A DNA stretch of 64,000 bases from Pseudeuparius sepicola (Eukaryota; Arthropoda; Insecta; Coleoptera; Anthribidae): positions 28,474,901 through 28,538,900 of the forward strand of contig OY987299.1 of the NCBI GenBank assembly GCA_963920635.1, read 5' to 3'. The first letter of the stretch is position 1. Each line of letters begins with the position of its first letter. The position numbers were made by a program, and so were the translations under genes. Below, in pieces: positions 1-64,000 of this stretch. Below the pieces are notes generated by a model. It had not been told where the DNA came from and made no database searches. It was given only the letters and a program-made list of their open reading frames with translations.

Positions 1-159
1 GGGTATTTTACTCGGAGCTATCTCAAAATTCTGAAATTTTATGAAACTTATACGGATCAAGAATGCTCTGGAATCATTGAAAAAATATTGATAAATACAA
101 AAATAATGTATTTCTTTTCAAAATGCCAACTAACAAATAAAAACAATTTAAATTATTGG

Positions 160-815
160 ACTTTTCTCAACAAAGTCACTGTCTAAGATGATACATTTTC
201 TGTGCGTTTCCTGTTGTGGATTACCAGCCACCTTAACTGATATGGACTTACTAACTGGCAGGCTTCTGTATTTTTTAGATTTAGTTCATTTAAAGTGTGT
301 GGAGCGGTTTTGATATACTCTATTTTTGACCCGTATAAAGTTTGAAAAATTCAGTAATTTGAGATGGCACAGATAAGAACACTCTGTATATTTTGTATTA
401 GACCTTTGCACACCAACACCTTGAGTGGTCCTGTTGATCATTCAACTGTTTTGAAGGGATTCCATGGCACACTATTGACTCGCCCAGATGCCTTTAAAAT
501 GCCTATTTTGCTCAACTTTGACACCCCGCAGAATGGAACTCCCTGTATATTTTTTGCTCAAATTTGATATATAAAGGTTTTAAGGTGTTCTGATTAACGC
601 TGTGGGGTCAGATTTTAAATAAAAAAAATCGCTAAATGGTTTTTGTGAAAATCGGGGGTATAAAAAAATCGCAGCCGGCCCTTGATTTGGATTTTAAAAA
701 TGCCAGGAAGGTCAAAAGAAGCGGTTTTTGAAGGCCTTTCAATAAAAAAAAAGTTTAGGCGATTATCTCCAAAAATGAAGATTTTACGGATTTGTACAGT
801 TTTAAAGTTGGACAC
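160..815 (+). repeat. Dispersed inverted-repeat family A, one half
   Basis: Two segments recur elsewhere. 390-780 matches 59740-60070 in the same orientation and 33440-33715 in reverse. 160-360 matches 59400-59590 in reverse. In the copy near 59.3 kb the outer segment occurs on both sides of the inner one, so the family is a foldback and this copy is one half. No coding capacity is recognised. Confidence 0.6.
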
Positions 816-828
816 CCTGTATATATGA

Positions 829-1100
829 GTAGTATAGCTAGGGCAGTACAAGCCCACTTTTCCCATGTAAATTGCCCTATGACAGAAACATGGTCAAAAC
901 GTGACCAAATTTCCCGCCGCGCAGCGACTTGTGCGAGACCCCCCGACTGAATCCTGTGAGGGGTGCCGAAGGTGGCAGAGTCGTTGGATCGCGCCTCCCC
1001 TGCCCGCGCCGACGGTTGACCTCCGAACGCTTTGACCACGTTTCTGTCTTAAGGCGATTTACATGGGGAAAGTGGGCTTGCACTCCCACAGCTATACTAC
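829..1100. mobile_element. 272-bp inverted-repeat element (MITE-like)
   Basis: Arms of about 70 bp are inverted copies of each other, starting GTAGTATAGCT and ending AGCTATACTAC. The centre (about 910-1025) is GC-rich. No coding region is seen. Confidence 0.8.
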
Positions 1101-1650
1101 TTATACACCTACCTTTTTATTTCCGTACAGTCTTGGGTACCATGAAAACGTATCTCAACCTTGGTCATGATTTAGTTTAGAATCAGTTTATGCGAGTTCG
1201 AGTGAAACTGTGTAATCTCGCCCGCACTTGCTCCAGCTTCACAGTATGAATTTAGGTAAATCCGGCAGTAGATATATATATTTTGCCTCTTGGTCGCAGT
1301 CGACGGGGCGTGAAGCGCCCCACCCGTGTAATTTTAAATTTAAAAGTTGCATCGACTGCAAGTCTAAACTAGCTTCGACAATGCTGATAATAAATGTTCA
1401 ACGTTTTTATTTGAATTATAATTAGATACACTCGTGAATTTTTCTTCAATAATAAAACAGATTGTCGCCAATACTCAGGGCAGTTTTTTCGCGCAAACAG
1501 ATAAACACTGTCTCGATATCAGTAGTTAGCCCAGGTTAATTTACACGGGCTTTTCAGATCAATTGACAGAAGTGACAGGTTACGCGACGACGGAACCCGC
1601 ATATAAGCCTAGTTGCCAGTTCTGTCATCTAAGTTAGTTGTAAGTCTTAT
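1101..1650. other. No recognised feature
   Basis: AT-rich sequence. Only short chance reading frames and no repeat shared with the rest of the window. Confidence 0.5.
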
Positions 1651-1804
1651 GCCTGGTTCGTACAGCTTCTTTATCTTTTAATTTTTCTTTATCTTTAAGA
1701 AATATTAAATGTCATTGGTCAGTTCAAATGAAGGGACAAATGCCATTGGTTATTTCTTAAAGATAAAGTAAAATTAAAAGATAAAGAAGCTGCATGAACC
1801 AGGC
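1651..1804. mobile_element. 154-bp inverted-repeat element
   Basis: The arms, about 65 bp each, pair almost throughout, from GCCTGGTTCGTACAGC to GCATGAACCAGGC. The loop is about 20 bp. It is a non-coding foldback/MITE. Confidence 0.8.
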
Positions 1805-2476
1805 TTTAGATGTAATAGAGCCTTGCAAAAAAAACATCTGCCAAAGGAATCAATACATACATCACCTATACTTAAGAGCTAGCGCTTATACGAAAACATC
1901 GAAAATCTCCACCCTTGGGATAGTCTACGAAGAGCATGGCTCATGGCCGCTTTAGATGCTAAACAAGAACGACGTCCTGTCTATGCACTATAGTCTAAGT
2001 AAAATATCTGAAACTTTTTCAATTTTCCGTAGATTCTTTGGTCCCACAACATCATTAGAAATACTCTTTCTCCAGAAATGGGGGACTTGCAAAAATTAAA
2101 TTTGAAAAATATTACTTTCAAACGTAATTTATTGCCGTTAAATGAACCACAGTTCACAAAAAACTCATTTTTTATTTTTATGTGATAAATATAAGCAATA
2201 ATTAAAAACTGCATAATTCATATCATTCTTGTAACGCGCCCTCCTTGGTTGTGACGTCAAGTAGCTCGTTGGTAGTGGCGCCTCTGGTGGGCGGCGGCAC
2301 CATGTATAAACTAATATGGGCGGTACATGTATAGAAACTACAGAACTAGGCAAGCTTTGTTTAGAAAGATCAACGAGAACGTCCCATCCTTGTCTATCCG
2401 TCTTATTATAGTCTATCTCGGTCTTGATATTGTTGATAATGTTTGAAAATAGTGTGCTGTATTAAATACTTATTTA
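1805..2476. other. No recognised feature
   Basis: AT-rich. 1981-2353 holds short minus-strand frames with no recognisable domain. Confidence 0.5.
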
Positions 2477-2590
2477 CATTGCCAGATGCGTAAGCGCACT
2501 TTTTTGGCAGAGGAGGTTGTTTAAGGCCCGTGTTGCCTCGGGTCTTAAAACTCTCCGCTAGGCCAAAAAAAGCTTACGCATCGAGCAATG
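2477..2590. repeat. Palindrome with GTTGCCTCGG core (P1)
   Basis: Left arm ACATTGCCAGATGCGTAAGC pairs with GCTTACGCAT..GCAATGT. Both arms run inward through TTTTTTGGC to a central CCCGTGTTGCCTCGGG. The left arm resembles 4207-4252 and 15303-15345. The core recurs in palindromes whose arms are unrelated. Confidence 0.75.
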
Positions 2591-2783
2591 TATTACATTT
2601 TTCCTGCTAGTGACAATTTTATATTAGGCAGGTATAAGTACTTTGAATTTAAATACACTAAGGATGGAGTAGATTGTGAGTAATAATCATCAAAATAACC
2701 ATTGTCCAATTATTACTAAAAATGATAATCAGCGATAAATGTATGAGGTAGAATGCAGTGATAATTTAAAAAAAAAATTCTTG

Positions 2784-2850
2784 TGCGATTGAACCCGGGA
2801 CCTACGAATTACTAGACCCGTGGCCTCACCATTCAGTTAAAGAAGTTAAA
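2784..2850 (-). repeat. tRNA-like SINE head or tRNA pseudogene
   Basis: On the minus strand TAACTGAATGG resembles a pol III A box and, about 35 bp on, CCCGGGTTCAATC resembles a B box. The cloverleaf does not close and no acceptor stem is seen. A tRNA-derived SINE head is more likely than a working tRNA. Confidence 0.4.
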
Positions 2851-3582
2851 TTTAAACTTTTAGGCGGTTCTCATTTTTGACCTACATCACAGCCCTCTGG
2901 AAATGGGCCGCCGAACTCTTTATTTTACCGTTCAATTTCCATTCTCCCTTCTCTAATTCTGTGGAAGTCTGTGTAGCTGTCACTGACTGCGATCGATCGA
3001 GCGGTGTGACGTCACAAGTTCCCCATTTCATTTCTTCTGGCCCATCCTATTCCGGAGTCGACATACGACAAAACAAATTGGTAAATCGCCGACAGTGCTG
3101 ACACAACCTGCAGTATGCTCGAACTTTCGGAGAGCCCTATGCTATATGGTTCGCTCTCGCTCTTGCCATCGTCGCAATCCACTTTAATGATTTGCATAGC
3201 TTTGTTATGTATGCGGGAGTGGTACGCGTGAGAGATAAAATAAATGATAAAAGCACTCCGCGGCGTGTTTGAGGCTTGCCTGCGTTATTGTCTTTTTGAT
3301 GTTGCGCCCGCCGCCCGGTCCGCTAACGAAGTAATCGAAGGACGAGCGCTGGTTTAATGCGCTTTTTCGGGAACGCGTTTTTTTGCGAAAAAGAGCGATC
3401 GAATAAATGCAGAGCAGGACTTTGGGTAATTAAGCTAGACAAGTTAGCATGGAGCCTTCTGCGTGTGTTTCAACCACTAAAGTCTTTTTCCTGTTGCACT
3501 CTTCGTAAGTACGCTTACATACTCGCGCCAACACGCCCAAAAGGATAATTGAAATGATCGAGGTGCCCTGTTAGTTTGGTTG
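2851..3582. other. No recognised feature
   Basis: Moderate GC. Short frames at 2877-3101 and 3357-3548 lack any family signature. Confidence 0.4.
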
Positions 3583-3734
3583 CTAAACTCTGTTCAACGA
3601 ATGTTCATACCTACGTCACAACTCCTGTCCATGTCTTACTCAAGAATATACGATGGATATCGGTAGTATATTCACGAGTCAGACAAGGACGGGAGTTGTG
3701 ACGTAGGTTTGAACATTCGTTGAACAGAGTTTAG
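3583..3734. mobile_element. 152-bp inverted-repeat element
   Basis: Starts CTAAACTCTGTTCAACG and ends CGTTGAACAGAGTTTAG. The arms (about 65 bp) pair with few mismatches, including CGTCACAACTCC/GGAGTTGTGACG type blocks. Non-coding. A separate small hairpin (TTGCTAG/CTAGCAA) lies at about 3752-3780. Confidence 0.8.
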
Positions 3735-4206
3735 GTGCTAAAGTGGTTGCTAGGTATTAAAAGTGTTGTCTAGCAACTCTTACGCAGCAAGGACCTTAAA
3801 ACCATTAAGAAAATATATGCAGTAACCCGAAACGTTAACAATTTTAATGTTTTTCACAAAGATCCTTTTATAAACTAGTTTTGATTAGAAAAAAGGGGAA
3901 TTAATAGTATTAATATTGCCCCAGCGTCAAATAAGGGGAGTGTATAGAAAACAACAATATATACATCTAATTTAGCGCTGGGGTAATAGTCCAATAAAGA
4001 GTTCAGTTTTGAAAAAAATATATTCCAAACAGGATGATTTTTTCAGGGTTGCTTGGGGACTACCACCTGAGTGTCCAATCAAAAGATCACATTCGAACTC
4101 CTGGTACAAACTGAGCTATAGGGTGGTTTCCTAACAATCACAAACAGTAAAATACGACATTATCGGTAGCAGGAGAAATTTAATACATTAAACGATGTGC
4201 AAGAAA

Positions 4207-4252
4207 TTTTTTGGCCCCAGAGGGACTTTTAAGAACCGAGGCAACGTCGATA
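4207..4252. repeat. Half-palindrome with CCGAGGCAACG core (P6)
   Basis: TTTTTTGGC..GAGG..TTTTAAGAA followed by CCGAGGCAACGTCG resembles the left arm and core of the palindrome at 2477-2590. The right arm is absent. Confidence 0.5.
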
Positions 4253-4261
4253 ACAATAATT

Positions 4262-4930
4262 TTGAAAATTCAAATTTACAGAAAAGCAAGTCTAAAAAGC
4301 AAGCAAGACCATTTGGTACCTTTTGGTTTGAAATGAAGTCCATGGCTAGTTGTAGTGTAAGTAAGCATTAAACGCATTCGATTTTTCAGTTTCTTCTTTA
4401 TATGGAGGACTATTGGTTCGCTTTGGAGCTATAAACAAAATTTTGTATTTTCATTCTTGCATACGTTACAAAATAATCTTCCAAAATAATATCTATAATT
4501 TTCGCTTCTTCAGCTGGTTGATCAGATCATCCCATAATTCAAAAATTCTTCTGCAATTCACCTAATGGTCTGTGCAGTGTGCATACCATTTTCTTCATGT
4601 GCATGGAAATTTCATGTTATCACAAACAAATCTACCTATAAAAGCTGTGTTAATAGAATAAAACTACTAAATACTGGACACAAAGACAATTCGTTACCGT
4701 AAAAAGAAGGCAAATCGTAATAAAGCTGGATATTTAAAATTTGGGACATTTTAAACGCCAGTAACTGACATACCAATAACCACAGAATACCCCCCCCCCT
4801 ATAACCTATAATAAGTCGCCATTTTTTCGTCGAGTGGCGCCACCCAGTCCGTAAACAACAATGAAATATGACGTCATGCTCGGGTCTTTAATATAGTGTC
4901 GGTACAGGTCAGACACTTTTATTACATATG
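4262..4930 (+). repeat. Dispersed repeat family B, copy 1
   Basis: Closely matches 31712-32345 in the same orientation over more than 600 bp, with scattered substitutions and small indels including a C-run at about 4790-4799. On the minus strand some frames stay partly open (HFKPKGTK-like pieces) but I recognise no protein. Probably a non-autonomous or decayed element. Confidence 0.75.
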
Positions 4931-5235
4931 TCACACCAACAAGAAATGAATAAGGTGAAATTTCGGCAAAAACAAAAAGGTACGAGAAATAATTCACACA
5001 AAAATCTTTGGTTCGTCTTTAAATTTTAATAGCGGCTTTGTAAATATTTCTAGGAAAACCTTAACTATAGGACTATCCCAAATGAATTTTCAGTATTTAA
5101 CTGGCCACTCTTAAAAGAAAGGCCTGTATAGGGAATTGTGCATCGTAAATAATAAGTTGCTATTCGCCTCAACACCACTGAATTATTTCGTCCAAAGGAG
5201 TCGAGATTTCTGCGAAATAGGATACTACGTGAACG

Positions 5236-5574
5236 TTGAAAGAATTAATGCAGGGCTGGGCTGCCGGTCCCTTCATATTTAAGTCGAGGGAGGGACGAAG
5301 AGGCACGGTCCGAATAACAAGCAGGACGCCAGCGCACCGCACGGCCCTGGACTTTCGAAACATATCGGATATAATTCGCAGGCTACCGGCGTCGGGAAAC
5401 TTCTTTGATGATTTTCTCCCGATCGGACGAGGCCGCAGTTTCAACGGATCGCCGGACAAGCTGAGCTGCATAGCGAGGCAATTTATTTTCAGTTTGCCGG
5501 GGAGAGAACTATTTCTAAAGTTGTTGAAAGCCGAGGAAGATATTCGTCCAGATAGTAGAACCAGTTTCGGGTAA
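5236..5574. other. GC-rich patch, no proven gene
   Basis: An island of higher GC in AT-rich surroundings, open for 112 codons on the plus strand. The translation is rich in R, S and G and has no recognisable domain. Similar patches lie at 19830, 23350, 28870, 37850, 38665, 39960, 45110 and 54660. I treat it as non-coding. Confidence 0.35.
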
Positions 5575-5576
5575 CC

Positions 5577-6060
5577 AGTGGCGTAGCTTATTCACGTAAA
5601 GAGGTGTTCTGTCAAATAGGCACCGAAACCATAGAGATAGAATAACCTAAAAAAGACATAATAAATTATGTTTCCTTCCTAGGCGCAACGCCTCTGAACT
5701 AAATGTGACTGCTAACTTGGATATGGAAGCTTATGCCAGTCAGTATCTATAGATACTATCCTTTGTGAAATCACACCGAAAAGTCTAAAACTACACATAA
5801 ATGAAAGGTCGTCACAACACCACAACAAATCCACAAAGCCTGACGACCGTCTCCCAAGGGGTAGCGGCATTTCTGACTTGGTCGGATCGACGTAAGTTAT
5901 AACGACGGAATCGTATAATAATAATAATAATAATTCTTATCCTCACAATACTCCAAACTAGGAGTACCCTAGAAGCAACTACACGCTTGTGCGATATGTT
6001 TCTTTACTTACATAATATAAACAAAGTATGAAGGTATACGTTATTTTTATTTAAATAATA
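5577..6060. repeat. hAT-like end and (TAA)n-linked repeat
   Basis: CCAGTGGCGTAGC at about 5577 resembles a hAT-type left terminus, but no right end is found. (TAA)n at about 5916-5935 is followed by a segment with ACTCCAAACT, also seen at about 36642-36740 and 16590-16690. Confidence 0.4.
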
Positions 6061-6063
6061 TCA

Positions 6064-6180
6064 CTTTTCCACTACTAACCCTAAAAAGCATGTATTATAG
6101 ACCCATCATTAACCCGAGAAGTTGATTTTCTCTCCCGAGGTCAATAATAATTTATTATTGACCAAGGTCAATAATGAATT
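6064..6180. repeat. Inverted repeat and palindromes on the 3' side of the recombinase unit
   Basis: TTTTCCACTACTAAC (6064-6078) is the inverted match of GTTAGTAGTGGAAAA at 9686-9700. GAGGTCAATAATAATTTATTATTGACC (written in parts: GAGGTCAATAATAA, TTTATTATTGACC) forms a hairpin at about 6138-6164. CCCGAGG blocks resemble the core of the palindrome at 9736-9853. Confidence 0.5.
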
Positions 6181-7347
6181 GACGTCACGGGTCACTAGTA
6201 ACAGGCTCTTCTATGTACGGCACAATTTCGTATTATTATACAACCCTGCTTACTTATTTCACTGTTTTTTTTTTCAATTTGTATTAAACGCTGAACACAC
6301 GCCAATGTAGATATTTTTACTTGTGGACCCTGCCCACAAAACAGAACTCTGACCGTCCCTTCCCCCACCTCCACCTAACCGTTCTAACCTAAAATTAGCA
6401 ACAACAGCTGATGAAACAACGTTTATTTAAGTATTTGGGAAAACAAAAATTACAAATTACAACTAAAACTAATTATTACCACATTATTGACAGTGCAATT
6501 GTAACAAGTCATATTAATTAAACCTGTTGCAGTGCTTGTATTTGTAACAGGAATATTAATGTGTTGATTGTTTAAGTGAATATTATCCGATATTTTTTGT
6601 GTAACACTGGCGGGATTTCTCGATTCTATATTAACAAAGGAACTAGAACTACCAATATCAAATAACTGTTCATCACGAGGTTCATTATGACTATCATTTG
6701 GATGGATAGTGTTATCGCTCTTCGCAACTACAGGTACTGTAAACTGGCCCTTGAACCATTTTAGCTATTCTTTTTTTGGAAGCCAGAGATTCTTCAATAT
6801 ACCCTTCGGCAACAGTGGACCCAAACTGGCTTCATGATGACAGACTTTCGTGATGTTCCATTTTTACTAGTAGAAATATCAATAACGATCATATCGTCTC
6901 GAACATCCAAGTCTTTTCGAAGCATATTACAAAGTTCGTCTGTTCTACATGCACCAGCAACTGCGATAACAAGTACAACCTAGTAAGTAATAAAGTAATT
7001 ATTGTTTATTGTAAATGTGTAAATATATGTAAAGTAGAAAGAGGCATGTTTAGGTAGGTACCTTTGCTGTTAAAAACACTTCGTCTGGTGCGTCTCTCAC
7101 AAATCGTGCAATTTCATCTTCTTTAAAAACAAGTGATTTTTTCGCTACATAATTAGTATTTTGCCTTTTCAAAAATGCTACTAGTTTAAAATACTTCGAA
7201 ATGACAATATTTTCCTTCAATGAAATCGTGGATTTTAACATAGAAAACGTTGCCCACAAGCTTGATGATTTCTTGTTTTCAGCTTGCGTTTGAAAATATA
7301 CCAATAATATGTTTTCAGAAATTGTTTCAATATTCTTCATTTTGCAC

Positions 7348-9301
7348 CATTGACGTAGCTAAGGGGGGGCTGGGGGGGGGGGGCTAAGCCCCCTTTGGTA
7401 TAAAAATAGCCCCCCCTGACAAATTTTAGCGTTTATTTTTATAATTTTTTTGACATTATAGGTTTACATTAAAAACCTTACTAAGCTGATTTAATCTTGT
7501 TGCGTGTTCGTGTTATTGCGTATAGTAATAGACACTGACTAAAACACTAATAATGACAAAATAAAACAAACTAAACAGCGGCAACAGGGAACACTGGCAA
7601 CACTGCCGTCACGCACTCACCCCGCACCCGACCCCGTCAGTCCGCCACACGCCACACTCACAGAATTAGCATCACTCAGACACTCCTTAAAATAAGGGGA
7701 CCCAGCACATAGGAAAAGTGAAGCATTGAGGGGAAGTTTGTTTTCTGTAGACTCCAAGGAGACCACATAAGTGGGCTGGTACAAGGTTATGTTATATCTA
7801 TGTCAGTGTGTCCAACTGCCATCGGGTTTTATGGGATAAGATAGTGCCATAGATTCTAAAGGAGGCAAAAAATTTCCCATCATAATTCACAATTTCTAAG
7901 TTTTCTAACTTCCAGATACTCAGATGTGACAATTAAAGAATTTCAACTATACAACACTTTAAAGAGTCCCTGGCATCACTGCGAACCTGGACGGCTGGAC
8001 GTGACTGCTTACTGTGATTGATATGTAATACTGCGAAGACGCCAATGTACATCTATATTTTTACTTATGCGGTATCAGTATACAGGGTGAATTTTTTCGA
8101 TGCCCACTATGGGGATCTCGGAAACTAGCAGAGCTAGAACAAAGGTTAAATGGCGAAAGAATTGCAGTTTTGAATGCTCAATCTAATACCCCTTTTGGAT
8201 TTTTAAAAAAGTTCATCGCTCACTAGATATTTTGAAAAGAGTGATTTTTTGCTATTTCATCAGATCTCTGTAGCTCCGTTATTTCTGATTATACAAAAAA
8301 AACTGTAGAGACAAAAATTGTAGATAATTTTGGGCTTAATAAGATAATCTGATCCAATTTTTTATGATTTTTGTGATTTTTTAGATATGACATAAACTTG
8401 TGTTTTTTTAAATGTAAATCATAGTTGGCTGTGGCCTTATAAAATCGACCATTTTTGAGCTTGCCAAAGATATAATACTCGGCATAGTTATTATAAAAAA
8501 TAAAAGAGCTATGGCTAATTTTCTGATTTTTTTAAATTTTCACATAGTCAGCCATGGAACAGCTGCTCTTAATTCAACAATTGTCTCGTACTTTATTTTG
8601 TACTGTTCCCCACAAAAAAAAATCCAAAACAGACAATCGGGGGATCGGAGCTGCCAGGAAATAGGTTCTTACGGGCAAATAATTATTTGGTGGAGCTCCA
8701 TCATGACAATTTTTGTTTTATTTTGTTACATTTTGTTACCAGCTAAAAATAAAATATTTGAAAGTTTGAAGTATGTCTTATTATACGATAGAACGTAATT
8801 ATGAAAATATTCCATGGCTGACTTTGGAAAGCTCAAAAAATGGCCGATTTGATAAGGCCACAGCCAACTATGATTTACATTTAAAAAAAACACAAATTTA
8901 TGTCATATCTCAAAAATTACAAACAACAAAAAATTGGATTAGATTATCTTATTAAGCCCAAAATTATCTGCAATTTGCACTACAATCACTCTTTTCAAAG
9001 TATCTAGTGAGCCATGAACTTTTTTAAAAATCCAAAAGGTGCATTAGATTTAGCATTCAAATCTGCAATTCTTTCCTCATTTAACCTTTGTTCTAGCTCT
9101 GCTGGTTTCCGAGATCCCCATAGTGGGCATCGAGAAAAACTCACCCTGTATGTAGTAAAGTTGTGTGTATTTAAATTAATAACGTTGTGCCGATTAATAA
9201 GTAAATAAGCTATAGTTTGCGTAAGTACTTTAATTTTCTTCATTCTCATCTCCTTCAGGGGCTTAAGCCCCCCCGGAGAAAAAAAGCTAGCTACGCCTAT
9301 G
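7348..9301. mobile_element. hAT-type element with 8-bp TSD inside the recombinase gene
   Basis: The ends CATTGACGTAGCTA and TAGCTACGCCTATG are imperfect inverted repeats (12 of 14). They are flanked by a perfect direct repeat TTTTGCAC (7340-7347 and 9302-9309). Eight-bp duplications are typical of hAT elements. Subterminal G/C runs (AAGGGGGGG, GCTTAAGCCCC) also mirror each other. No hAT transposase is recognised. The right half is filled by a mariner-derived element (8083-9148). The element splits the recombinase exon exactly, since removing it with one TSD restores the frame. Confidence 0.8.
8083..9148 (-). mobile_element. Mariner-derived element with ~390-bp TIRs and transposase remnant
   Basis: Starts CAGGGTGAATTTTTTCG and ends CGAGAAAAACTCACCCTG, with TA on both sides. 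The arms pair inward to about 8475 and 8820. Between them, on the minus strand (about 8702-8590), are HDGAPPNNYLPVR and LSVLDFFFVGN. These correspond to the second-Asp motif (HDGAPPH) and the third-Asp region (PLDFFLWG) of mariner transposases, with the intervening codons lost and the SPD aspartate gone. It is therefore an internal-deletion derivative and cannot encode an enzyme. A second copy is at 12096-13160. A third, with more transposase sequence, is at 45633-50124. Confidence 0.8.
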
Positions 9302-9670
9302 TTTTGCACCAGCCTTTAAAGATTGTATAAGTTTTTAAGTAAACACTTTTCGACTTCTGTGGAAGCAACTGATCATTAATCTTTTGTGCCTCTTCTCTAA
9401 TTTCCGGAGGAGTGCAGAATATGTTTGGCGAGGATGAGCCATCATGATAATTATTATCACACATTTTTCACAAAAATAATATAAACTCACAGTTGATTTA
9501 GTCAAGAATAAATAATAATAATAATTAATGGCTAAATTTGACAGAAAACAGTAAAGAAACTTCATTTGATGAAACTAAAATCAAGGCTAACTTGATTTGT
9601 GATTAAATAATATGAAGGAAAAAACAAAGGTAAGTTTACTATTAAAAATGCTTTACAATTTTTTACAATA

Positions 9671-9730
9671 ATATTTTTATGGAGTGTTAGTAGTGGAAAA
9701 ATATTTTTATGGAGTGTTAGTAGTGTAAAA
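9671..9730. repeat. Two copies of a 30-bp direct repeat
   Basis: ATATTTTTATGGAGTGTTAG plus AGTGGAAAA / AGTGTAAAA, repeated head to tail. Its GTTAGTAGTGGAAAA matches 6064-6078 in reverse, so these may be the outer repeats of the recombinase unit. Copied at about 13683-13742. Confidence 0.7.
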
Positions 9731-9735
9731 AATTG

Positions 9736-9853
9736 TATATTAACCACGGTTTAGACAGCTATTATTGCCCTCACATCTTAAATCCCTCGGCGTTGCCTCG
9801 GGATTTAATATTGACCTACGGGTCAATAATAGCCTCTGTCTAAACCTTGGTTA
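9736..9853. repeat. Palindrome with CCTCGGCGTTGCCTCGG core (P2)
   Basis: Arms TTAACCACGGTTTAGACAG / CTGTCTAAACCTTGGTTAA enclose CTATTATTG / CAATAATAG and a centre CCCTCGGCGTTGCCTCGGG between TTAAAT and ATTTAA. It lies just upstream of the recombinase start (9464). Confidence 0.8.
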
Positions 9854-10620
9854 ATAATATACTATTAACGTAATTAAAATTGTAAAGTAAGATAGCTAAT
9901 TGAAAGATTCTTCATATTATTTTTGGTCTGAGGAGAAAACGCTATTAAGAAACAACGTTTCTAAGGTAGGTACATTGTGGCGCTATAAAAATGAACATAA
10001 AATATAGATTATACAGAAATACGAAACTACCTTACTTACTTTTTAAATATAAACGTATTGCCTAGATTTTGAGAATTTTGTTTCAGTGTACAGAATCGTA
10101 ATAAATAAATATGGAATTTTCATGGTTGTGTGTACCTACATCTATACTAGGAACTACTATTGATACCTCTTGAATATTGTAGTTATAATATATTCAATGA
10201 ATATTCTATTATGGCTTTATACTGAACATAATACGTTACATTAACATACCACTACCTCGTTCGTAAAATAGTAGGGGCTTACAACCCATTATAATATTAA
10301 GTGTTCCTATAGGTGTAGTGAAGTTAATTTGACTGTAGGAACTTTACCAAACATTTTCCATCAATTTCATTTCAAATTTTATATAATTAACTAAAGTTTT
10401 TGGGGGTTAAATCCTCCCATTGTGAGAAAAAAGGAAAAAAATACATCATGATGTGATTTTGTAATTTCCTACACCTTAAACTATTCGTACTCATTCTATT
10501 CTACGTCAATGGTTAAGCAAAAATTATAGATATAATACGACCTTGTAAAAGACATGACATGACATTAGAGGCATCGACTGTCGAGTGTTGTTATTGACAA
10601 TAATTGAATTGCTGTCAGTT
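9854..10620. other. No recognised feature (absent from duplication unit 2)
   Basis: AT-rich, unique in this window. Together with the two adjoining palindrome halves it is missing from the second duplication unit. Confidence 0.6.
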
Positions 10621-10624
10621 AAAT

Positions 10625-10757
10625 AGTTATTTATGTACCAAGGCACTGAAGTTCGACTTTTTATGACTCATGTGGTATTTAGTTGCCGAGGCCTCTGGCC
10701 GAGGCAAATAAACCACATTAGTCATAAAAAGAACTTCAGTGCCGAGGTACATAACTA
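10625..10757. repeat. Palindrome with GCCGAGGC core (P3)
   Basis: Arms AGTTATTTATGTACC..CTTTTTATGACTCATGTGG pair with CCACATTAGTCATAAAAAG..GTACATAACT. The centre TTAGTTGCCGAGGCC/TCTGGCCGAGGCAAATAA is itself a hairpin. A closely related palindrome is at 61474-61605, and half copies are at about 11028-11105 and 14165-14242. Confidence 0.8.
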
Positions 10758-11480
10758 TTATATTTTTTTTAAATCGGAAAAAATGTTTTATTAGGCAAGA
10801 AAATATTCATAGGGGATCGATCACCCATCGAGGAGCCAACTGCGCGCGGCGTTGCTTGACTTTGACGATCGCTCTACCTAGGTCAAGTATGATAAGACAC
10901 GGCGCCTTCGAACAGAAAAACCAAACTGCTCCTTGTTGTGCAGCCTCGATAACCAATCTATTGATATTCTAAAATATTTATCTTTAAAGATTGCGCTGCT
11001 ATAGGTAACAATTTCGCAATGTGGAGTTTAGTTGCTGAGGCCTCTGGCCGAGGCAAATAAACCACATGAGTCATAAAAAGAACTTCAGTGCCGAGGTACA
11101 TATTATATTTTTCTTGAAATCGGAAAAAAAAAGTTTTATTAGGCAAGAAAATAATAATAAGGGATCACCCGTCCACGAACCGACTACGCGCGGCGTTGCT
11201 TGACTTTACCGATCGCTCTACCTAGGACAAGTATAATGATGTACGGCACCTTCTGACAGAAAAACCAAACTGCTGCTTCTTGTGCAGCCTACAGCCGGGT
11301 TTTGAATATTTGGTCACTTTTGACGGGCGATTTCTCCGCGTCTGACGTTTGATGTTTACATCTCGCCAAGGCCTACTTATTGAAAAAATCGTACAATAAT
11401 GGGCTACATTATTGTACGATTTCTGTGCTTTTAATGACGAATTTGGGACATTTTAATGCCGATTTCAAGAAAAATATTTT
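10705..11480. repeat. Dispersed repeat family C with two ~349-bp tandem units
   Basis: CCACATTAGTCATAAAAAG at 10713 recurs as CCACATGAGTCATAAAAAG at about 11062. The following GGGATC..CACCC..GCGGCGTTGCTTGAC blocks also repeat. The same family, in one unit, is at 61555-62080, and both continue into a segment with GACGGGCGATTTCTCCGCG. No protein is recognised. Confidence 0.75.
11386..11422. repeat. Perfect 15-bp hairpin with invertible-looking loop
   Basis: AAATCGTACAATAAT pairs with ATTATTGTACGATTT around GGGCTAC. In the related copy at 61996-62032 the stems are the same but the loop reads GTAGCCC, its reverse complement. Confidence 0.85.
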
Positions 11481-12052
11481 TTTTGTCATTTCTGTAAAAG
11501 TACTTGAGTACTTCATAAGGGAAAATTATAACCAGTTTAATGCCTTACAACTAAAATATTTACTATAAAGTAACTAAAATATTTGCATAAAAAATTTAAG
11601 GGAGAAGAACTTGCCAGACCATTTACGAACGTTAAATATTTGGCGGAAATGCTAAAAATGCATGGCGAAAGAAATATGAGTTACTGCATAATGGAAAACC
11701 GCGGCTAAACCAATATTTTCCGTGTACGCCCTGGGATAATTATTATTTGTGGAGCCGCCCGTCTTGAAAAATTCAGCGGAAACAAAATGGATGGTGCCGA
11801 GCGGTCGTTAGACCCATCTTTTTTGGACTAACACCAGACAGACATTGTCTCGGTAATTTAGCAGGTTTTTGTTTAGCACGAACACCACATCTATGGAAAA
11901 GTCGTGTATAACAAATGACAATGTGGGAATTATGTAGGGAACTCATTATCCCATAACCGTTAATTATTTGGTACAATAGCGTTTCTCATATTTTTGTTGG
12001 GGTGCCAATTTTAAAGCACCATTGATAAAAAGAAGCATTAGTGTATGATTGA
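11481..12052. other. AT-rich remainder of unit 1
   Basis: No gene or repeat beyond the duplication itself. Short frames here lack known motifs. Confidence 0.5.
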
Positions 12053-12095
12053 CGCCAATGTACATCTATATTTTTACTTATGCGGTATCAGTATA

Positions 12096-13160
12096 CAGGG
12101 TGAATTTTTTCGATGCCCACTATGGGGATCTCGGAAACTAGCAGAGCTAGAACAAAGGTTAAATGGCGAAAGAATTGCAGTTTTGAATGCTCAATCTAAT
12201 ACCCCTTTTGGATTTTTAAAAAAGTTCATGGCTCACTAGATATTTTGAAAAGAGTGATTTTTTGCTATTTCATCAGATCTCTGTAGCTCCGTTATTTCTG
12301 ATTATACAAAAAAACCGTAGAGACAAAAATTGTAGATAATTTTGGGCTTAATAAGATAATCTGATCCAATTTTTTATGATTTTTGTTATTTTTTAGATAT
12401 GACATAAACTTGTGTTTTTTTAAATGTAAATCATAGTTGGCTGTGGCCTTATAAAATCGGCCATTTTTGAGCTTGCCAAAGATATAATACTCGGCATAGT
12501 TATTATAAAAAATAAAAGAGCTATGGCTAATTTTCTGATTTTTTTAAATTTTCACATAGTCAGCCATGGAACAGCTGCTCTTAATTCAACAATTGTCTCG
12601 TACTTTATTTTGTACTGTTCCCCACAAAAAAAAATCCAAAACAGACAATCGGGGGATCGGAGCTGCCAGGAAATAGGTTCTTACGGGCAAATAATTATTT
12701 GGTGGAGCTCCATCATGACAATTTTTGTTTTATTTTGTTACATTTTGTTACCAGCTAAAAATAAAATATTTGAAAGTTTGAAGTATGTCTTATTATACGA
12801 TAGAACGTAATTATGAAAATATTCCATGGCTGACTTTGGAAAGCTCAAAAAATGGCCGATTTGATAAGGCCACAGCCAACTATGATTTACATTTAAAAAA
12901 AACACAAGTTTATGTCATATCTCAAAAATTACAAACAACAAAAAATTGGATTAGATTATCTTATTAAGCCCAAAATTATCTGCAATTTGCACTACAATCA
13001 CTCTTTTCAAAGTATCTAGTGAGCCATGAACTTTTTTAAAAATCCAAAAGGTGCATTAGATTTAGCATTCAAATCTGCAATTCTTTCCTCATTTAACCTT
13101 TGTTCTAGCTCTGCTGGTTTCCGAGATCCCCATAGTGGGCATCGAGAAAAACTCACCCTG
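12096..13160 (-). mobile_element. Mariner-derived element, duplicated copy
   Basis: Nearly identical to 8083-9148, offset by 4012-4013 bp. Same TIRs, same HDGAPP and LDFFF transposase remnant on the minus strand. One A is missing from a run near 12310 and a few bases differ. Confidence 0.85.
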
Positions 13161-13313
13161 TATGTAGTAAAGTTGTGTGTATTTAAATTAATAACGTTGT
13201 GCCGATTAATAAGTAAATAAGCTATAGTTTGCGTAAGTACTTTAATTTTCTTCATTCTCATCTCCTTCAGGGGCTTAAGCCCCCCCGGAGAAAAAAAGCT
13301 AGCTACGCCTATG

Positions 13314-13476
13314 TTTTGCACCAGCCTTTAAAGATTGTATAAGTTTTTAAGTAAACACTTTTCGACTTCTGTGGAAGCAACTGATCATTAATCTTTTGTG
13401 CCTCTTCTCTAATTTCCGGAGGAGTGCAGAATATGTTTGGCGAGGATGAGCCATCATGATAATTATTATCACACAT
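13314..13476 (-). pseudogene. Duplicated N-terminal fragment of the tyrosine recombinase
   Basis: Copy of 9302-9464: starts MCDNN at 13476, carries PPEIREEAQKIND and ends at the hAT junction. The rest of the gene was outside the duplicated segment, so this fragment has no catalytic region. The right part of the hAT element (ending at 13313) adjoins it. Confidence 0.75.
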
Positions 13477-13875
13477 TTTTCACAAAAATAATATAAACTC
13501 ACAGTTGATTTAGTCAAGAATAAATAATAATAATAATTAATGGCTAAATTTGACAGAAAACAGTAAAGAAACTTCATTTGATGAAACTAAAATCAAGGCT
13601 AACTTGATTTGTGATTAAATAATATGAAGGAAAAAACAAAGGTAAGTTTACTATTAAAAATGCTTTACAATTTTTTACAATAATATTTTTATGGAGTGTT
13701 AGTAGTGGAAAAATATTTTTATGGAGTGTTAGTAGTGTAAAAAATTGTATATTAACCACGGTTTAGACAGCTATTATTGCCCTCACATCTTAAATCCCTC
13801 GGCGTTGCCTCGGGATTTAATATTTAATTTAATATTGACCTACATTGAACCACATTAGTCATAAAAAGAACTTCA

Positions 13876-14590
13876 GTGCCGAGGTACATAACTATTATAT
13901 TTTTTTTAAATCGGAAAAAATGTTTTATTAGGCAAGAAAATATTCATAGGGGATCGATCACCCATCGAGGAGCCAACTGCGCGCGGCGTTGCTTGACTTT
14001 GACGATCGCTCTACCTAGGTCAAGTATGATAAGACACGGCGCCTTCGAACAGAAAAACCAAACTGCTCCTTGTTGTGCAGCCTCGATAACCAATCTATTG
14101 ATATTCTAAAATATTTATCTTTAAAGATTGCGCTGCTATAGGTAACAATTTCGCAATGTGGAGTTTAGTTGCTGAGGCCTCTGGCCGAGGCAAATAAACC
14201 ACATGAGTCATAAAAAGAACTTCAGTGCCGAGGTACATATTATATTTTTCTTGAAATCGGAAAAAAAAAGTTTTATTAGGCAAGAAAATAATAATAAGGG
14301 ATCACCCGTCCACGAACCGACTACGCGCGGCGTTGCTTGACTTTACCGATCGCTCTACCTAGGACAAGTATAATGATGTACGGCACCTTCTGACAGAAAA
14401 ACCAAACTGCTGCTTCTTGTGCAGCCTACAGCCGGGTTTTGAATATTTGGTCACTTTTGACGGGCGATTTCTCCGCGTCTGACGTTTGATGTTTACATCT
14501 CGCCAAGGCCTACTTATTGAAAAAATCGTACAATAATGGGCTACATTATTGTACGATTTCTGTGCTTTTAATGACGAATTTGGGACATTT
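13876..14590. repeat. Dispersed repeat family C, duplicated copy
   Basis: Same as 10739-11480 in unit 1, offset 3137 bp, including the two tandem units and the 15-bp hairpin with loop GGGCTAC at about 14523-14559. Confidence 0.8.
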
Positions 14591-15302
14591 TAATGCCGAT
14601 TTCAAGAAAAATATTTTTTTTGTCATTTCTGTAAAAGTACTTGAGTACTTCATAAGGGAAAATTATAACCAGTTTAATGCCTTACAACTAAAATATTTAC
14701 TATAAAGTAACTAAAATATTTGCATAAAAAATTTAAGGGAGAAGAACTTGCCAGACCATTTACGAACGTTAAATATTTGGCGGAAATGCTAAAAATGCAT
14801 GGCGAAAGAAATATGAGTTACTGCATAATGGAAAACCGCGGCTAAACCAATATTTTCCGTGTACGCCCTGGGATAATTATTATTTGTGGAGCCGCCCGTC
14901 TTGAAAAATTCAGCGGAAACAAAATGGATGGTGCCGAGCGGTCGTTAGACCCATCTTTTTTGGACTAACACCAGACAGACATTGTCTCGGTAATTTAGCA
15001 GGTTTTTGTTTAGCACGAACACCACATCTATGGAAAAGTCGTGTATAACAAATGACAATGTGGGAATTATGTAGGGAACTCATTATCCCATAACCGTTAA
15101 TTATTTGGTACAATAGCGTTTCTCATATTTTTGTTGGGGTGCCAATTTTAAAGCACCATTGATAAAAAGAAGCATTAGTGTATGATTGATATTAAAAGCC
15201 GCACGGAAAACGAAAAAGTTGCAGGTTACTAAAAAGATTATCTCAAAATTGAAGCCCATTATTCAACGAAGAAAATTTATTACAACACATAATGTTTCAT
15301 AG

Positions 15303-15345
15303 TTTTTTGGCCGAGGATGTTGTTTAAGAACCGAGGTAACCCTCG
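15303..15345. repeat. Half-palindrome with CCGAGG core (P7)
   Basis: TTTTTTGGCCGAGGATGTTG, TTTAAGAA and CCGAGGTAACCCTCG match the left arm and core type of palindrome P1 (2477-2590). No right arm. Confidence 0.45.
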
Positions 15346-17540
15346 ACATTTGTATCCTCTACCACAAGATTACATCTCTTTATATCTAAATATTTACGTG
15401 TGGAGTAAACACCCGGTTATTTTCTGCCCATACAATGTTGAAAAGTCATAGTGTCGGCACGTTCGTTGTCTGGTATTTTTTGTACGGCAAGTCACAAAAG
15501 GGACATTGGCGTCACCGTAATGACTAGGAAATTGTTTTTCCAAATTTAGGTTGCGTTTCCCTTCGAGCGCCAGTCTACAATTGACACGCTACCCTTTCAC
15601 TTAACGCATGTTTCACTGTAATTATTTTCGCCTTTGCCGGATTTACCAGAAAATGGTTCACCGTATCAGATTGCGGGAATACTTAGTCAAAGAGAGTAGA
15701 TCCGGAGATAACAAAGTGAGAAATAACGAAACATCGAAATTGTCAAAATAAACAAAAGTTAGTAACGTGTTAATAATAACAATTCCGCAACTTTCGGACA
15801 GGCTATATGATTTTCTATATGCCGGTCATTGCAGGTTAAAGAAAAGTTTGAAGTATTGTGGAGTTCATTAATGTATATTCACATGTATGTACCTACAGAG
15901 TGTTCGGTTCGGTAATGGGGTGTAAACACTCCATTACAATTTTTGTTTTTGTTTCCTTTTTGTAGCGAAGGGGGGGGGGTGGGAATATAATTGGCATTGT
16001 TTTTTATTACAATAAGGCCTAATTTGATAATAGAACTAAAGTATCCTTTAAAATTAAAAGAGCTTTAGTATCAATCGAAACATTGTTTAAATATTGTTCC
16101 AGAAGTTCCTTTAATTTTAATGGTGTGATTATGAAATTAGCCCTATGTGTCTAACTAATTAAAATCATTAATGACACTAACTTGCAGAATTTCTCTATGA
16201 CCTCTGGCCGTTGTCTTCCTTTGATTGAGAGGATGGGAAGACTCAGTTTCTTACCTGAAAAAAAAAGATTAATAATTATTTATATAAATAAATATAATAA
16301 TAAACAAGAATACAAAGTTCAGGGTAAAACAAATCTCTCACAGCTGATCGCTGGACATATTTAAGTGTATAATCTATATATGCGTCAAATAAGGTTAGGT
16401 TCAAATATATCATTTAATAAAGACATACAATCAGCAATACCTACTTCTTGTTGAGAATAGAGAATATTGAAATAAACAAAAGTAATGTCAAGAAAAGTAC
16501 GAAGTAGATAATTTTTGAGTATGCAATCTTGTGCAAAATTAACTTTGTCACTTTGAAGATATAAATTTCGATTGACTTTGTCAATGGGAATACAATACTC
16601 CAAACTACAACCAAATGTTTGTGCGGGAGAGGGCTGGCAGTTACTACTAGTCCTTTTTCGTTACCATTTGCTACGCCATTTCCCACACGACGTTGAGAGA
16701 AATCCTCAGGCGCCGTGCGCCGTGCGTGCAAGTTTTGAAAACTTGGTAAGTATTTTCGAAATCAAGAGTCGTTCAGGCCGTACAATACATCAAGCGCAAT
16801 CTCATATTACATTTTTCTGTCAATTATTTCCGCATATGAAAGTATAACTAAAATAACAATTTATTTACTTTGACAAAAAGTACCTATTCTTTCGGCGCTA
16901 GTTCGGCCCACGGCGGGGATATCCACCCCTGCTCTTACTTTCCTCACCGCAGACGCACTCATTCGCTGCGCGTACAATTAATAAATACCTGTGGTTTTTA
17001 AAAGTTTTACCCATGTGTCTGAATGATGTTTTGAACGGCGACTTTAGTTTATTTTCGTTATCAACCATCTATGGGCGTCCCGGACGAAGCGCTCGCAGTT
17101 CGACTTTTATTGCTAACAGGATGGGAGAATGAAATTTATTAGACTGTTTTTACACAGGTTATTTGGGAAGTGGATATACCAGGGATTTCGAGGTATAGCT
17201 TTATTGATTACAAATTACAACATATATATAATACCCTAAAGTTGGTTTTGAGAGTTAATAACTATATAATAGTAGTGCAAAAACTTCTAATGTGTTTCCT
17301 TTAGAGATTGCCTTTCAGGAGTGCGTCCGTAATCCTTAATTTGAGAAATCATTTTGACAAACTTACTGAGGTAATTATTAATTAAGAAATGGTTGTTTTA
17401 AAATCAGTATCTATACAGAAACGGTGCCCTTTACTTTTTGTCTGAGGACTTATTGCTGATATTGTACGCCAGAGGGGTCCTAATCAGCGACGTAAAAATA
17501 AAAAATGAACGGGGGTGCTTCCATTTCAAATGGGCCACCC
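15346..17540. other. No recognised gene; one repeat fragment
   Basis: Mostly AT-rich. 16590-16690 carries the ACTCCAAACT..TTACCATTTGC repeat seen at about 36660-36740. About 17515-17545 ends GCCACCCTGTATA, a solo right end of a mariner-like element. Confidence 0.4.
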
Positions 17541-17544
17541 TGTA

Positions 17545-18083
17545 TATAGGATGTTCAGATTTGATCCGTTTTCTTTATTAGTCGGACATTTTTGAGACGT
17601 TTCGATTAAGTTTATCCGAAATATTTCCAAAGCAATAAAAACAATTATTTTCTCATCTATATAAGGTCCTATAGTTGGCGAGATAAATTCATAAAACTTG
17701 GGATATCGCTAAGAGCATTTTTTAACATATCTTATCGAAAAAATCATACTTAAAAAATATGGTATATTTAAGCATAATTTTAAAGAGATGAAACGATGCT
17801 CTTTATGCCGTTTTCTTTATTAATACAACATTTTTGAGTAGTTTTGAAGTTTGCTTGATTTTCAGATATTTACAAAGCATTCCTGATTTTTAATTGAAAA
17901 TTAAGAAATCAATTTTCCCCAACTTTAAGGCTCTGTAGAAATGTTAGTCGGCGAAGTAAATTAATAAAACTTGGGGTTTCAGTGGATGCTGAATAAAGCT
18001 ATGTTGCCAGATTTCCGATAAAGTCGTGCAGAGCATCACAGTTACAGGGGTGTTCCGGATCGAATCTGAACACCCTGCATATA
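17545..18083. mobile_element. 539-bp inverted-repeat element (mariner-like ends)
   Basis: Starts TATAGGATGTTCAGATTTGAT and ends ATCGAATCTGAACACCCTGC; the ~28-bp ends are inverted repeats. The interior is AT-rich with two loosely similar halves (GTTTTCTTTATTA in both) and no open frame. Confidence 0.65.
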
Positions 18084-18410
18084 ATAATAAATTAATGAGA
18101 AAAATCTGGCAATGACGCGTATACAGCTTCAGTATATAGTTTACAGGGTGATTCAGCCATAATGTAAAAAAATTTAACCACAGGTAGAAAAAAATAGCTT
18201 AATATGAATCCGAAATTAATAAAAGTCAACGAAAAAAAATAAAAAATATTTTCCGAATTGAATTAAAACCCCTTCTTAACGGCGCTTTCCTAGTCAGCTG
18301 GTAAGCTCGCGCGTCAAGACTTGTGCACAGTTGCCAATTGCATAACACAGAAATTATTTCAAAAATGTAGAAATTCTGAGAAAACACTAGAAGGTCGATA
18401 TTTGTCCTGG

Positions 18411-18842
18411 CACTGCTGCCCGGAACTCACTTCTGCCTTTTTGCGGCAGTGGAATACTTCCAACTCTTCTGCGTTCTCTCAGATTAGGAATGGCTGAGAG
18501 GTTTAATCTGCCACCAGACGAGGCAGTTGTGGCAGACAGAAGGTTGAAAGGTATTTAGTTGCTACCAGACGAGGCACTTGTAACAACAGAAGGACGGTAT
18601 TTATTTGCTACCAGACGAGGCACTTGTAGCAAATATGATGAAGGTATTTACTACCAGACGAGGCACTTGTAGTAAAGGATGTTTGGTTCGGACACCACTG
18701 TCAGAGAGCAGCCTCACTCCCTGCGACGGTATTGTGGCTTGGTCACAGTGGTGGTGGAAAGGTTTTTGTGAAGGGATATATATCGCTACCAGAGAGCAGC
18801 CTCACTCTCTTCTAGGGCTAAGGTGGCTTGGGCATAGCGATA
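18411..18842. repeat. Array of about eight hairpins with shared loops and differing stems
   Basis: In order: CACTGCTGC/GCGGCAGTG (18411, 18443); CTCTCAG/CTGAGAG (18476, 18494). Four units then share the 14-nt loop CAGACGAGGCACTT (or ..CAGTT), with stems TCTGCCAC/GTGGCAGA (18507, 18529), GTTGCTAC/GTAACAAC (18558, 18580; one mismatch), TATTTGCTAC/GTAGCAAATA (18602, 18626) and TTTACTAC/GTAGTAAA (18647, 18669). Two more share a ~45-nt loop with AGAGAGCAGCCTCACTC and GTGGCTTGG, with stems CACCACTG/CAGTGGTG (18693, 18746) and TATCGCTA/TAGCGATA (18781, 18835). The stems keep pairing while their sequence changes. Function unknown. Confidence 0.8.
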
Positions 18843-19289
18843 AGTATGAGAAACAACACAAACGAGTTGGATCTGATTTATTTCATTTTGTGGAGCTGTA
18901 TTTATACAAAATATTTGTTTATATTTTATGTGTATTGACGCACATACTACGTGCGTCACGCGTGCTGTTCTGCAACGTCAGTACGTTGCGTTTCTATGTG
19001 ACCTGAATTATAATTAAATGATTTAATTAAGATTAAACAATATTTTTTTGTGGTTTTTAAAAAATATCATTATAATGTCCAAAAATGTATTGAGAATTAA
19101 CACTGTTCACAAAATGCCACCAGTAACTTGACCACACAGATTAAAGGCACACGTTTATTCTGTTCGTGAGCGTCAGATCTTAGCATCTCCTAGCCTATAA
19201 TAGGTAGGAGAAATCTGTTGTGATACAGTAATAAGCCCATTAGCGTATAATAAAACTGCCAATTTATGATGGGATACATACTTCCGTAA

Positions 19290-19660
19290 GATTGTAGCAA
19301 TTTTCTCGTGCAGCAGGCCGGTTTACCTGCGCTGCCGCCTGTCGTACACAGAATGTGGGAGCACGAGCATGGTGAGGATGGTATCCAAGAATTTGGCGGT
19401 AGCAGCGGTTCACAGCATCGATCCACGGGAAGAGTACAGATGCACGTGCACTTCCCTCTGCCTTCCACTAGACACTGGCGAGTGGCCGGGTGGCGGACGG
19501 CGGTACTTGGTACTGAGACACTGGCGGCGGCGGCCCGGCGGAGGGGATGTTCACCCGATCAGAATCAGCCGTCTACGCAGCTAGTGGGCGGTTGGAACGG
19601 GCGGCGCAGTGGCAACGCAGCGCGTCGCAGCCTACGGAACGCTGAGTTACTAGGGACTAG
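19290..19660. other. GC-rich patch within the TIR element
   Basis: Open on both strands. On the minus strand CGGCAGCGCAG|GTAAAC at about 19330 looks like a 5' splice site preceded by an ATG (MLVLPHSVYDRR). It could be a captured 5' exon and promoter, but no protein family is recognised. Confidence 0.25.
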
Positions 19661-19829
19661 GGTTGATTTGCCCCAAGTTTTAGACTTCTTCGAAAAGTTT
19701 TTCTTGCATTTTCCTTTTTAGTAGGCGTCCCCTATTGTGTGGCTAAAATTTTTTACCTCATGACTGAATCACCCTGTATAATCGTAGCACGACAAAGGAG
19801 ACAAAACAATCACAACGAAAACTTAAATT

Positions 19830-20170
19830 GAAACTCTCGTTTCATATCGAGTCGCCCCAGCGAGCAAACTCTATAGAATCTCTATGGCAGCCATTCGCGA
19901 ACCTTTTCCGGCTAGACGTAGACAGTCGCGAAATTGCAAAAATTCCCCCGGAATCGAATCTCCTCCGGGTCATTTGCTCCGGGGGCCGGCATTTGCGTCC
20001 CGGATCGAAGCTCGGCGCCGGGAGCGGGCGGGTCCGGCATCTCTAAACATCCGAAATGTTTCTGCAAGTAAAATGCCGGAAAATACACGGGCCTGACGCG
20101 CTGCCGCGCATTCCTCCGAACAAATCCGTGAAAGTTGCCGGGAGTCTACGAATGGGTGGGATTTTGCGAC
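19830..20170. other. GC-rich patch, no recognised gene
   Basis: High GC with several overlapping short frames and no consistent coding signal. Followed by GGGATGTCCCACTTAAG, which resembles an element end. Confidence 0.3.
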
Positions 20171-20349
20171 GTGGCGTTATACGGGATGTCCCACTTAAGA
20201 TGGTGTTCATCATTTATCTCCTTTATTTTCAACATTAGAAGAAAGGTTCAAATGAATATTAAACTGTACGAAATCTTCTACGCAATTATAGGAGATTATC
20301 ATACACATTGTCCCATATGTACGAGTAGTCAGAAATAGTTATCCATGGA

Positions 20350-20600
20350 TTAATTTACAAACCTTTCTTTTATAAAAGATACGTAGATGAATGTATCCTT
20401 TGTTTACACAAGGATGAGGTTAATACAACCCTTACTGCTTTTAATAGTTTTCACCCCAAATTACAATTTACTATCGAAATGGAAAACAATAAATAATTGG
20501 TATCTATCTATACAGAAGGTATCTGGGTCTGAAAGGTATTGGGATTTTGATTCGATTCACAACTTTTGTTCGTATTATACATTGAATTATTGTCATTTAG
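20350..20600 (+). pseudogene. Penelope-like reverse transcriptase relic
   Basis: In one frame: PFFYKRYVDECILCLHKDEV, then FNSFHPKLQFTIEMENN, then after a small shift NNWYLSIQKVSGSERYWDF. This order (YVDD-type active site, here YVDE; HPxLQFTIE; NWYxK..SGRYLNF) is typical of the RT of Penelope-like elements. About 80 codons survive, with stops and a deletion. The GIY-YIG part lies 0.8 kb downstream on the same strand. Confidence 0.65.
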
Positions 20601-21420
20601 ATTAAAGGATAATAACGGCATGGAATCAGGAGCAGCCAACTATAGAGAAGAATGGCTATATAAACTAAAATAAGTGAGATAGAGATGCCTGATTTGAGAG
20701 CAGGTGCAATGAGTGGCAAATCGACAAATACATAAAATTAGGTTATTAAAAGCAATGCATATAAGGACTACCAGATGACTTGTAATGACAATGCCTTGTT
20801 GTTGTACCTACCAGTTGCCATTCGTCAGATGATTTGTTATGCTATATCATTTGCTCTATGTTGACTGTCTAGTTCATTCTTTAGACTCCTCCTACTGTAG
20901 CGGGGAGGACCGAAATAGTTCTTTCGTATGGTAAAAATAATGAGTGTTATTTTGTCCATAACATCTCGAAAATTTAATCTATTTTAAAATACACAGTTTC
21001 ACGGTATGTCAAATTAAACGCGCTTACAAGTGGTCGTACTAGATTTAAGATGTTAAAGCTTGGACTCGAGTTTGCGTTGCTGGGTTATAGAGGGATGAAT
21101 CTATGATGATTCTATTTACGAAAAAAAGTTCCTCTTAAAACAAAAACATATATGTCGAGAGAATTTTTGCATTTTTTACACTGGACATAGTGTATTCATA
21201 GGCACTGATTTTTCATTATAAATATTTTCGTTTTTATTTTAGTATTTACACATACTTAGGGTTCCTGTTTTTAGTTCGTTTCATTAATAAATATATTTTT
21301 TAAAATTTTACTATCAGTAGATAAGGATTAAAGATTAAATCGGAATTCGATATCCCTCCCCCCGAAATAAAACCCTGGTTACGGCTCTGAAACAAAGCAT
21401 TTTTTACGAAACTCAAACCA
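20601..21420. other. No recognised gene between the two Penelope relics
   Basis: AT-rich. At about 21345-21395, CCCTCCCCCC..GGTTACGGCTCTG resembles the right end of a hAT-like element. Otherwise no feature. Confidence 0.4.
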
Positions 21421-21429
21421 TAGTATTAA

Positions 21430-21612
21430 TCCACAAAATGAAACCAATCTCATTTACAAAATCAGTTGCAACAATTGTCCATCACTATACATAGGCCAAA
21501 CAAAACAATATTTACACAAAAGATTATATAGGTAGACATAAATATGAAATAAAAACCCAAATTCCACCGCACTTAGCCAACATGGTGTAGAAAACAACCA
21601 CGTTATGTTTGG
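21430..21612 (+). pseudogene. Penelope-like GIY-YIG endonuclease relic
   Basis: NETNLIYKISCNNCPSLYIG followed by QTKQYLHKRLYR, a 1-nt shift, then HKYEIKTQ and SQHGVENNHVMF. This fits the C-terminal GIY-YIG domain of Penelope-like elements (YKI.C..C...YIGQT..... R....H). Too damaged to work. Together with 20350-20600 it marks one decayed element. Confidence 0.65.
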
Positions 21613-22080
21613 TATGATATTTTTCGGAATCACATAATTGGTCCAGTATTTTTTGAAACTGCGGACTAAAATATTTACAGCTCTTAAGAGGAGAAATTTA
21701 TGATCTATTGAATCAAGTCAGTGAGCCGAATATTGTTTGGCAACAAGACGGTGCTCCAGCACATAAATCAAATGCTGTAGAGAGGCATTTAGATAACACT
21801 TTTGCAGAGTGGATTGGTTCAAATGGAACTATTTTATGGCCTGCCAGAAGCCCAGACTTGACCCCACTCGATTTCTTTCTGTAGGGCACTTGGAAGGATC
21901 GGATATATGCGGAGAGGTCAAATAATATCGACCAAGTTAAAGAAAAAACATATCAGGAGATCAGAGAGATGAACGAGGCAGGTATCGTGGCTAACTACAA
22001 GAGAAGTTTATTAAGAAGGTATGCTCTGTGTTGCACAAAATGGAAGCATTATAGAACACTTTCTATAATTATATTTAGTT
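21613..22080 (+). pseudogene. Mariner-like transposase C-terminal relic
   Basis: Reads NHIIGPVFFE, a stop, then LRGEIYDLLNQVSEPNIVWQ, QDGAPAHKSNAVERHLD and WPARSPDLTPLDFFL, then TAG where TGG (W) is expected, then GTWKDRIYAE. Both the second (QDGAPAH) and third (SPDL) catalytic Asp are visible, 35 residues apart. The N-terminal half and the first Asp are missing. It adjoins the Penelope relic directly. Confidence 0.8.
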
Positions 22081-22204
22081 CATAATGAAGTATCACATTT
22101 CATCCATAAATATGCCGTTATTAAGACTAAAATGACAGAAAAAATAAAATATAACTTATGGAAAATTTCCATAGCGGTATTGGCTTTGTTGAATTGTCAA
22201 TATA

Positions 22205-22833
22205 CAGTGCCCGCCAAAAAGTCTGCACCATATGGGAAAAATTTTTAGTAAATAACTTACGGAAAATTTGTTTGCGGCATCAGGTTTTGCTTGCTCTAGA
22301 ACCAAAATTGACATAATCAAATGTTGTGACGTCCGAAAAATGGACGTGGAAAAAAATTAAAATGAGGGCTTGTTGAAGAAGCACGCTTGGTGCAAAACTG
22401 ATCTCATTTTTACAGATAAACACATAAATTCGATTTACAAACTTCTTTCTATAGTAAATGGTTGTAAAAACACACACATACTTCTGTCATGCTGATCTTA
22501 TCAGAAATATCTAGAAAATTTAAAATATTATGTCCAATAATATCCAACAAAGGGCAAAATATAAAAATCGTAGTAGGCTCTTGAAATTTTGCATAGGGGT
22601 ATAAAATTGCGAAAGAAACATATTTTTCTTATGACTTTTTTCGGTTAAATAAGCCCGTTTTTCGGACATTTTTTTTATTGTCAAATTTGACATATAAAAG
22701 AGACTACGTCACAACATTTGATTATGTCAATTTTGGTTCTAGAGCAATCAAAACCTGATGCCGCAAACAAATTTTCCGTAAGTTATTTATTAAAAATTTT
22801 TCCCATATGGTGCAGACTTTTTGGCGGGCACTG
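22205..22833. mobile_element. 629-bp Tc1-like non-autonomous element, ~120-bp TIRs
   Basis: Starts CAGTGCCCGCCAAAAAGTCT and ends AGACTTTTTGGCGGGCACTG, with TA on both sides. The TIR start resembles that of Tc1 (CAGTG.TGGCCAAAAAG). The arms pair to about 22326 and 22711. The centre has no transposase. A lone related end is at 60812-60842. Confidence 0.85.
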
Positions 22834-24727
22834 TATATTAGAATACAACAATTGTCAATATATTAGAATACAACGATTTAATGTAAACTGTCAAATCTCC
22901 ATTTGTAATATTCTCGCAATAACTGTTTTGAATTTTCCATGGCAATTTTGATTTTATATATATGTATATACATTGGTCTATATCTGCAAAACGCGACATT
23001 CATTTGTTTTTCTGTTTATTGACATTAAAAACACCAACTAATCTAGAAATATATCCAAAATTAAAACCCAGAAATATTTTTAGTTGTTAACACTTTATTT
23101 TTAACTCGATCATTGGCAACAACATATTAAACATGGAACCCAAAGTAGGTACGTAAATATAATGTAAGTACATATCCGGTGCCCTTTAACTATTTTTAAT
23201 GTAAATAAATATTCATATATGTAGAAAAAAGTATCTAAATATCGCTGGACATCGATTTGCATTTGATCGAACAAACTCTTGACAATCTGGCGTTCACAAA
23301 CTGTACGGTACTATGCTGCCTATAGGTGTTACCTGGTACAATGTCGACTATAGAACGCGATCAGTGGATTTAAAGACGGGCCCATTCACGCCGAGCCGGG
23401 CTTCCTGTTATAGCTGCCGCAGTAGTTGGCTTAGCCCGCTGCGATTTTTAGAGGCCGACTTCGCTTTTATTGAATACGATTAGGTTAAGGAAAATTTAGG
23501 GCCGGCACTGCCGCGCTGGCCGGGGATAAAATTTTTATGGCGCCCCGGACTATGTTCGGGCCGTTATACCTGGATGAGGGTCTGCGGTCCTCGAACCGAT
23601 GAGGGTGAACGAGCGGGTGGCGAAATCGGCCTATCGGAAATAGCGGTGAAAGGGTATACGTATATAAATAAGAATAGAAAATAGTTAGAAATAACCTGGA
23701 TGACAAAAAACGTAAATCGTTTTTCAAAGGATATTTTTGTTAATTTCTATTGGTTCTAATTATTGGTAAGCGATTTGTGGTGTGTGAGCTTATTCCATAC
23801 AACTTAACCTGTACACTTTCTGGTGCGAGACAACCTTAATTATTCGCGATATATTATTTGAATCATGTTAATAATTATCCCTGTAGCTCATACAGTTTAT
23901 TAATAGCACTGCCTGTAAGACATAAACATCCCTATAAAATAGATAATTTGAAGGTAAAACTGTCGCCACCAAAGTAATATCTTATAATAGTGTCGAGTAG
24001 CGAACATTTTTTCTTCATGACTTTAATTAAAATCGAATTTTAGGTATATTCTTTACTCGTGTGTGTAAGTTTTACGCAATATGTTTTTCCTCTAATCCGA
24101 TTAATTATGCAAGCACATTTTTTATCGAAATAACTTTTTGGAATTGCGGGCCACACTGTACATATATGACTATCTGTTTTTAATTTCCTGAAACTTGCAG
24201 CGGAATTTATGCAAACATCCGCTACAACGGTAATAACCTTTCGGCTCTCCCGATATACCGCATATTTTTAACTACCGACAAACTGCCATCACCATTATGC
24301 AACCAGTTATACACACGGGGAGTGAATTATGTGCTACTTGGAATTTACGAATTTTGCAATAGTTTATTCATATACAGGTACGTTGTTTCTTTGCCTTTCC
24401 AATTTATCTTTAAACAAATTCATATAACTAACAATTTAGATCAAATGAGGTATGTATCTGAACAAAAGCCTAAAACTATATGTTGATTGCGCTTGAAGAA
24501 GAAGAAGCCTAACTTTTATATTTCATGGTTTTGACAGACCGAAGTTGTAAATAGGACCGACAGGCAATTTTCGCCCTGCTTTTTTCTCTGCTCGTCGACA
24601 CAACAGGTGCGGTACTTTGGGTTTATGCACGTTTGATATTCCTTGCGAATTTTTCAATCTTTGTTCATTATGCATAATATTCCTCTTTTCATAGCTTGAT
24701 CTTGATTTGGTGTAAAAAGACTATATA
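22834..24727. other. No recognised gene; one GC-rich patch
   Basis: AT-rich except 23350-23640, a GC-rich patch like that at 5236. No domain is seen in any frame. Confidence 0.4.
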
Positions 24728-25928
24728 CAGGGTTATTCAAAAACAAATGCCACCCGTAGCACAGCGGTATTCTACTCCAAAAATAAAGTGACCCGTGTTT
24801 TTTCTTTTTGTTCAAAGCTCTATATTAAGGGCCCCACGGGCCCTTAAAAGGGGTCCTAAAATTTCGTTTTTTCGCTATATCTTTTAAACGGCTTGATCGA
24901 TTTTAATGATCTTTTGCACACGTTCATAGATAATTATGTCACATAATTATGTTATAGTGCAGTATCCGCAACCGCCAGAGGGCGCTACTTGTGCCAACCA
25001 GTTTCAATTATTATGCTCAGAACTTTTTAGCCCACAGTTAACTTGTAAATTAATTCGAACCACTTTGTAAAAAATTCCATTCTCCACAAAAAATATTCTA
25101 GTATTTTTTCCATAAATTATGCCATTTCGGAGATAATGCCCAAAATTCAGCCATCATGCACGTACCTTGTACCCACGCATATTAAACATTAGTGGCATAA
25201 TGATCTAGTTACCTTTGGAAACAATCACACTTAAGAGGACTTATTAAGTATTTGACATTTACTTTTAAGCAAATGCTAAAAAATTGGAAGTTTTTGAGCA
25301 TTTGCTGTAGTTATTTCAATATTAGGTATTTGTATCATTATTTTATTAGGGAAACTTAACTAAATGTATTAAATTACAACATTTGAATTTTAGAAAACAT
25401 GGTCAAAAGGTAAATGTGATTGTTTCATTGTTTGTTTCCAAAAATAACTAGATCATAATGCCACTAATGTTTAATATGAGTGGGTTCGTGGTACGTGCCT
25501 GATGGCTGAATTTTGGGCGTTATCTCCGAAACGGTAAAATTTATGAAAAAACCAGTAGAATCGTTTTTTGTAGAGAATGGAATTTTTTACAAAGTGGTTC
25601 AAATTAATTTACAAGTTAACTGTGGGCAAAAAAGTTCTGAGCATAATAAATGAAACTGGTTGGCACAAGTGGCGCCCTCTGGCGGTTGCGGATACTGCAC
25701 TATAACATAATTATGTGACATAATTATCTATGAACGTGTGCAAAAGATCATTAAAATCGATCAAGCCGTTTAAAAGATATAGCGAAAAAACGAAATTTTA
25801 GGGTCCCTTTTAAGGGCCCGTGGGCCCTTAATATAGAGCTTTGAACAAAAAGAAAAAACACGGGTCACTTTATTTTTGGAGTAGAATACCGCTGTGCTGC
25901 GGGTGGCATTTGTTTTTGAATAACCCTG
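24728..25928. mobile_element. 1.2-kb near-complete palindrome with CAGGGTTATTC ends
   Basis: Flanked by TA. Left arm 24728-25235 and right arm 25417-25928 are inverted copies about 510 bp long with some divergence, starting CAGGGTTATTCAAAAACAAA and ending TTTGTTTTTGAATAACCCTG. The ~180-bp centre is unique. Non-coding. Related to the mariner-like elements with CAGGG ends. Confidence 0.9.
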
Positions 25929-25958
25929 TATAATTGAGTATATTTAATTTTTCATATA

Positions 25959-26899
25959 GGGTAAGTCCGGGAGAGATGGCCCACCGGGTGAGACGGCGCA
26001 TTCAAATATTTTCGCCAGCATTACATTTGCACACACGCTCAATTAGTCACGGCGAGTCTAATGTGCAGCTGACAACCTATTTCGTGTTTAGTGATGTTAA
26101 AGCAAAATACTGGTAAGTTATGTTCAATAATATTATTTGGATGGCTTGAAATTATTTTACGCTTATGGAAATGCGTTGTTTTTTATCGATAGGTACTTTA
26201 TTTTTAATAAAAATACCAGTGTCGAAATAGCTTCATAGGTTACTGAGATTATGTGGATGGGCCGTTATTGAAATGATTATGACGGGTAAACTGACCAACG
26301 GGTGGACCATCTCTCCCGCATTGTTGGGATAGATGGCCCACTGACGTCATGGGATAGATGGCCATCTCTCCCTCATGGAGAAAATAGGTAAATTATTTAT
26401 TTGTTTTTTCAACTGATTACAAATGAAAAGCAACAGTAAGAGAGCAATTATTGTGCGTCGAATATATTGAAATGGCTGCACAAGCAGTTAGAAATGGTAT
26501 ACAATAGGAGTCAGAGAAGCCTGTCGCACATTCAATAACATTCCTCCCTCATCATTTAGAAATGGTTCTATGAGAGTTTTTCAAAATACCTGAATTTATG
26601 AGATCTCTGTGGCAAAGTTTTATGCAAAAAGAGACAATAAATAAAAATACTTTTGTCGAACCATCTCACCCGCCTAGCTGGGCCAACTCACCCATATACT
26701 ACGGGTGAGATGGCTCACTGTGCCTAAAGTTATTTTATTTTTTATCGAGAAATAATATTTTGTTTTTGTCAAAATCGTACCGCTGCTATGACACTGTTTG
26801 TATTTACTTTTTAAATAAATTTTCTTACTCAACTATCTGAATGCATTTCACTGTTACAATAATTTTAGAAAAAGTGGGCCAACTCTCCTGGTCTTACCC
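25959..26899 (+). mobile_element. pogo/Tigger-like element with decayed transposase
   Basis: Ends GGGTAAGTCCGGGAGAGATGG and CCAACTCTCCTGGTCTTACCC, flanked by TA. Inside, the terminal motif (gggAgAgATGGCCCAC and variants) recurs at about 26290-26375 and 26660-26720 in both orientations, as subterminal repeats. At 26471-26580 reading frames give AAQAVRNG and, after a shift, GVREACRTFNNIP, which resembles the N-terminal psq/CENP-B-type helix-turn-helix of pogo-like transposases. No DDE domain is left. Confidence 0.65.
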
Positions 26900-27454
26900 T
26901 AACCACGACGGTCGTGTTAAATTTTGTACGGACCTAGCGGTCTTGGGATCCCTTTAAAGGCTGAATACCGAGGGTTGGTGGCTTCTGGTTCTGGCTGCGG
27001 CAATACAGCAATTTGGGGTGAGTATTTTTCAAATTATTCTTTCTGAATTTTGTAAAAAATACCTCACCACCCAGGTTAGTTGTGCCTTTGGCGCCACGAG
27101 CTATCCACCGATCGCCTTATCAGACTCGTTTTTATTGTTGTTTAATATTAAATTTTGCGGAGAAAAAACTCACTGTTTTGAATTCGTTAGCACACGGTAT
27201 AATTATTAATTAGTTTGGAATATTTTCAATATCGTCTTGAATTATTTTTTTACACTAAATCGGCTGCATACTGAGTACCGTAGACTTGTCGGGTGTTTCA
27301 TTAATTACTTGCTTTTTGATATTTATATTAACGTCTTGAGTAGAGAAGAAACCCAACATTTTTCTTATTATCTGCTGATCAATTTTGGAAATTTTAGTGG
27401 ACATTTAAATGGATTATCTTTGTTTTTTTTTTAGTGTCAAGGAAATCAAGCTCT
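26900..27454. other. No recognised feature
   Basis: AT-rich. Frames at 27018-27434 are hydrophobic but have no family signature. Confidence 0.4.
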
Positions 27455-28169
27455 TATACAGGGTGTATCTTTGATAGGTACAGAAATTTTAACCACGTGA
27501 TCCGGGGACGTCCATAAAACCGAAAAATGAAAAAAAAATTTTTACTCGATGTTTAGAAAATGGGGCAAATCAATCTTTATCCGTGCTCAATGCACGCCGC
27601 TGGATCGTCACTAGAAGCGCTTAGAGGGGAGGTCTAACCTCTCCCTAGGAGATGGAGGGGAATAACGTTAGATTAGGAAGGGGAATACCGCGACGTTGCC
27701 GCATGTCAGAGTGGAATAAATCTGCTTGCAGAATTAGGTACCTAGGTACCTTTGCAAATTACTGCTGGTAGGTATCCACGTTTTTTTTACACGTCAGTTT
27801 TTATCACTTTACTGTTATTTTAAGTCCCTAGGCAGCAGAAATGTATCCGAGCGCCGCTCGGAGAAGTCATTGCTAGAAAACTCATTGCTGATTTCACACT
27901 CATAATTTTTTGACAAGTCTTTTGTGGAGTAGGTATCTATCTACCTACCTATTTTACAACTGATTTTCAGGCCGCAATTTTTTTATCCTAATAATTAGCC
28001 ATCTCTTGGGACACCTTGGGATAATAAATTTCTGATCGGCAATCAACTGAATAAAGTATTAGTTTTAAAATACAAATTATCTGTAAAAATTGCAAATTTC
28101 CACAACCACCCATGGGGTAGGGCAGCGGCGCGTTACTTTTTTTAGCGGATGTTCGCCTGTAGCCCTATC

Positions 28170-28490
28170 ATCCCGAAAAAAGTGGGGGAAGACTGTAATT
28201 TGACGTGAATTTAACGCGCGGCTTCGATTTGTTCATAGTTTTTAATATTTTTCAACCCTTGCCCGATAGTGCGCCACCTTTAAACCCCCTCAGGGTTGTG
28301 GTCCTATGTATTATCTACTTTTAAAAAATTATTCGGTTCCGAAAAAAGTGGGGGAAGACTGCCATTTGATGTGAATTTAACGCGCGGCCCCGATTTGTTC
28401 ATCGTTTTTAATATTTTTCTACCCTTGCCCGATGGTGCGCCACTTTTAAACCCCCTCAGGGTTGTTGTCCTGTCTATTGACTACTTTTAA
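28170..28490. repeat. ~170-bp tandem repeats, two copies plus a displaced third
   Basis: CCGAAAAAAGTGGGGGAAGA starts at about 28173 and again at about 28338. Both continue through TTTAACGCGCGGC, TTTTAATATTTTTC and CCCCCTCAGGGTTGT. A third, diverged start is at about 28762, so the palindromes at 28491-28680 sit within the array. Confidence 0.8.
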
Positions 28491-28610
28491 TAGTATATTA
28501 CACACCGAGGTGTCTCGAGATAAAGTTAACCTCGGCGCTTCGCACGTCGGTTAACTATTTAATGTCTCGACAGTAATGAAACACTTCCCACCTCGGTGTG
28601 TAATATACTA
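28491..28610. repeat. Palindrome with CCTCGGCGCTTCG core (P5)
   Basis: TAGTATATTACACACCGAGG..CCTCGGTGTGTAATATACTA are near-perfect outer arms. The centre AGTTAACCTCGGCGC..CGTCGGTTAACT is again palindromic. The arm sequence is unrelated to P1-P4, though the core is similar. Confidence 0.8.
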
Positions 28611-28620
28611 TTATCTCGCT

Positions 28621-28680
28621 TACTTCCCGCCCTCCTGGGTGGAAAGTTTACTTTCCACCCACGCGGGAGGGCGGGAAGTA
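28621..28680. repeat. 60-bp GC-rich hairpin
   Basis: TACTTCCCGCCCTCCTGGGT..GGAAAGTTTACTTTCC..ACCCACGCGGGAGGGCGGGAAGTA. The arms of ~28 bp have one small bulge. It directly abuts palindrome P5. Confidence 0.85.
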
Positions 28681-28869
28681 AAAGTAAAAAAATTGACACT
28701 TTCAAACGTCTAAAAAGTCAGAAATGTCGACATTACATACATGGTTGTAAATAAAAAATTATTCGGTTCCGAAAATAGTTGGGGAAGACTGTCAAATTGG
28801 CGTGCTTATCATTTCCGCATTTTTTTAACCCTTTGCCGTTTCGGAACTCTCTCAAGTTAATTCCTTACC

Positions 28870-29340
28870 ATTCCTCTTACTTTTCGTAAAAACTTGGTGG
28901 CGAAATGTCGCGTAATGTCCCCAAAAACCGAAAAACAGCGACTCCTCCTGGTGAATTTAAGCTTCTGCGTGCCCTTGACTACTGCCCGTAATTCCTTCGC
29001 CGAGATTCGCCAGGCGCGGGCATATGACGTTGGCGTCGGGCGCTGGCGTCCGACGCCAACTTCACACAAAAACGACGCCGCGCCGAATCGCGCAATAATT
29101 ACAATTACGAATGAATTCACTGGCACTGATTCACTCGATTTTGCTCCATTTCCACGCCGCGCGGCCCGGCCGACCTACTAAATTACAGCTGGGCGAAGAG
29201 CGCAAGCGCGGGGCGCCGGATACCCACTTGACATCGACACTACAGGTGATCCCCACTACTCATAACTTGTGCGCGATATTAGCCAATCGCGGCTCGCGGC
29301 CCCTACTTCTCTCGGGGCGGCGCTACTATGTTGCCAAGTG
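28870..29340. other. GC-rich patch with a perfect 11-bp hairpin
   Basis: Open on both strands over short spans with no recognised protein. GTTGGCGTCGG/CCGACGCCAAC (29029-29039, 29050-29060) form a perfect stem around a 10-nt loop. Confidence 0.4.
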
Positions 29341-29979
29341 TGCTGAAAATTTACCTGATTTAGTAATTTAATTCCGTATAAATTTAATTGTGTAGTGGAT
29401 TTTTACATGGATTTACCCGTTTTTGTGCGTAATAATTATACGAGATAGTAGATTAACTTATAACGAATGAAACCCCGTATAAATCCGCGAAAATCAAAAA
29501 TCGGATTTAAGGGACTTTAAGTCAGTTTGGGGACATGTCGGCATAAACGGCAACACCGAATAGTGGTATTGAATGGTATGGGGGAAAGCTTGTGCGCACG
29601 CACGCCGTCTCCGTCACCGTACCGCCGCGCCGTAGCCGATGCGCTAGTCGAAGATCGTCCGTCCGATTATGGGATTTAACAGCTGATTGATATCGATCCG
29701 CGTCCGCCTGTAATTTTTGGGAGCGCCAGCTTCAACAAGCAATTTATTATTATACAGAACGCCTTACGTGTGGCTATTCTGTGGTATAACAATTCTGTTT
29801 CCAAAACGTGGACGCGTATGCAAACGTCGCGTCTTGCTAACCGATATTGTTCCGTTACTTTGCTTTGTTTTACGAACTGTCGTCGGAAGTGAACCTGCTT
29901 CTGTACATTTTTCCAGATCCGTTCGCCATTTTTTTGGACCAGCAGTGATGTCCAAACCTGTTGCAATTGCCGCTACGAA

Positions 29980-30790
29980 TTTGCAGTGAAATAACAAGTG
30001 ATTTTTTCATATTTCCGTTAAGAAATGCAGTGTTAAACGTTCCCGGCCTTCGTATGAAAACAGTGCTAGATAGGTTCCTACTAGGTACCCCAATTACGCG
30101 CGAGGATAAAAGAAGCAGCTTCAAGGGTTCGCGAAAATTCGGGTTTTATTAGACGCATACGGTATGGATCTAATTGTACAATCCACCTAGTCGAGTCCCC
30201 GTTGGAATAAATCAGCTGAGGGAAACCGAGACGTCCCTAATATTTGGCATCGCGCCGCTTTAAGTGTGCAGTGAAAAAAAAAACAAGTGTTTTGTTCGTA
30301 TTTCCGTAAAAAGAGACTACGAAGTGTTATACCTTCGCGACCATCGTATAAAAACAGTGCCACTAGTTAGGTAGGTACTTAGTGCTTTATGTGATTTTGT
30401 GAAGATTTTTGGATAGTATCTAAACACAAGAAAATAGTAAAAATAATCGATGCATCTCAAAGGTAGGCTTTTTCATGCTATTCGTCGAGCTATTCGCTAA
30501 AAGAACCTTTAAGGAGTTCAAAAATTATTTATTTATTTATTTAATCTCCACATACACCAAATGATACATGGTTGCGTCAATATTCTTCAAATACTGCGAA
30601 AAAGCCTCGGAAAAAGCGATTCGACTGGCAACCAGTTACCTAGTGCTTCTTGTGATTTTCGAGAGGAATTTTGGATAACATAAGAAAGAAGTACGACATC
30701 CGCAAGGAAAATCATCCAGGCATCCGAAAGGTAGTTTTTTTGCATGCTATTCGCTAAAAGAACCATTAAAGATTTGTTCAAAAATTAGTT
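29980..30790. repeat. Degenerate tandem duplications
   Basis: 29980-30075 resembles 30265-30385 (GCAGTGAAA..AACAAGTG..TATTTCCGT..AAAACAGTGC). 30460-30530 resembles 30715-30785 (GCATGCTATTCG..CTAAAAGAACC). No reading frame is conserved between copies. This could be duplicated untranslated exon sequence, but that is not shown. Confidence 0.45.
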
Positions 30791-31711
30791 GAAAGACTAT
30801 TCCTGAAATACTGTGAAAGAGCTATACGTCTGACAACGCTGCACGGCGGCATTGGGGGGGATCCGCCGGAACCGGCCTTAGTTCCAGCTGGTCCCGGCAA
30901 GGTCAAGGACCCATGGCCGTAGCGGCGGAAAAAGGGGTTTTAATAGCGTTTTAAAAAAAATTATTTCTGACGTTAATATGCACTTTAGAAAAATTTTAAT
31001 TGCATAGGCGTAACAGGTGCATTTTTCCCGACCTGCCCTTAAAATTTCTGTACTTATCAAAGTTACACCCTGTATTATTGTACAGTTTGAAAAATCAAGG
31101 TCTAATATTTGCCTAGAGTCGAGAATATCACGATTTGACTATTGCTGTTTTTATATTTTTATATAACTTATATTTGTAAAAGCACCAGGCTTATTATTAT
31201 TGTTGTATTAGAACGGACACTGCTGTTTATTTTTCCTTTACATGTAACTTCACCATCTAAGAAGGTGATTACCCACAGGAATACTCCTGCATGACAACCA
31301 CTATCAGACCATACTGGTATGTGCCTCAGCACACTACGGAACCCCACTCAAAACTCGAGACCTGCTTCCAGCGCTAGCTGAGGAAGTGCTCCACGTAACA
31401 AAGGAGTCTGGGTGACGTGGGGCTGTGCAGCTGTCAATCGTCTACTAAGTTGAGGCTGGACCAACACTATATTAAAGACCTGTGCATAGCGCTCTTTCAA
31501 GGGATCGCCACTGGCGCCACACGACGAAACAAATTTACACGGTGGTTTTAGTTAAAACACCATTGTTGCAGAATCTTTTATAAAATAAAAACGTGAAAAT
31601 GTGTTTGTTGCAACGAATTTAATATCCAAAATAAAATAAAATATTTGTTTGTTATGTCCCTCTAATTTGACATGTTCACATGGCATATTTCCATACATTT
31701 TGTTAAGAAAA

Positions 31712-32345
31712 GCGAATCTAAAAAACAAACAAGAGTATTTGGTACCTTTTGGTTTGAAATGAAGTCCATGGCTAGTTCTAGTGTAAGTAAGCATAAAAGG
31801 CATTAGATTTTTCAGTTTCTTCTTTATATGGAAGACTAGGTATTGGTTCGCTTTGGAGCTATAAACAAAATTTTCTATTTTCATTCTTGTATACGTTACA
31901 AAATACTCTTCCATAATAATATCTAGAATTTTCGCTTCTTCAGCTGGTTGATCAGATTATCCCATAATTCCAAAATAGTGTTTATTCTTCTGCAACTCAC
32001 CTATTGGCCTGTGCAGTGTGCATACCATTTTGTTCATGTGCATGGAAATTTCATGTTATCAAAAACAAATCTACCTATAAACGCTGTGTTAATAGGATAA
32101 AACTGCTAAATACTGGACGCAAAGACAATAATTCGTTACCGTAAAAAGAAGGCAAATCGTAAGAAAGCTAGATATTTAAAATTTGGGACATTTTAAACGT
32201 CAGTAACTGACATACCAATAACCATAATATACTATAACCTATAATAAGTCGCCATTTTTTTCGTCGAGTGGCGCCACCCCAGTCCGTAAACAACAATGAA
32301 ATATGACGTCATGCTCTGGTCTTTAATATAGTGTCGGTCCAGGTT
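31712..32345 (+). repeat. Dispersed repeat family B, copy 2
   Basis: Matches 4270-4925 in the same orientation. The minus strand is open for 120 codons (31914-31552), which extends beyond the repeat, but copy 1 is broken in that frame. No known protein. Confidence 0.7.
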
Positions 32346-33439
32346 GAGGTATCTCCATTTACAGAGAGGGTCAACATTCCAAGGAACTTTAATAAACGTT
32401 TCGAACTAGTATAGTTTTATATCACGAACTTTTTAACGATAAGTTTAACTAACTCACCATCTTATAACATTTTGTAATAAGGTAAGCAATTTCCTGGGAT
32501 CTGTCAAAGAGTAAAATTTTAAAATTTTTATTAAATCTTTTAATTTTTTTTATTGTCTTGTTTTATTTGGACTCCATCTTCTACACTCAGTTTTGGTTTT
32601 TATAAAAAAAAAGTATAATTACCTGGCGACCAACTCTAAGAGGCCATTTTGTTATAAACTATTCTCATCGCGTTTTAGCAAACTTTCTACAAGCTAACTT
32701 GTTTTAATAATATTACCATGTAATTTGGGGTTTATATTCCGGAGTGGTACCTCATCTCAAGCTTTAATAATTTAACCTGCACACATGACGCGAATCTCGT
32801 ACAGGATTTGTTGTTCCTGTTTGACTTTATTTTGCTGCGCCATCAACAGCAAACGTGCGTTTGCCACAATGTCACCGGCTGGCATACATTATTCAGCGGC
32901 TCATTAATCTACACTGGAAACTGGAAGAAAAGTTGTTTTCCAAGCAGGCCGTGACGCCTGCGAAATATTAAATATAGGATGGTTAAGAATAAGACACGAA
33001 ATTTTGAGATAGATAATTGGTTTTCGATGATTAGATTAGGGTTTCACAAGACTCTTGCAACTTTCTTGTTCTTGTCTTGTTCTTGCTGCAAGAACATATA
33101 ACTTATCTAGAGAACGGTGCAAAAAGAAATGCACACATACAGAGTAACCTGCAGACGTCAACTTAACCTTGAAAACATGAATATAAAAATGCGAATTGAT
33201 GAGTCGAACGGTGTTTAAATACCCTAAGATTTTTTTCATAGTTTGATTTTTCCGAAATAGTTTTAAATGGGAGAGGCTCTATACTTCCGATAAACTAAAA
33301 AAAATGAAATTGCCTATTTTGTTACTCTTTAATAGACCAAAAATTAATGATATATGCAGTTTCCAATAGAAACTTTTACCGCCAATATTTCGATGTATCT
33401 ATTCTATATAGTACTTTTAAACTTAAATCCATAAAATAT
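32346..33439. repeat. Contains dispersed repeat family D (32730-32990)
   Basis: 32730-32990 resembles 35795-36060 (CGTACAG.ATTT.TTG.TCCT; GCAAACGTGCGTTTGCCACA; CATACATTATTCA), same orientation. GCAAACG/CGTTTGC is an internal hairpin. The rest shows nothing recognisable. Confidence 0.6.
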
Positions 33440-33715
33440 TTATTTTCGGAGATAATCGCATGAACATTCTTTTGTTTGAAAGGCCTTCAAATTTTCGCTT
33501 CTTTTGACATTCTACCACTTTGAAGATGCACATCCAGGGCCGGCTACGATTTTTTTTACACTATCGATTTTCACGATTTAGCGATTCTTTATTTAAAATC
33601 CGATACGACAGCGGACGCCTAAAAACCTCCACAAATTTGAACAAAACAGATACCTAATTCCGTTCTGCAGGGTGTCAAAGTTGCGCAAAATATACAGGGT
33701 ATTTTTCTCTGGGCC
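33440..33715 (-). repeat. Dispersed inverted-repeat family A, reversed fragment
   Basis: Inverted match to 500-790 (GGCCTTTC..AAAAGAAGCG; GGCCGGC; GATTTTCAC; GGGTGTC). Decayed and non-coding. Confidence 0.6.
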
Positions 33716-34168
33716 TAAATTCAGATCTGAACTTGATCTTAAGATCATTCAGGCATACAGAGTTTCCAGAAATTAGCCTGCCATAATTAATGCATATCAC
33801 ATACCAAATTTCAGAATTATATCTTTTCCCTCTTAGGGGGTATTTTTGAGGCCATGTTTACAGGAACTTTTTTTATTTTTTGGGTCGCAGTTATGGCAGG
33901 CTCATTTCTAGACTCCCTGTAGGTATATTTAAACGATTCAAACATTACCTCTGTTGTATAGTGGTTTACCAACCAACATGGATGGATGGTAATTAATGGT
34001 TGCATTAGCCTGCAAAAAACCTTCAGGGCAGAACGAGAATTGTGTATCTCCGACATAACATAATGCACCTGGCATGAGCTGAAAACATTTCGCTAGTGTA
34101 GATGGAGAATAAGAGGGGCTCCCTGAGATACGACGCGACTAAAAATCTTTCTCTTGAAACCTCATTAT

Positions 34169-34846
34169 TATACAGGGTGTTTCATAATTGAATGCTGATC
34201 CGAAGGGACGATAGTCCTTGGATTTGTATATGAAAATAGGTCCGCAACCGCTTTATTTCTCAGATAGAGGGTGTTGAAATTGAACAAAAAAAAAGTTTTC
34301 CCCACTATCTCTAAAACCGCTTTGTAGTTTGTTTTTCAATTTATTAAACAACGAAATGTGTTTTTGACATACTACATGTTTCTACCCTACAAGAGAACTA
34401 AATAATTCACTAGAGACAAGCAAATGAATGCATTTTATTTAAAATCAAAAACCGTCCGCCGGACAAAAAAAGTCAAGAAACTATTTTTACGAGAAGATAC
34501 AGGGCAATTTTAAAAATAATACTTATTTCAAAAAATTAACAGTGGCGTATCATTTTTTTTACTAAAAAAATATTGCAGGGCATGTTAACAGCGACGCCAA
34601 TGAGGAAAACTAATAGAAACTGTATCATAAGAAAGTATTTTTATGCGTATTTTGCATGCACCAAAATTGAAAAAAAAAACGGTTTTAGAGATATTGGGGA
34701 AAAACTATTTTTTTTGTTAAATTTCAACACCATGTATCTCCGAAATAAAGCGGTTGCGGACCCATGTTCATATAAAAAAATTCTTAAAATCAACTCAGGA
34801 TAATCGTTTCTTCGGATCAGCAATCAATTATGAAACATCCTGTATA
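34169..34846. mobile_element. 680-bp inverted-repeat element with CAGGGTGTTTCATAATTG ends
   Basis: Left end TACAGGGTGTTTCATAATTG and right end CAATTATGAAACATCCTGTA lie within ~150-bp diverged arms that share GATCCGAAG, GCGGTTGCGGACC and AAAACGGTTTTAGAGATA blocks. No transposase. Confidence 0.8.
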
Positions 34847-34904
34847 TAAATATTTGCATACGTTCAGGTAAATAATGCTTAAAAATACTTTATTACACCA
34901 TCGC

Positions 34905-35065
34905 TCATCCAAATTAAATGCAAAATCGCCAAGAGAATTTCATGACGGATACAGTCAAATGCTTTTGTGTATTCAATCAATATGTCGGCGGTGAGGTAGT
35001 TATCTGCAGTCCTAAGCACGTCATCTATGATAGGTATATTTATGTGTCAAAGCTGTGGTCGCACA
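34905..35065 (-). pseudogene. LINE reverse transcriptase relic
   Basis: The minus strand reads DVLRTADNYLTADILIEYTK then AFDCIRHEILLAILHLIW. This is the RT motif with the first catalytic Asp (..DYTKAFDCINHEILL.. in CR1, Jockey and related LINEs), here with E for the usual first D. No other RT motif is found nearby. A short dead fragment. Confidence 0.6.
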
Positions 35066-35368
35066 ACTATGATGGTCTTTTCGAAATCCGTACTGATGCG
35101 GCACCGTCGCAATGGTAAAGGCCCGCCAGCTGGCGACGCGAAACGTCACTAGGTCATCACAGCATGGTAGCTTTTTGTAGTTGTTTACGTTTACTTGTTT
35201 GACGATTTTCTAGTTTTAAAGAACGTTTGTTGTGTTTATTGTGTGTTAGACTGTGTTTTTTAGTAATATAGGACGTGGAGTTTTATTAATACGGTGGTAA
35301 AACAGCAGTGGTTCAGAATAAAGTGACTAAATTCAATTTTAGTTTATAGGTTTTGGGTTATTTAAATC

Positions 35369-35518
35369 ATGCCGTGGAGGTGTTCCGTTCCCAGCTGCAA
35401 GGGAAACTACAAAGGCGGTCCTAAAGTGTCCGCGTTTTCCTTCCATAAAGACCCCATTTTAAGGGAAAAGTGGGTTAAGGCCATCAAAAGAGATTTTGTT
35501 CCTAGACAGTCTTCCAGG
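35369..35518 (+). CDS. First exon of a THAP-domain protein (partial)
   Basis: Fifty codons from ATG: MPWRCSVPSCKGNYK, VSAFSFHKDPILREKWVKAI and DFVPRQSSR. The first half of a C2CH THAP zinc finger is visible: Cys5 and Cys10, the FSFHKDP segment, and the invariant Trp (EKWVKAI). The exon ends at a good splice donor, CCAGG|GTAAAAG at 35519, in phase 0. In many THAP genes an intron falls here, just before the C-x2-H half. I cannot find a matching second exon (V-C-S-x-H-F) in the next 600 bp, so it may be far downstream, or this may be a remnant of a THAP-containing transposon. The upstream leader (about 35170-35368) is plausible 5' UTR. THAP fingers bind DNA. Confidence 0.6.
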
Positions 35519-35794
35519 GTAAAAGTGGTTTTGGTTTGGACTGTTTGGATAGTTTTATATCTAACAATTTTATATGATTAAACGTAACCACCTTAAAATC
35601 AGGAAGTTTTATGGTTTTATTCATTCGAATTTAGTGGTATCTAGGCACGCAAATAAGAAATAAAATTTTAATTTGTTAGCGCTTTTTATTTTGACACTTA
35701 CTTCTGGGACACCTCCGGAAAAATCATTTCCAACGTTGAGTTGCTGTTCCGTAAGTTCGCAATTCTTTTAGCAACCAAAACTGCATGTAATGTA

Positions 35795-36060
35795 GGGTTT
35801 GTATATTCCGCAATAGTAGGTACTTCCGAGCCAGCCCCGCCTCAAACCTTAATCCGCACACATGACCTGAATCACGTACAGAATTTCTTGCTCCTATTTG
35901 ATTTTATTTTCCTTTGCCGGTGGCAAACGTGCGTTTGCCACAAAGTCACCGGTGACGTCGCAGCCAGAATACATTATTCATCAGCTTGTTAATATACGAG
36001 AAAATATTGGTAAACTCCGGGGAAAGTTGTTGCGCAAACAGTGCGCACCACCTACTAAAT
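35795..36060 (+). repeat. Dispersed repeat family D, copy 2
   Basis: See 32730-32990. Shares TATATTCCG, GCACACATGAC, GCAAACGTGCGTTTGCCACA and GTCACCGG blocks. It lies 0.3 kb after the THAP exon, in what would be its intron. Confidence 0.65.
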
Positions 36061-37568
36061 ATTAGTTGTGGAATACGATAAGGGCTGTTTAGACAAATTT
36101 TCGTAACAAGTTAGTTCTTAAGGCGCTTGAAATTATTCTGGATATACAACCTGGCTCGTTAGTGCCGTTCAAGTGAAGAGAGAATTCAAGATTAGATCGT
36201 TGTACGTACATACAACATACTCGTGGTTCAAAGCATTTATAATGATTTCAATAGATTCAAAGATGTTTGTAGGACTTAGGATAATAGGAAATTGTTCACT
36301 GTATATAGTGTGTTTTACGGAACAGTAGGTATACAACATTATAATATATAGAGCCAACATTTATTTAATATGAGTGAATATGCCACAACCCCCTTTGCCT
36401 CATATTTTTGTCTATTCCTTTACACACAATGATCGCGTAAAAATATCTAGTTTTTGAGAACATTTCTGAACATTTTTCATTAATACAATTTTTCTTTATT
36501 CTCTTCCGTTAAAAGTTATTCTGTAACAACGCATTAAAATATTAATGTTTGTTAATCGTTATTGCCAAGGATGACACAGTATTTTCACTGATTTTGTTTT
36601 TGGAATTATTCTCTTCAAACCGAGTCTTTTGACTTAATAATAATAATAATTCTCACCTCACAGTACTCCAAACTTGCAAGAGAAGCTTGTGCGAGGGAGG
36701 GGTGCAATTACTATTATTTTGTCTTCGGTGCCATTTGCGGCTAGGGCGATAGAACTATAGGATAGCATTCACTCAAGTACTACGGAGAACCCTAGAAAAC
36801 CATAATAATATCTCCAAAAATAAAATCATTGAAAACGTTATGTCACCCCTGGCAATAGCGAATAACAAAAATTAATATTTTAATGTGTTTTTTTAAGAAT
36901 AATCTTTCAACGGTAGAGAAAAAAGAAAAATGGCATTAATGAAAAATAGGAAAATTGTGAAAGATCCCCCCCCCCCCCTTGAAACCACTACTTGTAGTAG
37001 ATACACTTCCTCCAAATATTTGCACATCATTATCATATTTAATTTTAATATTTATATTTAATTTTAGTCTTAGATGTACAAACCAAATTTTTGTTTGTCC
37101 GTTAATTTATATGCATACTTGTCTCGCTTCAGGTGTTTGCAGAAAGAGATTTGATTTGATTTTTCGCTTCGAACTTTACAAGAGGAAAGAAGATATTCTT
37201 ATTTGATATCGGAATTATGTATAAATTAAACGAAAAGCGGAGTTCTAACAAGAATAAAATGGAACCGTACCAATACTCTTATCGAGAACTCATACTAACG
37301 GTTTTCCCATTAAACATTATAGGTAACTTTATTCCCGAACGGACTGTGTAATTTTCGAAGACCTTGTATATGAGATGTTGCTATCTTGTTTCTACAAGAA
37401 AATAACTATTTTGAGAAATTGGACATAAATAAAGCTCACTATTTTCATGGAGACCCCTAAATTAAAAGTTAGGTCTACTATAGAAGGACAAATCAGGCAG
37501 TTCAAATTCCGGTTAAGCAATCATTTAGAGGAGGGTGCTTCATGGATTTAACATTTACCTATATATAC
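36061..37568. other. No gene; (TAA)n-linked repeat at 36642-36740
   Basis: AT-rich. (TAA)n followed by TTCTCACCTCACAGTACTCC and AAACTTGCAAG belongs to the same small family as 5916-6000. A C-run lies at 36966-36978. Confidence 0.4.
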
Positions 37569-37742
37569 AGTAAGAAGGTTGCCTCTTCTTGAGAGAGGGA
37601 GCATTTTGGATGGCAATACTAACAATATCTAATATTGTTGGCAAGGAAGTCATACGGGGAACGCCCACCACATCATTTGACCGCATTCCTGTGACGTTGG
37701 CATTGCTCTATGTCTCCACGATAGTAGGTAACCTTCTTAAAT
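37569..37742. mobile_element. 174-bp inverted-repeat element
   Basis: Ends TAAGAAGGTTGCC and GGTAACCTTCTTA. Contains a perfect internal hairpin AACAATAT/ATATTGTT. The arms are short and diverged. Confidence 0.5.
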
Positions 37743-37849
37743 TTACGTGTCTTAGTTTATTATAATATAAATAATAACTATTTTGCCATCGTTCACGTTG
37801 TGTCAAACAATTTCCAACGCTGGGTACAAAAAAACAACGGCCCGGCCCG

Positions 37850-38160
37850 TCCACGTAACTCCGTCAATAATGTATGTGCTGTGCGCGTTATTTTTCGAAC
37901 AACCAAAACACGCGCATAAAAAGTAGGAAACCTTTACGCTGGCGTCCATATTTCAGCCGCAGCTGAGCGGCCAGACGCCGGAGCGCCATCGTTCCGGCCA
38001 TTTTTACTGGGACAGAAGCGAGATATATTTTTATTTCCCCCGTAATAAATTCGACCGGCGGCGTCAATAACTTACTTTGCAAATTCGCCCGTAATGCCCG
38101 GCTATCGGCTCTTAAATAAACACGCGGGCACGGATCTGCCGAATCATGCGGCCCTATTCC
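37850..38160. other. GC-rich patch, no recognised gene
   Basis: High GC with frames on both strands and no domain. Followed at about 38163 by CAGTGGCGTAGGG, a hAT-like terminus without a partner. Confidence 0.3.
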
Positions 38161-38660
38161 TCAGTGGCGTAGGGAGAAATATTACACGTTTTCGCACATG
38201 AACAAATGCAAAAAAAAATCAAACAAAATTTTCTGTAGGAAACAATTCCGTCGCTGCCTCAATTGGTAAGTACGCAGGTCTCTCGAACTAGAGTAAAAAC
38301 TTAACTATAGCAGCATAACTAGGCTATATTTTCTGTGTTACCACAATAGGCGCCGTAAAACTGCCGATGGTAGCGGCTGTATGCAGCTTGTCGCGAACGA
38401 CAGTGACGTATCATCCGACCTAGCCATCTTATGGCTAGCTATATCTGTTTCTATTTGGCATTTATTCACAGCGATTTTATGATTGGTACATGCATGTTTC
38501 TATATAGAATGTTCGTGCAGTCATTGAAATTTCATCATATTCAGTATACGTATACTTCTGTCCTAATGGCACAGTAAAGCTTAATATTGCCAACAATTTG
38601 CGAACAATGACCAAACTTGCCTCAATTCCTCCCCCATTCCAAGTTTAATTAATCCCAAAA
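38161..38660. other. No recognised feature
   Basis: AT-rich, apart from the hAT-like terminus at its left edge. No frame or repeat recognised. Confidence 0.4.
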
Positions 38661-38664
38661 CCCG

Positions 38665-38900
38665 TCGCAACTGTTTACCCGAACGGCTAGCCTAGCTCGT
38701 CTCTGTTTATTTTCCTTTTATTAGACCTACAGATGCGATATAAAAGAGAACCAGCGAGTTTTATACGCCACCGCCGCATTGAATAATGTCCGGTTATCTA
38801 TGGGCCGTTTATTCTAAACGTCTCCGTCACAATGCGAGCGCTTCTTTTTATTAAACCGCGCTGCGCGGTGCAGAGTTCTCAGAAAACAGCGGAAATATCT
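38665..38900 (+). repeat. Dispersed repeat family E, copy 1
   Basis: Matches 45130-45365 in the same orientation: GTCGCAACTGTTTAC, TGTTTATTTTCCTTTTATT, GGCCGTTTATTCTAAACGTC and TCCGTCACAATGCGAGCGCT. The spacing is mostly kept. Moderately GC-rich, non-coding. Confidence 0.8.
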
Positions 38901-40251
38901 CCAGACCTACCTCTGATAATGATCGTTTCCACGTCTGATAATGATAGTTCCTAACCCTGAAAAAATTGGCTAGTAAATCCGAAGAGTCCGCAGCGCAAAG
39001 TAGTGTGCGATTTTTTTATTTGACAATATAATATAGGTTTTTTGTTAATAACTTATTTAATAAGGGTTTTTATAGAATTTAGGTAAGACCATTGGAAAGA
39101 GCAGGCAATTTCTCAAAAAAATGTATTTAGGTATTTTTTGTAAAATAATTAAGTAATGAATGATAATTTTTTTAAGATCATACGTTTTCATGCTTCCTCG
39201 TATTTAAGAGACAGCCGAAATTGAGAGCGGCGCGTGGAGCGCAAGACAGTTAAACAATAATAACTTTTTACACACACAACTAATTCATATGCAACAAAGT
39301 TTATTGGAAAGTGACACCGTAAAGCAATTAAAAAAATCTTGTAAAGTTGACATTGATCAAAATTTCATGCATTTTCACAATAATTGACGTTACATGGTCA
39401 ATTTGTAATATTTTTGAGCAATATTACAGAATGTTTCTACCAAATGTATGTAGTTTTAAATGAGCAATATAAGATTACGATAGCAAACCTCGTTTGTTTT
39501 TATTTTCACTTTGAACATAGAGATTTTTCATAAATTCTTGCTATCGTATATTTAATATTTACTTCAAACGCTCATAATATCCGCATAAAATTAGATAATG
39601 AAACTCAATAGGTGACTTTTTTGAAGCTTAAAACGTTTTCTTTTTGATAGAATAAGTTATTTTAATGTATTTCTCTTTTTTCTCCTCTATTTTTGCAGTA
39701 AACCGCGTTATAATTAATGTCCCAAAACGCAGAACTCAATTTTTATTATTTTTAAATCCAAGAATCAAGCTGAAGGAGGTTTCTTACTGGGATGAGACAA
39801 ATCCTAAGTGAAAGTACATGTTTTAAACTTCCGATTTCCTAGTCAAAAGATTTTTTCTACTGTAACGAGGTTACCACGCTGTTCTTCTTTCTTCATCAAT
39901 GACAGTCTTTAACAAAGTTGGCTCGCTTTTCTCCCCGATTTTCCGCCTACATCTCACCGCGAAGTCCTAGTCCTCTATCGTCGCATCGCGTCATCGCTAC
40001 GTCCTCCCGAGCTGCCGACCGAGGGCACCACGCACGCATCTAATCGGCGGCCGCTAGTTCAGATGTGTCCGCCCGGGCCGCCGATAGATGGCGCTGGGAG
40101 CCGGTATCTCACCGCCGGGTCCCAGTCCTCTGGTAATAAAACAGTGGCCGTTTATTCCATCAGGTGTCTTCGTCTGGTTATACCAAATGAGTAAGCAGAC
40201 TAGATATATATATCGCTGTGCTTAGAAACTGCCGATTCTGTTCTCTGTTGA
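38901..40251. other. No recognised gene
   Basis: AT-rich to about 39940, then a GC-rich patch (39960-40140). No repeat or frame with a known motif. Confidence 0.4.
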
Positions 40252-40437
40252 TTGAATAGTGCCAGGAGCGTCTGCTGGTGCTATTCAAAGACCAAAAACC
40301 GAACCGTAGAACCAAGCAATAACATTTGCTGATACAACCGTGGGATATTGCCAGGAGATAATGCTGGAAATTATCCTAAGACCGGAAAGACAGCACCGTG
40401 GAATGGAATAGTGCCGGGAGTTGATGCCGGACCTATT
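40252..40437. repeat. Second hairpin array: three units, shared loop, differing stems
   Basis: Unit 1 TTGAATAG/CTATTCAA (40252, 40281) around TGCCAGGAGCGTCTGCTGGTG. Unit 2 GGATATT/AATTATCC (40343, 40369; one bulge) around GCCAGGAGATAATGCTGG. Unit 3 AATAG/CTATT (40407, 40433) around TGCCGGGAGTTGATGCCGGAC. The inner pairs also change together: CCAG/CTGG in units 1 and 2, CCGG/CCGG in unit 3. Linkers share AAGACC and ACCGT. Confidence 0.7.
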
Positions 40438-41165
40438 ATATCCCGGGACGACTGACCGTCTAGGCCATTTAGAAAATTCTGTAACTGCCACCGGTGCCGT
40501 TTCGCTTACGTGCCACGCTCGTTCTCTACCGCTTGCCCTGCCTGTTTGCTACATTTGATAGCTCCTAAGTGTACCTAGGGTTTCTAAATACTAATATCCT
40601 CTGTACTCTTTCAGAAACGACGGGGCCGGAGCTGAGGAAGAAGACCAATTTAATTTTCTTTGTAAATAATCAATTTTAGTTTATTTTATTGTTTAGGGTA
40701 ATCAATATACGGGGTATTTATTAATTGGTGCTTAATTTCATCCCCTGCACACTTCCCTGGCTCAACCATCTCTGGACCTAAAAGAAAAACCACTCCTGGC
40801 GCCCGGGCAAAACGCCAAAAGAGGCTAAACAACATCTCTAAAGCCCAAAGTACCTTACACTACATAATTTCCGCTCGTGATTATCAGCTTTTGGAAAAAA
40901 AACTCTCTTCATGTGTTCTCAGCTTTCATACAATAATACGAATTCAATAATAAATATAATAATTTCCACTTTCTTTCTCGTAAATACTTCATACATGTTT
41001 GTATATTACTATAGTCCCCATTTTCGATCCACGGAGAACATGCGTTTGGATGTGTGTATGTATGCGTGTGTGTTTGTGAGGCGTGTTAGTCGGCAGGTAG
41101 TCGGCAGATGTCATTCTGTTCCCTTGGAGCACAGCTTGTATTGACGTGGGGACGAATGGCACAGC
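40438..41165. other. No gene; possible LTR primer-binding-site-like motif
   Basis: TGGCGCCCGG at 40797-40806 resembles a retroelement primer-binding site. I see no second LTR, gag or pol. The rest is AT-rich with (TG)-rich sequence near 41050. Confidence 0.25.
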
Positions 41166-41185
41166 TTAAATATATATATATATAT

Positions 41186-41231
<46 letters not shown>

Positions 41232-41243
41232 TACATCCTTATA

Positions 41244-41324
<81 letters not shown>

Positions 41325-41359
41325 CATCCTTATATATATATATATATACATATATATAC

Positions 41360-41411
<52 letters not shown>
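41166..41411. repeat. (TA)n microsatellite with embedded satellite fragments
   Basis: About 245 bp of TA repeats with occasional CA/GA. Twice it contains TTACATCCTTATA, which is the end of the adjoining 326-bp satellite unit. Confidence 0.95.
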
Positions 41412-41414
<3 letters not shown>

Positions 41415-42859
41415 AAAAGGTGATAATGGGCAAACACTCAAAGTTAACAAAAAGAAAAAACTAGTAACCGCATACACGTGTTTCATGCTATTTGGCAATC
41501 ATCAGTACGGTGTAACATTAACCAAATCAAAAGATAGGCATGATTTGGGAAGCAACAAATGAAGTCCAGGCAGGAGCCAACAGCACATTTGCAGCTTCAG
41601 TCAGCACATCCCCTATTTTGGGGCTTGTACTAACATCGCCACGGAGGCTGCTAAAGCGACCTGCGTGGAAATCTTCATAACCCAAGATACAATGACAATA
41701 AGGATGTAAGATTAGCGAGTGTAAATGTAACAATTACAAGAAAAGGTGATAATGGGCAAACACTCAAAGTTAACAAAAAGAAAAAACTAGTAACCGCATA
41801 CACGTGTTTCATGCTATTTGGCAATCATCAGTACGGTGTAACATTAACCAAATCAAAAGATAGGCATGATTTGGGAAGCAACAAATGAAGTCCAGGCAGG
41901 AGCCAACAGCACATTTGCAGCTTCAGTCAGCACATCCCCTATTTTGGGGCTTGTACTAACATCGCCACGGAGGCTGCTAAAGCGACCTGCGTGGAAATCT
42001 TCATAACCCAAGATACAATGACAATAAGGATGTAAGATTAGCGAGTGTAAATGTAACAATTACAAGAAAAGGTGATAATGGGCAAACACTCAAAGTTAAC
42101 AAAAAGAAAAAACTAGTAACCGCATACACGTGTTTCATGCTATTTATTTATACTATTTATTATTATTTATTATGTAATTGTTACATTTACACTCGCTAAT
42201 CTTACATCCTTATTGTCATTGTATCTTGGGTTATGAAGATTTCCACGCAGGTCGCTTTAGCAGCCTCCGTGGCGATGTTAGTACAAGCCCCAAAATAGGG
42301 GATGTGCTGACTGAAGCTGCAAATGTGCTGTTGGCTCCTGCCTGGACTTCATTTGTTGCTTCCCAAATCATGCCTATCTTTTGATTTGGTTAATGTTACA
42401 CCGTACTGATGATTGCCAAATAGCATGAAACACGTGTATGCGGTTACTAGTTTTTTCTTTTTGTTAACTTTGAGTGTTTGCCCATTATCACCTTTTCTTG
42501 TAATTGTTACATTTACACTCGCTAATCTTACATCCTTATTGTCATTGTATCTTGGGTTATGAAGATTTCCACGCAGGTCGCTTTAGCAGCCTCCGTGGCG
42601 ATGTTAGTACAAGCCCCAAAATAGGGGATGTGCTGACTGAAGCTGCAAATGTGCTGTTGGCTCCTGCCTGGACTTCATTTGTTGCTTCCCAAATCATGCC
42701 TATCTTTTGATTTGGTTAATGTTACACCGTACTGATGATTGCCAAATAGCATGAAACACGTGTATGCGGTTACTAGTTTTTTCTTTTTGTTAACTTTGAG
42801 TGTTTGCCCATTATCACCTTTTCTTGTAATTGTTACATTTACACTCGCTAATCTTACAT

Positions 42860-42865
<6 letters not shown>
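41412..42865. repeat. 326-bp satellite arranged as a head-to-head palindrome
   Basis: Units start at 41412, 41738 and 42064 (the last partial, to 42145). After a 28-bp AT spacer, inverted units start at 42174, 42500 and 42826 (partial). The units are essentially identical. Each contains a 68-codon frame (MLHLHSLILHPYC..) seen four times, but no codon-specific conservation can be judged because the units are identical. I recognise no protein. Confidence 0.95.

Positions 42866-42915
<50 letters not shown>
42866..42915. repeat. (TA)n microsatellite, right flank of the satellite
   Basis: About 50 bp of TA follow TTACATCCT, mirroring the left flank. Confidence 0.95.
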
Positions 42916-42917
<2 letters not shown>

Positions 42918-42936
42918 TCCCCGAAAATCCAAGCTA

Positions 42937-44830
42937 TATACAGGGTGTTTTATTAAGGGTGAAGAGGTACCATATCTCAGGAATTAATAGTCCTGGAGCT
43001 TTGGGGAAAAATCTTCTTAAGTAATATGGTCACAAAAAATCGCTGGAAATTATATTTAAGTTTGTAGGTCGGCCGCTAGGGTGCGTATTCGCAACAGTAA
43101 ATTTGAAAAATGAGTTTTCTGAACAATTTTCGTTACGGATTTTTTGCTCTTGCTCTCCAAATAGAGGTAAGACGGGCGGATAAACATTGACATGAAAAAA
43201 TGCTGCTAACTCCGGTTTGGTTTAACCGAATTGGTTGAATTTGGGCTTGTTGAAGAGAGATTTCCTTCTTCTATCAAATGATTGTCGAGTAAGATCATTT
43301 CGAATTTCGTGGTCACCGCTAGAGGGCGCAATTCGAAAAATTTCCTTTTTATTACAATTTTCTCCGAAATTTTAAATTCAATGACATTTATTCTGTTATA
43401 ATCGAACAGTAGATTACATTTACAACAAAACATACTTTGGTATTTTGATATCTTCATTAGTTTCGGAGTTATCGCCAAAAGAATAAATATTAACATGTTA
43501 CTTGAAAGAAGCAGGTAGGTATTTGTTTTCAAAGATTTTCGTGGTCAAGCATGCCATGAAATACATAAATAAAAATCTGCTTGAGCTTTTCGTAAATAGC
43601 TAGATTTTAACTTTTTATTCCCTTAAACGTATTTCTAATTTACTTACCTTACCTGTCGTATTGATGAGATTATCTCGGAAAAAAATTAAAATTCGATTAT
43701 TCTTGCATTCAACTTCATTTTTACTAGGCGTCATTTTATTTTCCATTTTTTTTTACTTCATATTCATAATCAGCATCCCAAAAAACATAAAAATATACAT
43801 TTTCATTCTACAATTAATTGTAGACGATTTTTGAGAAATTTCGGTGAAAGATCGATTTTTTTATTTTTTTTATTTTTAAAATAAAAAGCGCACTTTTTCA
43901 ACCTGCGGACTTTTAAATTAAAGTATGTTTGAAGGTGTTTCAAAAGGTTTTATTCAAATCCATGTCTTCCCTAATTAATTCCTAATTAACATTATTTTTC
44001 GTCTACCTTGACTCCACTATAGATTCTTCTTATGATTTGAGGCAATAATTTGAAAGTATGTAGGTACCTTTGAATAAAGAACCCCAGGAAGGACTAAATT
44101 TGGGTTTAAGGCTCAATGTACAGCACGTAGGTATGTGGTGACTCAACATTTTGACCCATAAAATGGCTTTTTTTTAAATTGTCATTTATCGTGAAATCAG
44201 TACCTACAATACAGGCAAACAATTATTATAAGGCACGTTTATGTCTTTAAGTTTAAGAATCCTTGATAATACAGCAATTCTAACTTTAAATTTCCAATTA
44301 TGAAGAAGTAGCTACCTACACAAACGCCTATGCGACTTTGGTGCATGGCCTCAAAAGTTAATTTAAATTACAAAATTACTTATAGAACATTTTAGTTTCG
44401 GCGGTCAGGGAAGTGCCACAGGATTATTATCACCGTGTTAGATATCAAAATATTGTGTCAAAACTTGGTTAATACTCAGGGCGATTTCTGTTTCACGTAT
44501 TTTATAATACATATAGTACTTTGACTTCTTCCTGGGATTTTTTTATTCAAAGGTACGAAAAATAGGTGCCTACAGACTTAATTTATATTTAAATACAATC
44601 CTGATAACATCATTATTGAAAACATTGTCTAAAACAGGCCTAATACACATGTCAAATGATAGAAAATTAAAAAGATACCGTCCCTATGCGTGAAAAATCA
44701 ACAGATCATTATAATGATATAGAAAGAATTACATTGACAGCTGATTTTTTGTTTTTGACATACAGCTGGAGGTCTGACGACACACATGAATCAATTCCCC
44801 ATAATATATCCATACTTCTCAGTATAACTA
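42937..44830. other. Left end of a mariner-like element, then no recognised feature
   Basis: TATACAGGGTGTTTTATTAA at about 42937 is a typical element start. No matching right end is found. The following 600 bp (CCGCTAGAGGGCGCAATTCG; TTTCGGAG) resemble the arm style of the element at 24728. No coding region to 44830. Confidence 0.45.
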
Positions 44831-45058
44831 AATAGCCCAATGTGAAATTATGCTGATACTTATTGTGTTGACTGACGTATTAATAAAGACTGCTCACGGC
44901 TGTCATATTTGACAGTTCTCTGGCTCACCATGCGCTTCCCGGAGACAAAATACAATGCAAAATACATTGTTGACCATAGGCGCCATCTACTTTTCAGAAT
45001 ATGAAGATATAGCCGTGAGAAGTCTTATTAATACGTCAGTAAACGCTTATTGGGCTTA
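44831..45058. mobile_element. 228-bp inverted-repeat element
   Basis: AATAGCCCAA..TGACTGACGTATTAATAA..CTCACGGCT pairs with AGCCGTGAG..TTATTAATACGTCAGT..TTGGGCTTAT. Non-coding. Confidence 0.7.
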
Positions 45059-45129
45059 TAATAGACAACAACAAATTTCGACCCATCGTTCTGCATTTTC
45101 CGTGTTCGTTACCCAGTCCAATTAATCCG

Positions 45130-45365
45130 GCAGAGAGTCGCAACTGTTTACACGAACAACCGCCCTAGCCCATCCCTGTTTATTTTCCTTTTATTGGACC
45201 TACACATGTGATATAAAAGAGGGCCCTGGCCCGGGAGCTTCATTCGTCGTCGCCGCATTGAAAAATGTCCCGTTATCGGGGCCGTTTATTCTAAACGTCT
45301 CCGTCACAATGCGAGCGCTCCTTTTCCTTTTTATTAAACCGCATTGCGGGGGCCAGTCTCTCGGA
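45130..45365 (+). repeat. Dispersed repeat family E, copy 2
   Basis: Partner of 38665-38900. The AAACGTCTCCGTCACAATGC block and those around it are the best conserved. Confidence 0.8.
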
Positions 45366-46132
45366 AGATAGTGGAATACCAAAGACGGAGAAACTCGTCC
45401 GGCAATGATAGTTTCTAGGACTGAGAGTTCGTCAGACTCTTTGGAACCGTACTGACATCGATACAGGATGATTTCTTAGGTCTACCATCGCGATTTTCTC
45501 GCTTATTTTGAGCTCCACAAAAAAAAAAAGTAAGAAACAAAAACGAGACAATTTTGAATAGCTTGGGAAATTGGGCAAAATTATTAGTAGCGTAGCATGT
45601 TTCTTGTAAGAGATAAAAGAAAACTTTTTATACAGGGTGAGTTTTTTCGATGCCCATTATGGGGATCTCGGAAACTGGCAGAGCTAGAACATAGGTTAAA
45701 TGGGGAAAGAATTGCAGTTTTGAATGCTCAATCTAATGCCCCTTTTGGATTTTAAAAAAGTTCATGGCTCACTAGATATTCTGAAAAGAGTGATTTTTTT
45801 GCTATTTCATCAGGTCTTTGTAGCTCCGTTATTTCTGATTATACAGAAAAACTGTAGAGACAAAAATTGTAGATAATTTTGGACTTAATAAGATAATCTT
45901 ATCCAATTTTTTTTGTTGTTTGTGACTTTTGAGATATGACATAAACTTGTGTTTTTTTATGTAAATCATAGTTGGCTGTGGCCTTATTAAATCGGACATT
46001 TTTTGAGCTTTCCAAAGATATAATATTCGGCATAGTTATTATAAAAAATAAAAGAGCTATGGCTAATTTTCTGTTTTTTTTTTAATTTTCACATAGTCAG
46101 CTATGGAATATTTTCATAATTATGTTCTATTT

Positions 46133-46133
<1 letters not shown>

Positions 46134-46167
<34 letters not shown>
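46134..46167. repeat. (TAA)n target of the Dong-type LINE, left side
   Basis: About eleven TAA units directly before the LINE sequence. Matching (TAA)n resumes at 48709-48725 after its 3' end. Confidence 0.9.
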
Positions 46168-46169
<2 letters not shown>

Positions 46170-48589
46170 CCCCCCCTAGCAGAGAACAGGTCGACGGTTT
46201 CTGGAGAAATCAACTTGCCACACCAGGTCCATACAATGTCAGTGCAAGCTGGATCAGCGAAGAACGCGAGATGGGCCGGAACTATAGCCAGATGCAACAC
46301 GAGCAATTCACAACCGCTGAGGTCTCCGATGTCATCAAGAATTCCCACAACTGGAAGGCACCAGGTCCAGATCATCTCCAAAATTATTGGATTAAGAAGT
46401 TGTGGTGCACGCATGAACAAATAACTACCTTAATTAATGAAGTCTTGCTCGATCCTCTGAAAATGCCATTGTTTCTTACACAGGGTGCAACTTACCTGTT
46501 ACCAAAAGACCAGCGGAATACGGATAACCCTGCCAAGTACCGCCCAATAACCTGCTTGCCTACGCTTTACAAGATAATCACATCTTGCCTTACGCAGCGA
46601 ATATATGCTCACTGCGAGCGGAACAACATCATTGCAATGCAGCAGAAGGGCTGCTCGAAGGGCGCAATGGGATGCAAAGAGCAACTCATCATAGACTCTG
46701 TCATCTGCAACCAGGCTCATTCCAAGCAACGAAACCTCCACATGGCTTATGTGGACTACAAAAAAGCATTTGATTCCGTACCCCACGACTGGCTCACAGG
46801 TATCTTAAAGCTGTATAAAATAGATCATCATACAGTTTCCTTTTTAGAACACGTTATGACAACCTGGCGCACTAAGATACAACTCAGAACCGCAGACAGT
46901 AACATCGAGACCGACACAATCAACATCCGAAGAGGGATTTTCCAAGGAGATTCACTCAGTCCACTGTGGTTCTGCATGGCGATGAACCCTCTATCACATC
47001 GGTTGAACTCTACAAAATATGGCTTCGCTATCAAAAGCAACAACGCAGAAGCGATCAAGTTGAATCACCTATTATATATGGATGATTTAAAACTGATCGC
47101 CGCAACCAAAAACCAACTAACGCAAATGCTTAAAATTGTAGAGGAGTTCTCCAGGGACATCGGAATGCTGTTTGGACTGGACAAGTGCCGCACCCTTAAT
47201 ATCATCCGGGGAAAGCTCGAACAAAGCGCACACGAGATGCAGGACGGCCAGGAGATCGAAGCAATGAGCAAGGGAGATACATACAAGTATCTCGGGATGA
47301 AACAAGCTCAAAGGATAGACCATCGAACAATGAAGACTGATTTAACGAATGAATTCATCAAGAGAGTAAGACAAGTAGTGCGAACTGATCTTAACAGCAG
47401 GAATTTGTTTAAGGCCCTGAACACGTATGCGTGCTCTGTACTCAGCTATTCGTTCGGAATAGTGAATTGGACCAACACGGACATCAACAACCTGCAACGA
47501 AAAGTTAGGACACTACTGACAAAAGCTCATAAACATCATCCCCGTAGCGCCGTAGAAAGAACAACTCTGCCACGTCAACTAGGAGGAAGAGGATTGGCAG
47601 ATCTCAGCAAGCAATTGCACCAACAAATATTAAATCTGCGTAATTATTTCTACAGGCAGGCCAACAGCTCCACACTACATAGGGCTATATGCGGAGCAGA
47701 CGTCTCAACACCGCTACGTCTGACGGAACACGAGCGTCAAAATCACCACCGAACCGACAACGATAAACTACAGAGGTGGTTGGGGAAGCCGCTGCACGGG
47801 AGACATCCTAATGAGGTTAACCAGGAACATGTCGACAAGTTAGCGTCGAACTATTGGCTGACCTCGGGACGAATGTTCCCCGAGACGGAAGGCTTCCTAC
47901 TGGCCATACAAGATCAGGTTATACCAACTCGCAACTACCTAAAATTCATTGTAGGAGATGCATCGGTAGTGGATGACAGATGCAGATACGGGTGCCCAAC
48001 TTCAGAAACAATCCAGCACATAACAGGAGGATGTCAGATGTTCGCATCAACGGAATATAAGGAACGACACGATTCGGTTGCCAAGATCTTGCACCGGGAA
48101 CTGGCGGAAAAGCTGCTGCTTGTGCAGACAGAAAGGGTCCCATATTACAACTACACACCTGAGCCTGTTCTTGAGAACAGCAACTACAAGATGTACTGGG
48201 ATCGTACAGTTCTGACTGATCAACGAGTTGCCCATAACAGACCGGACCTTATAATAGTTGATAAAATTTCTAGGAAGACAACTCTGATTGATGTGGCCAT
48301 CCCGAACAACAACAACCTGCGTGTGAAGCAAGTCGAGAAGATCGCGAAGTACAGAGACTTAGAAGAACGAATTAGAAGGCAATGGGAAATGGAGAACGTC
48401 CAGACGATTCCAATCATCATGTCAACAACTGGTGTTATACCAAAAAGTTTGCTGAGAAACATCAAGGAGCTGAATCTAACTGATAGTCTTTACAGGTCCA
48501 TGCAGAAAGCGGTACTACTTGCGACAGCCCGAACCGTCAGGAAATTCATGGGGAATGCAGGATCGTCCAAGAACATCAATGTCACCTAG
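46168..48589 (+). CDS. R4/Dong-type LINE polyprotein: reverse transcriptase and REL endonuclease
   Basis: Intact to the stop at 48589; the frame is open from ATG 46103, but the first ~22 codons come from host element and TAA sequence. Numbering from 46103: RT motifs AYVDYKKAFDSVPH (catalytic D218), GIFQGDSLSPL (Q281-D283) and YMDD (325-328). Zinc knuckle CRYGCPTSETIQHITGGC (C627, C631, H639, C644). Then the restriction-like endonuclease RPDLIIVDK..IDVAIP with P714, D715 and D730. RT upstream of CCHC and PD..D places it in the R2/R4/NeSL group. The polymerase and nuclease would act together in target-primed reverse transcription. Dong of Bombyx is known to insert into TAA repeats, which fits the (TAA)n on both sides. 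The 5' end is truncated: the N-terminal DNA-binding region is missing. All catalytic residues and an undamaged frame suggest a recent insertion. The 3' UTR is about 120 bp. Confidence 0.9.
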
Positions 48590-48725
48590 GGCCCGATAAC
48601 ATGGCAAGGGTCTCGTCCGAGCCAGATCCTTTTGGTATCCGGGATGCCCGGGATCTGAGTGAATGTTCCCCGTAGAGGGAGTGCGAATGCCTTTTGGCTA
48701 AGTCGATATAATAATAATAATAATA
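48590..48725 (+). other. 3' UTR and (TAA)n junction of the Dong-type LINE
   Basis: About 119 bp of GC-rich 3' UTR ending GGCTAAGTCGAT, then (TAA)n at 48709-48725. There is no poly(A) tail, as expected when the element primes on the repeat. Confidence 0.7.
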
Positions 48726-49190
48726 TATGTTTATTTACCATAAGTAATTACAAAAATTTGCAAAAATTATACAATAAGGGAGTAAATAAACAAAAAATGC
48801 AGAAGCTGTATAAAATACAGCTTGTATGCAGGTAGTGAAGTCTTCCTTAACCTAATATGCTTAACTATTTTATCCAAAAGTAACACAACTAACTGAATTG
48901 TGCCAAAAGGAATAATTTTTATTTCTGTTAAATTCTCTCTTTTGTTTCCTCCATGTAGGTATAGGTAAGTATCATTATTTTATGTTGACAATATCTTTAA
49001 ATGTTTGTCTATCCGAGTTAAGTATCCATTTCTTTACTTCTTTTTCATATCGTGTCAATGATGTTACTATTTTCAGGTCATCAGGAAGAACACCGAAGAG
49101 TCTTGGTGCTAGAAATGTAAAACAACGCTAACCAATTGTCTTCCTGCATGCAGTAAGTGTTACTTTGTTGTTTTTATTACGTGTTTGGTA
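48709..49190 (-). pseudogene. 3' end of another LINE with (TTA)n tail, C-terminus of ORF2
   Basis: On the minus strand 49127-48975 reads RCFTFLAPRLFGVLPDDLK then KEVKKWILN and DRQTFKDIVNIK, stop. The pattern FxxxAPxLFxxLPxxLK..FKxxxKxxL is that of the C-terminal tail of CR1/Jockey-like LINE polyproteins. The 3' UTR follows, then AATAAACATA at about 48735-48726 and the tail (TTA)n. So the TAA tract used by the Dong-type LINE was the tail of this older LINE. Only about 480 bp of it remain. Confidence 0.55.
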
Positions 49191-49329
49191 CGTATGGTTA
49201 ATTTTTTTCAAATTTATTTTTCCTTTCTTAATACTTAGTAGAATACCTTATAATAAGACATATTTCAAACTTTCAAATATTTTATTTTTAGCTGGTAACA
49301 AAATGTAACAAAATAAAACAAAAATTATC

Positions 49330-49578
49330 ATGATACATAAGTATTTGCCCGTAAGAAATTACCTAGATCAGCTCTATCCAAATAGTTGGATAGGGAGAAA
49401 TAGACCTATTTCCTATTTCTTCAAAATAAGGAATGAGACAATTGCTGAATTAAGAGCAGCTGCCAGTATTGACAGGCGCTCTCTAAGAAAGGCGACAAAT
49501 TCACTTTTAAAAAGATGCAATATTTGCATAAATAATAATGGTGGATTGTTTGAACACCTTTTTTATTTTAAAAGGTGA
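49330..49578 (+). pseudogene. Mariner-like transposase C-terminus with internal deletion
   Basis: Reads YLPVRNYLDQLYPNSWIGR then FFKIRNETIAELRAA, SLLKRCNICINNNGGLFEHL and stop. YPNSWIGR lies just before the WPARSPDLTPLDFFLWG block in related transposases, but here that block, with the third catalytic Asp, is deleted. Ahead of it, CATGATACATAAG is the decayed HDGAP motif. It therefore cannot be active. It is the fullest protein trace of the family that made the elements at 8083 and 12096. Confidence 0.75.
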
Positions 49579-50124
49579 CCTTTAAAAATAATAATAATTT
49601 GAATTTGAGTTTTTTAATTTTTGTTTTATTTTGTTACATTTTGTTACCATCTAAAAACAAAATATTAGAAAGTTTGAAGTATTTCTAATTATGAAAATTA
49701 GCCATAGCTCTTTTATTTTTTATAATAACTATGCCGAGTAATATATCTTTGGAAAGCTCAAAAAATGGACGATTTGATAAGGCCAACTATTACATTTAAA
49801 AAAACATAAGTTTATGTCGTATCTTAAAAATCACAAACAACATAAAACATTGGATTAGATTATCTTATTAAGCCCAAAATTATCTACAATTTTTGTCTCT
49901 GCAGTTTTTCTGTATAATCAGAAATAACGTAGCTACAGATATCCGATGAAATAGCAAAAAATCCCTCTTTTCAAAATAGCTAGTGAGCCATGAACTTTTT
50001 TAAAAATCCAAAAGGGGCATTAGATTGAGCATTCCAAACTGCAATTCTTTCCCCATTTAACCTTTGTTCTAGCTCTGCTAGCTTCCGAAATCCCCATAGT
50101 GGGCATCGAAAAAAATTCACCCTG

Positions 50125-51538
50125 TATACTGTAAATTGATGTCACTAGGAAGGTTTATGCAACCCGGTGCTCAGATAATTTCAGAAAATTACAGAGGGTC
50201 TTCGGCTCACTTCTTATTAAAATATGTTGAAACATTATAGTTACTACAAAAAGATAATTAAAAGAACACGAAAAATTGAGAGAACAGGCGAGAATGTGGG
50301 AAAAGTAAGGATAGGATTTAAGGTGATTGGTTTTCACCATATTTGTGAAAAAGGCGTGCCAACTATAAAAATAAATCCTGACCACGGTTCAGATAGTTAA
50401 GGTGTTTAAGGATTTCAATGGATTCAAGGATTTTTCTTTGGATGGGATGGGATGATTTTAATAGAAGTTTAGTATTATGTTGACGAGAAGTTGCGCTGTC
50501 GCAAGATTCATCCGGAAGAAACTTACATTCATCATAGTTTGCCTGTGGAAGTATCCAATCAAGATTACTTTACTCGTTAAACCTATTAAGTCGTTGAAAT
50601 TCGACACCAAAAACAAACCTACCGAAATTTAAGCCTTCGCGGTTATTTCCGTTATTTCCAACGAACTTTGAAGCAAACAAATTATGCCAGTTTAGAAACT
50701 CTCAAACGAGAACAAGTAAATTTAAATAAAATTAAATAGGTAACACAATTTCTCCAAGAGAAGAAAATTTCCATACTGTTCCTACCTGCATTAATATTTA
50801 TATGCTGACATCGAAAACACTAGTTTATGCAAAGATAAATATTTACTCCTAAAACCAGTTACCATGAAACGCCTCATTACGATGCACGTTCCCGCAGAAG
50901 AAACAAATACTAGATTTTGCAGTTTCCACAATTTCTGTTCTCTTGCAAACATCAAACTCCAGTGATATATGAACGCCAAGCACGTATTTATAAAACAATT
51001 TAGTCCGGAGATTGAAGTGTATTATTATTTTCCTCGGAGCGCTTCCAAAGCCTAACTTCGTATTTTGTTAGACACGTTACAAATGAAAAATGTTAAATAG
51101 ACTATAAAATATAGTGTAACTGGTTATGGGACAAATAATTTTAGGTTTAATGGTTCACTCTGACTGTTACAACTGACAGAGTGAACCAGCATCCAATATA
51201 TTATAATGGTTACGTGCTAAATCGTTCAGAGGTGGGTAGACTTAGACAGTCGACTGTTTCTAGCTTGTTGTGCCGTCATCAGCCGGCCATAACCCAGTAC
51301 AAAATACCCAGAGTCACGACTTGGTATCATTTGTTACAGCTATGTCTCGTCTACTAATATGTGTTGCCACTCTTGGCAGCGGGTTAAATAATGTTACTTG
51401 AAAATGGAAAATTATATTTCAAAGATGATAAAAAGTCACATACATATTAGAAGGTAAGTAATTTTATTCGATTTCAATAATTCCCATCGTTCTCACTCTC
51501 AACAACTTCTCAATGTTAAATTATCAACTTTCTTTGGA
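50125..51538. other. No recognised gene; one hairpin at 51151-51186
   Basis: AT-rich. GGTTCACTCTG/CAGAGTGAACC form a perfect stem (51151-51186). Nothing else recognised. Confidence 0.4.
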
Positions 51539-52600
51539 TCACGTTTTCATTCTCTTTGGATGTGAGGGTCCTGGCAATGGTTCATCGTCCATGGTATCCT
51601 CATCAGTGGTGGGTGATTCTTGCTGAAGGGACTCTACCTCGTCTTCATCGTCGTTCTCGTCTAGTCCAAGAAAATTGTTATTTTTTTATAGAGGCAGAAA
51701 AAAAAATTCAGGTAGATATTTTCAGGGTTGGTTGTGGGTAGCGTCCTGAGTATAAACCCAAAAAATCACCATCGAAGTCGTGTTACGAACCCCGCAATAG
51801 GGGTGGTTTTGCAAACATTTTTTTGCAATTTCCTTTTCTTATGTGGACATTTTTTTTCTTCTGTGTTCATTATTACATTCTCTACAACTTTCCCTTATGA
51901 AGTTTTTTTTAACTTCAATACTTCACGAGATATACCTAGGTAAAAGATCACCACTAGCTAAAGTGCTTTATAAGGGTGAAAAATTTTTCTTTAAAACGAG
52001 CTGATTTTTTCAGGATTAACTGGGGGTTAACTTAGGAGTGCACCCCGAGTTAACCCTGAAAAAAATCAGCTTGTTTTAAAGAATTTTTTTTCACCCTTAT
52101 AAAGCACTTTAGCTAGTGGTGATCTTTTACCTATATCTCGTGAAGTATTGAAGTTAAAAAAAACTTCATAAGGGAAAGTTGTAGAAAATGTAATAATAAT
52201 TTACACAAAAAAATGTACACATAAGAAAAGAAAATTGCGAAAAAATGTTTGCAAAACCACCCCTTATTGCGGGGTTCGTAACACGACTACGATGGTGATT
52301 TTTTGGGGTTATACTCAGGACGCTACCCACAACCAATCCTGAAAATATCTACCTGTTAAGAATTATTTTTTCTCCATGTATAATTTTATTGGACTAGTCG
52401 TAAAGAGGCACGCCGTTGGCAGTGGAGGCCATTCCTCAGAACAGTTCAGCATTGCTTTCCTGCATCCACATTCGCCGCTACCACTAATATCCTTGGGGCA
52501 GCGGCAAAATATCGTTTTCAATAGAACCTCCGGTGCTGGTGGATCTTCTGTTGTAATTGGCACCAGGGTGTCTCGGTTGTGAATACGAAAAAAAGTGTAT
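51539..52600 (-). pseudogene. Arthropod Cys-rich protein relic, split by a foldback element
   Basis: Minus strand, 52590-52373: IHNRDTLVPITTEDPPAPEV, then LLKTIFCRCPKD, GECGCRKAMLNCSEE. This is a Cys-rich module C-x-C..C-x-CRK..L-x-C that I recall from uncharacterised, often multicopy arthropod proteins; function unknown. After NCSEE a 1-nt shift would restore CLHCQ, so the frame is broken. The 647-bp foldback (51709-52355) follows. Then, at about 51675-51539, an acidic tail FLGLDENDDEDEVESLQQES then PTTDEDTMDDEPLPGPSHPK ends with TGA. The tail is open and well kept. A possible acceptor (GGACTAG|AC) means the foldback could alternatively sit in an intron. A related relic is at 58555-58960. 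Confidence 0.55.
51709..52355. mobile_element. 647-bp near-perfect palindrome (foldback element)
   Basis: Starts CAGGTAGATATTTTCAGG and ends CCTGAAAATATCTACCTG. The arms of about 310 bp differ at only a few positions and meet near 52032 at GGGGGTTAAC..GAGTTAACC. No TA-CAGGGTG type end and no clear target duplication. Non-coding. It is inserted in the Cys-rich gene relic. Confidence 0.9.
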
Positions 52601-53493
52601 AGAATGAAAGTTTAATTTTATGACCTGAACAAGTTTCTGAAAGAATCGCTTAGGTTATGTCCCTGCTTACGCACTCTACACCCCCTTTTGGGCCATTCGT
52701 TGACTGGACTAATAGTATTCATAGGTGACTATGGACAGTAACAGTAACTTTTATTTTGAAACAAGAAGGCCGCCCAGAAGAGCAATCGATCGCAACCGCC
52801 ACGGATTTTTTCTGTCAAAAATAGCCACGCTGTAGGTATAGTGAGTATCGGTGAGATGTACGCGACTTGGGCGTATTCTACAATTCTTCGGAAAATTCGA
52901 CACATAGCGACTTAATGCAAGTATGGAACGTGGAAATAGGGTACTTGACGAAATTTTACAAACTTGATAAAACAATTCCTGGACACTTGCCTAAGACCCT
53001 ACGATTATTTAAAAAATATATATTTACGTAATTAGCAAGTTATTAGACATTCTTTGAAATTTGGCGGGAAAGCACTTATGACGTCACAAGTGTTTTATAA
53101 CGGCAATTTGGCAACATAGTTATACCACTGAAGTGTTCTGAGACATAACCTTTTTCGGCAGTGAAAGTTGCAACGAAAGTTGAAATTTCAAAATTCTAAC
53201 GTCAAACTCTCAGACTTATGATTCCCCGTGAAACCACTTTTAGCGTTGATTGATTCCTTCTTCCATCGACGATTTTAGTCAAGAAGGTTTTTTTTTCGTA
53301 AATACTTATTCAATCGTTTTTCTGTAAATTTTTTTGGCTAGGTTGGGCCTAAAGTACGGAATTCGGGCTCAGTAGGTACTTCTAAGCACTATGGCGTCTT
53401 CATAAACGCGCCTTCAAGATGGTCCCTAGGCGGAGGTTCTCTCTTTATTGATAACTCATAATACTGTATTCTTACTACAACGTAGGTACAAAC
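52601..53493. other. No recognised feature
   Basis: Mixed base content. Short frames only. Confidence 0.4.
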
Positions 53494-53583
53494 CTTTGCA
53501 GTTTTATCCCATGGATTTCGGCAGACGCTAACAGCATCCAATTTCGGCAAATTACAGATTGTCCTTTCAGGGTCCATGTCCAT
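53494..53583 (-). CDS. Candidate small first exon, unknown product
   Basis: ATG at 53583 followed by 30 open codons, MDMDPERTICNLPKLDAVSV then CRNPWDKTAK, ending at a plausible donor AAAG|GTTTGT. It lies upstream, on the same strand, of the Cys-rich relic at 52600-51539, and might be its first exon. I recognise no domain. Chance is a real alternative. Confidence 0.2.
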
Positions 53584-53619
53584 ATGATACCTTACCTTAC
53601 ACATCACAACACGATAACT

Positions 53620-54989
53620 AGGTCCGCAAACAATATATAATAGTTAATATCAATAACAAACTATAATAAATGGCACAGATATTATCTACTAATATTTTGA
53701 TTTAGCGAGATACGGAATGCACACGGAATGACAGTTGGCATCACGGGATGTCATTTGCCGATCAGAAAACCATACGTGTTAGATGACATGTGGATATATG
53801 AATAGGGTTAGATGCCTAGGTGGGCGGGTAACGTTGCCAAATACGCGAATATTTCCCCCATTATTGGTACCTGAATATTTATAGTATGTTCCGTATTATT
53901 ATATATATATTATATATTTATATATTTTAACTATTTTAACTAAAGTGTTACGTGGCAGAGATGAAGGATATAGTTTCCAGCGTATGCAGCATAAACAGAC
54001 ACCATTTTGATATAGAGGAGTCAATATACGGAACATATTCGTCATAAAAAGTCTTTATGTGACAAAATTTGTGTGTGCAATTAATTGCGTTAGTTAAAGC
54101 TCGAAGGTTTCAATACATTAAGTAACAGATATTTATAGGCAAGCTGGAGATACTTGAATAGAAAACTGCAATTTGCCTTTCTTCCACGAATGATTGCAAA
54201 CGGGCACCGGCAACGTTACAGTTCCATTTCTCCTGAGAGGCACAGAGTTGCCACGTTTGGCGTTCTGGACAATAGAACGACGAAACTGAAGATTTCAGCC
54301 TGAACAAAATTGTGCAACTTTGTCTTTAATTATCATAAAAACTAAGGGTTAAAAGCCGTTGTTTCATTTATTACGTGTTATGTTGGTGCATCTACTGTAA
54401 ACAGAGTACAATTTTAGAGCAATTAAAAATATTGTCAAGTACCCTATTCTAACCAACAATGTCAAGCCATGAATAAACAAAGGACGGATTTTTGTACCCG
54501 TACAGAGGGATGTTTTAGTGCCATAGCAGGCCACTCAAACATCATCATAATCACCATCTTGAGGTACAAAAATCCATCCTTTAAAATATGTTGGTTAATT
54601 GGGACTAGTGGCACCTTAGTCTGAAGTACTATGGATGGATGAAAATACTGATCGCACGGGAGGAGCGGCTATTCCCGCACATTTCGCGACAGGTCGACAA
54701 AAACTGTCTAGGCGTGGGGGTGCTTGCGAAATGGGGGCGACCGCAACCGCAGCCAGGCCCGAATCGCAATTACGGCGGCGGCGGGCGCGCCCTAATTAAC
54801 GAGCATTGAGCATTGAGCCGGCTGAATTATAATGCGCGCGACGACGGAATAGAGCCGCATGCCTCGCCTGATAATCGCACGTGACGGGGCGCATATAACC
54901 GGCAGGTATTCCAGGAAGAAACTGAGAAACGAGATAAGACCTATTGTAATTTGTGTGCATACGTCAAGGTTGATATTAATCAGTGTCTA
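53620..54989. other. No gene; a short inverted repeat and a GC-rich patch
   Basis: 54477-54588: AAAGGACGGATTTTTGTAC pairs with GTACAAAAATCCATCCTTT (~110-bp element). 54660-54900 is a GC-rich patch with no recognised protein. Confidence 0.45.
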
Positions 54990-56855
54990 CCATAGAAAAA
55001 AGTACATTACATAGTGCCACACCATAGAGGACACTAAAATAAGAAAAAAAGTTCCTATGAACATGGGTCCGCAAGGCCTTCGATTATGTTGAATTGTAAT
55101 TTTTTTTGTTTTGTTTTTTACGAATATCTTTAGCCAGAGACGCAAGAAATGGATAAAATGTAGTATACAGTTTTTTTTATCATGCTAAATTCAAATACGC
55201 TCTACATTACAGGGTTGCATCTCTATTGAATCGGTCCTAACTTTTTTGCTATACAGTTTATGTTATTTTCGACTGAAAAAATGTTATCCCATCTTTTATA
55301 CTTACGAAAGGTATACCTTGTCCAAGTCGCTAGAAGCAATGGTTCCAGTACAAATGCATCTAAAGCCGACAATGCATGCAAATTATTTATTCAAAAAGCA
55401 TCAAAGTAACCTTTGCAAAAACAATGATAAGTAACAATGAAATAATGTGTCATAATGACACTTGTCAAACTAATTTAATAATTGTTATTAGGTAGTAGGT
55501 ATTTTGTGCTCTTGTTTAAGTTTTTATTGGTTTTCTCGTTGATGATTCAAAATTGATTTCAAAAATGGTTCACTATACTTTTGAAGAATACAGGGACATG
55601 ATTATGTGTTACGGCGAAGCTAGATCAAATTCTTACGAAGCTCAACGTATCTATCGAGAAAGATATCCTTTAAAACAAGTTCCTAATGTTCGAACATTTA
55701 TTGATGTGCATAGGCGTTTGGGAGAAGATGGATGTTTTAGAAAACCAAAAGTGAATAGTGGGGTTTCCAGAACTTGTCGCACTGTGCAAAACGAAGAAAC
55801 TGTTTTACGAATGTTAGAAAATAATCCGAGAACAAGCACCAGGAAAATAAGTTCAGCGGTGCGAAACGTTAACAGTGAATCAGTTAGACAAATTTTGAAA
55901 GAACAACTTCTTCGCCCATACCATTTCCAAAAAATTAATTCACTATTGCAACATGACTTTTTTCCTCGTGTACAATTTTGCGAATGGTTGCAAAACCAAA
56001 GACAAAACATTATTTCATCAATTTTGTTTACTGACTAAGCTGGTTTTAGTCGTGATGGTATTTTGAACCTACATAACATGCACTATTGGAGTGATGAAAA
56101 TGCTCATCAAACTGTAATTCGAAGTCACCAATATGGGTTTTCTATTAATGTGTGGGCAGGTATAATCGACAATTACTTAATTGGCCCATTTCGATTGCCC
56201 GATCGATTGACAGGTGCGCTGTATCGAAATTTCTTGGAGAATGATTTAAACACATTATTAGAGGATGTCCCATTGGCCATTACTGGAAGAATGTATTACA
56301 TGCATGACGGGGCGCCAGCTCACTTTTCTCGAGTGGTAAAGGAATATTTGGACAGGAGATTTGCAAATACGTGGATTGGTCGAGGAGGGCCTGTACCCTG
56401 GCCAGCTCGTAGTCCCGACCTTAATCCCCTCGATTTTTCATTTTGGGGATTTATGAAAAATGAAGTTTATGCTGTAGAAATACATAATGAAGCACAGTTA
56501 TGGATAAGAATTATGGAATCGGCAGATAGATTTCGTAATGACCCAGGAATATTTCAAAGATGCCGTCAATCATTAAGAAGAAGAATGGAAAAATGTATTG
56601 AAGTACAAGGGCAACAATTTGAACATCTTCTAAAACCTTAATGTTTTGTTTTAACTAATCATATTTTTCATCATACCATTACAATTTAATTGTAAGTATT
56701 TATCATTGTTTTTGCAAATAAATAAAAAAAATTACAATTCAACACCCCGTATCTTTTAACCGAAGGCCTTGCGGACCCATGTTCATAGGAACTTTTTTTC
56801 TTATTTTAGTGTCCTCTATGGTGTGGCACTATGTAATGTACTTTTTTCTATGTCA
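54990..56855 (+). mobile_element. Mariner-like transposon, nearly complete
   Basis: The ends are inverted repeats of about 110 bp: ATAGAAAAAAGTACATTACA..CTAAAATAAG..TTCCTATGAACATGGG at the left and its complement at 56755-56852, with an ~11-bp deletion in the left arm. The right end runs on to CACCCTGTATA, the signature of the other elements; the left tip is decayed. It contains one transposase gene (55553-56641). Confidence 0.85.
55553..56641 (+). pseudogene. Mariner-like transposase, one in-frame stop
   Basis: 362 codons from MISKMVHYTFEEYRDMI. The N-terminal ~120 residues fit a helix-turn-helix DNA-binding region (RTSTRKISSAV..VRQILKE). The catalytic domain has D161 in LFTD, D252 in YMHDGAPAHFSR and D289 in WPARSPDLNPLDFSFWG, with 36 residues between the last two. 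So all three metal-binding Asp are present. A single TAA at 56036-56038 follows D161 directly, where related enzymes have Glu (FTDEA). The rest stays in frame to EGQQFEHLLK-like C-terminus (VQGQQFEHLLKP). ATG 55553 or 55565 could start it. It would cut and paste its own element at TA. One point mutation inactivates it here, so the insertion is young. Confidence 0.9.
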
Positions 56856-56869
56856 CCCTGTATAGTAGG

Positions 56870-58028
56870 TTAGTGCCTCCCCACTGATTATTTTCAGAAT
56901 TATAATAATAATAATAATAAACCTTTATTTACCACGTCGCTTACATGCTTATTAAACTATACACATAGCATTTTATTCCACTTTTTCTCTATTCTGAATT
57001 ATACAACAAAAGGAAATTTAAATTATAATATTTAAATTAACAAAAAGCTTTTTAATATTGATTGTCAGCTAATTAAAATATATAAATCCTTTATATACCA
57101 ACTTATTTTGCCCAAAATTTGTACTAAATTTTTTAAAACTAAACCTTCCTTATTTCTTGTACTATAACATTGACTTTGGATATTACTTTTAAATAAATGA
57201 TACATAAATTAATAAATTTTCAACTATTTTTTATTTACGCTAAATAAATTTAGTTTCTTATGCATTATTTGTCGTTTATTTGTCTATTTGTCGCAATTTA
57301 GAATCAGCCTCAGACTCGGTTTTGTAACTTTTGTAATACACTGATTTTACATTTTTTATTACATTAAAATAAAATAGTCGAACAATATTAATCTGGTCAA
57401 GTTAGCCCAAAAAATAGGGGTAAGGTTACATTAATTCGCATAAAGCTGAATTTTTTTATCATCAAAATAAAAGAAACGTCAAAAGTCCCCATCGATCCCG
57501 CATGTGCAAAAAAAGTTATTCAAGGTCCAAGTTCGCAAAAATGGGTTTTTTGCATTTTTCTGCCAAACGGTAAGTTTTATCGTATGTAATATCACAAGTG
57601 CTGGAAATTTTATCGATAATTTTTTAGAAAGCGCTATTTTGCCTAAAAAGATCACGAGTATAAATTGGTCTTTTATTTTCTGATAAAATTTCCGGCACGA
57701 GTGGTATTTCTCGAATACGATTTAATAATTTCTGTATTAGTTTTTTCTATGTTTACATTTCCAAAACGATTCATTTTGAATGAGTTTATTGACAGCTTCG
57801 ACTGTAGCGTCCGAGTAAACAAACATGATGCTTGGATATCCAAGGCAAATGCGATTATACTTACCTACATCCTGTCAGCGAGACGGAGGTCCAATAACAA
57901 AAATTTAGTAATGTAAAAGTTATATAAATTCATTGATACAATGCTTAATAGTACCGAAACATAATTTATAAGCTGCATAATTTAGAACAGTGTGAAACAC
58001 ACAAACTTTAAGAAGTAGGTACGTGTTT
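56870..58028. other. (TAA)n-linked repeat end, then no recognised gene
   Basis: (TAA)n at about 56899-56918 followed by ACCTTTATTTACCACG reads, on the minus strand, as AATAAA plus a (TTA)n tail, like the LINE end at 48709. The rest is AT-rich with no known protein in 57665-57916. Confidence 0.4.
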
Positions 58029-58185
58029 GTTTGTATCCAATAGATTTGTGGTTGCTAAGCAACGAAGTGATAATTTGCACAAGTGCAATTACCGCGATAA
58101 TTTGCACAAGTGCAATTATCGCTAGCAGAGGCATGTTATTGGTTGGATTTTTATGGAAGGAGCTACCTTATTGGATGCAAGCAGT
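58029..58185. mobile_element. Small inverted-repeat element with a duplicated central palindrome
   Basis: TTGTATCCAATAG/TTATTGGATGCAA are outer arms. Inside, GATAATTTGCACAAGTGC and AATTACCGC / AATTATCGC form two adjacent ~27-bp palindromes (58070-58125). Confidence 0.6.
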
Positions 58186-58554
58186 ATGAGGGAAATAATC
58201 ATAAAAATACATCAACCAAAATTGTAGAGCGTGCAATTATTTACAAAAAAATGTCTTAATTTTTTTTCATAAGAATCATGTTTTTGAAATTTCGCGATTC
58301 AAAAGTTGAAGTTGCAATCTTCATAATATACCCGAGCCTATATTCATCAACAGTTTTGAAAATGTTTGGAAGGATTTAGTTGATTGTGCACAAGTTAAGA
58401 GTAATAATTACTTTACTCAACAATCTGAAATTACCAACGGACTTCGCTTCCTTCTGTCTATACATATATGGATCTAAAAAAAATAATCTGCTTAGATAAG
58501 TTTCGATACTTATCTTTTGTAAAAATACTCGTAACAATAAACGAGTGCAATTAG

Positions 58555-58960
58555 CTTGTCTTCCTCCAACCTCTGCTTCTGCTCAACATCTATTTTGGGT
58601 ATATTATCAAGTTAAAGTGTGGCTTGGTAATCAACTGAACCCAGAATACTGCGGGGTTGGAAGAATCAATCCAGGCTTTACTTCCACCTGCGCCGGAAAA
58701 ACTTCTGAATATTTTTTTTTGTAATTGTAAAAAAGGATGTAGTGCGAAATTCGGCTGCAAAAAAATTTGAATGTTTTATTCATCAGCATTTACCAGTTGT
58801 CAAAGCCAGTCATGCTCCAATGTTGAATCGCCATCAGAAGAGGATTCCTACGATATCACTGAACAATTCACACCGTTAGAACAATTCACGTGTAGCCAGC
58901 AGGAAGAAGAAGAAGAAGGAGAAGAAGAAGAAGATGAAGACACTGATATTATATTTTTTA
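58555..58960 (+). pseudogene. Arthropod Cys-rich protein relic, second copy
   Basis: Frame 1: ACLPPTSASAQHLFWVYYQV then KVWLGNQLNPEYCG. After a shift: LEESIQALLPPAPEKLL then NIFFCNCKKGCSAKFGCKK, a TGA, then CQSQSCSNVESPSEEDSYD and a Glu/Asp-rich tail. This is the fuller member of the family at 51539-52600: an LPPTSA..WLG module, the PPAPE.LL linker, the C-x-C-KKGC..GCKK Cys cluster, and an acidic tail. Broken by at least one frameshift and one stop. The function of the family is unknown to me. Confidence 0.6.
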
Positions 58961-59179
58961 AATTGTTACGAAATAATATCCAATATTAGACCGGGAGTTA
59001 GTGGCAGATTTTTGGTTGTGATTTTAGTTGACATATCATTATTATGCGTATTATATTCTCACGATAACTATGCTTTCTATAATTTCAACAATTTCATCAA
59101 TGTGTACTTAGGCATTGACAAACGACATGCTAACTTTTCTTCGTCAGTTTCATAAAAAAAAACTTGTTTATCATTGGCA

Positions 59180-59320
59180 GCCTGTTCTGAAACGCGGAAA
59201 AAGTCTTTATTCAAATACAAAGTTCACGCGATCCTAACAGCTCTTTGGGCCACCTGCCTACGAGGATTGTTTTACTATGAACTCTACTTTAAAACACATG
59301 TCAGCTAAACAGTTGAATGA
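59180..59320 (+). pseudogene. Short mariner transposase relic
   Basis: WQPVLKRGKSLYSN, then in another frame AILTALWATCLRGLFYYELY and FKTHVS. This resembles the mauritiana/irritans-type segment KVML.VWWD..G..YYELL...T. Only about 45 codons, frameshifted. Confidence 0.4.
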
Positions 59321-60070
59321 TCAACCATTCAAGGTTTTGGTGTGCAAACAGGGTGTCTTTCTCTGTGACATCTCAAAGTACAATTTTTCGGGGTCAAAAA
59401 TTGAGTATATCAAAAATCAAAACCGCCCCACACAATAAACGACCTAAAAAGAAGGCTGTCAGTCAGTAAATCCATATGAGTTAAGGTGGCTGGTGTGCCA
59501 CAACAGGAAACTTACAGAAAATGTATCATCTTAGACACTGACTTTGTTGACGAAGTTCCAATAATTTAAATTGTTTTTTATTTGTTTGTTGTCATTTTGT
59601 AAAAAAAATAAATTACTTTTGTGTTTATTCATATTTTTCAATAATTCCAGAGCACTCTTGAAACGTATAAAATTTGATAAAAAAAACAGCATTTTGGAAT
59701 AGTCCAGAAAAAAATACAATGTACATTTTTGTATTGAATCTTTGCACACCAACACTTTCCGTGGTCCTGTTGACCATTCAACTGTTGGGAATTCCATGGC
59801 ACACTTGACTCACCAAATTCCTATTTTGCTCAACTTGACCCCTTGCAGAATGGAACTCGCTACATATCTTTTGTTCAAATTTGGTATATAATGTTTTTTT
59901 GGTGTCCTGATGAACGCAGTGGTGTCGAATTTTAAATAAAACAATTGCTAAATAGTTGTAGTTAAAATCGGAGGTATGAAAAAATAGTAACTGACCTTGG
60001 TTTTGCATTTTGAAAATTGTAGGAAGGTTAAAGGAAGCGGTTTTTGAAGGCCTTTCAAACAAAAAAAAAT
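59300..60070. repeat. Dispersed inverted-repeat family A, foldback copy
   Basis: 59305-59350 (ACAGTTGAATGATCAACC..TTGGTGTGCAAA) is the inverted partner of 59745-59790. The segment between matches 120-360 in reverse. 59740-60070 matches 400-780. The copy may include or abut the mariner relic at its left edge. Confidence 0.65.
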
Positions 60071-60809
60071 TCAGGCCATTATCTCTATTTTATGAATTTT
60101 TATATGTTTAAAAGTATATAAAAAATTCAGAACACAATGTATGAATAAAAATATCGAGTATACCTATAAATAATGTTAAAAAATTCAAAATAAGTATTTA
60201 TTTCTTTGTAAAATAGAAAATGTAAAAAATAAAATCCTAATTTTGTCATGTTTATTGCCAAATAATATAGATCACTTCGTAACGATTAACACGGAATATA
60301 AAATATTTGTAAAAATTAGTAGTCACTATCACATATTTTTTAAGATACCTAGCGTTTCTCCTTTATAATCTGGCGAAACATATTATTAATGACAAAAATA
60401 AGAATCAACTTTATAGAGACTATTTGTCTAAAACACGTTTTTTTTTATCTCGCAGATATTCCAGGGATCTATTTCCGCACCAGTAATTCGCTATCGAAAA
60501 TTCAACTCACATTTCGGCTGTTTCCAGGTTTATTGTGTGCCGGAATCAGTTTTGTTGTAATTCCGAAGACATTTCTTCCGCAATAGTCGGCCAATGTGGC
60601 GAAGCCGATATACCTCAGAATCGAAATTTTATACGAGGGGGGCTATAAATAGGATATCAGATTTATAAAGGATTTCGAATATAAATAAGGATCCATTTGA
60701 AGTTTTAAATTTCGAAATGGATATTTCACGGCTAGATCGGTATTGCACGCGATAAAATAAATCATCGAACGAATTTATCTTCTGTACGGGGGTGGTCCAC
60801 GCTAAAATA
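60071..60809. other. No recognised feature
   Basis: AT-rich to 60440, then slightly more mixed. No frame with a known motif. Confidence 0.4.
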
Positions 60810-60842
60810 TACAGTGACAGCCAGAAAGTGTGCACCATATGG
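60810..60842. mobile_element. Solo Tc1-like terminal repeat
   Basis: TACAGTGACAGCCAGAAAGT and GTGCACCATATGG parallel the 22205 element's TACAGTGCCCGCCAAAAAGT..GCACCATATGG. No partner end is found. Confidence 0.55.
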
Positions 60843-61406
60843 AATTTATTTCATATTTCTGAATTGAATTCAAATTAGATGCCGTGGGCCACTTATGCCA
60901 TGAACTAAAACGTCAATATTAAAACCCAGAAAAAGTATCCCAATATTTGAGGGAGGGTCAAAAACTACAAAATAAGCGCAAGAGTAAAGTACTCTTTTTT
61001 TAAACATGAGAACACATTTTACTAAGGAAAGTTGTTTAGAACTAAATGCTATATTCAAATATCAAATTTTACCTGTGATGTCCCAGTTAACAATCTGGCA
61101 TAGTATTGGTACCTGTATAATTGCCACATTTTTCTTTGTAAATTCTACACAGCATCAACTGAAAAATTGCAAATTAGGTAACTTTCGGCACTCAATGCTT
61201 TAATCGCGTAATTTTAAGGGCATTATACAAAAAAATGATAGATTGAAAACAATAGCAAAAGGGTGAAAATACGAGATTTTATTATTATTTTATAGGTGGT
61301 TTATTTGTTTTTATTGTAAATTTAATCTAATTTGTAAAATATGTATTTGATACCAAATAAATATATTAGGATTTATAATAAATTATTTCAGAAAACTCAG
61401 CAAATG
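60843..61406. other. No recognised feature
   Basis: AT-rich. 61000-61050 loosely resembles the arm at 61407-61465. Confidence 0.4.
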
Positions 61407-61473
61407 TTATTAATAAAAGTTGTCTAGAATTAAAAGTTATGCCTAAATAACAAAACATAGCCTCCCAAGAAAA

Positions 61474-61605
61474 AATAGTTATTTATGTACAAAGGCACTA
61501 AAGTTCAACTTTTTATGACTCATGTGGAATTTAGTTGCCAAGGCCTTTGGCCGAGGCAAATAAACCACATGAGTTATAAAAAGAACTTCAGTGCCGAGGT
61601 ACATA
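61474..61605. repeat. Palindrome with GCCGAGGC core (P4)
   Basis: Same family as P3 at 10625-10757: GTTATTTATGTAC..CTTTTTATGACTCATGTGG and CCACATGAGTTATAAAAAG..GTACAT around TTAGTTGCCAAGGCC/TTTGGCCGAGGCAAATAA. Confidence 0.8.
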
Positions 61606-61995
61606 TTATATTTTTTTGAAATCGGAAAAAAAATGTTTTATTAGGCAAGAAAATAATAATAAGGGATCACCCGTCCATGAACCGACTACGTGCGGCGTTG
61701 CTTGACTTTGACGATCGCTCTAGCTAGGTCAAGTAAGACAAGACACGGCATCTTCGTACAGAAAAACCAAACTGCTGCTTCTTGTGCAGCCTACACAACA
61801 AATCTATAGATATTCAAATTTACTAAAATATGTATACTGAAGGATTGCGCTTCTATAGGAAACAATTTCGCAATGTGTACGAAAAGTTAAATGGGCCTAT
61901 ATCGGCCGGGTTTTGAATATTTGGTCACTTTTGACGGGCGATTTCTCCGCGTCTGACGTTTGATGTTTACATCTCGCCAAGGCCTACTTCGTACA

Positions 61996-62032
61996 AAATC
62001 GTACAATAATGTAGCCCATTATTGTACGATTT
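61996..62032. repeat. 15-bp hairpin, loop inverted relative to 11386-11422
   Basis: Stems AAATCGTACAATAAT/ATTATTGTACGATTT as at 11386; loop GTAGCCC instead of GGGCTAC. Confidence 0.85.
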
Positions 62033-62482
62033 ATGTGCTTTTAATGACGATTTTGGGACACTTTACTGCCGATTTCAAGAAAAATATATTTTTGAAAAAC
62101 AATAATTTCCTAAAAAGAAATTTGTTTTAATATTCACTTTAAACAATTTCATAAATCAATCAAAATTAAATCAATTTGTTCAAATTCAAGCATATTTGTA
62201 AAATTAACTTAAGATTTTGAATTTTTAGAGAATCACAAACTTCATGTTTGTTGCAACGATATTAAACAAAACTTTAAAATTTCGCAAAAATTCTCCTGAA
62301 CAAGGTAAAACATTAGTATAATGATAATGTGTATATTAAAAAACTCTCATTTAAGGTGCAACAATGTTTATTAAGAAACTGTAAATTAATTGACGAAATT
62401 TTGTTTTCTTATGAGGCTATGTTTTGGTATTTGGGCATAGCTTTTAATTCTAAACAGCTTTTCTTAATAACTAAGGGTAGAT

Positions 62483-63677
62483 ACTTTACTATGAGGCGCC
62501 ATTTCGGACTAAATTATTATTTTTGAATATATAAATTTCTCGGGCTAATATATTTTTTTAATATGATATTTATAGAAATTTGCGTGAATAATCTTTTTTT
62601 AGTCAAATTTATATATTACGCATCGCCCAAAAGTATATATTACAGTAAACGCAAAAAAATATATCAAAACACGATATATCAATTTGGTGCACCAATATAT
62701 AATAATTTAGGGTACCACTGGTCGTCACCAGAGGTCGCGCCGCGCATTCCTAAAGTGCACCGGCAACGCTGCAGCAGAAAGTGCAGAAGCCCGAAGTCGA
62801 AATATTTTTTTATACCTATGATATTTATAGAAATTTGCGTGAATAATCTTTTTTTAGTCAAATTTATATATTACGCATCGCCCAAAAGTATATATTACAG
62901 TAAACGCAAAAAAAATATATCAAAACACGATATATTAATTTGGTGCGCCAATATATAATAATTTAGGGTACCAACGGTCGTCACCAGAGGTCGCGCCGCG
63001 CATTCCTATAAAGTGCACCGGTAACGCTGCAGCAGAAAGCGCAGAATGGTGTAAAACCAGGGACTCTTTAAAATAAAAAGGGTCCCTGTGTAAAACCCAC
63101 CCCCGATTTTCTTGACATTTTGGCTAGATAGGTTCCTATCCCCTATTTTCGCCCGACGTTACACCATTGGAAAAGATTACCACATCTTTTTTATCGCTGC
63201 CGACTGCCACAATATGATGCGAATGTCCCCTTCTTTTGATTGTGGTGTGTGCACCACAAAACATCAAATCCCAAACCTGACACAGAAAAAGAACATCCAG
63301 TACGTCGGTAATCATAATCACTTCGACTTCGGGCTTCTGCCCTTTCTGCTGCAGCGTTGCCGGTGCACTTTAGGGATGCGCGGCGCGACCTCTGGTGACG
63401 ACCAGTGGTACCCTAAATTATTATATATTGGCGCACCAAATTAATATATCGTGTTTTGATATATTTTTTGCGGTTACTGTAATATATACTTGCGTTTTTG
63501 TAATATATACTTTTACTGTAATATATACTTTTGGGCGATGCGTAATATATAAATTTGACTAAAAAAAGATTATTCACGCAAATTTCTATAAATATCATAT
63601 TTAAAAAATATATTAGCGCGAGAAATTTATATATTCAAAAATAATAATTTAGTCCGAAATGGCGCCTCATACTTTAC
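62483..63677. mobile_element. 1.2-kb inverted-repeat element with an extra direct copy of one arm
   Basis: Outer ends ACTATGAGGCGCCATTTCGG and CCGAAATGGCGCCTCATACT pair. The left arm (62491-62793) has a partial direct copy (62820-63047, period 255). The inverted arm is 63311-63670. The arms contain CAGAGGTCGCGCCGCGCAT and several ATATATTAC hairpins. The centre (63050-63310) has a short open frame (AADCHNMMRMSPSFDCGVCT) with no recognised family. Confidence 0.8.
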
Positions 63678-63723
63678 TCTTGTACGATTTTTATATTTTT
63701 AAAAGCTTTTATTTAACTTGCAA

Positions 63724-63752
63724 TGTATGTATGTATGTATGTATGTATGTAA
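63724..63752. repeat. (ATGT)n microsatellite
   Basis: About seven TGTA/ATGT units. Confidence 0.95.
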
Positions 63753-63798
63753 TTTGTTCGGGTGGAATCTTGCAACTCAATTTTGAAGCAGATATCTT

Positions 63799-64000
63799 CA
63801 ACCGATCGAGCTGAAATTTTGTACACACGTTTAATTTGGATGACAATGCATGATTATATGTGTGACGTCATTCTAAATCCAACATGGCGGATCACCCAAG
63901 ATGGCGGACTAGTTAAATTTCAACCGATCGAGCTGAAATTTTGTACACACGTTTAATTTGGATAACAATGCATGATTATATGTGTGACGTCATTCTAAAT
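63799..64000. repeat. 122-bp tandem repeat running off the window
   Basis: CAACCGATCGAGCTGAAATT at 63799 restarts at 63921 and continues to the end through GTACACACGTTTAATTTGG, GTGTGACGTCATTCTAAAT. Contains AACATGGCGGATCACCCAAG. Similar sequences occur in many insect repeats; no coding region. Confidence 0.85.

What the first reader, a model, noticed from the sequence alone, without database searches (positions are those of the whole stretch)
18411..18842. Hairpin array with conserved loops and covarying stems
About eight hairpins in 430 bp. Four share the loop CAGACGAGGCACTT while their stems read TCTGCCAC/GTGGCAGA, GTTGCTAC/GTAACAAC, TATTTGCTAC/GTAGCAAATA and TTTACTAC/GTAGTAAA. Two more share a ~45-nt loop but have wholly different stems, CACCACTG/CAGTGGTG and TATCGCTA/TAGCGATA. 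Loops kept and stems changed in both arms together is the reverse of ordinary repeat decay. It suggests selection on structure (RNA, or folded single-stranded DNA as in integron attC sites), or a mechanism that copies the flank into an inverted arm when a loop unit inserts. I know of no described insect element of this kind.
Basis: partly seen in the sequence, partly recalled or inferred. Interest (0 to 1): 0.82.

Follow-up and report, generated by a model that had tools for sequence, protein, structure and literature searches.

The report
Transposon-borne array of six RNA-like hairpins
Inside a small DNA transposon in what looks like an insect genome lies a row of six related hairpins whose paired stems have changed in step while their loops stayed nearly the same, which suggests an undescribed folded RNA; no second copy could be examined, so it remains a candidate.

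Summary
Six related hairpins lie at 18507-18842: four short (14-nt loop) and two long (45 and 46 nt between arms). Eight stem pairs differ on both sides between copies; 2 of 500 shuffles match the short set, 39 of 500 the long pair. The long stems are not "wholly different": 4 of 8 pairs are the same. New here: (1) the minus strand is the likelier RNA: folding z -4.6 against -1.8 on the same 481 nt; of four one-sided stem changes, three leave G-U there and one breaks an inner pair. (2) Stem double changes are 7 of 8 transitions, unpaired changes 0 of 6, window baseline 49%; this fits RNA covariation better than template switching. (3) Loop UGCCUCGU of the short hairpins is complementary to UGAGGCUG of the long ones, a possible kissing interaction. 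(4) The array sits in a 1.64-kb element with 40-bp inverted repeats of TA-CAGGGTG (Tc1/mariner) type. No Rfam family and no relative in the collections searched; the host genome search did not complete. Best reading: a transposon-carried structured RNA, function unproven.

The parts
18142..19778 (.). Non-autonomous Tc1/mariner-type element (about 1.64 kb) that encloses the array; TACAGGGTGATTCA at both ends
   Evidence: tblastn of the window's own transposase pieces finds no convincing remnant inside (best E 0.076)
18143..18182 (+). Left terminal inverted repeat, 40 nt, 87.5% to the right one
19738..19777 (-). Right terminal inverted repeat
18507..18536 (-). Short hairpin u1, 8 bp (a ninth G-U possible outside), loop AACTGCCTCGTCTG on the - strand
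18558..18587 (-). Short hairpin u2, 8 bp with one U-G pair on the - strand
18602..18635 (-). Short hairpin u3, 10 bp
18647..18676 (-). Short hairpin u4, 8 bp
18693..18753 (-). Long hairpin u5, 8 bp outer stem (9 with an inner U-A), holds UGAGGCUG
18781..18842 (-). Long hairpin u6, 8 bp outer stem (9 with an inner U-G), holds UGAGGCUG
18476..18500 (-). Further hairpin CTCTCAG/CTGAGAG with an unrelated loop
18433..18449 (-). Small hairpin CTGCC/GGCAG
18459..18871 (-). Possible closing stem TCCAACTC (18459-18466) / GAGTTGGA (18864-18871) around the array; unproven
   Evidence: 0 of its 8 pairs form in the predicted folds of either strand
18899..18906 (-). TATAAATA, 32 nt upstream of an initiator-like TCAGATC (A at 18874); predicted - strand promoter, weak evidence
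   Evidence: 21 such octamers, either strand, in the window

Best explanation
The array is most likely a structured noncoding RNA read from the minus strand (roughly 18874 down to the 18385 region), carried inside a non-autonomous Tc1/mariner-type transposon. Shown: six related hairpins, loops nearly unchanged within each kind, stems covarying, terminal inverted repeats around them. Inferred: the hairpins arose by duplication and have been held to paired stems of about 8 bp by selection on the RNA, with compensation through G-U intermediates. Inferred: the loops are frozen because they contact a partner, either a protein bound many times along the RNA, or each other: the loop UGCCUCGU of the four short hairpins can form a 5-bp core (plus a possible G-U) with UGAGGCUG of the two long ones, giving a multivalent kissing network within or between RNAs. 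What the RNA does for the transposon or host is not shown.
For: Eight stem pairs with changes on both sides: 4 in the short set (2 of 500 shuffles), 4 in the long pair (39 of 500). Stem double changes 7 transitions: 1 transversion; unpaired substitutions 0: 6; Fisher p 0.0047, or 0.0015 with the four one-sided changes at paired columns included (10:2 against 0:6); window baseline 49% transitions. Three of four one-sided changes leave G-U on the - strand. Folding z -4.58 on - against -1.81 on + for the same 481 nt. On -, all six stems form in both minimum-energy and centroid folds (u1 by 7 of 8 pairs); on +, four or five of six. Pairing outward from the loop runs 8 in five units and 10 in u3, apart from one extra G-U in u1. 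Loop complementarity -9.8 kcal/mol, reached by 0.085%, 0.27% and 0.14% of three kinds of random 8-mer pairs.
Against: One locus only; all copies are in one array, so there are few independent events. No transcription data. The strand call rests on three wobble pairs (two-sided p only 0.25) and on a z-score difference that partly depends on them; the raw energy is lower on + (-155.2 against -145.4). One short hairpin (u1) has a C-C mismatch in the inner 2-bp pair. Which loop columns count as unpaired depends on the structure chosen for the long hairpins. The inner hairpin that presents UGAGGCUG as a loop is not the lowest-energy fold of the long units (-14.7 against -23.7 and -13.3 against -19.6 kcal/mol), and the loop match was noticed by eye, so its p values are optimistic. 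The TATA octamer is common here (21 in the window). At least 20 of 318 tiled windows have a larger folding excess than the array.
Confidence: 0.55

Rival explanations
1. Template switching during DNA replication rewrote one arm of each hairpin as the complement of the other; no selection on RNA is needed. Tandem duplication made the copies, and repeated self-templated repair kept the stems paired while loops stayed.
For: The mechanism is published and can create perfect stems and multi-base compensatory changes in one event (PMC8794818: abstract, opening paragraphs and the section 'Footprints of CMs' read). It needs no function, and the array lies in a mobile element that may be free to drift.
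Against: It does not predict that stem changes are nearly all transitions while unpaired changes are all transversions, nor G-U pairs left on one strand, nor stems of nearly one length. It gives no reason for the loops to be conserved. All of this rests on few changes.
Confidence: 0.2
2. The array is a host RNA gene fragment that the transposon captured, or into which inverted-repeat elements inserted on both sides, and it is now decaying.
For: The element also holds a G+C-rich stretch (about 19443-19642, 66-69%), as captured DNA might; no copy of the array elsewhere in the window (outside the array the best scores are E 0.47 and 2).
Against: Outer stems still pair in all six copies, which argues against long decay; no Rfam family matches.
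Confidence: 0.14
3. The hairpins work as folded DNA (cruciforms or single strands) recognised by a recombinase or transposase, as attC sites or subterminal repeats do.
For: The array is inside an element with well-kept inverted repeats.
Against: Only one attC-type core site in the 511 bp examined, outside all six hairpins; the G-U pairs fit RNA; Tc1/mariner transposases bind terminal double-stranded DNA (recalled).
Confidence: 0.08
4. Chance: a tandem repeat whose unit happens to be palindromic.
For: The unit is tandemly repeated, so one palindrome would be copied with it.
Against: Copying alone does not change both arms together eight times; occurrences of the loop elsewhere have mostly unpaired flanks.
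Confidence: 0.03

Closest known systems
roX RNAs of Drosophila (tandem stem-loops, MSL complex)
   Same: Several stem-loops in tandem in one noncoding RNA, acting together (title of Ilik et al. 2013 seen in the reference list of PMC9506574, where I read three passages on stem-loops; the paper itself is not held)
   Different: No Rfam family of any kind matches here; the roX box was not searched for separately; here the units are direct repeats of one hairpin inside a transposon
RNAs that assemble through kissing loops or as oligomers (oskar mRNA in granules; GOLLD, ROOL and OLE RNAs)
   Same: Loop-loop contact or RNA-only assembly (starts of abstracts in the listing: PMC11567897, PMC12286853)
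   Different: Here the loop match is a prediction only, between two different loops (4 short against 2 long), and no homology is claimed
Tc1/mariner-type MITEs with TA-CAGGGTG ends
   Same: TA at both ends and CAGGGTG termini; the right end shares TACAGGGTGA and, by eye, a subterminal GCCACAC-ATAG-GGAC with the window's DUF4817/DDE_3 element at about 54990-56862
   Different: The terminal repeats differ in sequence after the first ten bases; I know of no MITE described with an array of covarying hairpins (recalled; the listings showed none)
Double-hairpin elements of fungal mitochondria; integron attC sites
   Same: Compact hairpin units repeated in DNA (recalled)
   Different: Different compartment or organism; no attC core pattern in the hairpins. 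Paper searches on double hairpins gave 0 papers and one yeast paper, listing only

Membership tests
Any Rfam 15 family | Score at or above the family's gathering cut-off | tested here: not met
   0 matches in the window; the four matches at E up to 10 over 18250-19000 are far below cut-off (best 17.8 bits against 46)
Tc1/mariner-type non-autonomous element | Terminal inverted repeats | tested here: met
   40 nt, 87.5%
Tc1/mariner-type non-autonomous element | TA target-site duplication | tested here: met
   TA directly outside CAGGGTG at both ends; only two bases, so weak, and no empty site was seen
Tc1/mariner-type non-autonomous element | Ends like those of an autonomous partner | tested here: inconclusive
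   Shares TACAGGGTGA and a subterminal stretch with the window's DUF4817/DDE_3 element, not the rest; compared by eye
Integron attC site | Paired RYYYAAC/GTTRRRY core sites in each unit | tested here: not met
   one site in 511 bp, outside the hairpins
roX RNA | roX box | not tested
   only the Rfam scan was run
roX RNA | Binding by the MSL complex | not testable with these tools
   needs an experiment
Structured noncoding RNA | Covariation beyond shuffled and slid controls | tested here: met
   short set 2 of 500 shuffles; long pair weaker, 39 of 500; only one locus
Structured noncoding RNA | Transcribed | not testable with these tools
   no RNA reads available

The most novel reading that the evidence does not exclude
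A transposon encodes a multivalent RNA: four hairpins bearing one loop and two bearing its complement, so that copies fold on and bind to one another through kissing loops. Loops are frozen because each must fit several partners, while each stem only has to fit itself and is free to covary. Such an RNA could gather transposon transcripts, or a protein, into assemblies.
Probability: 0.12. Interest if true: 0.85.

Novelty: new variant of a known kind. Interest (0 to 1): 0.52.

Why it matters
Transposons without proteins are usually seen as passive. A small DNA transposon that carries an RNA under selection for its fold would be unusual, and the tandem copies let stem covariation be read inside a single locus. 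If relatives exist, the locus also gives a test of template switching against G-U-mediated covariation, the question that PMC8794818 addresses (abstract and parts read).

Tried and rejected
Rfam at gathering level for the window and at E up to 10 for 18250-19000: nothing usable. tRNA scan: none. Covariance models of both hairpin kinds against the window with filters off: apart from the six copies and their + strand shadows, the best are E 0.47 (short model) and E 2 (long model). Tandem short-loop pattern and long-loop pattern in viral contigs: 0 and 0. Single short loop in viral contigs: 103 matches, judged chance from their number and mostly unpaired flanks. Tandem pattern in genome contigs: 2 bacterial loci, which by eye are arrays of a short GAAGAGGCAGTT-like repeat without the stems; not scored for stems. 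Plasmids and phages, blastn with words of 11: no match. Protein search with the 133-aa + strand frame across part of the array: none of 5 candidates scored, so coding is not supported. The exact loop in the paper library: one paper on a fungus of apple, listing only, judged unrelated. A first search on template switching with cruciforms gave six papers, none opened. Pol III reading (no TTTT on the - strand from 18911 to 18384): not used as evidence, since three longer TTTT-free gaps exist on that strand. Counts on A2 had misplaced brackets (both helices in 42, the inner helix in 46); one search is the correct one, so the alternative inner fold of the long hairpins was not validly counted. Sliding-window folding: the locus is not exceptional by energy.

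The first transition counts (stems 7:1 against loops 1:7; 10:1 against 0:7) were made by eye and placed columns 11 and 54 differently; one search recounted from the alignments and one search gives the figures used. The first + strand fold (461 nt, z -1.75) was on a shorter stretch than the - strand fold; one search repeats it on the same 481 nt (z -1.81).

Full report
Observation. The six hairpins are present at the places given. On the - strand the short ones read stem, then a 14-nt loop around UGCCUCGU, then stem; the long ones have 45 and 46 nt between arms, with the shared blocks CCAAGCCAC and GAGUGAGGCUGCUCUCUG. Continuing outward from the loop, unbroken pairing runs 8 positions in five units and 10 in u3; u1 can add one G-U on the - strand, and u5 and u6 can add one pair on the inner side. 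u2 is fully paired only if U-G counts, on the - strand.

Covariation. In the short set (4 sequences, 10 pairs, 40 cells) 97.5% of cells pair, 4 pairs change on both sides, and 2 of 500 shuffles do as well; slid controls show 0 or 1. In the long pair (2 sequences, 14 pairs) all cells pair, 4 pairs change on both sides, and 39 of 500 shuffles do as well; slid controls 0 or 1. The chance that 8 changed sites among 16 stem sites fall as 4 whole pairs is 0.005. Occurrences of the short loop in viral contigs serve as a control: all 103 have at most 5 of 7 outer positions paired, 95 of them 3 or fewer.

Which process. Counting from the stored alignments: double changes in stems are 7 transitions and 1 transversion; one-sided changes at paired columns are 3 transitions, all leaving G-U on the - strand, and 1 transversion that breaks an inner pair in u1; unpaired columns have 6 transversions, no transition, and one indel. 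Paired against unpaired gives Fisher p 0.0015, doubles alone 0.0047; against the window baseline the doubles give 0.032 and the unpaired changes 0.017. Repeat copies elsewhere in this window show 501 transitions to 516 transversions (the alignment pairs overlap, so these are not independent, and pairs over 98% alike and those in the low-complexity block at 41-43 kb were dropped). Two-step change through G-U predicts transitions in stems; rewriting an arm by template switching does not. The numbers are small, columns were classed after the structure was chosen, another inner fold of the long hairpins would class some loop columns otherwise, and the count by eye was revised once.

Strand. The 481-nt - strand folds at z -4.58 with 0 of 100 shuffles as good; the same 481 nt on the + strand give -1.81, 4 of 100. 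The raw energy is lower on + (-155.2 against -145.4 kcal/mol), so the point is the excess over shuffles. On - all six stems form in minimum-energy and centroid folds, u1 by 7 of 8 pairs inside a longer helix; on + u2 does not form, and u6 forms only in the shorter stretch. A TATAAATA lies 32 nt upstream of TCAGATC on the - strand, and three TGACG/CGTCA half-sites lie beyond it. The octamer occurs 21 times in the window and such a half-site cluster once more at 26280, so this is a hint only.

Loop partners. The apical loop of the short hairpins and UGAGGCUG in the long ones are complementary over GCCUC/GAGGC, with a further possible G-U. Duplex energy -9.8 kcal/mol; self-pairs -0.9 and -3.8. 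Random 8-mers reach it in 0.085% (composition), 0.27% (same loops shuffled) and 23 of 16767 sampled pairs from the same RNA. Against it: the inner hairpin that would present the loop is 6 to 9 kcal/mol above the minimum-energy fold of its unit. The complementarity never varies, so there is no covariation for or against it.

Setting. TACAGGGTGATTCA stands at 18142-18155 and, inverted, at 19765-19778 without mismatch, opening 40-bp inverted repeats at 87.5%. The window holds other elements with TA-CAGGGTG-like ends. The element's right end shares, by eye, a subterminal GCCACAC-ATAG-GGAC with an element around a DUF4817/DDE_3 transposase at 55553-56641. tblastn with that transposase's two pieces finds no convincing remnant in the array element; other transposases were not tried. 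So the array is most simply described as cargo or a resident part of a non-autonomous transposon.

Reach. Nothing like the array was found in Rfam, viral contigs, bacterial and archaeal genome contigs, plasmids, phages, or the protein set. These probably hold little or no insect DNA, so absence there says little. The host genome search did not complete (18 tries). Paper searches on insect non-autonomous elements with tandem hairpins, tandem stem-loop noncoding RNAs, double hairpins and kissing loops showed no such element among the 15, 15, 0, 1 and 8 papers listed, out of 421, 376, 0, 1 and 40 that held the terms; only listings were seen. Papers opened: PMC8794818 (abstract, opening paragraphs, one section) and PMC9506574 (three passages).

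Verdict. A real, non-random structural array with covarying stems, probably RNA, inside a transposon. Not categorically new: tandem hairpin RNAs are a known kind. The loop-to-loop complementarity is the boldest reading and is open to a simple test.

Noticed in passing
18936-18989: Two more short CpG-containing inverted repeats, TGACGCAC/GTGCGTCA and GCAACGT/ACGTTGC (by eye), upstream of the array on the - strand; they hold three CRE-like half-sites.
   Followed up: partly
54991-56862: A mariner-type element with a DUF4817/DDE_3 transposase in two pieces and terminal repeats that agree except for one 12-base gap and two mismatches; its right end has TACAGGGTGA, its left end seems to lack these first bases.
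   Followed up: partly
41170-42915: A 326-bp tandem repeat (100% matches) in two blocks inverted to each other and flanked by AT dinucleotide runs; 41332-42914 matches itself in reverse at 94%.
   Followed up: no
8038-9812 and 12051-13824: A 1.77-kb direct duplication at 99.7%, beside another at 10711-12052 / 13848-15189 (100%).
   Followed up: no
24724-25932: A 1.2-kb element that matches its own reverse complement at 87%, with TACAGGGTTATTCA ends.
   Followed up: no
46103-48589: An open 828-codon frame with a reverse transcriptase domain (RVT_1, E 3.6e-31), possibly an intact retroelement protein.
   Followed up: no
19443-19642: A G+C-rich stretch (66-69%) inside the same transposon, unlike its AT-rich surroundings; possibly captured DNA.
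   Followed up: no
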